NCBI GenBank assembly: GCA_017468365.1
Contig: JAFUIS010000006.1
Span: 1-44,124 of the forward strand
From: Oscillospiraceae bacterium
GTDB lineage: Bacteria; Bacillota; Clostridia; Oscillospirales; Ruminococcaceae
Length of the DNA stretch: 44,124 nucleotides
Direction of reading: 5' to 3'
Each line of letters begins with the position of its first letter. Positions within the stretch are counted from its first letter, which is position 1. Below, piece after piece: positions 1 through 44,124 of this stretch. Both the position numbers and the translations under genes were made by a program. The notes below the pieces were generated by a model. That model was not told the DNA's origin. It saw only the letters and a list, made by a program, of their open reading frames with translations, and made no database searches.

Positions 1-46
1 AATTATTTTTTATATATGTATTATTGTTATAATATTTGTAATATTT

Positions 47-112
47 CTAGATGGCTCAGGCATCTACCCTAGATGGCCTAGCCATATACCCTAGATGGCT
101 CAGCCATATAGG
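47..112. repeat. Three tandem 22-bp repeats with internal dyad
   Basis: Three head-to-tail copies at 47-68, 69-90 and 91-112 with no spacer. Each begins CTAGATGGC and contains an ATGGCT-N-AGCCAT-like dyad (clean in copy 3, with mismatches in copies 1 and 2). The unit is close to two helical turns, so a dimeric protein would sit on one face of the DNA in all copies. They lie 12 bp beyond the stop of the leftward operon. Iteron-type replication origin, repressor array or partition site are all possible. There are no spacers, so this is not a CRISPR array. Confidence 0.75.
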
Positions 113-124
113 TAAATGGAGTAT

Positions 125-475
125 TTACTTTTTCTCTACATACATTATATCTTCTTTTGGTATCTCATAGAAAATCCAGTGATTAATACCTTTGCTTAAA
201 TCCTCAACTAAATACCCTTTTTCTTTTAATTTTACTTTACTTTTTTTAAATGTATCTTTACTGATACCAAACTCATTTAAGGCATCTGCTGGACTTACCG
301 CAAAAGTATAACCAGCCTAATTTTTAGCAAAGTAAAGCCAAACCTAAAACTCAGCATTACTTAAATCTTTCATAGCCAACTAAATGGCTTTTATATTTAT
401 TGTGGCATATAAATTATCTTTATTACAAGCCTCTTTTTTCACAGTTACTACATCTTGATTAGGAACAATAGTCAT
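125..475 (-). CDS. Winged-helix phage protein, TAG-recoded (3 internal TAG)
   Basis: Start ATG at 475 with AAGGAG nine bases upstream, inside the end of the preceding gene; stop TAA at 127-125; 116 codons. In-frame TAG codons fall at codons 32 (382-380), 44 (346-344) and 53 (319-317). Read as Gln they give LSNAEFQVWLYFAKNQ followed by AGYTFAVSPADALNEFG, which resembles the small winged-helix/replication-initiator-like proteins of Firmicute phages and plasmids. From memory, that family often has Q at the last of these positions. The recognition-helix region is ISKDTFKKSKVKLKEKGYLV (about residues 71-90). With the standard code only a 31-residue stub would be made. Function beyond DNA binding is not claimed. 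Confidence 0.85.
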
Positions 476-478
476 AAA

Positions 479-688
479 TCAAATCTCCTTCTCCATAAAT
501 CTTTTATATCTCTCTAATTGATTTTTTACTTTTTTATAAGCCTCTCTATACTCTTGGGTGTCTTCATAATAGTAATGGTCCCAATATGGAAAATCCTCAT
601 CTGTCTCAACTTTTACAAACTTTATTCCCATCTATAATAAATCGGCGGCAAATAAAGGGTGGCTCATTTTTACTAATTTCTTCTCCAT
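479..688 (-). CDS. Small hypothetical phage protein, TAG-recoded (1 internal TAG)
   Basis: ATG at 688 preceded by GGAGG with an eight-base spacer; stop TGA at 481-479; 69 codons. A single in-frame TAG at codon 19 (634-632) sits in the context LFAADLL-Q-MGIKFVKVETDEDF. The frame on both sides of the TAG has normal protein composition, and the gene continues to within four bases of the next start, so premature termination at 18 residues is unlikely. The C-terminal half is charged and probably helical (EYREAYKKVKNQLERYKRF). No family recognised. It is the middle gene of the leftward operon, and its end carries the Shine-Dalgarno of the next gene, suggesting translational coupling. Confidence 0.8.
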
Positions 689-757
689 TGTGGTTTCCTC
701 CTTCATAATATCAGTGTTAATTACAATTAATTCTAACTAAAAATAAAGTTGTTAGGC

Positions 758-919
758 TTACATCACTTCATTTTTCTTTTTTTCTAATAAATAAGCCTAT
801 ACACTTTCCCTAACTATCTGGGAAATAGAGGTCTCATACTTCACGCAATACTCCTCTAATTCTTTTATCTCTTGGATAGTTAATCTCACTTTAATATTTT
901 GGTCTTTATTTTCTTTCAT
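758..919 (-). CDS. Ribbon-helix-helix (CopG-type) regulator, TAG-recoded
   Basis: ATG at 919 with GGAGA about seven bases upstream; stop TAA at 760-758; 53 codons. The N-terminal strand IKVRLTIQEIKELEEYC followed by ETSISQIVRESV-Q-AYLLEKK is a typical ribbon-helix-helix domain: a beta strand (residues 9-14), helix A (15-27) and helix B (31-46). The in-frame TAG is codon 41 (799-797), inside helix B, where Gln, Lys or Arg is normal in CopG proteins. Truncation at residue 40 would remove the end of the helix needed for the dimer core. First gene of the leftward operon, so it may autoregulate it. Confidence 0.85.
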
Positions 920-990
920 TTTTCTGTCTCCATTATACTATAATTTTTTTGCTAAGTCATTTCTCCTATTTTGTCCCACATTTTTCTCTA

Positions 991-1028
991 AAAAATATAA
1001 GGTGGCTACTGAACCACCCTATATTTTT
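991..1028. terminator. Bidirectional hairpin terminator
   Basis: AAAAATATA-a-GGTGG pairs with CCACC-c-TATATTTTT around an eight-base loop. A-tract on one side and T-tract on the other let it work in both directions, separating the two divergent transcription units of the element. Confidence 0.7.
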
Positions 1029-1206
1029 CATAAAGAAAGGAATACCAATATTATGGCTTTTTTGATTTAAAAGTTGGCTACAATTTTAAATACTCATATA
1101 AAATAGGAAGAAAATAAACTCTTGCCTTCACTGTTATATGAAAATCTAAATGCCACACTTAAAAACTCTGGCCCAAACTTTTTTTAATTTTTTTCAATTT
1201 TTTTAC

Positions 1207-1235
1207 TTGACTTTATCCAATAGGAGAGTTATAGT
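1207..1235 (+). promoter_or_regulatory. Sigma-A-type promoter for 1272-1885
   Basis: TTGACT (1207-1212), 17-bp spacer, TATAGT (1230-1235). It lies 36 bp upstream of the first rightward start codon, so it should be readable by host RNA polymerase without phage factors. Confidence 0.7.
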
Positions 1236-1271
1236 GGGGTTAATAAAACATCTTAAAAGGAGTTGTTAATT

Positions 1272-1592
1272 ATGGCAGAGGAAATTAAAGAAGTTGTAAA
1301 GGAAAAAGAGGAAAAGGTTTATCCTGTCTATCCTGAGGTTCCTACTCAGACCCAAGATATTGTCAGCCAGTATGTTATTGACTATTGTGTAGCCAATAAA
1401 CAGGTTAAATGGCTCCAAGAGACAGCCAATAAGAAATATGTAGATAAAAACGGCAAAGAACAAAACTACAATTTCTTCCAGATTAGAAAAGAGTTCGTAT
1501 TGAAGTTTATGCCAGAACTTGACGGCAAAAAGACCGAGACTAAAAAAGTCACCCTTCTTGACAAAATTATGGCTCTTAAAGTTGAGGAGTAA
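1272..1592 (+). CDS. Hypothetical phage protein, standard-code readable
   Basis: 106 aa. The ATG at 1272 is chosen over the upstream in-frame TTG because AAGGAG (1257-1262) is nine bases before it. The N-terminal 20 residues are acidic and lysine-rich (AEEIKEVVKEKEEKVYPVYP); the rest is a compact basic domain with VANKQVKWLQETANKKYVDK and NYNFFQIRKEFVLKFMP. No family recognised. All seven Gln codons are CAA or CAG and the stop is TAA. It is followed after five bases by another gene on the same strand and is probably co-transcribed with it. Small, possibly a DNA- or protein-binding early phage factor, but that is a guess. Confidence 0.75.
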   Translation: MAEEIKEVVKEKEEKVYPVYPEVPTQTQDIVSQYVIDYCVANKQVKWLQETANKKYVDKNGKEQNYNFFQIRKEFVLKFMPELDGKKTETKKVTLLDKIMALKVEE

Positions 1593-1597
1593 TTGTT

Positions 1598-1885
1598 ATG
1601 ACTTCTGCTGACTATGAGAAACTTAGAGAAGATATACTTGAAATGTCTATGGATATTGAAGGTATAGTAGATATGGAAATTGATGATGATGGTAGGCCCA
1701 AGTTAGATAAAAAGGGCAACATCATCTATAAATACCCCAATGAAGATGATTATAGAAAACTCATCTACTTGTGGGACATAGTAAATATTATTAATGATGT
1801 CCCCAAATCCACCCTTGATTTTGCCTCTACTGCTCTTGGAATTGATTTAGAACAAGAGGCAACCTATGAGTTCTATAATGACTAA
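1598..1885 (+). CDS. Acidic small phage protein
   Basis: 95 aa, ATG at 1598 with GAGGAG overlapping the previous stop region. Very acidic (EDILEMSMDIEGIVDMEIDDDGRPKLD), ending in LEQEATYEFYND. No signal peptide, membrane segment or recognisable motif. The strong negative charge over a short length is reminiscent of DNA-mimic or anti-host proteins, but also of many ordinary phage early proteins, so no function is assigned. Ends in TAA TAA immediately before a strong terminator shared with the convergent integrase gene. Confidence 0.7.
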   Translation: MTSADYEKLREDILEMSMDIEGIVDMEIDDDGRPKLDKKGNIIYKYPNEDDYRKLIYLWDIVNIINDVPKSTLDFASTALGIDLEQEATYEFYND

Positions 1886-1891
1886 TAAAAA

Positions 1892-1915
1892 AAGGACCCC
1901 TTAATTGGGGTCCTT
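1892..1915. terminator. Bidirectional terminator between early gene and integrase
   Basis: AAGGACCCC / GGGGTCCTT with a six-base loop and A/T tracts on both sides. It lies between the convergent 1598-1885 gene and the integrase. Confidence 0.85.
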
Positions 1916-1921
1916 ATTTTT

Positions 1922-2866
1922 TTATCTCTTTTTTCTAACTGGGTCTCCACTCTTCCTTACCTTCTTGGTAAGTTTTTCAAGTGTAGAGTGTTCTTGGTAA
2001 CTGTCTCTCATATCTTGGCCGTAAAGTCTAACATACCTTTTAGTCATAGTAATACTGCTATGGCCCAGTGCTGTTTGAAGTTTAAAGACATTACCATCAC
2101 TCTCAGCCCAGTTTCTCGCAAATGAGTGTCTTAATCCGTGGAGGTTATGTTGGTCAAGTCCTCTACTCTCACAGAACCTTGTAAATCCTATCCTAATAGC
2201 GTTATAACTGGCCTGTTCTCCATTCTTATCTGGAAACAAATACTCCTTTAACTCCCACTGGTCCATATAATACTTAATATCTCTCTCTAATGCTGGGGTC
2301 AATGGAATAATCTGGGCCTTATTGTTTTTAGTAGTTGTTAAAGTAATCTCTTTACTCTTAAAGTTAATATCATCTACCCTAACATTTCTTACTGTCTCGG
2401 TTCTATTTCCAGTAGCCAAAATCCAAACTGTAATAGCCCAAGACCTCCAAACACTAAAATTATCCTCATCTCTTGGTCTTTCCAGTAGGACAGTTAATTT
2501 ATCATCACTAAAATCCTTGGGGAGTTCTTCTTGCTGTTTTAGTTCTTTCATCTTGAACTCTTCTATGTAGTCCCTATCCATACACCAATGGAAGAATACT
2601 CTAATATCTCTAATGTAGTGGTTAATGGAAGATATAGAGAGGTCTCTATTTCTCATTCTGCCTATCCACCTATACCATAAATCCTCATTAATGTCCTTGG
2701 TTGGCATATCCTCTACTTCAAACTCTTTAAGAAAACCATAAATAGTTTTCTCATAGTTATCCAGAGTTTTCCTTGATAAATTGTTTGCCAGTTTTTCAGT
2801 AAAGAACCCCTTAAAGCACTCCAATAATGTAGTCTCTCTTTTGGTTACTTGTTGCTTCCTTTTCAT
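1922..2866 (-). CDS. int: Tyrosine recombinase (phage integrase)
   Basis: 314 aa, ATG at 2866 with GAGGTG upstream. Residues about 11-110 form the SAM-like core-binding domain (SRKTLDNYEKTIYGFLKEF, then SINHYIRDIRVFFHWC). The catalytic domain carries the complete active site: Arg155 (ATGNRTETVR), Lys180 (TTTKNN), His243-x-x-Arg246 (LHGLRHSFA), His269 (LGHSS) and the nucleophile Tyr278 (TKRYVRL). Family role: site-specific integration and, with an excisionase, excision. It sits 144 bp from the junction with the tRNA gene, the usual position. All 11 Gln codons are CAA/CAG and it stops with TAA, so unlike the leftward operon it can be translated by the unmodified host. No arm-binding zinc domain is evident. 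Confidence 0.95.
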   Translation of the reverse strand: MKRKQQVTKRETTLLECFKGFFTEKLANNLSRKTLDNYEKTIYGFLKEFEVEDMPTKDINEDLWYRWIGRMRNRDLSISSINHYIRDIRVFFHWCMDRDYIEEFKMKELKQQEELPKDFSDDKLTVLLERPRDEDNFSVWRSWAITVWILATGNRTETVRNVRVDDINFKSKEITLTTTKNNKAQIIPLTPALERDIKYYMDQWELKEYLFPDKNGEQASYNAIRIGFTRFCESRGLDQHNLHGLRHSFARNWAESDGNVFKLQTALGHSSITMTKRYVRLYGQDMRDSYQEHSTLEKLTKKVRKSGDPVRKKR

Positions 2867-2939
2867 TGACTAACACCTCATTTCTGACCTACTGATTATG
2901 AGTTTATACCAAAACAATCATCTTGTCAAGAAGAGGCTA

Positions 2940-2977
2940 AAAAAAAATCGCCAAGCCTCTATTTATGGGGCTTGACG
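2940..2977 (-). terminator. Terminator facing out of the tRNA remnant
   Basis: Read on the minus strand, CGTCAAGCC pairs with GGCTTGGCG (2977-2969 with 2957-2949; one G-T pair) around an 11-base loop and is followed by a run of T. It would stop transcripts entering the element from the strong tRNA-Thr promoter before they reach the integrase. Confidence 0.8.
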
Positions 2978-3009
2978 AGTTTATTTTTCACAGTTTTTTT
3001 GTTCTAATT

Positions 3010-3017
3010 ATTACAAA
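3010..3017 (-). other. Element-chromosome junction (att core)
   Basis: Minus-strand TTTGTAAT is the last sequence matching a tRNA-Thr; the next bases (AATTAGAAC) do not continue the anticodon stem. The crossover therefore lies in the anticodon loop, a favoured target of tyrosine integrases. The exact core length cannot be read without the other end. Confidence 0.7.
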
Positions 3018-3048
3018 TCAGCTGCTCTACCAGCTGAGCTACACCAGC
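3010..3048 (-). pseudogene. 5' half of tRNA-Thr(UGU), interrupted by the element
   Basis: Thirty-nine bases match a tRNA-Thr from G1 to base 39: acceptor strand GCTGGTG, D-stem GCTC/GAGC, anticodon stem GCTGA and loop TTTGTAA with anticodon TGT. The anticodon 3' stem, T-arm, acceptor complement and CCA are missing; the following element DNA contains no CACCAGC-like complement, so it cannot be rebuilt on this side. The intact tRNA-Thr(CGU) at 43610 has almost the same anticodon arm. The tRNA keeps a good promoter. Either another complete copy exists or the far end of the element supplies a new 5' half. Confidence 0.85.
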
Positions 3049-3066
3049 ATCTCAGCGACGAATGTT

Positions 3067-3095
3067 ATCTTATCATATCCAAGTTAATTTGTCAA
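3067..3095 (-). promoter_or_regulatory. Promoter of the interrupted tRNA-Thr
   Basis: Minus-strand TTGACA (3095-3090), 17-bp spacer, TAAGAT (3072-3067), about 19 bp before tRNA base 1. A near-consensus housekeeping promoter left intact by the insertion. Confidence 0.8.
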
Positions 3096-3133
3096 CACAA
3101 ATTTTCAAAAATTTTGATTTTTTTCAATTTTTA

Positions 3134-3162
3134 TTGAAGAGTTTATATCCCTATGTTAATAT
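3134..3162 (+). promoter_or_regulatory. Candidate promoter of the metallophosphoesterase gene
   Basis: TTGAAG (3134-3139), 17-bp spacer, TAATAT (3157-3162), 30 bp before the start codon. A fair but not strong match. Confidence 0.5.
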
Positions 3163-3191
3163 ATTACCATAATCTGTTGGGGGTATAAACA

Positions 3192-4439
3192 ATGAAACGC
3201 TTTTTAATACTTGCTTTTGCTGTTGTCCTTGCGTTTTCTTTCTCTTCCTGTGCAAAAGAAGAAAAGCTTGATATCGTTACCGTCACCGACATTCATTTTG
3301 CCGGACGCGAGTTCCACGATTACGAAGGTTATTTTGAAGAAGTCAATGACACCAACGGAAGCGGAAAACAGATGAAATATCTTGACGATATTCTTGACGC
3401 TTTCATTACCGAAATGCTTGAAAGAAAGCCGGAATACATAATCATCACCGGCGACTCAACTTTTGCCGGCGCAAAAGAATCCCACGTTGCTCTTACCGAA
3501 AAACTCCGTCCCCTTGTTGAATCCGGAATAACCGTTCTTATTCTTCCCGGAAACCACGATATCGAACTTCCTGCATATATTTATCCTGACGGCGGATATC
3601 AGGAGACCGTTACCCTTTCCCCCGACGAATACCGCGAAATGTATGCTGATTTCGGCTATTCCGGCGGTATTTCCTATCACGAAGACTCTCTTTCCTATGT
3701 TTATGACACCGGAAAAGGCGTAAGGATATTTATGCTCGATACCAACGTTGCCTACGGAATGCTCTACGGCTCTCTCAGCAACGAAAAGATCAAGTGGCTT
3801 GAAAAGGAACTTGAAGCCTGTAAAGAAGCCGGAGATATTCCTCTTGTTGCGGGACATCATACCGTTCTTGAACACAACAAAAGATTCAACTTCGGTTACC
3901 GACTCAATAACAGCGAAGAGGTCGAAAAAATGCTTGCCGATGCGGGCTGCACTCTTTATCTTTGCGGCCATATGCACACCCAGCATATTGTCGAAGGCGA
4001 AAACCTCACCGATATCGTCGGCGGTTCTTTTGCCGTATATCCCCACCGCTACGCTGAAATAGAATTTTCCAAATCCGGCTGGACTTACGAAGCCAAAGCC
4101 ACCGACGTCGAAGCCTACGCAAACGAAATAAAAAGCGAAAACCCGGATCTTCTCGGTTACAGCCAATATGGATACGACTTTTTCTATAACAACGCCTATT
4201 CCCAGGCAAAAGAAAGCCTTTCTTATATCGTTACCGACAGCGAACTTCTTGAAAAATATGCCGATTTTACCGCAAAAGTAAACGTTGCATATTTCGGCGG
4301 AACTTTTTCCGATGTCGATCTTTCCTTTGCGGAACAGTTCCTTAAAGATGCCGAAGGCAGCGGCTGGTGCAGTTACGTCGAACTTATCCTTGCCGACCCG
4401 AAAGACCATCTCGCCTGTTCACGCACAGTTTCTGAATAA
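3192..4439 (+). CDS. Calcineurin-like metallophosphoesterase, lipoprotein
   Basis: 415 aa. The signal peptide MKRFLILAFAVVLAFSFSSC ends in a lipobox with Cys20, so the enzyme is probably anchored outside the membrane. The metallophosphoesterase signature is complete: D33-x-H35 (TDIHF), GD 87-88, GNHD 120-123, GHH 221-223 and GHMH 259-262. These coordinate a di-metal centre in phosphodiesterases and phosphatases. The last 100 residues (after about 310) are a helical tail. ATG at 3192 is preceded by a GGGGG Shine-Dalgarno-like stretch. Monocistronic, with its own terminator. Substrate unknown; nucleotides, phospholipid head groups or teichoic-acid-type phosphodiesters are all possible. Confidence 0.85.
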   Translation: MKRFLILAFAVVLAFSFSSCAKEEKLDIVTVTDIHFAGREFHDYEGYFEEVNDTNGSGKQMKYLDDILDAFITEMLERKPEYIIITGDSTFAGAKESHVALTEKLRPLVESGITVLILPGNHDIELPAYIYPDGGYQETVTLSPDEYREMYADFGYSGGISYHEDSLSYVYDTGKGVRIFMLDTNVAYGMLYGSLSNEKIKWLEKELEACKEAGDIPLVAGHHTVLEHNKRFNFGYRLNNSEEVEKMLADAGCTLYLCGHMHTQHIVEGENLTDIVGGSFAVYPHRYAEIEFSKSGWTYEAKATDVEAYANEIKSENPDLLGYSQYGYDFFYNNAYSQAKESLSYIVTDSELLEKYADFTAKVNVAYFGGTFSDVDLSFAEQFLKDAEGSGWCSYVELILADPKDHLACSRTVSE

Positions 4440-4448
4440 TTTAAAAGG

Positions 4449-4471
4449 CCTCCCTTTGCGGAGGTTTTTTT
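4449..4471 (+). terminator. Rho-independent terminator
   Basis: CCTCC / GGAGG hairpin with a six-base loop followed by seven T, 10 bp after the metallophosphoesterase stop. Confidence 0.75.
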
Positions 4472-4573
4472 ATTTATTAATTCTACCTGCGGTTTATTGA
4501 AAAGAGTTTCGGCCGGTGCTATACTTGATTTGGTTTTTCGCGTTATAAATCTTTATGTTCATGTGAGGTACCA

Positions 4574-6295
4574 ATGAAAAAGATTTTCAAAAACCTTTTG
4601 CCCTATAAAGGCAGGATAATGGTTGCACTGCTTTTTATGACCGTCGCAACGGTTTGCGATCTTATGCTCCCCACCATAATGAGCAACATCGTCGACAAGG
4701 GCATCCATCTTTCGGATATGGAATATATAAAGACCAACTGTCTTAATATGTTTATCGTATCCGTTGTCGGTCTTCTGACCGTTCTTGTAGGAAGAAAATA
4801 CACTTCCGAAATCGTTGCAGGCTTTTGCTGCGACCTTAGAAAAATGGTTTTTGCAAAAGTAAACACCATGACTTTCAGCGAAATAAACGAAATAGGCACT
4901 GCCGCGCTTATAACCCGTTCCACACACGATACCGAAACCCTCGGCTGGATAGCCTCTATCTTTTGCGGAAGCGTTATAACCATTCCTGTGCTTTTTATCG
5001 GCGGCGTTTTTCTTTCGTTCAGAAAAGACGTCCTTCTTTCGCTGATACTCCTTCTTTTTATTCCCATAGTATTTGCCGTTGTTATAGCTGTGGGAAGAAA
5101 AATCGAACCGCTCTGGCAAATTTCCGATGAATATATCGACAAACAAAACGATATCATGCGCGAACGTCTTCGCGGAATCCGTGTAATCCGCGCTTTTGAC
5201 AAAGAAGCACATGAGCATGACCGAATTGCCAAAGCAACAAAAACAATGGCGGAATATATCATCAAATCCAACGTGAGCATGGGCGTTATATCCCCTCTTA
5301 CCCTTTTTCTGCTCAATCTTTCCGTTGTGCTCATCGTATATATCGGTGCCGCAAGAATGGAAAACGGAATAAGTGCAGTTTCCGCCGGCGATATTTTTGC
5401 TATCATACAATATGTTACTCTTGTTATGACAAGCATCATGAATGCGGCTTTTGTGATTGTTATGATCCCCCACGCAAAAGTTGCCGCAAACCGTATCGGA
5501 GAAGTTATTTCCGCAGAAGGAATTGACGACAAGATACCCGAAGAACCTCTCGAATTTTCCGGAGATATCGTTTTTGACCATGCGACTTTCAAATACGACG
5601 GTGCCACAGAGCCTGCCGTAAGCGATATTTCCTTTCATATAACCCCGGGACAGAAAGTTTCCGTCATCGGCGGTACCGGAAGCGGAAAATCCACTTTGGT
5701 TTCCCTTATGCTTTGCTTCCGTATGCCTACCGAAGGCCGTGTTATCTATGACGGAAGGCCCACCACCGAACTCAGCCACAAAACCGTCCGCAGAAATATA
5801 AGCTGCGTGCTTCAGAATTCTTCAATTTATTCCGGCACCATAAAAGACAACATCCTTATGGGCAAACCCGACGCCGACAATAGTGAAATCCTCGAAGCTG
5901 CAGAAATCGCGGAATTTTCCGATTTTGTAAAAAGTCTTGACGACGGTTTTGAGCATGAACTCAACCAATCCGGAAAAAACCTTTCCGGAGGACAAAAACA
6001 GCGCCTTTCCATTGCAAGAGCGATAATCAAAAATGCTCCGATTTACATTTTTGACGATAGCTTTTCCGCCCTTGACTTCCTTACCGAATCGAAACTTCGC
6101 ACCAAGCTTTCGGAAAAAGCAAAGGGTAAGACCCAGATAATCATCACCCAGCGTGTCACTTCCGCAATGAACAGCGACGTTATCCTTGTTATGGACAACG
6201 GAAAACTTGTTGATTCCGGAAAACATTCCGAACTTCTTGAGCGCTGCAAAATCTATCGGGAAATCTATGCATCCCAGACAGGAGGTGCAAAATGA
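4574..6295 (+). CDS. ABC exporter half-transporter with degenerate ATP site
   Basis: 573 aa: six-helix transmembrane domain (about 15-310) then a nucleotide-binding domain. Walker A GGTGSGKST (366-374), Q-loop Gln414, signature LSGGQ (470-474) and Walker B YIFDD (491-495) are visible. The catalytic Glu after Walker B is Asp495, and the switch His is Gln526 (IIITQRVT). This pattern is known from heterodimeric exporters (BmrC/LmrC/TM287 type), where one of two ATP sites is non-catalytic. Its stop overlaps the next gene's ATG by four bases, fitting a 1:1 heterodimer. Likely exports a drug, peptide or lipid. No substrate can be assigned. An accessory AlkP-like enzyme follows in the same operon. 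Confidence 0.92.
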   Translation: MKKIFKNLLPYKGRIMVALLFMTVATVCDLMLPTIMSNIVDKGIHLSDMEYIKTNCLNMFIVSVVGLLTVLVGRKYTSEIVAGFCCDLRKMVFAKVNTMTFSEINEIGTAALITRSTHDTETLGWIASIFCGSVITIPVLFIGGVFLSFRKDVLLSLILLLFIPIVFAVVIAVGRKIEPLWQISDEYIDKQNDIMRERLRGIRVIRAFDKEAHEHDRIAKATKTMAEYIIKSNVSMGVISPLTLFLLNLSVVLIVYIGAARMENGISAVSAGDIFAIIQYVTLVMTSIMNAAFVIVMIPHAKVAANRIGEVISAEGIDDKIPEEPLEFSGDIVFDHATFKYDGATEPAVSDISFHITPGQKVSVIGGTGSGKSTLVSLMLCFRMPTEGRVIYDGRPTTELSHKTVRRNISCVLQNSSIYSGTIKDNILMGKPDADNSEILEAAEIAEFSDFVKSLDDGFEHELNQSGKNLSGGQKQRLSIARAIIKNAPIYIFDDSFSALDFLTESKLRTKLSEKAKGKTQIIITQRVTSAMNSDVILVMDNGKLVDSGKHSELLERCKIYREIYASQTGGAK

Positions 6296-8064
6296 TAACC
6301 GAAAAGAAACAAAGCCGCGCCAAAGCGCTTTTACGCATTTTCAAAGAGGCAAAACCCATTTGGGGCTGGCTTGCTCTGTCTTGCTTCCTTTGCCTTCTTT
6401 CGATAGTTTTTACCGTTGTTTCACCGAAAATGCTCGGAAATCTCGTTCAGCTTCTTTATGATTTCTGGGCGGGCGACCTTGTTACGGATGATTTTGCCGG
6501 AATGATTCTTTCCGGCATCATTCCCCTTGCGGTAATCTATCTTCTTCTCAGTCTTGTAAGACTTTGCAATATGTATCTTTTAAATAACGTGGTTTCGCGT
6601 TATTTCACCTGCAATATAAGGATACGTATTTCGGAAAAGATAAAACATCTGCCTGTAAAGTTTGTTGACTGTACACCCGTCGGCGAGATACTTCGAAGAA
6701 TGACCGACGACGTTTCCCATATGGGAACCTCTATCCACACCATGATAGAAACCCTTTCCACCGGTTTTCTTCAGATTCTTGTGATAACCGTCGTTATGTT
6801 CTTTGAAGATTGGCGTCTTTCTGTCGCTGTTCTTGTGATAACTCCGATTTCCGTTTATCTTTCTTCAAAAATTTCCGCGATGAGCGAAAAATATTTCCAT
6901 GAAATGTTCACTGAATCCGGAAAACTCAATTCCATAGTTGAAGAAAGCTATACCAACTACGCAACAACGAAGGCATATAACTGGGAAACAGAAACTCTCC
7001 GCCGCCATGAAGAGATAAATATCCGCCAGCGCAATGCGGAATATAAGGCTACCTTTATTTCTTCGGCGGTGCGTCCTTGCATCACCTTTACCAACTCCCT
7101 CGCATATATCGCCGTAAACCTTTTGGGCGGCTGGCTCATTCTCAACGAAGGCGTTTCCGTCGGCACTATCGTCACTATCGTTCTGTTTGCGAAACAAATA
7201 GCTGCCCCTCTTGAACAGATTGCCGAAGGCCTCGGCGACGTTCAGCGTGCGATCACCTCTTCCGAACGTGTTTTCGCTCTTCTTGACCTTGAAGAAGAAA
7301 AAACCGATGATAAATCTTTTGGAAACGAGCCCGTTCTGGGTGACGTAAAATTCGAAAACGTCGATTTTTCCTACGATGAATCCAAACCGCTTATCAAAGA
7401 CCTCAATCTTGATATTAAACACGGCCAGAACGTTGCGATAGTCGGTCCCACCGGTGCAGGAAAAACAACGATAGTAAACCTTCTGATGCGTTTTTATGAC
7501 TCGCAAAGCGGAAAAATCACCATTGACGGACACGACATCGCAGAAATTTCCCGGGAAGAGGTTCGCGGACTTTTCGGAATGGTGCTTCAGGATACATGGC
7601 TTTTCGGCGGAACCGTTGCCGAAAACATCGCCTACGGAAAACCCGATGCTACCCGCGCAGAAATCATCACCGCCTGTGACGAAGCTTATTGCGACCATTT
7701 CATCCGCACCCTCCCGCAAGGTTATGACACCGTCATCGGCGACGACACCACCAATATTTCCGGCGGACAAAAGCAGCTTTTGACCATTGCAAGAGCACTT
7801 CTGGCTAACCACCGACTTCTTATTCTTGATGAAGCTACTTCAAACGTCGATACCCGTACAGAAATACTTATCCAGAAGGCCATGGATAAACTTATGGCGG
7901 GAAAAACCTGTTTCGTCATCGCCCACCGTCTTTCCACCATCGTCGATTCCGACCTTATTCTCGTCATCAACGACGGAAAGATAGTCGAAACCGGAAGACA
8001 CGATGAACTTCTTGCCCAAAAAGGTTTCTATTATGAAATTTACAACAGCCAGTATGCTGTTTAA
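6292..8064 (+). CDS. ABC exporter half-transporter with consensus ATP site
   Basis: 590 aa. Transmembrane domain (about 20-325) and nucleotide-binding domain with full catalytic residues: Walker A GPTGAGKTT (385-393), Gln433, signature ISGGQ (489-493), Walker B ending Asp513-Glu514 (LLILDEATSNVD) and switch His545 (VIAHRLSTI). Partner of the preceding degenerate subunit; the two genes overlap by ATGA. In the heterodimer this protein supplies the catalytic Walker B Glu and switch His, while its signature motif pairs with the degenerate partner's Walker A. The next gene starts 16 bp after the stop without a terminator, so it is likely co-transcribed. Confidence 0.93.
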   Translation: MITEKKQSRAKALLRIFKEAKPIWGWLALSCFLCLLSIVFTVVSPKMLGNLVQLLYDFWAGDLVTDDFAGMILSGIIPLAVIYLLLSLVRLCNMYLLNNVVSRYFTCNIRIRISEKIKHLPVKFVDCTPVGEILRRMTDDVSHMGTSIHTMIETLSTGFLQILVITVVMFFEDWRLSVAVLVITPISVYLSSKISAMSEKYFHEMFTESGKLNSIVEESYTNYATTKAYNWETETLRRHEEINIRQRNAEYKATFISSAVRPCITFTNSLAYIAVNLLGGWLILNEGVSVGTIVTIVLFAKQIAAPLEQIAEGLGDVQRAITSSERVFALLDLEEEKTDDKSFGNEPVLGDVKFENVDFSYDESKPLIKDLNLDIKHGQNVAIVGPTGAGKTTIVNLLMRFYDSQSGKITIDGHDIAEISREEVRGLFGMVLQDTWLFGGTVAENIAYGKPDATRAEIITACDEAYCDHFIRTLPQGYDTVIGDDTTNISGGQKQLLTIARALLANHRLLILDEATSNVDTRTEILIQKAMDKLMAGKTCFVIAHRLSTIVDSDLILVINDGKIVETGRHDELLAQKGFYYEIYNSQYAV

Positions 8065-8079
8065 AAGAGGTGTCAAAAA

Positions 8080-8853
8080 ATGCAAAACAAAGTTCTTATG
8101 ATCCTTTGCGATGGACTGCGTCCCGATGCAGTTACTGAATGCAAACACCCCTTTGCAGAAAAACTTATGAGCACTGCGCGCTATAATCCGCATGCTCAAA
8201 CGGTTTTTCCGTCCTGGACCCTTCCGTGTCACTTTTCTCTTTTTACAAGCAGAACTCCGGATGAGCACGGGATTTTCGGTAATACCTATGTTCCCGGTGA
8301 AAGAAAAGGACTTTTTGAGCAGCTTCGCGACAACGGAAAATCCACTTCGTTTTTCTACAGTTGGGGCGAACTCAAAGACCTTCATCAACCCTATTCCCTT
8401 TGCTACGGAAGATTTGTTTCGGAAGAATATTTCCCTCACGGAAAAGTGACCGAAATGCTTGAAGAGGACTGCGAGCGCTTCATAAACGAATATAAACCCG
8501 ATTTTGCATTTCTTTATCTTGAAACCACCGACAGTATCGGCCATGAAATCGGTTGGGGCACCGAAGAATATTATAAAGCGGCATATCATTCTTTTGGACT
8601 TATTGAAAAGATAACTTCAAACATTCCCGAAGATTACAGCGTCATCGTTCTTGCGGACCACGGCGGTCACGACAAAACCCACGGCACCGCAGACCCAATT
8701 GATATGACCATTCCGCTTTTTATAAAAACGGATTTTGAAATCGATGAAGAAGGTTTCGAAAACGCAAATATCATCGACGTTGCTCCTACTATTTGCGACA
8801 TCGTCGGAATTCCCCATTCAAAAGAATGGAAGGGCAAAAGTCTTGTGAAATGA
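8080..8853 (+). CDS. Alkaline-phosphatase-superfamily phosphodiesterase
   Basis: 257 aa, cytoplasmic (no signal). It resembles the type I phosphodiesterase/nucleotide pyrophosphatase branch: Asp11 (CDGLRPDA), nucleophile Thr47 in the PSWTLPCH context, LFTSRTPDEHGI, Asp151 and His155 (DSIGHEIG), Asp193-His194 (LADHGGHDKTHG) and His201. These are the two-metal ligands of the family, so it should be active. Short for the family (ENPP-type domains are about 350-400 aa), lacking elaborate inserts. Follows the ABC exporter genes by 15 bp after a GAGG-type ribosome site and ends in its own terminator, so it is probably the third gene of that operon. Substrate unknown; a phosphodiester or phosphonate metabolite linked to the exporter would fit. 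Confidence 0.85.
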   Translation: MQNKVLMILCDGLRPDAVTECKHPFAEKLMSTARYNPHAQTVFPSWTLPCHFSLFTSRTPDEHGIFGNTYVPGERKGLFEQLRDNGKSTSFFYSWGELKDLHQPYSLCYGRFVSEEYFPHGKVTEMLEEDCERFINEYKPDFAFLYLETTDSIGHEIGWGTEEYYKAAYHSFGLIEKITSNIPEDYSVIVLADHGGHDKTHGTADPIDMTIPLFIKTDFEIDEEGFENANIIDVAPTICDIVGIPHSKEWKGKSLVK

Positions 8854-8856
8854 AAA

Positions 8857-8882
8857 GGGCACCCAAAAGGGTGCTCTTTTTT
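8857..8882 (+). terminator. Rho-independent terminator
   Basis: GGGCACCC / GGGTGCTC hairpin (one G-T pair) with AAAA loop and a T-run, just after the stop of the phosphodiesterase gene. Confidence 0.85.
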
Positions 8883-8969
8883 ATATCTCTTTTTATTTTA
8901 AAATTTATAGTCTTTTCAAAAACGCCTTATTGTGATATTATTAAATATTATAGAAAGAGGGCGATCTTT

Positions 8970-9791
8970 ATGTATTATCAGAAAAGATTTGACGGACATG
9001 TTCACAGCGACTGTTCTCCACGCGGAAGCGATTCCGTGATGAGTCTTTGCGAGCAGGCGCTTCACCGCGGTCTTATCGGCTTTGCCATAACCGACTGCTG
9101 CGATTGTGACCGCTTTGAAGAAATGCAGTTTGCCGAAAGAATCCGCGAATCCATTTACTGCGTATATAAAGCCCGTTCCGTTTTTGAAGACAGTCTTATT
9201 ATTTCAAACGGAATCGAAGTCGGACAACCTCTTGACAACATCGGAAATGCCGATAAAATCATCAGCCGTTATCCTTTCGATATGGTAGTGGCTTCCTTAA
9301 AAAAATATCCCGACGGAAGAAAGGTAAGCGACGTAAGCTATTCCGAACTTTCCGAAAATGAAATAATACGCCTTATCGAATCCTATTACAAAAACCTTCT
9401 CGAAACATCGAAATGGGAAAATTTTGACGTACTCAGCCAGCTCACTCTTCCCATGCGATACATAAACAGCGAGTATGCCCCCTATTTTTCCATTCGCCAT
9501 TGCGACGATATAATCGAAGCCATTCTTAAAAAACTTGCCGATGATGAAAAGGCCCTTGAAGTCAACACCAACGCCCTTCGCGGAAAACTCAACACAATTC
9601 TTCCTCCGGTAAGATATCTTCGAATGTTCCGCGAACTCGGCGGAAAATATATCACCGTAGGTTCCGGATGCCACAGCTGCAACAGCATCGGCGCAGATCT
9701 CAGCGAAGGAATAAGCCTTGTTCATGAAGCAGGTTTTTCCTCCTATTGCTATTATGAAAAACGCAAACCCGTTCTGATAAAAATCGATTGA
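8970..9791 (+). CDS. PHP-fold (histidinol-phosphatase-like) protein, metal site degraded
   Basis: 273 aa. ATG at 8970 has AAAGAGGG ten bases upstream. The fold is that of HisK/HisJ-type histidinol phosphatases: DGHVHSD (His10, His12), ITDCCD (40-45), GIEVG (Glu83), VVASLKKYPD (106-115), FDVLSQLTLPMRY (152-164) and VGSGCH (230-235). Compared with the family pattern (TDH, SxH, GHL, GSDAH) several ligands are changed: Cys43 for His, Lys111 for His, Gln157 for His, Gly233 for Asp. His10, His12, Glu83 and His235 remain. It may bind fewer metals or be non-catalytic. First gene of a four-gene run with an Lrp regulator, an aminotransferase and IspE-ProX. Confidence 0.8.
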   Translation: MYYQKRFDGHVHSDCSPRGSDSVMSLCEQALHRGLIGFAITDCCDCDRFEEMQFAERIRESIYCVYKARSVFEDSLIISNGIEVGQPLDNIGNADKIISRYPFDMVVASLKKYPDGRKVSDVSYSELSENEIIRLIESYYKNLLETSKWENFDVLSQLTLPMRYINSEYAPYFSIRHCDDIIEAILKKLADDEKALEVNTNALRGKLNTILPPVRYLRMFRELGGKYITVGSGCHSCNSIGADLSEGISLVHEAGFSSYCYYEKRKPVLIKID

Positions 9792-9806
9792 AAAGGAGAA
9801 TGAAAC

Positions 9807-10292
9807 ATGGATCAGGTTCTTAAACTTCTTGAAAAGAACGCAAAACTTACCACCGAACAGCTTTCCGCCCTTCTTGGAAAAACCGAAGAAGAAATCGCTG
9901 CCGCGATAAAAGAATATGAAGAAAACAATATTATCATCGGATATAATGCCCTTATAAATTGGGAAGCTATCGATCCAAATGACTGCACTGCGGTTATCGA
10001 GCTTAAAGTACAGCCCAAACGCGATTACGGTTACGATGAAATCGCCGCTGAAATCATGAATTTTGACGAAGTCCAGACCGTATGGCTCATGAGCAGTTCC
10101 AGTTATGACCTTTCCGTAATCGTACGCGGACACAGCTTCAAAGATATTTCCATGTTCGTTGCAAAACGCCTTGCAACTCTTGATTCTGTAACCTCCACCG
10201 CCACCAACTTTGTCCTTAAACGTTATAAAGAACATTTCTTTAAATTCTGCGGCGAACTCAAAGACGAGAGGAGGCACCTGAATATTGATTGA
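9807..10292 (+). CDS. Lrp/AsnC family transcriptional regulator
   Basis: 161 aa, ATG at 9807 with AAGGAG nine bases upstream. The N-terminal helix-turn-helix is LTTEQLSALLGKTEEEIAAA (about 14-33) followed by the typical wing-like NNIIIGYNALINW. Residues about 65-145 are the AsnC/RAM ligand-binding domain (VIELKVQPKRDYGYDEIAAE, then VWLMSSSSYDLSVIVRGHSF). Such proteins sense amino acids and often control an adjacent gene. Its stop overlaps the start of the aminotransferase by eight bases, so the two are translationally coupled, and an amino-acid-responsive control of that enzyme is the natural guess. Confidence 0.92.
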   Translation: MDQVLKLLEKNAKLTTEQLSALLGKTEEEIAAAIKEYEENNIIIGYNALINWEAIDPNDCTAVIELKVQPKRDYGYDEIAAEIMNFDEVQTVWLMSSSSYDLSVIVRGHSFKDISMFVAKRLATLDSVTSTATNFVLKRYKEHFFKFCGELKDERRHLNID

Positions 10293-11466
10293 TTACAATA
10301 AAATACTTTCCGAAAAGGTTGCCGGCCTTAAGCCTTCCGGAATAAGAAAATTCTTTGACCTTGCGGCAGAGGTAAAAGACGTTATCGCCCTTACCATAGG
10401 CGAGCCCGACTTCAAAACTCCTTGGGAAATACGCGAAGCAGGCATCACCTCACTTAAAAAAGGACGCACCTGGTATACTGCCAACGCAGGACTTGCGGAA
10501 CTGCGCGAAGAAGCTTCTAAATATCTTGACCGAAGATTCAACCTCAAATATGACCCCAAAGATATTTTTATAACTGTCGGTGGTTCCGAGGCCATTGACC
10601 TTACTATCCGTGCAATCATTGATAACGGGGATGATATGCTTCTTCCTATTCCTTCCTTCGTTTGCTATGACCCTATCTGCCGTCTTGCCGGTGGAAACGT
10701 CGTCACCATCGAAACCAAACGAGAAAATGACTTCCGTCTTACTGCCGAAGAACTTCGCAACGCAATAACTCCCAAAACCAAACTTCTCGTTCTTCCCTTC
10801 CCCAACAACCCTACCGGCGCCGTAATGAGAAGAAAAGACCTTGAAGAAATCGCCGAAGTCCTTCGCGGAACCGACATCATGGTTCTTTCCGATGAAATTT
10901 ATGCGGAACTTACCTATGGCGACGAACGCCATGTTTCCATTGCCGAAATCGATGGAATGAGAGAACGCACTATTATAGTAAACGGTTTTTCCAAAGCTTA
11001 TGCAATGACCGGTTGGAGACTCGGCTACGTTGCCGGACCTTCCCCCATCATTTCGCAGATGCTCAAGATCCATCAGTACGCAATAATGAGCTCTCCCACC
11101 ACCAGCCAGTATGCCGCAATAACCGCAATGCGCGATTGTGACGAAGAAGTCGAAAAGATGAAAAAGGAATACGACATGAGAAGACGCTATCTTGTAAAAG
11201 CTTTTAACGACATGGGTCTTGACTGTTTTACTCCCGAAGGCGCTTTCTATGTATTCCCCTGCATAAAATCCACCGGACTCAGTTCCGAAGAGTTTTGCGA
11301 AAAACTTCTTCACAGCAAAAAAGTAGCTGTTGTTCCCGGCGGAGCGTTCGGTTCTTCCGGCGAAGGTTTTGTCCGCGTTTCCTATTCCTATTCACTTGAC
11401 CATATTATGGAAGCGGCAAAACGCATCAAAGAATTCCTTGAGGAAATTAAAAATGGACAAAATTAA
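10285..11466 (+). CDS. Class I/II PLP-dependent aminotransferase
   Basis: 393 aa. No ATG is available at the family's N-terminus; the TTG at 10285, eleven bases after AGGAGG (10268-10273), is the best start. Fold-type I motifs are all present: LTIGEPDF near 36-43, NNPTG (174-178), Asp203 (LSDEIYAE), the PLP lysine Lys237 in GFSKAYAMTGWRLGY, and the C-terminal substrate Arg (EGFVRVSYS). Closest to the aspartate/aromatic aminotransferase subgroup that includes AspC/PatA-type enzymes. Overlaps the upstream regulator and also the downstream IspE-ProX gene (14 bases). The histidinol-phosphatase-like gene nearby raises HisC as an option, but the sequence looks more like subgroup I-gamma aspartate-type. 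Confidence 0.9.
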   Translation: MIDYNKILSEKVAGLKPSGIRKFFDLAAEVKDVIALTIGEPDFKTPWEIREAGITSLKKGRTWYTANAGLAELREEASKYLDRRFNLKYDPKDIFITVGGSEAIDLTIRAIIDNGDDMLLPIPSFVCYDPICRLAGGNVVTIETKRENDFRLTAEELRNAITPKTKLLVLPFPNNPTGAVMRRKDLEEIAEVLRGTDIMVLSDEIYAELTYGDERHVSIAEIDGMRERTIIVNGFSKAYAMTGWRLGYVAGPSPIISQMLKIHQYAIMSSPTTSQYAAITAMRDCDEEVEKMKKEYDMRRRYLVKAFNDMGLDCFTPEGAFYVFPCIKSTGLSSEEFCEKLLHSKKVAVVPGGAFGSSGEGFVRVSYSYSLDHIMEAAKRIKEFLEEIKNGQN

Positions 11467-12799
11467 CGTCAAAGCTCCCGCAAAGCTGAATCTATTTCTT
11501 GATATCACCGGAAAGCTCGAAAACGGTTATCACGAAATCGCTTCCGTAATGCAAAGCATCGACCTTTTTGATTATGTTGAAATATCAAAAGCAGATTCGA
11601 TTTCCGTAAAATGCAGCAACAGCGCTCTTGACGGAAAATCGAATCTCGCTTTTAAAGCCGCCGCTCTTTTCTTTGAAAAAAGCGGCATTTCTTCCGGTGC
11701 AGATATTTACATCGACAAACGAATCCCCATGCAAGCCGGAATGGCAGGCGGAAGCGCCGATGCTGCGGCTGTTCTTTTCGGACTGAACCGTCTTTTTAAT
11801 GAACCATTTTCTTCCTATGAGCTCTGTGAAATAGGTACAAAATGCGGAGCGGACGTTCCTTTTTCCCTTCTTGGTTCCACAATGCTTGCCGAAGGCATCG
11901 GCGAAAAGCTTTCTTCCCTTCCGGCAATGCCGGATTGCTGGTTTGTTATCGTAAAACCGGATTTCGGAATGAGCACCGTTGAAAGCTATAAATATTACGA
12001 TGAGCACGGTCTTTTGCAACTTGAGCACTCGGATTTGGGCGTCATTTCCAAAAGCCTTGAAGAAGGTGACCTTCCCGCAATTTCTAAAAGTCTTTACAAC
12101 GTTCTTGAGCATACGGTAGAGAATCCCGAAATCAGCGCGATAAAATCGATGCTCAAAGAACTCGGTGCTCTTGGTTCAATGATGACCGGAAGCGGAACCG
12201 CCGTTTTTGGAATATTTGATAACGTAAACACCGCAGTCGAGGCAAAAAATGTTCTTCTTCAAAAATATTCTTCCGTTTTTCTTTCAAGACCCACCGATTA
12301 CGGCGCAAGCATTGACAAAACCGCCGCGGTTTATGACCGTCTTGATGAACTTGGAATAGAATATGAACGCGTTGACCATCCAGCCGTTTATACCATGGAA
12401 GAAATGGACGCACTCGGAATATTCAACAAAGGTGTAGTAGGAAAAAACCTTTTCCTTCGTGATAACAAAGGCCATCGCCACTTCCTTGTTTTCGTTTTCG
12501 GAGATAAGCACGTCAATCTTTCCGCAATAGAAAGCGAACTCGGCATAAAACATACCAGCTTTGCTTCTGCGGAAAGGCTCGATAAATATCTCGGTCTTAA
12601 AAAAGGTTCTGTTTCCCCCCTTGGTGTAATAAACGACGTTACCGCTTCAGTAGAATTCATAATCGACAGGGAATTCAAAAATCACCCCTGTGTCGGAGTT
12701 CACCCCAACCAGAACATTTCCACAATCTGGCTCAAATTTGATGACCTTATAAAAGTTATCAAATCCAATGGAAATAAAATCGATTTCATAAACATTTAA
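11453..12799 (+). CDS. ispE: IspE (CDP-ME kinase) fused to a ProX/YbaK tRNA-editing domain
   Basis: 448 aa in one uninterrupted frame from ATG 11453. Residues 1-280 are 4-diphosphocytidyl-2-C-methyl-D-erythritol kinase of the MEP isoprenoid pathway: VKAPAKLNLFLDI, the GHMP ATP loop PMQAGMAGGSADAAA (92-106) and the C-terminal glycine motif MMTGSGTAVFG (243-253). Residues about 288-448 are a YbaK/ProX domain: VDHPAVYTMEEM, Lys331 in GKNLFLRD, GSVSPLGVIND (385-395) and GVHPNQNISTIWL. In ProX/PrdX this domain deacylates Ala-tRNA-Pro. Both halves look catalytically complete. IspE is normally about 280-290 aa and ProX about 160-170 aa, both separate. Stop is followed by a terminator, so this is the last gene of its operon. 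Confidence 0.9.
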   Translation: MDKINVKAPAKLNLFLDITGKLENGYHEIASVMQSIDLFDYVEISKADSISVKCSNSALDGKSNLAFKAAALFFEKSGISSGADIYIDKRIPMQAGMAGGSADAAAVLFGLNRLFNEPFSSYELCEIGTKCGADVPFSLLGSTMLAEGIGEKLSSLPAMPDCWFVIVKPDFGMSTVESYKYYDEHGLLQLEHSDLGVISKSLEEGDLPAISKSLYNVLEHTVENPEISAIKSMLKELGALGSMMTGSGTAVFGIFDNVNTAVEAKNVLLQKYSSVFLSRPTDYGASIDKTAAVYDRLDELGIEYERVDHPAVYTMEEMDALGIFNKGVVGKNLFLRDNKGHRHFLVFVFGDKHVNLSAIESELGIKHTSFASAERLDKYLGLKKGSVSPLGVINDVTASVEFIIDREFKNHPCVGVHPNQNISTIWLKFDDLIKVIKSNGNKIDFINI

Positions 12800-12814
12800 G
12801 TGAATAAAAAAATT

Positions 12815-12860
12815 AAAACCGCCAATGCTTTAAGCGACAAAAAGCAAAGGCGGTTTTTTT
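12815..12860 (+). terminator. Two-tier terminator after ispE-proX
   Basis: Outer stem AAAACCGCC (12815-12823) with GGCGGTTTT (12849-12857), inner stem TGCTTT (12826-12831) with AAAGCA (12841-12846), then a T-run. Confidence 0.8.
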
Positions 12861-12902
12861 ATGAGTTTTTACAGATACAGCGCGTACCGTCAAGGTCGCA
12901 AA

Positions 12903-13490
12903 ATGAAAGGCATGGAATCCATACTTTTTCTCGGTCTTATAATCACAATGCTGACTTCCGGCGTAAACCGTACCGTTACAACCGCTACCGAGATACGTTC
13001 AGAAACCCTTCGGCTTCATATAATAGCAAATTCGGACAGCGATTTTGACCAGGCTTTAAAGCTTAAAGTCAGAGACAAAGTTCTTGAAGCCACCGGCGAA
13101 CTTTTTGCCGAAGTTTCCGGAAAAACCGAAGCTCTTGCTGCTGCGGAATATTCTGCGGATGATATCAAAGCCATTGCTGAAGAGGTTGTTGCGGAAGAAG
13201 GTTTTGACTATCCCGTTCAGGTGGAAGTTACAGAAATGTGGTTTGAAACAAGAGAATACGAAAATTTCGCATTACCTGCCGGAGATTACGACACAGTCCG
13301 CATAATAATCGGCGCAGGCGAAGGCAAAAACTGGTGGTGTGTGATGTATCCGTCTATCTGTATTCCCGGTGCAGAAGAAAATATCGAAAAATACGGTGAA
13401 AATGTAAGATTTATAACAGGGTCCGGGTATGAAATCCGCTTTGCCATAATCGAACTTGCTGAGCAAATAAAACGTCTTTTTATCAAATAG
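12903..13490 (+). CDS. spoIIR: Stage II sporulation protein R
   Basis: 195 aa. The ATG at 12903 is preferred over the in-frame ATG at 12861, which directly follows the T-run of a terminator and has no Shine-Dalgarno; AAGGTCG precedes 12903. N-terminal hydrophobic segment (SILFLGLIITMLTSGV), then the family hallmark LRLHIIANSDSDFDQALK and the C-terminal block KNWWCVMYPSICIP. SpoIIR is made in the forespore and signals across the septum to trigger SpoIIGA processing of pro-sigma-E. A forespore (sigma-F) promoter is expected but I do not see a convincing one. The gene ends in TAG (13488-13490), showing that the host uses TAG as a stop; read-through would add Gln plus 14 residues before a TGA. 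Confidence 0.93.
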   Translation: MKGMESILFLGLIITMLTSGVNRTVTTATEIRSETLRLHIIANSDSDFDQALKLKVRDKVLEATGELFAEVSGKTEALAAAEYSADDIKAIAEEVVAEEGFDYPVQVEVTEMWFETREYENFALPAGDYDTVRIIIGAGEGKNWWCVMYPSICIPGAEENIEKYGENVRFITGSGYEIRFAIIELAEQIKRLFIK

Positions 13491-13504
13491 TGCAAAATTT
13501 ATAA

Positions 13505-13539
13505 ACCGTCGGCAAAAATTCTTTGTTTTTGCTGACGGT
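13505..13539 (+). terminator. Hairpin after spoIIR
   Basis: ACCGTCGGCAAAAA / TTTTTGCTGACGGT (one G-T pair) with a short loop; the T-tract is partly inside the stem and continues as TTTTG. Confidence 0.65.
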
Positions 13540-13629
13540 TTTGTCATTTTATCAATTAGTTTAAAAGGTGAGTTTTGACAAAAATGTGATAAATTTTTAA
13601 TTTTTTGTGTCATAATTTTGAATATTCAC

Positions 13630-13659
13630 TTGACTAAGCATGCACTTATTATATATAAT
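13630..13659 (+). promoter_or_regulatory. hppA promoter
   Basis: TTGACT (13630-13635), 18-bp spacer, TATAAT (13654-13659), leaving a leader of about 60 bases before the start codon. Confidence 0.75.
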
Positions 13660-13728
13660 AAGGTGTTGATATACAACAGTGGGCTTTTTGCCCAAAATAA
13701 GAAACACGAACAGGAGTGAACAAAGCTT

Positions 13729-15765
13729 ATGGAAAATCTTCTCTATGCTGTTCCCGTTATCGGTGTCGTCGCTCTCGTTGTCGCTCTCATGCTTAAAGGC
13801 TGGATCGGCAAACAGGACGAAGGCAACGACAGAATGAAGGAAATCTCCGGTTACATCCGCGAGGGTGCAATGGCATTCCTCGGCCGCGAGTACAAAATGG
13901 TCGCTGTTTTTGCAGTAGTCCTCCTTCTCATCGTCGCAATCTTCATCAGCCCCATCGCTGCAATCGCATGTCTTTTCGGCGCTGCATTCTCTGTACTTGC
14001 AGGTTATATCGGTATGAAAACCGCAACCGACGCAAACGTACGTACCACCAACGCAGCAAGCAAAGGCGGTATGCCCGCAGCACTTAAAATCGCTTTCCGC
14101 GGCGGTGCTGTTATGGGTCTTTGCGTTGTAGGTCTCGGCCTTCTCGGCGTCAGTGTTGTTTTCATCATCTGCAACCTTGACACCGGTATCTTCGCAAACA
14201 TCACCCTTGATGACTGCGCAACCATCATCACCGGTTTCTCCCTTGGTGCTTCCTTTGTAGCACTCTTCGGCCGTGTCGGCGGCGGTATCTATACCAAAGC
14301 AGCAGACGTCGGTGCAGACCTTGTTGGTAAAGTTGAAGCAGGTATTCCTGAAGACGACCCCAGAAACCCCGCTGTTATCGCTGATAACGTTGGTGACAAC
14401 GTTGGTGACGTTGCTGGTATGGGTTCCGACCTTTTCGAATCCTATGTCGGCTCTATTGTTTCCGCAATCACCCTTGCAATTGCAATTCCTACCATCAACA
14501 GCGGACTTCTTGGCGAAGTTGAACTTAATCCCGTAACCGGCTCTCTCTTCCCTCTCTTCCTCGCTGCAATTGGTATTATTGCTTCCATCATTGCTGTATT
14601 CTTCGTAAACGGCAAAACCAATAACCCCGCAAGCCAGCTCAACCTCGGTACTTATATCAGCTCCGCAATCGTTATCGTAGCATCCTTCTTCCTCAGCCAG
14701 GTATGCTTCGGCAATATCGGCGCTTTTGTAGCTGTTGTTATCGGTCTTGTTGTCGGTGTTGCAATCGGTAAAATCACCGAGTTCTACACCTCCGGCGACT
14801 TTAAACCCGTTAAAGAAATTGCACAGCAGTGCGAAACCGGTTCCGCAACCTGCATCATCAGCGGTTTTGCTACCGGCCTTACTTCTACCGTATTCCCGCT
14901 TCTCCTCATTGCAATCGCAATCCTCGGTGCTTACTATGCATTCGGTCTTTACGGCATTGCAATCGCAGCAGTAGGTATGCTTTCCACCACCGGTATCGTT
15001 ATCGCAGTTGACGCTTATGGTCCTATCTCTGATAACGCAGGCGGTATCGCAGAGATGAGCGAACTTCCTGAAGAAGTACGTGAGATCACCGATACTCTTG
15101 ACTCCGTTGGTAACACCACCGCAGCAGTCGGCAAAGGCTTTGCAGTCGGTTCTGCAGCTCTTACCGCTCTTGCACTCTTCGTATCTTATTCCCAGATTGC
15201 AAACCTCGAGAAAATCGACCTTCTCAGCCCCGCTGTTGTTGCAGGTCTTCTCATCGGCGGTATGCTTCCGATGCTCTTCTCTGCTCTTACCATGAACTCT
15301 GTTGGTAAAGCAGCAAACCAGATGATCGAAGAAGTTCGCCGTCAGTTCCACGAATTCCCCGGCATCATGGAAGGAACCCAGAAACCCGACTATGCAAGAT
15401 GCGTTGACATCTCTACCGGTGCAGCTCTTAAAGAAATGCTCCTTCCCGGCGCACTTGCAGTTGTTTGCCCCATCGCTGTTGGTCTTATCCTCGGCACTGA
15501 GGCTCTTGGCGGTCTTCTTGCCGGTTCCCTCGTAGTTGGCGTTCTTATGGCAATCACCATGTCCAACGCCGGCGGCGCTTGGGATAACGCAAAGAAATAC
15601 ATCGAAAACGGTCATAACGGCGGCAAAGGTTCCGAACCTCATAAAGCTGCTGTTGTCGGCGATACCGTCGGCGACCCCTTCAAAGATACTTCCGGTCCTT
15701 CTCTTAATATCCTTATTAAGCTCATGACCGTAGTAGCTGTTGTATTCCTTCCCCTCTTCCTTTAA
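13729..15765 (+). CDS. hppA: K+-dependent membrane-bound pyrophosphatase (Na+ or H+ pump)
   Basis: 678 aa, about 16 transmembrane helices. The pyrophosphate-binding loop is intact: [20 protein letters not shown], then [20 protein letters not shown]; a second acidic cluster is [16 protein letters not shown], and the C-terminus has [20 protein letters not shown]. The motif [10 protein letters not shown] has Ala where K+-independent enzymes have Lys, so it should be K+-dependent, a class that includes most Na+-pumping bacterial enzymes. It couples PPi hydrolysis to ion export at the plasma membrane. Codon use (strong GCA, GTT, GGT preference) differs from flanking genes, as expected for very high expression. 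The nearby PfkA has the ATP-type GGDGT motif, so it is not a PPi-dependent partner. Confidence 0.95.
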
Positions 15766-15777
15766 TTGAAGATATTA

Positions 15778-15805
15778 AAAGCCCTGCTTTTGCAGGGCTT
15801 TTTTT
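15778..15805 (+). terminator. hppA terminator
   Basis: AAAGCCCTGC / GCAGGGCTTT with TTTT loop and a T-run. Confidence 0.9.
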
Positions 15806-15872
15806 ATGTCAAAAAAACGTTGTTTTTTTTGTTGGTTTCGTCAACAAATATTTACCTGTTTTTCAAGATATT

Positions 15873-15902
15873 TTTACAGATATATGTTATACTTATTATA
15901 CT
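15873..15902 (+). promoter_or_regulatory. Promoter of the alarmone synthetase gene
   Basis: TTTACA (15873-15878), 18-bp spacer, TATACT (15897-15902), 28 bp before the start codon. Confidence 0.7.
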
Positions 15903-15930
15903 GAAATACCCCTTGAAAGGATTTGGCGCC

Positions 15931-16650
15931 ATGTCCCAGGAATTCGCTAATGAACGCGAGCTTGAAAAAGAATTTGAACAGATTTTTGAAAGCGAAGAAG
16001 CCCACTATCTTATTGCCCAGCGTGCCCACGAATACGCAAAACTCATGGCATATTACCGCTGCGCCATAATGGAAGTGGAAACAAAATTTAAGGTTCTTAA
16101 CGAAGAGTTTTCTCTTCGGTTCGACCGCAACCCTATCGAAAATATCAAAAGCCGCCTCAAGCGCCCTATAAGCATCCGCAACAAACTTAAGAAATACGGC
16201 TATCCTCTTTCAATGGCAAATATCGAAGAACATCTTCACGACGTTGCAGGAATCCGCGTTGTCTGCTCTTTTCCAAGCGACGTTTATACCATCGCAGATG
16301 CATTTTTAAACCAGGATGACGTAAACCTTATACAGATGAAAGATTACATAAAAAACCCAAAACCAAGCGGTTACAGAAGTCTTCATCTTATTATAGAGAT
16401 ACCGATTTTTCTTGCAAAAGAAAAGCGCATGATGAAGGTGGAAATTCAGCTGCGCACCATTGCAATGGATTGCTGGGCAAGCCTTGAACACCAGATACAT
16501 TACAAAAAGGATTTTCATTTTACAGACGAAATGGCAAAAGAACTTGCTCACTGTGCCGAAATCAGCGCCGACCTTGACGAGCGTATGGAATCTTTACGTA
16601 AAATAGTAAGAAACAACCCAGAAAAAGTTGATGCTATTAATATAATATAA
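15931..16650 (+). CDS. relQ: RelQ-type small (p)ppGpp synthetase
   Basis: 239 aa from ATG 15931, with AAAGG ten bases upstream. It has a RelA/SpoT synthetase domain without hydrolase or TGS/ACT domains. Visible family blocks are IKSRLKRPISIRNKLKKYGY (ATP/GTP-binding basic stretch), the catalytic region HLHDVAGIRVVCSF, KPSGYRSLHLIIEIP and VEIQLRTIAMDCWASLEHQI. These match RelQ/YjbM small alarmone synthetases, which make ppGpp from GDP/GTP and ATP during cell-wall or other stress. N-terminal and C-terminal helices probably form the tetramer interface known for RelQ. Monocistronic, with its own promoter and terminator. Confidence 0.92.
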   Translation: MSQEFANERELEKEFEQIFESEEAHYLIAQRAHEYAKLMAYYRCAIMEVETKFKVLNEEFSLRFDRNPIENIKSRLKRPISIRNKLKKYGYPLSMANIEEHLHDVAGIRVVCSFPSDVYTIADAFLNQDDVNLIQMKDYIKNPKPSGYRSLHLIIEIPIFLAKEKRMMKVEIQLRTIAMDCWASLEHQIHYKKDFHFTDEMAKELAHCAEISADLDERMESLRKIVRNNPEKVDAINII

Positions 16651-16658
16651 AATAAAAA

Positions 16659-16685
16659 ATCCCTGCAGCAATGCAGGGATTTTTA
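16659..16685. terminator. Bidirectional terminator, relQ / lipoprotein gene
   Basis: ATCCCTGCA / TGCAGGGAT with GCAA loop and A/T tracts, between convergent genes. Confidence 0.85.
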
Positions 16686-16687
16686 TC

Positions 16688-17755
16688 TTATTGCAATGTA
16701 ACTTCATAAGTACACAATTCTTTATTAAATTCCGTTCCGTCACAGATGTGATACTCTGTTTTCTGCGTTCCGTCTTTCAGAAAATATACTATCATATAAG
16801 AGGTATCTTTTTTAAGAAGCATGGGCCAGTCGCCCTGCGGAAGCATATTTCCGTTTAAGGCATATTCCGAAAGAATGTAATAAGCATCTTCCAAAAGCCA
16901 GAATTCACGTTTTTGGTATTCCGGAAAATAAGCGCTGATATCTTCACTTCCATAATAATAGGCCTTTATTTCTTTTTCTTTAATAATTACAGAAGATTCG
17001 CCGATAGGTTCCGCACTTTTTAAAATCGTTTCATAAAGATTTTCGCTTATCACGTTATCTCCGTATTTTGCAAAAAGTTGCTTGCCCATACAGTCAACTT
17101 CACCGGTAAAATTAAGAGAATCCAACGCAGTGTGCGCGGAACCGTAGATTCCCATAACGCTTTCGCCGTTCAAAGCCTCAAATTCTCTGATAAAATTTTC
17201 TACCATGGCGTTTTCTCTGTAAACATGGTTTGGCTCATCGCTTCCGTAATAACTGCGTCCCTGCTTCATGGCTTCCTGGGTAAGCATGTATTCTTCCGTA
17301 TCTTCAAGGCCCTGTTCTTTAAGATCATAAAGATATTTTGCTCCGATGGAATTATATTGATGACCAATGTCCGTTCCGTGAAAAACCGTTTCCGGGCAGG
17401 TTTCTTTTATCGCTTTTAAAAAGTTTCTGTTTGCTTCGCCGCCTGCGCTTGTTCCGTCCCACGCTTTGAAAATTTCTTCAAGAATTTCATCGTCTTCTGC
17501 CTGCATCCATTGGTTAAGAAGCTGTGCCGTATAATAACTGTACTCAACAAAAAGATGCCTCATACCCTGTTCGTTATAATATTGCTGCCAAAGTTCCAAT
17601 TCCAGTACCATTATTTTTTCATCATTATGTTTTTCGCCATACAGATAAATAGTTCCTGTTTTCTGTTTATCGGAATTTTCTTCCGGCATATTGTTTGAAG
17701 AACAACCAGAAAAAACAATACACAAAAGCAGTATTGCAGCAATTATTCTTTTCAT
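16688..17755 (-). CDS. Lipoprotein resembling the Tiki/ChaN/erythromycin-esterase superfamily
   Basis: 355 aa. Signal peptide MKRIIAAILLLCIVFSGC with lipobox Cys18, followed by a polar linker. The core has a motif set seen in the ChaN/Tiki/EreA-like fold: GEKH (40-43) near the N-terminus, a Glu after a hydrophobic strand (LFVEYSYY, Glu71), HGTDIGHQY (126-134) and GIYGSAHTA (202-210). These histidines and glutamates line the active site in related esterases and metalloproteases. The C-terminal 100 residues are unrelated and beta-rich. I do not recognise the exact family, so esterase or peptidase activity is only a suggestion. Shine-Dalgarno is weak. Convergent with relQ, sharing its terminator. 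Confidence 0.7.
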   Translation of the reverse strand: MKRIIAAILLLCIVFSGCSSNNMPEENSDKQKTGTIYLYGEKHNDEKIMVLELELWQQYYNEQGMRHLFVEYSYYTAQLLNQWMQAEDDEILEEIFKAWDGTSAGGEANRNFLKAIKETCPETVFHGTDIGHQYNSIGAKYLYDLKEQGLEDTEEYMLTQEAMKQGRSYYGSDEPNHVYRENAMVENFIREFEALNGESVMGIYGSAHTALDSLNFTGEVDCMGKQLFAKYGDNVISENLYETILKSAEPIGESSVIIKEKEIKAYYYGSEDISAYFPEYQKREFWLLEDAYYILSEYALNGNMLPQGDWPMLLKKDTSYMIVYFLKDGTQKTEYHICDGTEFNKELCTYEVTLQ

Positions 17756-17822
17756 TTTACGTCTGTACTTGCTTTAAAAAAACAAGTCTTTTTCCTTTCT
17801 TTATTATTTTTGCGATAAAATT

Positions 17823-17853
17823 ACAAGCACTCGTTTTTATGTAAAAAACGAGT
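17823..17853. terminator. Inverted repeat between deoC and the lipoprotein gene
   Basis: AAGCACTCGTTTTT / AAAAACGAGTGCT hairpin downstream of deoC on the minus strand. The T-tract is inside the stem; a moderate terminator at best. Confidence 0.5.
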
Positions 17854-17882
17854 GCTCTGCTTTATTATTTTCTGCGATTGGA

Positions 17883-18533
17883 TCAGTCGCAGATTTTGGA
17901 AGAACTGGAAGTTCCGATTCTGGAAGCGCCGGCTTCGATCATTGCGCATGCGGCTTCAAAAGATTTTACGCCGCCGGAAGCTTTTACGCCCATTTCCGGA
18001 CCAACGGTTTCGCGCATAAGGCGAATATCTTCAACGGTTGCGCCGCCGGTGGAAAAACCGGTGGAAGTTTTTACAAACTCTGCACCTGCGCGTTTTGCCG
18101 CAAGGCAAGCTTCGACCTTTTCTTCATCGGTAAGAAGGCAGGTTTCGATAATAACTTTGAGGATAGCTCTTCCGTCGCAAGCGCTATGTACGGTTGCGAT
18201 ATCGTCCTCTATACGACGCCAATCGCCGACTTTTGCGGAAGCAATGTCAATTACCATATCAATCTCTTCTGCACCGTCCTCGATTGCACAGGCCGCCTCA
18301 AATGCTTTTGCGGCGGAAGCCATTGCTCCGAGAGGGAAACCTACTACGGAACAGGTTTTGATTCCGGTTCCTTTAAGTTCTTTATGTACGAAATAGACGT
18401 TAAGGGAGTTTACGCATACTGCGGCAACTCCGTATTTTTTTGCTTCATCGCAAACAGCACGAAGCTGTTCGTGGGTAGCATCAGCTTTAAGAAGAGTGTG
18501 GTCAAGATATTTTGCGATTTCCTGTTTGTCCAT
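17883..18533 (-). CDS. deoC: Deoxyribose-phosphate aldolase
   Basis: 216 aa. The ATG at 18533 is preferred over the one six bases upstream because GGAGG lies eight bases before it. DeoC cleaves 2-deoxy-D-ribose 5-phosphate to glyceraldehyde 3-phosphate and acetaldehyde in deoxynucleoside salvage. The catalytic triad is present: Asp92 (EEIDMVIDI), Schiff-base Lys155 (EFVKTSTGF) and Lys184 (GVKASGGVK). Opening motif [12 protein letters not shown] is typical. Monocistronic and not beside deoD/deoB here; cdd at 35148 is the other deoxynucleoside-salvage gene in the window. Confidence 0.95.
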
Positions 18534-18566
18534 TTTCATGCCCTCCGTTTTCTTGTTGATTATATA

Positions 18567-18977
18567 TCAGCCGCAACCGCCGCAGGAGCTGCAGTCACCG
18601 GAACAGCCGCCCTGATCGGGTTTTTCAATGGTTTCGGGGTCGTCACCGGCAGCAGACATCTGAATGATGTGAAGAACGTATTCAAACATTTCGTTGAATT
18701 CGTCCTGTGCGTTGTTGTAAGCAAGCATTTTTTCGTGGTTGGTTGCAGCATCATAAAGTTCGCGAACGGTTTTGTCGAGTTCCTCGATTTTTTTATCGTC
18801 GCGGTCTGCTTTGGTAATCTCCTGGGTAAGTTCATATCTCTTCATATTGAATTCGGCGATTTTTTCCTGAAGGTCCTCGTCATCCTCAACAGCTTTCTGT
18901 GCGATGTTGAGAAGAACGTAGCTTTCTTCCTCCTGGATTTTTTTGCCGAGTTCTCTTGCCATTTCAATAACAGTCAT
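18567..18977 (-). CDS. YlbF/YmcA (Ric) family protein with four-cysteine tail
   Basis: 136 aa. The helical YlbF-type domain spans about 1-108. The C-terminus ends in a glycine/cysteine tail with Cys125, Cys129, Cys132 and Cys135 (GGCSGDCSSCGGCG). In Bacillus the YmcA-YlbF-YaaT (RicAFT) complex binds two [4Fe-4S] clusters and affects sporulation, competence and mRNA processing by RNase Y. Here the gene starts six bases after the miaB stop, matching the ymcB(miaB)-ymcA order in Bacillus subtilis. The Shine-Dalgarno lies inside the end of miaB. Whether this single protein replaces both YlbF and YmcA cannot be told from the window. Confidence 0.85.
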   Translation of the reverse strand: MTVIEMARELGKKIQEEESYVLLNIAQKAVEDDEDLQEKIAEFNMKRYELTQEITKADRDDKKIEELDKTVRELYDAATNHEKMLAYNNAQDEFNEMFEYVLHIIQMSAAGDDPETIEKPDQGGCSGDCSSCGGCG

Positions 18978-18983
18978 TTTATT

Positions 18984-20366
18984 TTATTCCTCCGTTTTAA
19001 TAATTTCTCCGTCAAGTGCCCATCCAAGGGACTCTTTTAAATATACTTTTGCAAAACCTTTCCGAACTTCGCTTCTTGGTGCGCGAACAACAAGGTTTTC
19101 ATAGCTTCTTCCGCTGATGTAGCCTTCTCCCACGTCGACTTCATCGTCAAAAAGAACGGTCGTTGTCTTTCCGACAAACGAAGCATTGATCTCATGGCTT
19201 ATTTCCGTCTGAAGATCAAGAAGGCGCTGGAATCTTGCAGAAGAAACTTCGTGCGGAATCTGGTCTTCCATTACCGCGGCTTTCGTTCCTTCTCGCTTGG
19301 AATAGATAAAACTGTAAGTCATGCTCCAGCGGGCTTTTTTCGAAAGCTCCATGGTCGCTTCAAAATCCTCTTCTGTTTCGCCCGGGAAACCTACGATAAG
19401 ATCGCTTGTTATGGTAACATCCGGAATTATTTCCCTTGCCATATTCACAAGTTCCATGTAATGTTCTGCAGTGTATCTTCTGTTCATACGGCGAAGAACG
19501 TCGTTTGAACCGCTCTGCACAGGAAGGTGAATGTAATTGCAGACTTTTTCGCAGTCGCGTATCGCTTCAAGAAGCTCCCTTGTGCAATCTTTCGGGTGAG
19601 AAGTCATGAACTTTATTCTAAAATCGCCCGGAATGGCGTTTACCTCGCGAAGAAGTTCTGCAAAGGTAATTCCCTTTACAAGTCCTTTTCCGTAAGAGTT
19701 AACGTTCTGGCCGAGAAGAGTTATCTCTTTATAGCCCTGTGCGACTATTTCTCTTGCTTCGGCAAGGATATTTTCCGGTTCACGGCTCTTTTCCCTTCCG
19801 CGTACAAGGGGCACTACACAGTATGTACAGAAGTTGTCGCATCCATGCATAATGGGAAGATTTGCCTTTATATCGTCATCGCGATGTATGGGAAGATATT
19901 CCGCCATACAGCCTTCTCCTTCGCCAATATCGAACTGGCGCTTTTTCGCGGTGATATGTTTATATATGAGTTCTGGAAATCTCGGTGCCGCATGTGTTCC
20001 GAAAACTATATCTACAAAAGGATAACTCTGACGGAACTTTTTGGCGATATGTTCCTGCTGCACCATGCAGCCGCAAACCGCGATTATCATATCCGGATTT
20101 TCTTCATGTGCTTTTTTGAGGATACCTACGTTTCCGAAAACACGTTTTTCCGCGTTTTCTCTGATGGCGCAAGTGTTAAAGACAACAACTTCAGCGCCTT
20201 CGGAAGAATCGGTTATTTCATAACCCATCTGTTCAAGAAGTCCCTCAAGTTTTTCGCCGTCGGAAAAGTTCTGCTGACATCCGTAAGTATGGACATAAGC
20301 GGTATGCGGGCCTTCTTTTTTGGAAATTATGCCTTTTACTTTTTCAATATAGTTTATTTCCGGCAT
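18984..20366 (-). CDS. miaB: tRNA-2-methylthio-N6-dimethylallyladenosine synthase
   Basis: 460 aa, usual length. N-terminal methylthiotransferase domain with the auxiliary cluster cysteines Cys30 (TYGCQQN), Cys66 (NTCAIRE) and Cys100 (CGCMVQQ). The radical SAM cluster is Cys176, Cys180, Cys183 (MHGCDNFCTYCVVP). TRAM domain at the C-terminus (about 385-450, VLFDDEV, GRSYENLVV). It methylthiolates i6A37 in tRNAs reading UNN codons. ATG at 20366 has AAGGAAG upstream. Operon with the YlbF-family gene downstream. Confidence 0.96.
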   Translation of the reverse strand: MPEINYIEKVKGIISKKEGPHTAYVHTYGCQQNFSDGEKLEGLLEQMGYEITDSSEGAEVVVFNTCAIRENAEKRVFGNVGILKKAHEENPDMIIAVCGCMVQQEHIAKKFRQSYPFVDIVFGTHAAPRFPELIYKHITAKKRQFDIGEGEGCMAEYLPIHRDDDIKANLPIMHGCDNFCTYCVVPLVRGREKSREPENILAEAREIVAQGYKEITLLGQNVNSYGKGLVKGITFAELLREVNAIPGDFRIKFMTSHPKDCTRELLEAIRDCEKVCNYIHLPVQSGSNDVLRRMNRRYTAEHYMELVNMAREIIPDVTITSDLIVGFPGETEEDFEATMELSKKARWSMTYSFIYSKREGTKAAVMEDQIPHEVSSARFQRLLDLQTEISHEINASFVGKTTTVLFDDEVDVGEGYISGRSYENLVVRAPRSEVRKGFAKVYLKESLGWALDGEIIKTEE

Positions 20367-20523
20367 TTAAACTTCCTTTCTGCCTTAAAAAATAAAATAT
20401 TCCTTAACTTTAATATTTTATCACGCCTACTAAAATTTATCAATAGTATAAGTATGCGAATGTGTTTAGAAACACTTTTTCGCGGCCATAATATCTCTGC
20501 AACAAAATTACGGAGTGATAAAA

Positions 20524-20880
20524 ATGACCGTTAAAAGAGGAGATATTTATTATGCTGACCTGAGTCCGGTAGTCGGTTCGGAACAAGGCGGCATACGCCC
20601 GGTACTTATTGTTCAAAACGACATTGGAAATAAATACAGTCCTACCGTTATTGCCGCCGCAATAACGAGTCAGAAAGACAAAACAAAACTTCCCACCCAT
20701 ATTGCCGTTTCATCCCAAACCTGCGGCCTTGCAAAGGATTCCATCGTTCTTCTTGAACAGATACGTACCATTGACAAACAGCGCCTTAAAGAGCATATGG
20801 GACGCCTTGACGACGGCTCCATGAATAAGATAGACGAAGCACTTTCAATAAGTTTCGGGCTCGGCGGCCAGGCATTATAA
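20524..20880 (+). CDS. mazF: MazF/NdoA endoribonuclease toxin, no antitoxin visible
   Basis: 118 aa. ATG at 20524 has GGAG eight bases upstream and gives the canonical start [21 protein letters not shown]. The PemK/MazF fold motifs [21 protein letters not shown] and [17 protein letters not shown] are complete, including the conserved Arg-Pro and Glu-Gln-Ile-Arg blocks used in catalysis. Family members cut mRNA at short sequences such as UACAU. Normally a MazE-type antitoxin lies directly upstream. Here only about 155 bp separate it from the divergent miaB start and I see no antitoxin frame there or downstream. Confidence 0.93.
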
Positions 20881-20883
20881 CAA

Positions 20884-20910
20884 AAAAGCGGAGGAACATC
20901 CTCCGCTTTT
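20884..20910. terminator. Bidirectional terminator, mazF / WYL regulator
   Basis: AAAAGCGGAGGA / TCCTCCGCTTTT with a three-base loop between convergent genes. Confidence 0.9.
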
Positions 20911-20915
20911 ATTGT

Positions 20916-21905
20916 TCAGTAATTTTCGTATATTTTTTTTGCTCTTTCTTTTATTTCATTTCTGATATTTTCGGGCTCTATGACCTTGATATCTTCCGCA
21001 CTGAACTGCATAAGCCAGCGAAGAAGACCTTCGCCTTCGGCTGCTCTTACCTCAGTACGGAATTTTTCTTCTCCTGCGGGATTTATAATTATTTCCTCAC
21101 CGAATTCCCTGATAACGGTTTTGGCGATCTTTTCGCTGCATTCAAGGGTGAGCTTTATGCTTTCGCCGCCATACATATTGACGCTTCTGCGAAGATAATC
21201 GCCGATGGAGAAACCTGTTTTAAATTCTTCTATCTCTTCCTTTTTTCTTATAGGGGTTCTGGTTATCTCCACGTTTGTCATCATCTCAACGTGAAAATGG
21301 ATAAGGTGGTCATGGCTTTTACTGTTTCCTATAAGGAAATAGCTGTCGTCCGCCCAACAAAGATAATAAGGCGAAATCTCATAAATATGACCGTCGCGTT
21401 TAAGCTGCATTTTTCCGTCGGAAGCAATTTCGTAATACTGGAAAGTAATGCGCTTTCCGTTTTTAATTGCGGTTATGACTTTATCTATGTTATAGCGCAC
21501 CTTTTTGTTTTTGGATTTAATCTTTTCATCAACAAAGGTATGGTCGCGAATGATTTCTTCGCCGGTGGGCGTTGCCAATTCACAAAGTTTATCAATAATT
21601 CCGTTGGAATCGTCATAAGTGATAAATTTTGCGCCCGAAACCGCATCGGCAATAATCTTAAGTTCATAATCCTCAAAAAGCTGGTCGGTCATATAATATC
21701 CGCGTTTAAGCTCGTCGCAAAGGATTATGGAATATCCTGCCTCGCGCAAAGCGACAATATCACGCGCAACTGATTTTCTTTCGGCACTAATTCCTTTTTC
21801 GCCGAGATAATCAATAAGTTCGTTTGTGTTTACCGGATGATGCTCATCGGTTTTTTTAAGACGTTCAAGAATATAAAGAAGTTTTTCCTTAGTTTTTCCT
21901 TCCAT
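20916..21905 (-). CDS. WYL-domain transcriptional regulator
   Basis: 329 aa. ATG at 21905 (AGGCGG eight bases upstream) is preferred to the in-frame GTG nine bases earlier. N-terminal helix-turn-helix (KEKLLYILERLKK, VNTNELIDYLGEKG, SVARDIVALREAGY) belongs to the DeoR-like winged-helix group paired with WYL domains. The WYL core is around residues 140-215 (ITFQYYEI, HIYEISPYYLCWADDSYFLI). The C-terminal WCX extension follows. WYL proteins bind nucleic acid or nucleotide ligands and often regulate stress or defence genes. Last gene of the leftward PPTase-rRNA methyltransferase-YitT-YitT run, 36 bp after YitT. Confidence 0.88.
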   Translation of the reverse strand: MEGKTKEKLLYILERLKKTDEHHPVNTNELIDYLGEKGISAERKSVARDIVALREAGYSIILCDELKRGYYMTDQLFEDYELKIIADAVSGAKFITYDDSNGIIDKLCELATPTGEEIIRDHTFVDEKIKSKNKKVRYNIDKVITAIKNGKRITFQYYEIASDGKMQLKRDGHIYEISPYYLCWADDSYFLIGNSKSHDHLIHFHVEMMTNVEITRTPIRKKEEIEEFKTGFSIGDYLRRSVNMYGGESIKLTLECSEKIAKTVIREFGEEIIINPAGEEKFRTEVRAAEGEGLLRWLMQFSAEDIKVIEPENIRNEIKERAKKIYENY

Positions 21906-21950
21906 TTTACACACCGCCTTTCTTCACAAACCATTCTAGCATATTTTTCG

Positions 21951-22571
21951 CTACAAAACTGCACCAACAGACTCTTTTTTCTTGTAATTCTGTACTTTTT
22001 CGATAATCCAACCGGAAAGCAGTACTGTTATAATCGAATATGCTATCTGGCGGAAAGGAATATAAGTTAGTGAAAGAAGAAGCACCGAAATGTCGGTGAA
22101 AAGATATGCCTGAGAAATCTTTATGTGGAGCTTTTTTGATATTACCAAAGCAAGCGCATCATCACCGGCACAGGCTCCGCCCTGTCTTACAACGATTCCC
22201 GCGCCGATTCCTACAAAAATCGCGCCCACTATTGCCGCAACTATCGGAACACCGTTAAGATCCGGAAAAAGCGGAGGAAACTGCTCAAGAATTGCATAAA
22301 ATACTGAATATCCAAGCGTACCGACAAGGGATTTTATAATAAATTCTTTTCCCAGGAAAACCACGCCCATAAGATAGCAGGTACCGTCAAGGATAGGCGC
22401 AGTTATTGCCGGAGAAATATCAAACCAGTTGAAAATAAGAAGCTCTATTCCCCATATTCCGCCTTCGGTAATTATCGTTCTTGAATGTATGTTATACATA
22501 CCGAACGCAAGGATAAACGCGCCCAGCAAAATATAAGCAAGATAAAAATACTGTTTTAAAATTTTTTTCAA
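21951..22571 (-). CDS. YitT family membrane protein, short form
   Basis: 206 aa, start TTG at 22571 with AGGAG eight bases upstream. Five to six hydrophobic helices in the YitT pattern: FILAFGMYNIHSRTIITEGG, then GIWGIELLIF, and VRQGGACAGDDALALVISKK (the family's G-G-x-D region). The cytoplasmic DUF2179 domain present in its neighbour is missing. The stop is TAG (21953-21951), a second case of amber termination by the host. Substrate unknown. It lies 14 bp downstream of the full-length YitT, so the two may form a heteromer. Confidence 0.85.
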   Translation of the reverse strand: MKKILKQYFYLAYILLGAFILAFGMYNIHSRTIITEGGIWGIELLIFNWFDISPAITAPILDGTCYLMGVVFLGKEFIIKSLVGTLGYSVFYAILEQFPPLFPDLNGVPIVAAIVGAIFVGIGAGIVVRQGGACAGDDALALVISKKLHIKISQAYLFTDISVLLLSLTYIPFRQIAYSIITVLLSGWIIEKVQNYKKKESVGAVL

Positions 22572-22585
22572 AAATCCAGCTCCTT

Positions 22586-23449
22586 TTAGTTGAATCCGCG
22601 GAAGCCTTTACCGATGATCTCACTGCTGTTGGTTATCATCATAAATGCTGTCGGCTCAACATCCTTTATATAGCGGCGAAGAAGAACTGCCTGGCTGCGC
22701 TTGAGAACAACAAGAACTATGCTTCTTTCGGTGTGGGAATAGGCTCCCTCCGCTTTATAAATAGTCGCGCTTCTGTGAAGAGTGTGGTGGATATAATCAC
22801 AGATAGGTTTCGGATTCGTGGTTATGATAGTAAAATATTTGCAAAGGTTGATGTTTTCGATAGCGCCGTCCATGATAAGGGTCTTTGCAAAAAGACCGGT
22901 AAGGGAGAAAAGTCCCGTCTGGAAATCAAAAACAAGGAACGCGCTGAGGGTAATGATAATGTCAACGGCAAAAATGGCGGTTCCGATTTCCATGGTGGTG
23001 TATTTTTTAAGAAGCATAGCAACGATATCGGTACCGCCGCTGGAAGCATCCATATTGAAAAGGATCGCGGAACCAACCGCCGGAAGAGCGACCGCGAAAA
23101 GAACTTCGATAACCGGTTCATTGGTGAGCGGTTCGGTTATGGGATAGATTTTATCAAGCACCGAAAGTCCGACGGTCGAAAGAATGGTTACATAAAGAGT
23201 TTTTCCGGCAAAAACTTTTCCTAGAACAAGAACTCCTATAATAAGAAGCACCGCGTTCATAACAAGGTTAAGAGTACTTGCCGGAACATCAAAAGCCCTG
23301 CTGAGAACGATGGAAAGACCGGTTATTCCTCCGAAAGTGAAATTGTTGGGATATTTAAAAAGCCATGTACTGAGGATTATAAGTAAAGATGCCGCAGTCA
23401 GCATTATAAAATCATAAATTTTTTTGCCAATAGGTTTCGCATTATCCAT
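22586..23449 (-). CDS. YitT family membrane protein with DUF2179 domain
   Basis: 287 aa, ATG at 23449 with AAGGAG upstream. Membrane part residues about 10-200 (PNNFTFGGITGLSIVLSR; NMDASSGGTDIVAMLLKKYT), followed by a cytoplasmic DUF2179 domain (about 205-287; CKYFTIITTNPKPICDYIHH; SIVLVVLKRSQAVLLRRYIK). This is the standard full-length YitT arrangement in Firmicutes. Function of the family is not settled. Sits between the rRNA methyltransferase (17 bp upstream) and the short YitT in a leftward operon. Confidence 0.9.
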   Translation of the reverse strand: MDNAKPIGKKIYDFIMLTAASLLIILSTWLFKYPNNFTFGGITGLSIVLSRAFDVPASTLNLVMNAVLLIIGVLVLGKVFAGKTLYVTILSTVGLSVLDKIYPITEPLTNEPVIEVLFAVALPAVGSAILFNMDASSGGTDIVAMLLKKYTTMEIGTAIFAVDIIITLSAFLVFDFQTGLFSLTGLFAKTLIMDGAIENINLCKYFTIITTNPKPICDYIHHTLHRSATIYKAEGAYSHTERSIVLVVLKRSQAVLLRRYIKDVEPTAFMMITNSSEIIGKGFRGFN

Positions 23450-23466
23450 AATTATCTCCTTAGTGG

Positions 23467-24693
23467 TCAGATGACCTGGAAAATATAAAATTTAAGATAA
23501 TCTGTTTCCGGAACATTCCAAAGGATCGGATGATCCGGAGACTGCTGTCTCGCTTCTATCTGACGAAGGGCAACGTTTGCGTCTTTTGCCGCAGAATGAA
23601 GCATTTTTACAAAAAGCTCGTCCGGCATGAAATGAGAACAGGAGGCCGTTGCAAAATATCCTCCCCTGGGAAGAAGTTTCATCGCGCGGAAATTGATATC
23701 CTTATAGCCTTTGAAAGCGCTGTCAACGGTCTTTCTGGATTTTGTGAATGCCGGCGGATCAAGGATTATAAAATCAAATTTTTCCGCTTTATTGTCGAGA
23801 TTTGTAAGAAGATCGAAAACGTCCGCAACCCTGAATTCCATTATGTTTGAAAGTCCGTTTTGCTCTGCGTTGCGCTTTGCCATTTCAATGGCGGATTCGG
23901 AAATATCGACCGCACAAACATGCGATGCACCGCCTTTTGCCGCATTGAGCGCAAAAGAACCGGTGTGGGTGAAACAATCAAGAACTCTTTTTCCTTTTGC
24001 GATTTTCGAAACAGCAAGACGGTTATATTTCTGATCAAGGAAAAAACCGGTTTTCTGTCCGTTTTCAAAATCGACGCTGTATTTTATTCCGTTTTCGATA
24101 ATTTCGGTCTCCGTCGATTCCGGAAACGGAACACCCGAAAGCGGATACCAGCCTTTGTTTTCTTCCATTCCTTCCAGTTTACGAATGGCAACATCATTAC
24201 GCTCATAAATTCCGCGAATGTTCTGTCCGTCTTCATTAAGAACTTCAAAAAGAAGCGGAAATACGGTATCTTTGATTTTTTCGATTCCTATTGAAAGACA
24301 CTGGGTAACAAGAATGTCGCCGAATTTATCTACGGTAAGGCCAGGAAACTGGTCCGCTTCGCCGAATATAACGCGGCAGCAGCCGATGTCGTCTCCCATT
24401 ACAGTCTTTCTGTAATCCCAGGCATATTTCACTCTTCTTTTCCAGAATTCACGGTCGAATTTATCGTTTGCGTTCCTAGAAACAAGGCGAATTCTGATTT
24501 TACTTTCGGTGCTTATAAATCCGGTACCAAGATATTTTCCCTTTTCGGTAACCGCATCAACAAGGTCGCCGTTTTCAAAATCGCCTTCGATGCTCAAAAC
24601 TTCCGCATCATATATCCAGGGGTGACCGCCGTCGACCCAGTTTTCACCTTTCTTTGTAATGATCGCTTTTGAAAAGCCTCTTTCTGTTTTCAT
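23467..24693 (-). CDS. rlmI: RlmI-like 23S rRNA (cytosine-C5) methyltransferase
   Basis: 408 aa. N-terminal PUA-like domain (about 1-80; NWVDGGHPWIYDAEV), central EEHEE-type domain, then a class I SAM methyltransferase: GKRVLDCFTHTGSFALNAAK (SAM motif I), VCAVDISESAIEMAKRNAEQ, FDFIILDPPAFTKSRK (motif IV) and the catalytic cysteine block TASCSHFM. The family includes RlmI, which makes m5C1962 in E. coli 23S rRNA; the exact target here is inferred. Its start overlaps the PPTase stop by four bases (ATGA). Confidence 0.9.
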   Translation of the reverse strand: MKTERGFSKAIITKKGENWVDGGHPWIYDAEVLSIEGDFENGDLVDAVTEKGKYLGTGFISTESKIRIRLVSRNANDKFDREFWKRRVKYAWDYRKTVMGDDIGCCRVIFGEADQFPGLTVDKFGDILVTQCLSIGIEKIKDTVFPLLFEVLNEDGQNIRGIYERNDVAIRKLEGMEENKGWYPLSGVPFPESTETEIIENGIKYSVDFENGQKTGFFLDQKYNRLAVSKIAKGKRVLDCFTHTGSFALNAAKGGASHVCAVDISESAIEMAKRNAEQNGLSNIMEFRVADVFDLLTNLDNKAEKFDFIILDPPAFTKSRKTVDSAFKGYKDINFRAMKLLPRGGYFATASCSHFMPDELFVKMLHSAAKDANVALRQIEARQQSPDHPILWNVPETDYLKFYIFQVI

Positions 24694-25322
24694 AAAGCCC
24701 TCTCTTTTTCAATATCTTCTGGAATAAGCTCCCTTATTAAAAATTCATCGTTGTCTTCGCAATAAGCGGCGGTAAAAGGATATTCACCGATTTTTCCGCA
24801 GAAAAACTGCATTTTTTCGCCGTTTATCAAATGTTCTTCGTTAAGCGGCAATACCGAAAATCCGCTAGGCGAAAAAGAAAAACCTGTCCCCAAAAACTTG
24901 AGCACCGCTTCCTTGGCGGTCCAGATCCGAAGAAAGTTTTCTGTGCTCATTTTTGCAAAAGCCTGTTCTTCTTCAGTAAAGCAACGTCTTGCAACTCTTT
25001 CGTCCGATGATACTTTCGTTTCTATATCGATTCCGATATTGCCTTCCGAAACCGCAAGCACTGCAAATTTTCCGCTGTGGGATATGCTAAAATGTTTTCC
25101 GTGCTCAAAAAAAGGTTTCCCGTGCTCGCTGTAACTCATTTTTTCGAAAGCATCTTTTCCGAAAATTTCAGTTACCATGAATCCCGCTGCAGCGGAAAGG
25201 ATCCTGTCGTTTTCTTTAAAAAGTTTGTTTGCTTTTTCCGCTCTTTCTTTCGGAATAAGCATAAGCATTTTATCATAAAGGTATCCGATTTTTTCCGCGT
25301 CACAAAAATATATCTGCGGCAA
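24690..25322 (-). CDS. Sfp-type 4'-phosphopantetheinyl transferase
   Basis: 210 aa from TTG 25322, eight bases after GAGGTG; longer in-frame starts upstream would add a hydrophobic stretch without a ribosome site. Transfers 4'-phosphopantetheine from CoA to carrier proteins. Visible motifs: FSISHSGKFAVLAVSE, GIDIETK (first Mg2+ Asp), and the second block FLRIWTAKEAVLKFLGTGF with Trp-Thr-x-Lys-Glu. Length fits the Sfp/compact Gsp type (about 220 aa) and not AcpS. No NRPS or PKS gene is in the window, so it may serve a distant cluster or replace AcpS. First gene of the leftward five-gene run. Confidence 0.92.
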   Translation of the reverse strand: MPQIYFCDAEKIGYLYDKMLMLIPKERAEKANKLFKENDRILSAAAGFMVTEIFGKDAFEKMSYSEHGKPFFEHGKHFSISHSGKFAVLAVSEGNIGIDIETKVSSDERVARRCFTEEEQAFAKMSTENFLRIWTAKEAVLKFLGTGFSFSPSGFSVLPLNEEHLINGEKMQFFCGKIGEYPFTAAYCEDNDEFLIRELIPEDIEKERAL

Positions 25323-25436
25323 AAAGCAAACACCTCTTTTCTTTACAAACCAAATTAAAATATATATAATATAATAATCCAATTAATTTTATCACAATCT
25401 GTTGGATTTTCAAGTACTATTTGAAAGGATGACGAA

Positions 25437-27155
25437 ATTACGGATAAAATAAACAAAATCGTCCTTTGTTCACTTTGTTCAAAATACGTCCATTCTCCCC
25501 TTGCGCCCTGGTGTATCCTTGCGGGAATCCGCTCTTTTTCAAAAGAAGAGCACCTTTGCAGGGTTGTTGAAGGAACCGTAAACGAACCCATAGAAAAAGT
25601 TGCCAAACGAATCATCTCAGAAAACCCCGATATCATAGGCCTTTCCTGCTATATCTGGAACATAAACTCCGTTATTATTCTCGGTGAAATGCTCAAAAAA
25701 GCTCTTCCGGAATGTAAAATCATCCTCGGCGGACCGGAAGTTTCATATAACGCAAACGAAATCCTGAAAACCTTTGATTGGTGCGATTTTATAGTTTCCG
25801 GAGAGGGCGAATACCCCGTTGCCGTACTTTGCGACGCAATAAAAACAAACGGAAGTTTTGATATTCCCGGCGTATTTTATAAAAATAAAAACGAAATCGT
25901 ATCGAGCGAACCTTATATTGCCGAAGGCGAACCCCCTTCTCCCTATTGCGATGAATATTTTACCTCTCTCGGCGGAAGAATAACCTATCTTGAAACGAGC
26001 CGCGGATGCCCCTATTCCTGTGCATTCTGTCTTTCCGGAAGATGCGGCGGCGTAAGATTTTTTGATATCGAAAGAGCAAAACAGGAAATGCTCCTTCTTG
26101 CAAAAAGCGGAACCCAAACCGTAAAACTCGTTGATCGCACTTTTAACGCCAATAAAGCCAGGGCAAAAGAACTCTGGCGATTTGTTATTGCGGAACATGG
26201 GAAAGGAATTCCCGAAAACGTCTGTTTCCATTTTGAAATTGCCGGCGATATTCTTGACGAAGAATCCATAGATATACTGAATTCCGCGCCAAAAGGCTCC
26301 ATTCAGCTTGAAATCGGAATGCAAAGCTTCAACGAAAAAACCCTTGCGTACATAAACCGCAAAACAAATACCACAAAGCTTATCGAAAACATCAAAAAAC
26401 TTCTTGCCCCTGCAAATCTTCATATTCACATCGACCTCATCGCCGGTCTTCCTTTTGAGGATATGGAAAGCTTTGCAAGAAGCTTCAATATCGGTTATGA
26501 GCTTCGTTCAAACATGCTCCAGCTCGGTTTTTTAAAACTTCTTCACGGTGCGGCAATGCGTGAAGATTCCGAAAAATACCCTTGTGTTTTTTCCGAAAAA
26601 CCGCCTTACGAAGTAATTTCAACCCCCTGGACCAATGAAAATGACCTTGCCGTTCTTCATAATGTTGAAGACGCCCTTGAGCGCCTTTGCAACAGTGGAA
26701 GATTTACCGGCACCGTTGACTATGTCCTTGAAAAAACCAGCCTTTCTCCTTTTGAATTTTTCAAAATTTTCGGAAAATATGCCGCCGAAAACTGCGGACC
26801 TTACGTTTCGCTTGACGAATATACCGAAATCGCTTATCGCTGTCTTTCATCTTTTGATAACGTGGATCCTTTGGTGCTCAAAGATAAAATGATCTGTGAC
26901 CGCCTGTGCTCAAACTCTTCCGGAAAGCTTCCGCCTGTGCTCAAGGTAAAACATCCGGATATCAAAAAAATTCGTCTTTATATCGAATCTATTGACGGAA
27001 ACGAAAGAAAACCCGGCTTAAAACGCGGTTTTTCCCTTTTGGAAAGCGAAAAATCCGCCGTTTTTGCAGACTATGAAAATAAAGATCCCGTAACCGGAAA
27101 ATACGTGCTCAAAAAAGTTTCTTATGAAAGGTGGTACGAAGATGGAAGTTTATGA
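25437..27155 (+). CDS. B12-binding-domain radical SAM protein, apparent ATT start
   Basis: 572 aa. The reading frame is intact from an ATT at 25437, seven bases after AAAGGA; there is no ATG, GTG or TTG in this frame before the conserved N-terminus (KIVLCSLCSKYVHSPLAPWC). A TGA closes the frame upstream. The first later ATG, at 25689, would delete most of the B12-like domain (about 1-140, including ILGGPEVSYN). Radical SAM cluster Cys191, Cys195, Cys198 (TSRGCPYSCAFC). TIM-barrel motifs include LEIGMQSFNEKT and HIDLIAGLPFE. The C-terminal 150 residues match the DUF4080-like region seen on this subfamily. Function is unknown; this class is often annotated only as B12-binding radical SAM. Overlaps the nitroreductase start by 14 bases. 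Confidence 0.85.
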   Translation: MTDKINKIVLCSLCSKYVHSPLAPWCILAGIRSFSKEEHLCRVVEGTVNEPIEKVAKRIISENPDIIGLSCYIWNINSVIILGEMLKKALPECKIILGGPEVSYNANEILKTFDWCDFIVSGEGEYPVAVLCDAIKTNGSFDIPGVFYKNKNEIVSSEPYIAEGEPPSPYCDEYFTSLGGRITYLETSRGCPYSCAFCLSGRCGGVRFFDIERAKQEMLLLAKSGTQTVKLVDRTFNANKARAKELWRFVIAEHGKGIPENVCFHFEIAGDILDEESIDILNSAPKGSIQLEIGMQSFNEKTLAYINRKTNTTKLIENIKKLLAPANLHIHIDLIAGLPFEDMESFARSFNIGYELRSNMLQLGFLKLLHGAAMREDSEKYPCVFSEKPPYEVISTPWTNENDLAVLHNVEDALERLCNSGRFTGTVDYVLEKTSLSPFEFFKIFGKYAAENCGPYVSLDEYTEIAYRCLSSFDNVDPLVLKDKMICDRLCSNSSGKLPPVLKVKHPDIKKIRLYIESIDGNERKPGLKRGFSLLESEKSAVFADYENKDPVTGKYVLKKVSYERWYEDGSL

Positions 27156-27651
27156 AGCACTTCTTAAACGAAGAAGCGTGAGAAAATTCACCGAAGAAGC
27201 CGTTTCCGAAGAGGATATTTCAAAACTTCTTCATGCCGCCATGAGCGGCCCCAGCGCATGCAACAGAACTCCCTGGGAATTCTTTGTCGTTACAAACGAA
27301 GATACCCTTGAAAAGCTTCGCAAAGCCGCAAGATATTCAAAAATCAAAGCCCCTCTTGCAATAGTCGTTTGCGGAAACCTTTCAAAATCCCTTCCGATGC
27401 AACTTTCCTCTTTCTGGATCCAGGACTGCAGCGCCGCCACCGAAAACATTCTTCTCGAAGCTACCGAACTGGGTCTCGGAACCGTCTGGTGCGGAGTACA
27501 CCCCATGAAAAGAGCCGAAAATAATGTTTCCGAGGCTCTTTCTCTTCCCGAAAAGCTCATTCCTCTCAATATAATACACATCGGTCACCCGGCAGAATTT
27601 CCCGACCCTCGTGACCAGTTCAATGAGAAAAAAGTTCATTATTTAAAATAA
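27142..27651 (+). CDS. Nitroreductase family flavoprotein
   Basis: 169 aa from ATG 27142, which has AAAGGTGG seven bases upstream (the earlier in-frame ATG at 27124 does not). Typical N-terminus ALLKRRSVRKF (FMN phosphate contact Arg-Arg-Ser-x-Arg) followed by MSGPSACNRTPWEFFVV, ATENILLEATELGLGTVWCG and IGHPAEFP. Uses FMN and NAD(P)H to reduce nitro or quinone compounds; the physiological substrate is unknown. Translationally coupled to the radical SAM gene upstream, so the pair may act on one pathway. Confidence 0.92.
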   Translation: MEVYEALLKRRSVRKFTEEAVSEEDISKLLHAAMSGPSACNRTPWEFFVVTNEDTLEKLRKAARYSKIKAPLAIVVCGNLSKSLPMQLSSFWIQDCSAATENILLEATELGLGTVWCGVHPMKRAENNVSEALSLPEKLIPLNIIHIGHPAEFPDPRDQFNEKKVHYLK

Positions 27652-27655
27652 AAAA

Positions 27656-27678
27656 GCAGCCTTTCGGCTGCTTTTTTT
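27656..27678. terminator. Terminator between nitroreductase and pfkA
   Basis: GCAGCC / GGCTGC with TTTC loop and a T7 run; A-run on the other side, so it may also serve convergent pfkA. Confidence 0.88.
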
Positions 27679-27682
27679 GTTC

Positions 27683-28675
27683 TTAATGTGATTGATGATG
27701 GATACCGGTCATCGCTTCGAGAACTTCATACTGTTCTTCGTCAAGACCTTTTTTCATGTTGAGCGCCTCGATAATATCGATATCCTCAAATTTGCCGGAA
27801 ACAGAACGAATAACACGGTTGGTTTTTCCGTCGCAAAGAGCTTTAACGGCTTCATAACCCATAGATGCGGCAGTAACTCTGTCGCGCGCGGAAGGGCTTC
27901 CGCCGCGCTGGATATGGCCAAGAATGGTTACTCTGGTATCAAGTGCAAGTTCCTCGCGAACTCTGTCACCGATTTCAAGAGCGCTTCCCGCACCTTCAGC
28001 AACAATGATCATAAAGTGTGTCTTTCCGCCAAGTCTTGCTTTTATGATGTTTTCAACAATATCGTTTTCAAAATCGAGCTCTTTTTCGGGAACAAGAACC
28101 GCTGTTGCGCTGGTCGCAAGTCCAACATAAAGTGCAAGGTGGCCTGCTCTGTGGCCCATAACTTCAACAACGGAGCAACGTTCGTGGGACTGCATGGTGT
28201 CGCGAAGACGGTCGATAGCCTCAACGGCAGTGTTTGCTGCAGTATCGTAACCAATGCAGTAATCGGTGCAACTGATGTCGTTATCGATGGTTGCGGGAAT
28301 TCCGACTACGGATATTCCGTGTTTGGAAAGAGCATAGAGTCCGCGAAAAGTACCGTCGCCGCCTACGGCGACGATTCCGTCAAGACCGAACTGCTTACAG
28401 GTCGCTGCAGCTTTTTGCTGACCGGCTTCGTTCATGAACTCGTCGCTTCTCGCGGTATAAAGCATCGTGCCGCCCTTGTTGATTATTCTTGAAACGCTGT
28501 CCGCATCAAGTCGGATGATATCGCCGGTGATAAGTCCGGTATATCCCCTTCTGATACCCACGCATTCGATACCTTTGCTTGCCGCGGTGCGGACTACGGA
28601 ACGAATGACAGCGTTCATTCCGGGCGCATCTCCGCCGGAAGTAAGAATTCCGATTCTTCTTACTTTTTTATCCAT
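27683..28675 (-). CDS. pfkA: ATP-dependent 6-phosphofructokinase
   Basis: 330 aa from ATG 28675 (AGGAG 11 bases upstream; an in-frame GTG sits 12 bases earlier). Motifs: LTSGGDAPGMNAVIR, GGDGT (105-109), PATIDNDI with catalytic Asp131, MGHRAGHLAL and GHIQRGGSPSARDR. Gly in the GGDGT block indicates ATP rather than pyrophosphate as phosphoryl donor (PPi enzymes have Asp there). Catalyses fructose 6-phosphate to fructose 1,6-bisphosphate in glycolysis. Single gene, not in an operon with pyk as in Bacillus. Confidence 0.96.
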   Translation of the reverse strand: MDKKVRRIGILTSGGDAPGMNAVIRSVVRTAASKGIECVGIRRGYTGLITGDIIRLDADSVSRIINKGGTMLYTARSDEFMNEAGQQKAAATCKQFGLDGIVAVGGDGTFRGLYALSKHGISVVGIPATIDNDISCTDYCIGYDTAANTAVEAIDRLRDTMQSHERCSVVEVMGHRAGHLALYVGLATSATAVLVPEKELDFENDIVENIIKARLGGKTHFMIIVAEGAGSALEIGDRVREELALDTRVTILGHIQRGGSPSARDRVTAASMGYEAVKALCDGKTNRVIRSVSGKFEDIDIIEALNMKKGLDEEQYEVLEAMTGIHHQSH

Positions 28676-28763
28676 ATATAAAAACACTCCTGTCGAAATT
28701 TTTCTAGGTTATATTTTAACTTATATTTGTCAATATGTAAACTGGCAAATTGGCAAAAAGAAA

Positions 28764-28785
28764 AACCCGCCGCAATCGGCGGGTT
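28764..28785 (-). terminator. Terminator of the TetR gene
   Basis: AACCCGCCG / CGGCGGGTT with CAAT loop; read on the minus strand it is followed by T-rich sequence. Confidence 0.8.
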
Positions 28786-28838
28786 TCCGCATTATAAACA
28801 AAATATATGCAAATCTTTTGGGAAGATTTACAATTTTA

Positions 28839-29426
28839 TCATTTATTTCTGAATTCGCTCATAAAAATCGGCATCATTCGCTTTGAATATTCACGCAGAG
28901 CATATTCTCCGTTGCAGATACACCAATCATAAAGAATGGCTCTTTCGCAAAGCGCATAGGCTTTTACTATTTCTCCGGTAGTAACGTCGTCACGAAGTTC
29001 GCCGTTTTCCTGACCTTTTTTAACGGTTATACGCAAAAGTTTATAATAAGTTCTGCTTCTGTCAAGAAGGTGTTTTTCGCTTTTGGTGATGAGCTGTGAA
29101 GAATAAAGCCGGGCAAGAAGGTCTATTGAAATTCGGTTTTCTATCATTCCGAAAAGCTCTTCGTTATAGAACATCAGCTTTTCAAAAGCACCCATTCCAG
29201 TGTCAAGTTCTTCTTCTATCTCTTCATATTTTTCATCGAAAAGATAAGAAAGCGAACTTAAAAGCGCATCTTTGCCCGCAAAATAATGATAGAAAGAACC
29301 TTTTGATGTTCCCGATTCTTCGATTATATCCTCAACGGTGGTTTCGTCGTATCCCTGTTCATAAAAAAGGCGCCATGCCGCATCGACGATTTTGCTTTTT
29401 GTGTTTCGGGAATTTTTCTTCGGCAT
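28839..29426 (-). CDS. TetR/AcrR family regulator
   Basis: 195 aa. N-terminal helix-turn-helix IVDAAWRLFYEQGYDETTVE, then DIIEESGTSKGSFYHYFAGK, followed by an all-helical ligand domain. ATG at 29426 is preceded by GGGGATG. Stands alone between pfkA and serC; the target is not obvious. An inverted repeat at 29471-29501 overlaps its own -35 region, so autorepression is likely. Effector unknown. Confidence 0.92.
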   Translation of the reverse strand: MPKKNSRNTKSKIVDAAWRLFYEQGYDETTVEDIIEESGTSKGSFYHYFAGKDALLSSLSYLFDEKYEEIEEELDTGMGAFEKLMFYNEELFGMIENRISIDLLARLYSSQLITKSEKHLLDRSRTYYKLLRITVKKGQENGELRDDVTTGEIVKAYALCERAILYDWCICNGEYALREYSKRMMPIFMSEFRNK

Positions 29427-29451
29427 AATTTCATCCCCTTCCGTTTATAGA

Positions 29452-29501
29452 ATTTTATCACATTGACACCGTTTTCGCAATATCGTTTTTGATGCGAAAA
29501 C
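29452..29501 (-). promoter_or_regulatory. TetR promoter with overlapping inverted repeat
   Basis: Minus-strand -35 TTGCGA (29480-29475), 17-bp spacer, -10 TAAAAT (29457-29452). Arms GTTTTCGCA (29471-29479) and TGCGAAAAC (29493-29501), 13 bp apart, form a perfect inverted repeat whose left arm overlaps the -35 box. Likely operator for the adjacent TetR protein. Confidence 0.6.
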
Positions 29502-29670
29502 AGTTGTTTTCCGGTGAGAAGCAAAATTTACCTTGCTAAAATATGTAAATATGTATAAATAACCGTTTGAAATTTATTATATCCTACAAAAATAGTATAA
29601 TATGCTTGAAAATTTGTAAAAAAATTAGTATTATAGGTGCAATTATTATTCTTTGGAGGTGTTATAAAAA

Positions 29671-30747
29671 ATGGAAAGAGTGTTTAACTTTTCAGCAGGC
29701 CCGGCAGCCCTTCCGCTTTCCGTTCTTGAACAGGCTCAACGCGATCTTATCTGCTATCCCGGTGCAGGCTGCAGTGTTATGGAAATGAGCCATCGATCTC
29801 GCCCCTTCGAAGAAATCATGGAAAAAACCGAAGAAACTCTTCGCCGCATCATGAATATTCCGGATGAATATGCCGTAGTTTTCTGCCAGGGCGGCGCAAC
29901 AATGCAGTTTTCAATGGCTGCAATGAACTTTGCCCGTCAGGGTCAGAAAGCCGCACACGCGGTAAACGGCGTTTTTTCAAAAAAAGCTTTTGAAGAAGCT
30001 TCACGCTGGTGCGATGCTTATAAAATCGTTGATACAAAAACCACCGTTCCCGAAATCACCGAAGACATGATACTTCCCGGAACGGCATATCTTCATATAA
30101 CCGGCAACAATACCACAAGCGGAACCATGTACCGCAAACTTCCCGAACATGGTTCCACTCCTCTTATCGGCGACTGGACTTCCGGCATACTCGGTACCGT
30201 GATCAATGTTAAAGATTACGACCTTGTTTATGCCGGCGCACAGAAGAATATGGGACCTGCGGGCGTTGCCGTTGCAATCGTAAAACGCAGTTCCATCCTC
30301 AAGGATATCGACCCCGTTGTTCCCTCACTTCTTCGTTATGAAACAATGGATAAGACCGGCTCAATGCTCAACACCCCGCCTACTTTTGCAATTTATATGT
30401 GCGGACTTGTTTATGATTGGGTTGAACAGCAGGGCGGCGTCGCCGAACTTGAAAAAATCAATACTAAAAAATCCCAGATGCTTTATGACGTTATAGACAG
30501 TTCCAAACTTTATAAAGGCATTGCCGATAAGGACTGCCGCTCCATTATGAACGTCACTTTTACCCTTCCCGATGACGAAACCACCAAAGCATTCCTCGAA
30601 ATGGCAAAAAAACGCGGAATGATAAGCCTTGCGGGCTACCGTTCTGTCGGCGGAATAAGAGCTTCTATTTATAACGGAATGCCTGTTGAAGGCGTTGAAT
30701 GCCTTGCACAGTGCATGGTGGATTTTGAAAAAGGTTACAGGGAATAA
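29671..30747 (+). CDS. serC: Phosphoserine aminotransferase
   Basis: 358 aa. Converts 3-phosphohydroxypyruvate to phosphoserine with PLP. Start RVFNFSAGPAALP, PLP Lys192 in YAGAQKNMGPAG, GDWTSGILG with the PLP-ring Asp, and the N-N-T-T-S-G-T phosphate motif at 146-152. Shine-Dalgarno GGAGGTG. A TATAAT -10 lies near 29600 but a matching -35 is weak. First gene of serC-serA-DUF1015; serA follows 28 bp later. Confidence 0.96.
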   Translation: MERVFNFSAGPAALPLSVLEQAQRDLICYPGAGCSVMEMSHRSRPFEEIMEKTEETLRRIMNIPDEYAVVFCQGGATMQFSMAAMNFARQGQKAAHAVNGVFSKKAFEEASRWCDAYKIVDTKTTVPEITEDMILPGTAYLHITGNNTTSGTMYRKLPEHGSTPLIGDWTSGILGTVINVKDYDLVYAGAQKNMGPAGVAVAIVKRSSILKDIDPVVPSLLRYETMDKTGSMLNTPPTFAIYMCGLVYDWVEQQGGVAELEKINTKKSQMLYDVIDSSKLYKGIADKDCRSIMNVTFTLPDDETTKAFLEMAKKRGMISLAGYRSVGGIRASIYNGMPVEGVECLAQCMVDFEKGYRE

Positions 30748-30775
30748 AATCTTTATATCAAAAGGAGATATATCC

Positions 30776-31933
30776 ATGTATACGATTAATACTTATAATA
30801 AAATCGGCCAGGCAGGCCTTGATATGTATGATAAGGAAAAATACGTTATCACCGACGTTCTCGATCAGCCGGACGCAATTATGGTCCACTCCGCTCCTCT
30901 TCACAACATTGACATGGGCAAAAATCTCAAAGCAATCGTAAGAGTAGGCGCCGGTGTAAACACTATTCCGGTCGATCGTCTTACCGAAGAAGGCGTCGTA
31001 GTTTTCAACACTCCCGGCGGTAATGCAAACGCTGTTAAAGAACTCACCATCGCCGCCATCGTAATGATTTCCAGAAACGTCCAGGCGGCTTCCACCTGGG
31101 TAAAAGGTCTTAACACCACCGAACCCGGAAAAGAGGTTGAAAAAGGTAAAGAGGCTTTCCGCGGACCCGAAATCATGGGCAAAAAAATCGGTATCATCGG
31201 CGTAGGTTCCATCGGTTCCAGAATGGCAAAAGCCTGCAGTGACCTTGGAATGGACGTTATAGGTTATGACCCCTATCTCCTTCCTGCACGCAAAAAAGAA
31301 CTTCGCGCATATCTCAATTTTACAAATGACGTTGACGAAATTTATAAAACCTGCGATTACATCACCATTCATGTTCCGCTTACCGACGAAACCCGCAATT
31401 ACATCGGCAAAGCTGAACTCGATATGATGAAACCCGGCGTATATCTTATCAACTATGCCCGCGGTCCCGTCATCAACAACGAAGCTCTTGTAGAAGCACT
31501 TAAGAGTGGCAAGGTAAAAGCCTTTGCAACCGACTTCCCCACCGCAGAACAGCTTGAACTGCCTAACGTTATGGCAACTCCTCATCTCGGTGCCGGAACT
31601 CCGGAAGCCGATGAAAACTGCGCAAAGATGGCAGCAAAACAGATCATCGATTTCCTCGAAAACGGAAACATCGTCAACTCCGTCAACCTTCCTGCCGTTT
31701 CCTTCCCGAGAGCTGCCGGCGGAAGAATAACTCTTATCCATCATAACAAACCGGGTATGCTTGGCACTATTACCGAAAAAGTTGCCGCAGTCGGCATGAA
31801 CATCGAGAACCTTGTCAATAAATCCAGAGATTCCGTTGCTTACACCATTCTCGACTTTGACGAAGATGTTCCCGCCACGCTTGCCGAAAAACTTGCAGAA
31901 ATCGACGGAATCCTTCGTGTTCGCGTACTTTGA
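30776..31933 (+). CDS. serA: D-3-phosphoglycerate dehydrogenase with ACT domain
   Basis: 385 aa from ATG 30776 with AAGGAG upstream. Rossmann motif GIIGVGSIGSRMA (139-151), catalytic Arg229 (YARGPVIN), acidic region FPTAEQLE and His270 (ATPHLGAGTPEAD). C-terminal ACT domain about 317-385 (RITLIHHNKPGMLGTITEKV), which in other SerA enzymes binds serine for feedback control; the intervening ASB domain is absent. Catalyses the first step of serine synthesis. Compact clostridial form. Followed by a hairpin that probably reduces but does not end transcription into the DUF1015 gene. Confidence 0.95.
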   Translation: MYTINTYNKIGQAGLDMYDKEKYVITDVLDQPDAIMVHSAPLHNIDMGKNLKAIVRVGAGVNTIPVDRLTEEGVVVFNTPGGNANAVKELTIAAIVMISRNVQAASTWVKGLNTTEPGKEVEKGKEAFRGPEIMGKKIGIIGVGSIGSRMAKACSDLGMDVIGYDPYLLPARKKELRAYLNFTNDVDEIYKTCDYITIHVPLTDETRNYIGKAELDMMKPGVYLINYARGPVINNEALVEALKSGKVKAFATDFPTAEQLELPNVMATPHLGAGTPEADENCAKMAAKQIIDFLENGNIVNSVNLPAVSFPRAAGGRITLIHHNKPGMLGTITEKVAAVGMNIENLVNKSRDSVAYTILDFDEDVPATLAEKLAEIDGILRVRVL

Positions 31934-31944
31934 TAAAACCTATT

Positions 31945-31973
31945 TTGGCGGAACTTTGTTCCGCCAATTTTTT
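31945..31973 (+). terminator. Intra-operon hairpin after serA
   Basis: TTGGCGGAA / TTCCGCCAA with a five-base loop and T6, only 15 bp before the next start codon and overlapping its leader. It may be a partial terminator or attenuator. Confidence 0.75.
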
Positions 31974-31987
31974 CAGGAGGTTCATTT

Positions 31988-33160
31988 ATGAACTATAAAG
32001 AAAAACTTGAAAAACTCGGTGTAAAAATTCCGAATATTGTCCTTCCCCAAAAAGGTTCAGACCTTTCTAAATATGCCGTTCTCGCCTGCGACCAATATGC
32101 CGCCCAACCTGAATATTGGGAAAGGGTCCGCACATACGTCGGCAAATCCGTTTCCACCCTTCATATGACTCTTCCGGAAGCATGGCTTCTTGCCGGAGAT
32201 AACGATTATAAAAAGCGCGCCGCCACCATGGAAAAATATCTTTCCGACGGTTCTCTTGAAGAAATCGGCGACGGATTCATTTTTACCGAAAGAGATACAC
32301 CCGACGGCACCAGATACGGTCTTGTAGCTGCTTTTGACCTTGAGCAATACGATTACTTTCCCGGTTCGGATAAACTTATAAAAGTTACTGAGCGCACTGA
32401 CATAACCCGCGTTGCTCCGCGCGTTGAAATAAGAAAACAAGCTTCTCTTGAATTTCCCCACGTTCTGATGCTTATCGTTGATAAGGAAGATAAATTCATG
32501 GGAATGCTTCGAAAAGAAACTGCCGTACTTCCTAAAATTTATGATTTTGATCTTATGGAAAACGGCGGACACATAAAAGGAACAAAAATCGAAAGCGAAG
32601 AACTTTATGAAAAGATCGCAGATGTTCTTTACGATATCTTTCTTGAAAACGGCGGAAGTTTTTCTTTCGCCATGGGCGACGGAAACCATTCATTTGCCAC
32701 CGCAAAATGTTTCTGGGAAGAACTCAAAAAAAACCTTTCGCCCGAAGAACAGAAAAATCATCCGGCTCGTTTCTGCCTTGCCGAAATTATCAATCTTTAT
32801 GACCCGGCAATGCCTTATGAATGTATGAACCGCCTTCTCACAGGCGTTTGTGACCCCGAAAAAGCTCTTTCCGAAATGGGACTTGATGTTTCCGCTCTTC
32901 CCTCCTTGCAGGAACTGCAGCCCATTCTCGACCGCTGGCTTGAAAAACATCCGGAAGCAAAAATCGAATACGTCCACGACGCCGATACCTGCGAAGCTCT
33001 CGGTAAAAAGCCGAACAGTCTTGCCTTCTGTTACAGGGAATTCGACCGGGACAGCGTTTATGAAATGATCAAGAACAATTCGGTTTTTGTCCGAAAAAGC
33101 TTTGCCATGGGCCACCCGTACGAAAAAAGATATTATCTTGAAGGAAGAAAGATCCGCTGA
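31988..33160 (+). CDS. DUF1015 family protein, serine-operon neighbour
   Basis: 390 aa, ATG with AGGAGG upstream. DUF1015 hallmarks: VLPQKGSDLSKYAVLACDQY near the N-terminus, TRYGLVAAFDLEQYD, and the highly conserved FAMGDGNHSFATAK (about 223-236). No signal or membrane segment, so cytoplasmic. The family has no firmly established role that I know of, but it very often follows serC-serA in Clostridia, and no serB (phosphoserine phosphatase) is seen here. A link to phosphoserine or serine metabolism is an inference from context. Confidence 0.85.
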   Translation: MNYKEKLEKLGVKIPNIVLPQKGSDLSKYAVLACDQYAAQPEYWERVRTYVGKSVSTLHMTLPEAWLLAGDNDYKKRAATMEKYLSDGSLEEIGDGFIFTERDTPDGTRYGLVAAFDLEQYDYFPGSDKLIKVTERTDITRVAPRVEIRKQASLEFPHVLMLIVDKEDKFMGMLRKETAVLPKIYDFDLMENGGHIKGTKIESEELYEKIADVLYDIFLENGGSFSFAMGDGNHSFATAKCFWEELKKNLSPEEQKNHPARFCLAEIINLYDPAMPYECMNRLLTGVCDPEKALSEMGLDVSALPSLQELQPILDRWLEKHPEAKIEYVHDADTCEALGKKPNSLAFCYREFDRDSVYEMIKNNSVFVRKSFAMGHPYEKRYYLEGRKIR

Positions 33161-33162
33161 AA

Positions 33163-33193
33163 AAAAGCCGTGCTCAAAAAGAGCACGGCTTTT
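33163..33193 (+). terminator. Terminator of the serC-serA-DUF1015 operon
   Basis: AAAAGCCGTGCTC / GAGCACGGCTTTT with A5 loop and T-run; very stable. Confidence 0.92.
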
Positions 33194-33291
33194 TTATTCC
33201 AAAACGTAATAGGGATTTTTTACCGCTGGATTTATCTTCTTTTGCGGTTATATAATCAAATCAGGGCAAATCTGCCCGAGGAGGTAATAAA

Positions 33292-33537
33292 ATGGTCTGT
33301 AAAGTTTTTTTCAAAGCAAAAGAAGAACCCGAAAGACATTTCGACATCACCTACTGTGTATGCGAAGAAAAGGGATGTTATTACATCGAATCCTTTATAA
33401 ACGGAAAAAGCGGCACCGAAAAAGCTTTTCTCGGAAATTGCGGAGAAGAAAAGGCCGTTTCTGTTGCCCGGCTTCTTGCAAAAAAATCCGTTCGGCCTTT
33501 ACATATTGAAGATATAATTACCGATATGCGTTTTTAA
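33292..33537 (+). CDS. Small conserved-looking hypothetical protein
   Basis: 81 aa, ATG at 33292 preceded by GAGGAGG. Pattern: a short beta N-terminus (CKVFFKAKEEP), YCVCEEKGCYYIESFINGKSG, then EEKAVSVARLLAKKSVRPLH and a C-terminal IEDIITDMRF. The layout (turn with a glycine, then a helix ending in P-x-H-[IL]-x-D-[IV]-I-x-D) recalls small clostridial proteins grouped as DUF6514, but I hold that assignment loosely. A TATAAT lies at 33251-33256 without a clear -35. No domain of known function. Confidence 0.75.
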   Translation: MVCKVFFKAKEEPERHFDITYCVCEEKGCYYIESFINGKSGTEKAFLGNCGEEKAVSVARLLAKKSVRPLHIEDIITDMRF

Positions 33538-33630
33538 ACGTTCACAAAAACGTTCCGCCTTCATAAACTGTATTGAGCGTGCCTCATATCTTTAAAAAAG
33601 GCAGCTTATCAATATGATAGGAGGATTGTT

Positions 33631-34422
33631 ATGGCAGAGCAAAAAACAACCGGCAACACTGCCTTTAAAGAGGCAGTTTGTATCGACGCGGGCAGAGTAT
33701 ATGATTCCTGCTCTGATAAGGATTGCCTTGAAGACCTTCAGGTTTATTTTACGGATGCAGACCAGTCAAGAATAGACCGTGCGCTTACTGTAAAGGCCAA
33801 AAGCGTCGAAGTACTTAACGTTTTTCTTGAGGTGGAACCCATTCCCTTCAACCGCGGGTTTTATTCCGTGGATATGACTTTTTATTTTCAGGTAAACCTT
33901 TCCGCATATTACACCCCCGTTTCCACCGCGGACACTATAAGCGGGCTCGCGTTTTTCTCGAAGAAAGTTATCCTTTACGGAAGCGAGGGCAACGTAAAAG
34001 TTTACAGTTCCGAAAATCCTTTCGGCGGCGGAATCACCACCGATAATCCAAGAGCCGTTGTACAGGTGGTTTCCCCCATCGTTCTCAGCAGCCGTATTGC
34101 GGAAAACTGCGACTGCGGATGTGAACCTTGCAGCATAAGTTTTCCGGACTGCGTCTGTAACTGCTTCTGCGGAAATTTTGTGGCACCCACCGAAAAAAAG
34201 GTACTTATTACTCTTGGCCTTTTCACCATTGTTCAGCTTGAACGTCGGGTCCAGATGCTCATTCCCGCATATGACTTCTGCATTCCCGGAAAAGAGTGCG
34301 TAACAAGCACCGATGACCCTTGCGAAATTTTCAAGCATATCAAATTCCCCACCAACGAATTTTTCCCGCCGCGGCTTGAAGAAACTTCCAATCCCGGAAT
34401 TTCTTCCTGCGGATGCGGCTGA
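33631..34422 (+). CDS. Cysteine-rich conserved clostridial protein, possible spore-coat component
   Basis: 263 aa, ATG at 33631 with AGGAGG upstream. Sixteen cysteines, grouped as Cys17/27/32, a dense central cluster (Cys160, 162, 164, 167, 174, 176, 178, 180), Cys217/223/231 and a terminal CGCG. The region FKEAVCIDAGRVYDSCSDKD plus KKVILYGSEGNVKVY is a pattern I associate with conserved, uncharacterised proteins of spore-forming Clostridia. No signal peptide or membrane helix. Disulphide or Zn/Fe-S chemistry and a structural role in the spore are plausible; neither is shown. Own terminator; convergent with the methyltransferase gene. Confidence 0.75.
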   Translation: MAEQKTTGNTAFKEAVCIDAGRVYDSCSDKDCLEDLQVYFTDADQSRIDRALTVKAKSVEVLNVFLEVEPIPFNRGFYSVDMTFYFQVNLSAYYTPVSTADTISGLAFFSKKVILYGSEGNVKVYSSENPFGGGITTDNPRAVVQVVSPIVLSSRIAENCDCGCEPCSISFPDCVCNCFCGNFVAPTEKKVLITLGLFTIVQLERRVQMLIPAYDFCIPGKECVTSTDDPCEIFKHIKFPTNEFFPPRLEETSNPGISSCGCG

Positions 34423-34458
34423 AAAAATCCCGTGCTCATTTTTGAGCACGGGATTTTT
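34423..34458. terminator. Bidirectional terminator
   Basis: AAAAATCCCGTGCTCA / TGAGCACGGGATTTTT with a TTTT loop, a perfect 16-bp stem between convergent genes. Confidence 0.93.
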
Positions 34459-35129
34459 TACCATAAAAACGGAATGAGCCTGTATTTCACTTTTTCGGAA
34501 TATTCCTTATATCCGTCAAGTTGTTCTATAAGCATATTGTCTTCAAGTTCGGTCCTTATTATTATAACGACCGCTATCGCATGCGATAAAAGCCAGACTT
34601 CCATTGAGGGAAAAACACAGACGATTGCAGCACACCATATGAGCACGGCTGCATAGGTCGGGTGCCTTACTACCGAATAAGGTCCGGTGCTAACCACGGT
34701 CTGATTTCTGTCTTTCTGAATCCTTGCTGTGGATTCAAGAAAAGTGTTTTCAAGCATTGCCTTAACCGTTATCACTGCAGAAATCATATAAAGGATCATT
34801 CCTGCGATAAAATCGAATTCTATCTTTTTTCCGAGGGGTACAGTCTTTCCCGCGGCGTAATAAACGATAAAAAACGCCGACAACCAGAAAATCAACAGCA
34901 GAACTTTATCCCATTTAGGGGAATTTGTATTCACTTTTGACCTTTTTTCAAGAGTTTTCGGGTTAGATTTATAAATTACGATACCCGAAACCAGAGCAAC
35001 GGCAATATAGACCGAAAAGAATATTCCGCTTCGAAGGTCAAAACCTTTTGCCCCGATAAAAAACAGCAGTGCTCCAATGAATCTTTCCGCCAGAAGTTTT
35101 AAAATATGAATCACGGCGCCTTTATTCAT
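34458..35129 (-). CDS. ICMT-like membrane methyltransferase
   Basis: 223 aa with five hydrophobic helices (LLFFIGAKGF, FFSVYIAVALVSGIVIY, VLLLIFWLSAFFIVYY, MILYMISAVITVKAML, VLIWCAAIVCVFP). The C-terminal half has the isoprenylcysteine carboxyl methyltransferase/phospholipid methyltransferase motif: GPYSVVRHPTYAAVL, RTELEDNML and GYKEYSEKVKYRLIPF, which bind SAM and substrate. In bacteria these enzymes methylate lipids or unknown isoprenoid substrates; no prenylated-protein system is visible. Starts 18 bp after cdd on the same strand with GAAGGTG as ribosome site. Confidence 0.85.
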   Translation of the reverse strand: MNKGAVIHILKLLAERFIGALLFFIGAKGFDLRSGIFFSVYIAVALVSGIVIYKSNPKTLEKRSKVNTNSPKWDKVLLLIFWLSAFFIVYYAAGKTVPLGKKIEFDFIAGMILYMISAVITVKAMLENTFLESTARIQKDRNQTVVSTGPYSVVRHPTYAAVLIWCAAIVCVFPSMEVWLLSHAIAVVIIIRTELEDNMLIEQLDGYKEYSEKVKYRLIPFLW

Positions 35130-35147
35130 AAAACACCTTCTTCCGGT

Positions 35148-35561
35148 TTATCTGTTAAGGTCTTTCTCCCTGAAAGTATGCGGAAGTATCTCGATAAGAG
35201 TGTGTTCCCTTATTTCGTCCTCGCTTTTTCCGACAACCACAACAAAATCGTCCTCACAGAATTCTGCCATTACCTGACGGCAAACTCCGCAGGGATAGCA
35301 ATAATCCATAGGAGGTTTTCCAGCGGGACCGCCGACAACTGCGATTGCAGCAAACTCTCTTTCGCCTTCGCTTACTGCTTTAAAGAATGCGGTGCGTTCT
35401 GCGCAGTTTGTGGGGGTATATGCCGCATTTTCAATGTTGCATCCACGATATACTTTTCCCTCTTTGGTAAGAAGAGCGGCGCCAACCGCAAAATGGGAAT
35501 AAGGAACGTATGCCATTTCTCTTGCCGCAAGAGCTTCTTTTACAAGTGCTTTACTGTCCAT
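35148..35561 (-). CDS. cdd: Cytidine deaminase
   Basis: 137 aa. Zn site and catalytic Glu are clear: TNCAERTAF (Cys53, Glu55) and YPCGVCRQVM (Cys91, Cys94). Substrate loop YSHFAVGAALLT and GCNIENAAYTP are typical of the tetrameric Firmicute enzyme. Deaminates cytidine/deoxycytidine to uridine in salvage. ATG preceded by GGAGG. Co-directional with the methyltransferase downstream. Confidence 0.96.
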   Translation of the reverse strand: MDSKALVKEALAAREMAYVPYSHFAVGAALLTKEGKVYRGCNIENAAYTPTNCAERTAFFKAVSEGEREFAAIAVVGGPAGKPPMDYCYPCGVCRQVMAEFCEDDFVVVVGKSEDEIREHTLIEILPHTFREKDLNR

Positions 35562-35624
35562 AAAGTAACCTCCGAATAGTTATTTTCCAAAAAGATGCTA
35601 TCATAATTTTTGTGTTTAGTCAAC

Positions 35625-35652
35625 AAAATCCCGCTCGTTAAAGCGGGATTTT
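35625..35652 (-). terminator. Terminator of the TetR-RND operon
   Basis: AAAATCCCGCT / AGCGGGATTTT with a six-base loop; read on the minus strand it follows the RND stop. Confidence 0.88.
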
Positions 35653-35657
35653 GAATT

Positions 35658-38600
35658 TTAGAGTTCCGAAATTTCAAGGTCATCTTCGCTGATGACGTTC
35701 ATATTTTTACGCGAAAGAAGTTCGTACATAACGGGAATTACAAAAAGGGTCATAACAGTCGCATAAAGAAGTCCACCTATGCAGCAAACCGCAACCGGCT
35801 GAATAAGACTTGAACCGAATCCGAATCCCAATGCAATAGGAACAAGACCGAGAACGGTCGTAAGCGCGGTCATAAATATAGGACGAAGTCTTGTTTTCGA
35901 GGCCTCGATGACAGCCGCTCTTCTTTCCATTCCGCCCTCGCGAAGCTGGTTGATGCAGTCAACAAGAACGATACCGTTGTTTACGATGATACCTACAAGC
36001 ATTATTAAACCTATCATCGCAACAACGCTTATTTCAAGTCCCCATATCATAAGGGCAATGAATGCACCGGTAAATGCAAGCGGAATGGTAAACATAACAA
36101 TGAAAGGAGAACGAAGGCTCTGGAACTGTGCAACCATGATGAGATAAACAAGGATAACGCCGATTCCGAGCATCTTCACAAGTTCCCACATCGCTTCCAT
36201 AATGCTTTCGTTTTCGCCGGAAAATTCATAGGTAACTCCCTCCGGAGCTTTGTAATCAGCCAAAGCCCGCTCAATATCTGCGGCAACAAGAGTTACGTTA
36301 TGTCCTTCGGCTATTCCTGCGGAAACGGTAAGGTATCTTCTGTGAGAGATTCTGTTGATACTTGAAAGCGTGTTTCCGTCTTTGATTTCGGCAATATCCG
36401 AAAGTTTGACTTCCGCTTTTGTTCCGTCCTGTTTGGTAACGTTGAATACGTAATTTTCAATATCTTCGCGGGTAAAGTTTTCGCCCGATTCGGAAATGAT
36501 AATAACGTCATATTCGCCTTCGTCGGTTTCAATGGTGGAAGCGGAAACGTTCTTAACGATTTTTCCCGCAATTTCCTGAAGCACCTGGGCAACGGTAAGT
36601 CCATTCTTCATGGCTTCGTTTTTGTTAACGCTGATATTAATGGTGGGCTCGGTCTTTTCCTCACCGGCCGAAACATAAGAAACTCCGTCTATATCTCTTA
36701 TGATATCGCCTATCTCTTTTGCCGTCGCGGTAATATCCTCTATATCGTTTCCGTAAACGTCAACGGTAACTCCGCTTCCGGTAAGCATGCTCATGGAATC
36801 CATCATGCCGCCGCTTACGGAAATATCTGCTGAATCTTTATAATTTTCCGCAATGTCGCTTATGTTTGCGGTTATTTTTCCGGCCTCTTTTTCTCCGTCA
36901 CTGTCAAGAATGATATACATTGTTGCAGAAGTTACATCAGAACTTCCGCCGCTCATTCCCACAAAGCTTTCCATTCCTCCTGAAAGCATCGTACCGACGG
37001 TCTCGACTCCGTTTATCTTTTTAATCTCCGCACCAAATTCATCACAGATTTTTGCAGTATCGTCAAGAACGGAATCTTCCGGAAGGCTGATGTTTACAGT
37101 CAACTGGTTGGATTCAAAGTTAGGCATAAAAATGAATCCCCTGCTGATACAAGCGTAGGCACTTCCCGCAAGAAGCAATACGGAAAGGATAAGCACAAAA
37201 GCTTTTTTATTGAGAGCTGTTTCAACAAGTTTTCCGTATTTCTGAATGAATTTTCCTTCGCCGTCTTTATTCTCTTTTACCTTTTTAAGAACAGTCGGAG
37301 CCATTGCCGGAATAAGGGTAAGCGCAATAATAAGGCTTGCAAGAAGCGAATATGCAATGGTCAGAGCCATATCCTGGAAAAGCTGTTTTGTAATACCTTT
37401 TACAAAAACAATGGGAAGGAAAACGCAAATAGTGGTAAGAGTAGAAGAAGTAATAGCTCCCGCAACCTGTGAAGCACCGGAAACTGCGGCTTTTATCGGC
37501 GAAAGTCCGAGGCTTCTGAGTCTGTAGGTGTTTTCGATAACAACAATGGAGTTATCCACCAGCATACCGATACCTGCGGCAAGACCCGCAAGAGAAATGA
37601 TGTTGAGCGTTACTCCCGAAAAATACATAAGTACTATCGCAAAAACAACGCTTATCGGAATGCTCAGTGCGACCATGAAGGTCGGTCTTATATCACGAAG
37701 GAAAACCGCAAGAATGATTATTGCAAGCACCGCACCTATTATCATATTTTCAAGAACAGAACTGATGATTATATCGATATAATCGCCCTGATCCATAAGA
37801 GGCGCAAATTGGAGTCCTTCGAATTTTTCTTCGAGCTGAGCGAATTTTTCGTCAAGATTTTCCGAAACCGTTGCAGTAGCATAGTTGGACTGTTTGTTGA
37901 AAGAAAGAATTACGCCGCGGTTTCCGTTGATGTTTGCATAAGTGCTGTCGGAGTTATCGGTATAGTTTATCTCCGCAACGTCGCTGATGGTAATAGCGCC
38001 TATTCCCTCTATTCCCATATCAAAAAGAACGAGGTCCTCAAGTTCGGTAACGTCCTCGAATTTATCGCCAACGCGCAAAAGAACGGGTTCTCCGCCGTCA
38101 AGGACGTAACCGGCAGGCATTTCAAAATTCTGGGCATAAAGAATGGTTGCCACAAGTTCAAGATTGATTATCTGGTCAACGTCAGCCGCTCCCACAGCTT
38201 CTTCCATTGCAGTATCAATCTTCTCGCGGTTTTTGGCAAGTTCCTCTTCGGCAGCTTCGATTTGTCCGGAAGAAGCGGCAAGCTGGCTTGCAGTGGAATC
38301 AAGCATTTTTTCCGCTTCGGCAAACTGTTTTCTTGCTTCCGCTTCACCCTCTTCCATTGCCATTTCGCCGCTTACTATCGCAGCTTCGGCTTTTGCAAGT
38401 TCCTCATAACCTTTCTGAATCTCTGCCTGATATTTTTCGCACTCCGCAATTCCTGCTTCAAGGTCCGAAATCGCCTGGCCGACTGTTTCGGAGCTGTATC
38501 CGAATTCGCCGAGAGCCGCATCTATATCCGAAAGATATTGGTCGATAGCGGCGATACCCGCTTCAACCTCCGCGATTCCCGCAACAAGCGCACTATAGGA

Positions 38601-39650
38601 ATCATACTGTCCGCCGGTCATTTCAGATATCATTTCATCAAGGGCGGAATAATCAAGGTCCGGGTTTGCGTCAACGAATTCCTGAACGCTTCTGAGTGCG
38701 GTAAGAGTTCCGGTAAGCGCAACTTTGCTCTGTTTAAGAGTTTCAATACTTACCTGCGCCTCAAGAAGTTTATCATAAGTGGCATAAAGCGTATCCATCT
38801 GCTTAAGAAGCTCTGCTTCGCCTGCCTGAAGTTCTTTTCTCGCCTGGTCTATCTGGATATATCCGAAAAGGATTCCGTCTTTTCCTGCTTCAAGCTGTTC
38901 TTCGGCTTCGGCTTTTGCTTTTTCAAGCTCTTCTCTGCCTTTTTTTATCTCAGTTCTGCCAACGGCAATGGCTTCCTTTCCGTCCGAAAGCTGCTGTTCT
39001 GCGTCTTCAATGGCAGTATAAGCTTCGTCAAACTGCTTGATTATCTCCTTTTCGATGCGTGCGTTGAGTTTTTCTATCTTGTCTTCGGAAATTAGAAGTT
39101 CAACGCTTCTGCTTATCATACCTTCAGCAGAAACAGAAGCAACACCTTCTACACCTTCAAGCTGGGAAAGAAGGTTGTTTTCAACGAAAGAAGTGAGCTC
39201 ATATTCGTCAAGTCCGTCAACGCTTACCGCAACGACCGCCGTCGCAAGCATATTCGGGTTTATTTTGAGCATGATCGGAGTTCCGACAGAATCGTCCCAG
39301 CCAGATTCAAGCTGGCCTATGGCGTTGGTGATATCCACCGAAGCGATTCCAAGGTCAGTTCCCTCGGCAAATTCGAGCATTACCATTGAATAGTTTTCGG
39401 ACGAAGTGGAAGAAATACTGTTGATATTGTCAAGTCTTGCCATGCTCTCTTCCATTGGTTTCGTGACGGTTTCTTCCACCTCTTCCGGCGAAGCGCCAAC
39501 GTAAGTTGTGGTTATGATGACGTACGGAAAATCCATGCTTGGAAGAAGATCAGGCGTAAGATTGAGAAAAGAAACTACGCCCAAAACGATAACTACGACT
39601 ATTCCTACAAAAACTGTATAAGGCTTTTTTACACTGAATTTAGAAAACAC
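35658..39650 (-). CDS. RND efflux permease with about 300-residue coiled-coil insertion
   Basis: 1330 aa, GTG start directly after the TAA of the TetR gene, so translation is coupled. AcrB/HAE-type layout: TM1 (about 12-30), porter domains, TM2 onward (IIGAVLAIIILAVFLRD), relay helix GIGMLVDNSIVVIEN, and second-half TM NNGIVLVDCINQL. The usual Asp-Asp pair of TM4 is Asp-Asn here. Residues about 195-490 are Glu/Ala/Lys-rich helices (EELEKAKAEAEEQL, AEEELAKNREKID) inserted in the first porter loop, not found in Gram-negative AcrB (about 1040 aa). Such long forms occur in Firmicutes, which lack an outer membrane; the helices might replace an adaptor. Substrate unknown. Confidence 0.9.
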   Translation of the reverse strand: MFSKFSVKKPYTVFVGIVVVIVLGVVSFLNLTPDLLPSMDFPYVIITTTYVGASPEEVEETVTKPMEESMARLDNINSISSTSSENYSMVMLEFAEGTDLGIASVDITNAIGQLESGWDDSVGTPIMLKINPNMLATAVVAVSVDGLDEYELTSFVENNLLSQLEGVEGVASVSAEGMISRSVELLISEDKIEKLNARIEKEIIKQFDEAYTAIEDAEQQLSDGKEAIAVGRTEIKKGREELEKAKAEAEEQLEAGKDGILFGYIQIDQARKELQAGEAELLKQMDTLYATYDKLLEAQVSIETLKQSKVALTGTLTALRSVQEFVDANPDLDYSALDEMISEMTGGQYDSYSALVAGIAEVEAGIAAIDQYLSDIDAALGEFGYSSETVGQAISDLEAGIAECEKYQAEIQKGYEELAKAEAAIVSGEMAMEEGEAEARKQFAEAEKMLDSTASQLAASSGQIEAAEEELAKNREKIDTAMEEAVGAADVDQIINLELVATILYAQNFEMPAGYVLDGGEPVLLRVGDKFEDVTELEDLVLFDMGIEGIGAITISDVAEINYTDNSDSTYANINGNRGVILSFNKQSNYATATVSENLDEKFAQLEEKFEGLQFAPLMDQGDYIDIIISSVLENMIIGAVLAIIILAVFLRDIRPTFMVALSIPISVVFAIVLMYFSGVTLNIISLAGLAAGIGMLVDNSIVVIENTYRLRSLGLSPIKAAVSGASQVAGAITSSTLTTICVFLPIVFVKGITKQLFQDMALTIAYSLLASLIIALTLIPAMAPTVLKKVKENKDGEGKFIQKYGKLVETALNKKAFVLILSVLLLAGSAYACISRGFIFMPNFESNQLTVNISLPEDSVLDDTAKICDEFGAEIKKINGVETVGTMLSGGMESFVGMSGGSSDVTSATMYIILDSDGEKEAGKITANISDIAENYKDSADISVSGGMMDSMSMLTGSGVTVDVYGNDIEDITATAKEIGDIIRDIDGVSYVSAGEEKTEPTINISVNKNEAMKNGLTVAQVLQEIAGKIVKNVSASTIETDEGEYDVIIISESGENFTREDIENYVFNVTKQDGTKAEVKLSDIAEIKDGNTLSSINRISHRRYLTVSAGIAEGHNVTLVAADIERALADYKAPEGVTYEFSGENESIMEAMWELVKMLGIGVILVYLIMVAQFQSLRSPFIVMFTIPLAFTGAFIALMIWGLEISVVAMIGLIMLVGIIVNNGIVLVDCINQLREGGMERRAAVIEASKTRLRPIFMTALTTVLGLVPIALGFGFGSSLIQPVAVCCIGGLLYATVMTLFVIPVMYELLSRKNMNVISEDDLEISEL

Positions 39651-40268
39651 TTAAACACCGGCTTTCCTTGTTGCTTTTTTTATAATATTGAGTCTTCTTT
39701 TGAATTTTATCTTTACATCATCAAAATCTCTTTCTCCACAGTATATTACCGGAAGCGCACTTTGAAAAAGCGCTTCGATGACGCCGATAAGATCCATAAG
39801 TTCCTCTTCGTCTTTTATATCAAGATTTCCTATTCCGAGAGCGCAGCAGGCTTCGATTTTCTTTTCTCTGTCAAGTTTTTCTATATATTCCGAAAGAGGC
39901 TGGAGCTTCTGCATGTTAGCATAAGGAACTATATGCCGCAAAACCTCCATAAACTCTTTATTGAGTCCGATATCGACGATTTCTTCAAAAACAGTTTCAG
40001 AAAGCTCAAAAATATCCCCGTGGACGGTGTTTATCCTTCTGATTACTTTTTCCTTTACTCTTTTTGAACTTTCGTTCACAAAATAATCAAAGGCGTCGTC
40101 CTTGTTTTCAAAATACTGATAAAAACTTCCGCGCGGAATATCGGCATTTTTTATTATTTTATTTATAGACATTTCGGGAAAAGGCACCCGTACAAGTTCA
40201 AGATATATCGCCTTAAAAATGCGCTGCTTTTTTTCATCCGAAAGATTGTTGAACGTCTGGCTTGGCAT
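39651..40268 (-). CDS. TetR family regulator of the RND pump
   Basis: 205 aa from ATG 40268 (GGAGG seven bases upstream). Helix-turn-helix: IFKAIYLELVRVPFPEMSIN, then KIIKNADIPRGSFYQYFENK, a clear TetR recognition helix. The rest is helical ligand-binding domain. It is the first gene of the operon with the RND pump, whose GTG start abuts its stop. A perfect palindrome sits between its promoter and start codon, so the protein very probably represses its own operon and is released by a pump substrate. Confidence 0.93.
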   Translation of the reverse strand: MPSQTFNNLSDEKKQRIFKAIYLELVRVPFPEMSINKIIKNADIPRGSFYQYFENKDDAFDYFVNESSKRVKEKVIRRINTVHGDIFELSETVFEEIVDIGLNKEFMEVLRHIVPYANMQKLQPLSEYIEKLDREKKIEACCALGIGNLDIKDEEELMDLIGVIEALFQSALPVIYCGERDFDDVKIKFKRRLNIIKKATRKAGV

Positions 40269-40283
40269 GAAAATACCTCCGGA

Positions 40284-40310
40284 AATATTATGACATATTG
40301 TCATAATATT
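40284..40310. promoter_or_regulatory. TetR operator: perfect 27-bp palindrome
   Basis: AATATTATGACA - TAT - TGTCATAATATT, 12-bp arms with no mismatch, centred 29 bp upstream of the TetR start and overlapping the -10 of its promoter. Confidence 0.85.
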
Positions 40311-40337
40311 TTATCACACTAAAATAATTATCGTCAA
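40308..40337 (-). promoter_or_regulatory. Promoter of the TetR-RND operon
   Basis: Minus-strand TTGACG (40337-40332), 18-bp spacer, TAAAAT (40313-40308). The operator palindrome begins within the -10 and covers the transcription start. Confidence 0.7.
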
Positions 40338-40391
40338 TATATAATACTTATTATCAACAATAATTAATATAACAATACAATTAAAAAAGGA

Positions 40392-40407
40392 CGAAGCAAA
40401 AGCTTCG
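40392..40407 (-). terminator. Terminator of the SASP gene
   Basis: CGAAGC / GCTTCG hairpin with AAAA loop (extended by flanking pairs); the minus strand continues into six T. Confidence 0.75.
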
Positions 40408-40430
40408 CCCTCTTTCGGTTAAACGTCTTG

Positions 40431-40613
40431 TTATTTCATGCCGTTTTCGTAAGATTCAACCATTTTTTTGACCATCTGGCCGCCGATAGAACCGGCCTGT
40501 TTGGAAGTAAGGTCGCCGTTATAACCCTGTTTAAGATTTACGCCTACTTCATTTGCAGCTTCCTGTTTGAATCTTTCAAGTGCTGCTTTTGCCTGTTTGT
40601 TGGAACTGGACAT
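40431..40613 (-). CDS. Alpha/beta-type small acid-soluble spore protein
   Basis: 60 aa from ATG 40613 (GGAG about ten bases upstream). Sequence family hallmark: LERFKQEAANEVGVNL (with the GPR protease cleavage region near Glu-Val), then YNGDLTSKQAGSIGGQMVKK. These proteins coat spore DNA, protect it from UV and heat, and are degraded by GPR at germination. Expected control is forespore sigma-G; I did not find a convincing sigma-G promoter by eye. Together with spoIIR it marks the host as an endospore former. Confidence 0.95.
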   Translation of the reverse strand: MSSSNKQAKAALERFKQEAANEVGVNLKQGYNGDLTSKQAGSIGGQMVKKMVESYENGMK

Positions 40614-40761
40614 TAAATTTACACTCCTTTGATCGATTTGCGTTTGCACAATTATTTTGGCTTTCAAAAGGAATTTTATTAATGGAAAAATATTATATTA
40701 AAAAAGGGATTCCTTCCCTTAAAAAATTGATTAAAAAACAAAAATTTTTTCAAAAATACTA

Positions 40762-40810
40762 TTGACTTTTTCAGAAAAAATGATATTATACTAACTGAAA
40801 TTAATTCTCA
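40762..40810 (+). promoter_or_regulatory. perR promoter with Fur/PerR-like box
   Basis: TTGACT (40762-40767) with a -10 around TTATACT some 18-19 bp downstream. Directly after it, TGAAATTAATTCTCA (40796-40810) is a semi-palindrome resembling a Fur-family box, in the right place for autoregulation. Confidence 0.5.
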
Positions 40811-40826
40811 TTTAGGAAGTGATAGT

Positions 40827-41204
40827 GTGAAAAATACCGTCCAGAAAACAGCAGTAATGAACGCGCTTATGTCGCTTGACCATCCTACCGCTGATGAAGT
40901 GTACGATTGTGTTCACAACGAATTTCCTTCCATCAGCAAAGCGACAGTATACCGCATTCTTAACCGTATTGCCGAAGAGGGCGAGATTCTTCACCTTCGA
41001 ATCCCCGGCGGTGCAGACAGATTTGACACCACCCTTTGTACTCACCACCATTTACAGTGCAATCGCTGTGGAAAAGTCTGTGATGTCAGCGTTCCCGAAC
41101 TTGAAGGAATCGAAAAACGCATCAAAGACGAAAACGGTTTTTCAATTGCAGGTTACCGTCTTGTATTCAGCGGACTTTGTTCCGACTGTATTTTTAAAAA
41201 ATAA
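40827..41204 (+). CDS. perR: PerR-type peroxide sensor (Fur family)
   Basis: 125 aa, GTG start at 40827 with AGGA nine bases upstream. Winged helix ISKATVYRILNRIAEEGEI. All PerR regulatory metal ligands have equivalents: His19 (DHPTADEVY), Asp67 (RFDTT), His73 and His75 (THHHLQC), Asp86 (CDV). The structural Zn cysteines are Cys78, Cys81, Cys118, Cys121. The Asp at position 67 (rather than Glu as in Fur) favours PerR. It is short at the N-terminus compared with Bacillus PerR (145 aa). It lies 31 bp upstream of the rubrerythrin fusion, its natural target. Confidence 0.9.
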   Translation: MKNTVQKTAVMNALMSLDHPTADEVYDCVHNEFPSISKATVYRILNRIAEEGEILHLRIPGGADRFDTTLCTHHHLQCNRCGKVCDVSVPELEGIEKRIKDENGFSIAGYRLVFSGLCSDCIFKK

Positions 41205-41235
41205 TCTTGAAATTTTTTGAAGGGAGTTTATAATA

Positions 41236-42411
41236 ATGGATATCAAGGCTTTATTTAAAATTTCTTACGGCCTTTATGTCGTTGCCGCTCACGAAAACGG
41301 AAAAGACAACGGATGTATCATAAACACCTTTTCTCAGGTGACTGATACCCCTTTAAGAGTCAGCGTGACCGTCAACAAACTTAACCTGACCCACGATATG
41401 ATAAAACGCACCGGTGAGTTCACCGTTTCGGTACTTTCCACCGCAACCCCCTTCAGCATCTTCCAGAACTTCGGCTTCAGAAGCGGAAAAGATGCCGATA
41501 AATTTGCAGAAGTTAAATCCGTTCGCTGCGAAAACAACGTTCTTCGCCTTGCCGAAAACGTAAACGCTTTCGTTTCCGGAAAAGTCGTTAGCGAAGTCGA
41601 TCTCGGAACCCACACCATGTTCGTTGCCGACGTCACTGCAGCCGAAATCCTCTCTTCCGAGGATTCCCTCACTTACACTTATTATCAAAGCCACATCAAA
41701 CCCAAACCCCAGCCCCCTAAAGTTAAAAAAGGCTGGCGCTGCCCGATTTGCGGATATGTTTATGAAGGCGAAGAACTTCCCGAAGACTTCGTTTGCCCCC
41801 TCTGCAAACACGGCGCATCTGAATTTGTACCCCTTCAAGTTGAAGATAAAAAACCTACTGAAAAAGGAGAAAAAACTATGGAACTCAAAGGCTCTAAAAC
41901 TGAACAGAATCTCATGACCGCATTCGCAGGCGAATCTCAGGCAAGAAACAAATACACCTATTTCGCAAGCAAAGCAAAAAAAGAAGGTTATGAACAGATT
42001 GCAAGACTCTTCCTCGAGACTGCAGAAAACGAAAAAGAACACGCAAAACTCTGGTTCAAATATCTCGGCGGTATCGGCACCACTGCAGAAAACCTCCTTG
42101 CAGCAGCAGAAGGCGAAAACTATGAATGGACCGACATGTATGCAACTTTTGCAAAAGAAGCTCGTGAAGAAGGTTTTGAAGAAATCGCTCTCCGTTTTGA
42201 AGGCGTAGGCAAAGTTGAAGCCGAACACGAAGAAAGATATCGCAAACTCCTCGCAAACGTTGAAAACGGCGAAGTATTCCAGAAAGGTTCCATTGTTATC
42301 TGGAAATGCGCAAACTGCGGTCATATCCATGTTGGTGAATCCGCTCCTGTTGTTTGCCCCGTATGTGCTCATCCTCAGGCATATTTCGAAATCCAGGCAA
42401 AAAACTACTAA
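41236..42411 (+). CDS. Flavoredoxin-rubredoxin-rubrerythrin fusion
   Basis: 391 aa in one frame. Residues about 1-150: FMN-binding flavin reductase/flavoredoxin domain ([30 protein letters not shown]). Residues about 165-200: rubredoxin, [12 protein letters not shown] and [13 protein letters not shown]. Residues 215-391: full rubrerythrin with ferritin-like di-iron domain (Glu ligands in [30 protein letters not shown] and [17 protein letters not shown]) and its own C-terminal rubredoxin ([23 protein letters not shown]). The chain carries electrons from NAD(P)H/FMN via rubredoxin to peroxide at the di-iron site. Codon use shifts at residue 215 to a GCA-rich, highly expressed style. An internal ribosome site precedes Met215. 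Confidence 0.92.
41864..41880 (+). promoter_or_regulatory. Internal Shine-Dalgarno and ATG for rubrerythrin alone
   Basis: AAGGAG (41864-41869), eight-base spacer, ATG (41878-41880) in frame as codon 215. The resulting protein begins [20 protein letters not shown], the normal start of free-standing rubrerythrins (176-177 aa). The linker before it ([12 protein letters not shown]) reads like a former intergenic region. Confidence 0.8.
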
Positions 42412-42430
42412 TTAATCAAACAATAAAAAA

Positions 42431-42455
42431 AACCGCGGAACAAAGTTCCGCGGTT
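42431..42455. terminator. Bidirectional terminator
   Basis: AACCGCGGAAC / GTTCCGCGGTT with AAA loop and A/T tracts, between the convergent rubrerythrin fusion and SGNH-like genes. Confidence 0.92.
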
Positions 42456-42466
42456 TTTTCTTTTTT

Positions 42467-43441
42467 TCAATGCGCTTTGTGAGTAAGAAGGTATTCTGCC
42501 CAGGGCTCATATAGCTCTTTTTCAAGACGGATTCCGTTCGTGGTCGAAATTTCCGGAAGAGCTCCGCTTTCATCGGCAAAAAGATCAATGTTATCAAGTA
42601 TCCAAAGGCTTTTTTCCTCTGCAATCGAATAGATATATTCGTTGATGTCGCTTATCTTTTCGTTGGTCACGGAATATCCTCTCTTCGAAGCTTTTGCTTC
42701 GTTTATAGGAATTATCGGCTGAACGTAAATATGTGCTTCCGGCTGTGCCGCAATTATCTCGTCGATAAAAGCGGTGTATTTTTTTACAAAAGTCGGGCAG
42801 TCCATCCAGGAAATACTTTCGGCAGAAAACAAAACGTAAACGGCTTCAACATTTTCTACGGTTTTAACATATTCCGAAAGCGTGAGCACCTCGTTCTCAT
42901 GTTTGAGCACGCCTTTTGTAAGAATTGTGTTGATGTCTATTCCCGTTCCGCTGGCGGTAACAAATTCGGAATGCTCAAAATAGCCGAGTTCTTTTGCCTG
43001 AGCAACAAAATAATCTCCGACAAAAAGCGAATCCTTGAAAGAATAGTATCCGTCGCTGTCCGTTTTGGGAACAATTCCTCCCCTTACCTCCGGAATTTCT
43101 TCCTCAACAACCTCTTCACCGGACGACTCGGTGTTTTCGGAACCAACAACGATGACGTTGTCCTCTTCGTCAACGTTTTCTGTTGGCTCATCGATCACCA
43201 GAGGTGTTTCTTCTTCCTTCTGCGTCATAAAATCGTTTATAAGCTTTGCAAAATTTATGAACGCATTTGGAAGGCTGTAGTCTTTTTCGGTTCCTTCGGG
43301 ATATTTTTCTTCCTCATAGTTTTGCCAGCCGTATGCCGCAAGACCGGAAATAAGTATTACCGAAGCAAGAATTACGGAAAATCGGATAAGTTTTCCGTAT
43401 TTTTTTGTTCTTACAACGTTTGGCTTCTTTTTAACGGTCAA
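42467..43441 (-). CDS. Membrane-anchored SGNH-like protein with lost catalytic residues
   Basis: 324 aa. Start TTG at 43441 follows AAAGGAG; a longer frame lacks a ribosome site. Cytoplasmic basic N-terminus, one transmembrane helix (about 21-38), an acidic low-complexity linker (75-120), then a domain with the SGNH/GDSL layout of clostridial surface esterases: block I FVGDYF (140-145), block IV-like VYVQPIIPIN (236-247) and the C-terminal Tyr-x-x-Trp-x-x-Tyr-Leu (YEPWAEYL). The catalytic Ser of GDS is Tyr144, the GxND block is SAES, and the DGxH motif is NGIR (Arg305 for His). It is therefore likely a non-enzymatic, perhaps carbohydrate-binding, surface protein. Confidence 0.75.
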   Translation of the reverse strand: MTVKKKPNVVRTKKYGKLIRFSVILASVILISGLAAYGWQNYEEEKYPEGTEKDYSLPNAFINFAKLINDFMTQKEEETPLVIDEPTENVDEEDNVIVVGSENTESSGEEVVEEEIPEVRGGIVPKTDSDGYYSFKDSLFVGDYFVAQAKELGYFEHSEFVTASGTGIDINTILTKGVLKHENEVLTLSEYVKTVENVEAVYVLFSAESISWMDCPTFVKKYTAFIDEIIAAQPEAHIYVQPIIPINEAKASKRGYSVTNEKISDINEYIYSIAEEKSLWILDNIDLFADESGALPEISTTNGIRLEKELYEPWAEYLLTHKAH

Positions 43442-43557
43442 AAAATCCGACTCTCCTTTCCGTTTTTTTATGTATCTTATGTATAATAACATATCAATAC
43501 AATTTCTGTCTACTTAAAATTTATTAATTTTTCAAAAATTCTGTCGTAAAAATCTTC

Positions 43558-43586
43558 TTGACTGAAAGGTTATCTTCATATATAAT
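43558..43586 (+). promoter_or_regulatory. Promoter of tRNA-Thr(CGU)
   Basis: TTGACT (43558-43563), 17-bp spacer, TATAAT (43581-43586), 23 bp before the tRNA. Confidence 0.8.
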
Positions 43587-43609
43587 ATTACAGTCAAGTC
43601 AATAATGAT

Positions 43610-43685
43610 GCTAGTGTAGCACAGCAGGTAGTGCAGCTGATTCGTAATCAGCAGGTCGCGTGTTCGAGTCACGTCACTAGCTCCA
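43610..43685 (+). tRNA. tRNA-Thr(CGU)
   Basis: 76 nt including encoded CCA. Acceptor GCTAGTG/CACTAGC, D-stem GCAC/GTGC, anticodon stem GCTGA/TCAGC with loop TTCGTAA (anticodon CGT, reads ACG), T-arm with TTCGAGT loop. The anticodon arm differs from the interrupted tRNA-Thr at 3010-3048 by one base (C for T at position 34). It can read ACG but not ACA, so it does not replace the UGU isoacceptor. Confidence 0.96.
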
Positions 43686-43689
43686 TTAA

Positions 43690-43724
43690 AAAATCCCCTT
43701 AAACAAGCCGTTTTTGGGGATTTT
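43690..43724 (+). terminator. tRNA-Thr terminator
   Basis: AAAATCCCC / GGGGATTTT with a 17-base loop. Confidence 0.6.
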
Positions 43725-43857
43725 ACTTTTCGCCAAACGCAGATGTAAAGATATATAACTTTACATATACAATTTGCTTAAAAATATTTAATGAAACCGT
43801 TTTATATTATATAAAAGTCAAAAAATCAATTTTTTACAAAATTTTTGAAAATAATGC

Positions 43858-43886
43858 TTGCCTTTTGATTTTGGTTATGCTATAAT
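43858..43886 (+). promoter_or_regulatory. Promoter of tRNA-Pro(GGG)
   Basis: TTGCCT (43858-43863), 17-bp spacer, TATAAT (43881-43886), 23 bp before the tRNA. Confidence 0.75.
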
Positions 43887-43909
43887 AATTCCTGCTGACG
43901 ATACAGCAT

Positions 43910-43985
43910 CTGGGTGTGGCGCAGTTGGTATCGCGCTACCTTGGGGTGGTAGAGGCCGTGGGTTCAAGTCCCGTCACTCAGACCA
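43910..43985 (+). tRNA. tRNA-Pro(GGG)
   Basis: 76 nt with encoded CCA. Acceptor CTGGGTG/CACTCAG, anticodon stem CTACC/GGTAG, loop TTGGGGT with anticodon GGG (reads CCC/CCU), T-loop TTCAAGT. The T-stem has two wobble pairs, but the overall fold is normal. Confidence 0.93.
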
Positions 43986-44016
43986 AAATCCCGCAATCGA
44001 AAGATTGCGGGATTTT
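43985..44016 (+). terminator. tRNA-Pro terminator
   Basis: AAAATCCCGCAATC / GATTGCGGGATTTT with a GAAA tetraloop and T-run directly after the CCA end. Confidence 0.93.
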
Positions 44017-44104
44017 TTTATGCCTAAAAAGCATATTGCTTTCTTTACGATATTTCGGCTTTCTTATATATCTTGTAACAGTTTGCAATTTTATAAACAA
44101 AAAA

Positions 44105-44124
44105 ACGCAGGTCTTTGACCTGCG
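44105..44124. terminator. Hairpin at the window edge, cut off
   Basis: CGCAGGTC / GACCTGCG with a TTT loop ends at the last base; probably the terminator of a gene beyond the window. Confidence 0.5.

Follow-up and report, generated by a model that had tools for sequence, protein, structure and literature searches.

The three consecutive leftward genes at the beginning of the analysed DNA are interrupted by TAG codons only, and TAG behaves in this gene module, with near certainty on comparative grounds, as a codon for glutamine. We propose, with a probability of about 60%, that the three genes are a module gated by stop codons within an integrative mobile element, a module that would be decoded in trans, probably by the suppressor tRNA of a phage using genetic code 15.

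Results and Discussion

Three genes interrupted by TAG

The window, which is the whole stretch of 44,124 nucleotides that was analysed, stands at the start of contig C25 in a genome of 1.86 Mb in 33 contigs (G000). Position 1 of the window is the first base of the contig, so the element is truncated there and 3 kb of it lie in the window. Its features are the following.

47..112, no strand: tandem repeats, three units of 22 bp whose core is near-palindromic (TGGCTNAGCCA-like), shortly past the 3' end of the winged-helix gene
125..475, minus strand: winged-helix 'VPNQ' gene, 116 aa; TAG at 380-382, 344-346 and 317-319; end TAA
479..688, minus strand: DUF5659-like gene, 69 aa; TAG at 632-634; end TGA
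758..919, minus strand: RHH (Arc/CopG-like) gene, 53 aa with TAG as glutamine; TAG at 797-799; end TAA
1272..1592, plus strand: uncharacterized gene in the standard code; ATG at 1272, program-listed TTG at 1263; end TAA
1598..1885, plus strand: uncharacterized phage-like gene in the standard code; phrog_33291, E 9.7e-7; end TAA
1883..1924, no strand: inverted repeat between convergent genes, 18-nt arms, 89% complementary
1922..2866, minus strand: tyrosine integrase of 314 aa in the standard code, free of TAG; Phage_integrase, E 4.5e-26; phrog_1, E 1.2e-44

The initial annotation described the three leftward genes as broken solely by five TAGs, with no TAG at their ends and a good Shine-Dalgarno sequence before each, and the frames bear this out. 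The frames 919-758, 688-479 and 475-125 hold 1, 1 and 3 in-frame TAGs, with neither TAA nor TGA inside them. In these stretches the two remaining frames contain 5 to 16 stops apiece, each including both TAA and TGA. When the bases of 100-960 are shuffled, TAG makes up 24% of the stops, and the chance that five stops out of five are TAG is about 0.0009. Upstream of the three genes are GGAGA, AAGGAGG and GGAGAAGGAG, which are purine-rich and resemble ribosome-binding sites at each start. A table 11 gene listing (frames of at least 50 aa) finds in the three-gene region one 50-aa fragment only (479-631).

The RHH protein matches the transcriptional repressor family phrog_876 (E 1.3e-8) and also RHH_1, under the cut-off (E 0.018). 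The match of the gene at 479..688 to DUF5659 (E 0.014) is likewise under the cut-off. The winged-helix protein displays a weak similarity to the replication initiation family phrog_428 (E 2.9e-4) and is likely a DNA-binding protein for replication or regulation. Its AlphaFold model, with the TAGs read through, has a mean pLDDT of 83, and blocks between residues 31 and 100, a segment that takes in all three TAG positions, reach 88-94. A fold search with this model gave no PDB match at E <=0.001; in the viral library a phage helix-turn-helix protein (E 1.5e-4) was the best of three such matches. The tandem repeats are possible iterons or an operator, and the inverted repeat looks like a two-way terminator. 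Family searches with the gene at 1272..1592, PHROGs included, gave nothing better than E 0.06. Twenty stretches from other contigs, which together make up about 15% of the genome, were examined by base composition and open frames and did not reveal the remainder of the element.

Relatives of the module are small integrative elements

Another species of the same genus (G007; SVMR01000008.1) carries the RHH, DUF5659-like and winged-helix genes in the same order, followed by a small gene whose product contains the motif PEYYxxMYLDGYTPEQI. In this relative, genes 2, 3 and 4 contain 1, 2 and 1 TAG and no internal TAA or TGA. The window gene at 479..688 aligns with gene 2, whose own TAG sits nearby. 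Because the TAGs in this second species lie at positions other than those in the window, the window TAGs are unlikely to be assembly errors, a doubt that the initial annotation had raised.

The small gene, called PEYY here, was scanned against one genome per species of 84,980 species and found at 30 loci; the same scan of viral_contigs gave one locus (L205). The loci are mostly labelled as MAGs of Oscillospiraceae and other Clostridia. Two short contigs are labelled Bacteroidaceae, perhaps through misbinning. The family names PEYY, KKKS (small and lysine-rich), MNTLK, MSKNE, R215 and HTH2 are working nicknames; MNTLK and MSKNE have no assigned function. The usual gene order is integrase, at least two copies of MNTLK, a replication-type gene, PEYY, KKKS, in some loci GIY-YIG or HNH, then MSKNE, SprT, resolvase, WYL and integrase. 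The replication-type slot is occupied by a winged-helix, HTH2, R215 or helicase gene, and the gene set varies by locus. In-frame TAGs, one to three per gene, occur in seven of eight GIY-YIG homologues, and six of these seven have two or three.

Direct repeats bound several relatives: 82 bp in L203, including a tRNA-Thr gene, 51 bp in L193 and in L182, and 69 bp in L195. Together with the integrase in the window, these ends mark the group as integrative; in the window itself no such ends were seen. From the integrated elements L193 and L203, ten proteins were scanned; they gave integrase, a resolvase-type match and proteins of no assigned function, and no head, tail or packaging match. Six proteins of the window, covering its 3 kb of the element, likewise gave no such match. 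The related loci are small integrative elements of gut bacteria with an integrase and often a resolvase and a WYL regulator. The term 'prophage operon' in the initial annotation is not supported, since no structural gene was seen in the 3 kb of the element that lie in the window or among the ten proteins scanned.

Two large frames were noted at related loci. One of 1095 aa (L089:749-4036, in G008) lies beside a winged-helix relative, with short repeats at 42-251, and presumably resembles Cas9. The other encodes a repetitive lipoprotein-like protein of 2304 aa (L087:3992-10906, in G093), within a related element or next to it.

TAG is a sense codon in one module and a stop in its neighbours

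Internal stops were counted as X in domain matches to two sets of families. The module set consisted of PEYY, KKKS, GIY-YIG, HNH, winged helix, R215, DUF5659 and RHH, and the control set of MNTLK, MSKNE, resolvase, WYL, HTH2, SprT and integrase. Three loci (L175, L189, L200) had been dropped before counting, being on the same contigs as L084, L174 and L087. Of the 37 loci searched, L085 had no module match, leaving 36. The relatives had been collected with an alignment that included TAG-bearing rows, and the stop counts treat all three stops alike. These family models replace an earlier all-against-all tblastn count (274 TGA, 180 TAA, 163 TAG), which mixed in antisense shadow frames.

The module families gave 101 domain matches with 41 internal TAGs, no TAA and one TGA, with which PEYY of L188 naturally ends. 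In the control families, 175 matches held one TAG, three TAA and one TGA. The TAGs were distributed as 15 in 8 matches for GIY-YIG, 13 in 30 for KKKS, 5 in 15 for winged helix, 4 in 32 for PEYY, 2 in 2 for HNH, 1 in 12 for R215 and 1 in 1 for DUF5659. The 41 sites are distinct and spread over 18 loci. TAG is not required in the module, because the other 18 of the 36 loci carry none within the module domains.

As the end of a gene, TAG was found in 7 of 17 resolvase, 2 of 5 HTH2, 3 of 8 SprT and 6 of 26 integrase genes. Not every neighbour uses it commonly as a stop: it ends none of the 63 MNTLK and 20 WYL genes and one of 28 MSKNE genes. Since TAG was read through in the module genes for this count, their TAA and TGA ends hold by construction. 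Recoding of the whole element, as the initial annotation implied, is thus too broad: TAG is a sense codon in one module and still terminates neighbouring genes of related elements.

TAG behaves as a glutamine codon

Twenty-five TAG sites have a nucleotide-alignable relative with another codon at the same position. CAG is the commonest codon opposite, at 11 sites, six of which represent one column compared with L197; counted by column, CAG stands opposite TAG in 5 of 12. The remaining 14 sites show codons for other residues, namely GCC at five (one column five times), TCC at two, AAG at two, and CCA, AAA, TTG, GAA and TCT at one each. Close pairs are informative. L195 has TAG where L197 has CAG (95% identity over 183 nt), and L184 has TAG where L180 has CAG (96%). 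As a counter-example, L184 has TAG opposite TTG (Leu) in L180 at 99% identity. Among the residues opposite TAG columns, glutamine is enriched 3.0-fold, lysine 2.5-fold and glutamate 1.7-fold, and leucine, isoleucine, valine and glycine are depleted. The expectation that homologues would mostly show glutamine in the TAG columns holds, glutamine being the most enriched residue and CAG the commonest codon, though not exclusively, lysine and glutamate being common as well. Taken with the close TAG/CAG pairs and with the selection described below, the relatives give good support to the original reading of TAG as glutamine.

Selection on the protein beyond TAG

The GIY-YIG and KKKS genes were compared in pairs; a pair was left out if its dS was saturated or if it had under 20 codons beyond TAG. 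Past the first TAG, dN/dS of GIY-YIG is 0.07-0.21 in 10 of the 11 pairs listed, all of which have TAG in both genes; the eleventh is near-identical and gives no ratio. The KKKS values scatter from 0.05 to 1.5, with 0.05-0.11 in the three closest pairs and up to 1.5 with L187. By the GIY-YIG ratios, the protein past TAG is under purifying selection.

The codon itself was followed in five diverged GIY-YIG genes, a set from which L121, being free of TAG, and one member of every near-identical pair had been removed. Glutamine-codon pairs holding TAG were TAG/TAG 13 times, TAG/CAG three times and TAG/CAA never. In the same genes the ratio of same to different codons is 41:40 for lysine and 46:49 for glutamate, the third bases being saturated. 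A single TAG column is conserved in six of the eight GIY-YIG genes. Because all 13 TAG/TAG pairs come from two columns, the pair counts are no more than a hint that the TAG codon itself is selected for.

It might be argued that the module genes are decaying pseudogenes and the TAGs nonsense mutations in dead genes. The elements are mosaic, and the integrase family has a decay-like pattern of one TAG, two TAA and one TGA over 31 matches. The module, by contrast, shows 41 TAGs against no TAA, its proteins are under purifying selection past TAG, one TAG column is conserved among most GIY-YIG genes, and the winged-helix fold is confident through three TAGs. Decay was rejected on the stop-codon bias and dN/dS, and retains only a trace of probability.

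Related plasmids carry a TAG-containing arm

One sequence reached by searching with the GIY-YIG protein is pRGI00117 (HG796263.1), a 7,167-bp circular plasmid from an uncultured bacterium. We take the pRGI plasmids to be of rat gut origin. The replication gene of pRGI00117 and the next two genes are without TAG. An arm of at least six genes, including GIY-YIG and a terminase small subunit, has in-frame TAGs, two of them in the terminase gene (phrog_2538, E 6.7e-29). The layout of pRGI00100 (HG796260.1) is similar: its replication gene (phrog_4402, E 8.8e-30) uses the standard code, its terminase small subunit, a homologue of the first, contains one TAG, and a helicase-like frame contains five. 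When TAG is opened, the mean longest frame in the arm of pRGI00100 increases from 126 to 322 aa, as against 139 aa with TGA and 153 aa with TAA. Another TAG-bearing gene of pRGI00117 (L226:6804-7163) weakly matches an Rz-like spanin family involved in lysis (phrog_1152, E 0.0024).

Among 14 proteins from the two plasmids that were scanned with PHROGs, the terminase small subunit was the sole head or packaging match. A terminase small subunit without structural genes would be fitting cargo for a satellite. Packaging is suggested for the plasmids only, because the terminase has no match in the integrated-element loci.

Scans of viral_contigs gave, apart from the one PEYY relative, five distant GIY-YIG relatives. 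The terminase and the plasmid-borne helicase had no match there, and scans with the integrase and winged-helix proteins led to nothing useful. The winged-helix and DUF5659-like proteins had no match in phages. MT835509 was considered as a recoded helper and rejected, since its frames lengthen from 415 to 443 with TAG opened and to 442 with TGA opened, and it has no tRNA. No helper phage was identified.

The presence of phage-type genes such as GIY-YIG and the terminase small subunit would also be expected if the module genes were recent imports from code-15 phages, with the TAGs as a passive legacy. The module order is, however, conserved over many species, TAG/CAG differences arise within the module, and selection acts past TAG. 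We regard recent import as decidedly improbable.

The hosts should terminate at TAG

RF1 exceeds the cut-off in 14 of the 15 host genomes searched; the other is G772, the genome of L193 and L203. No tRNA with a CUA anticodon was found among the 44 RF00005 matches of G000 or the 47 of G007, all of which lie within stretches run through ARAGORN; 13 further genome stretches were used for the tRNA search only. A search with a CUA tRNA pattern, which would miss unusually shaped tRNAs, gave 20 matches in 16 genomes or records: 16 have an arginine-UCU motif (14 so called by ARAGORN), one is a leucine tRNA and three are not tRNA. None was found by ARAGORN in 32 loci or by Rfam in ten, nor in the direct-repeat-ended elements L193, L195 and L203. 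The two circular plasmids contain no tRNA at all. MAGs may be missing suppressor-bearing phage or plasmid contigs. With RF1 present and a CUA tRNA not found, a standard host should cut the module genes short.

A CUA tRNA candidate in G763 (L214) was rejected, being inside an oxidoreductase-like frame and not called as a tRNA. Unusual tRNA-like genes with the anticodon AAA and the loop CTAAAAA were seen at L098:970-1039 (G000:C3:143969-144038) and L193:2707-2780; in the G000 copy the acceptor stem is poor.

In 210 long host frames, from window positions 3101-44124 and 20 stretches of the host's own contigs, the stops are TAG 5, TAA 127 and TGA 78. The rarity of TAG as a host stop may ease the life of elements that read TAG. 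It would also be expected if the host lineage as a whole read TAG as glutamine. That reading was rejected because RF1 is present, because no CUA tRNA was found and because the host frames of the window become hardly any longer when TAG is opened; its probability is practically nil.

A further explanation is an ordinary recoded prophage with its own suppressor tRNA beyond the contig end, where the initial annotation had proposed to look for one. Recoded gut phages use their own suppressor tRNAs (PMC10879173), and the element in the window is cut at position 1. Against this explanation, no CUA tRNA was found in the three direct-repeat-ended elements, the two plasmids, the 32 loci or the two hosts checked tRNA by tRNA; TAG ends neighbouring genes of related elements; and no structural gene was seen among the proteins scanned. 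We consider it quite unlikely.

Alternatively, the gate may be leaky. A host tRNA-Gln would rarely read UAG, traces of protein would be made, and the TAGs would set a very low level of nuclease or regulator. The genome G000 has tRNA-Gln with CUG and with UUG anticodons, and TAG is retained over saturating divergence in two columns. On the other hand, the two or three serial TAGs of most TAG-bearing GIY-YIG genes would multiply the losses, and RF1 is present. A leaky gate is unlikely, though not far-fetched.

The simplest source of decoding for the module is another replicon, because the elements seem to be without their own means and the hosts should stop at TAG. We infer that the gate is one opened by phage.

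A possible mechanism

In a resident host with RF1 and no CUA tRNA, UAG would terminate translation and the module would be silent, while the element could still integrate and persist. A suppressor tRNA reading UAG as glutamine would arrive, most likely with a code-15 phage, and the module would then be translated. Its products would be small DNA-binding proteins, the winged-helix protein, and two small proteins of no assigned function, joined in some elements by a nuclease of the GIY-YIG or HNH type. In the related plasmids the TAG-written terminase small subunit could give the use of phage packaging. The element would sense the phage by its code, and would act either as a satellite that exploits the recoded phage or as a nuclease defence island that harms it. 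That this is a natural satellite or defence system, with the genetic code as an infection sensor and TAG-locked genes freed by the glutamine tRNA of a code-15 phage, is a tentative proposal, to which we give somewhat less than even odds.

Known phage satellites (PICI, P4-like) respond to helper proteins. The present elements are similar in their small size, integrase and replication-type genes, and the related plasmids bear a terminase small subunit; the trigger, in contrast, would be the genetic code of the helper instead of its proteins. Among nucleases, those of the T4 endonuclease II type are closest to the TAG-bearing GIY-YIG gene: it matches the endonuclease family phrog_1111 (E 9.4e-10), and T4-like endonucleases with 27-31% identity to it are among the 20 matches listed. 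The in-frame TAGs of the homologues set them apart from that type.

An engineered leak dampener reportedly works through amber codons. In the engineered system of PMC7969014 a suppressor tRNA dampens leaky expression in E. coli; the arrangement here appears to be natural, and the suppressor would come from elsewhere. The module resembles code-15 phages such as the crAss-like phages in having TAG as glutamine in chosen genes and the standard code in others; for two crAss-like phages there is peptide proof (PMC9523058). Recoded phages infecting Bacteroidota and Bacillota are known (PMC9523058, PMC10879173). The code-15 phages use suppressor tRNAs (PMC10879173), whereas the present cases are small integrative elements and plasmids, which showed neither a structural gene nor a CUA tRNA.

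In these papers, stop-codon recoding is described for phages using suppressor tRNAs, and here it occurs in integrated elements and plasmids. No report of recoded satellites, plasmids or integrative elements was found in the literature searched, a body that lacked the main survey of phage recoding (Borges 2022). The hosts should terminate at TAG, yet selection acts on the protein that they should not make. If infecting phages decode it, the genetic code would be a signal between mobile elements, and the reason why a phage gains or loses by recoding becomes testable. Ordinary gene calling fragments such genes, and in the public records HG796263.1 and HG796260.1 the annotation is broken where TAG was taken as a stop.
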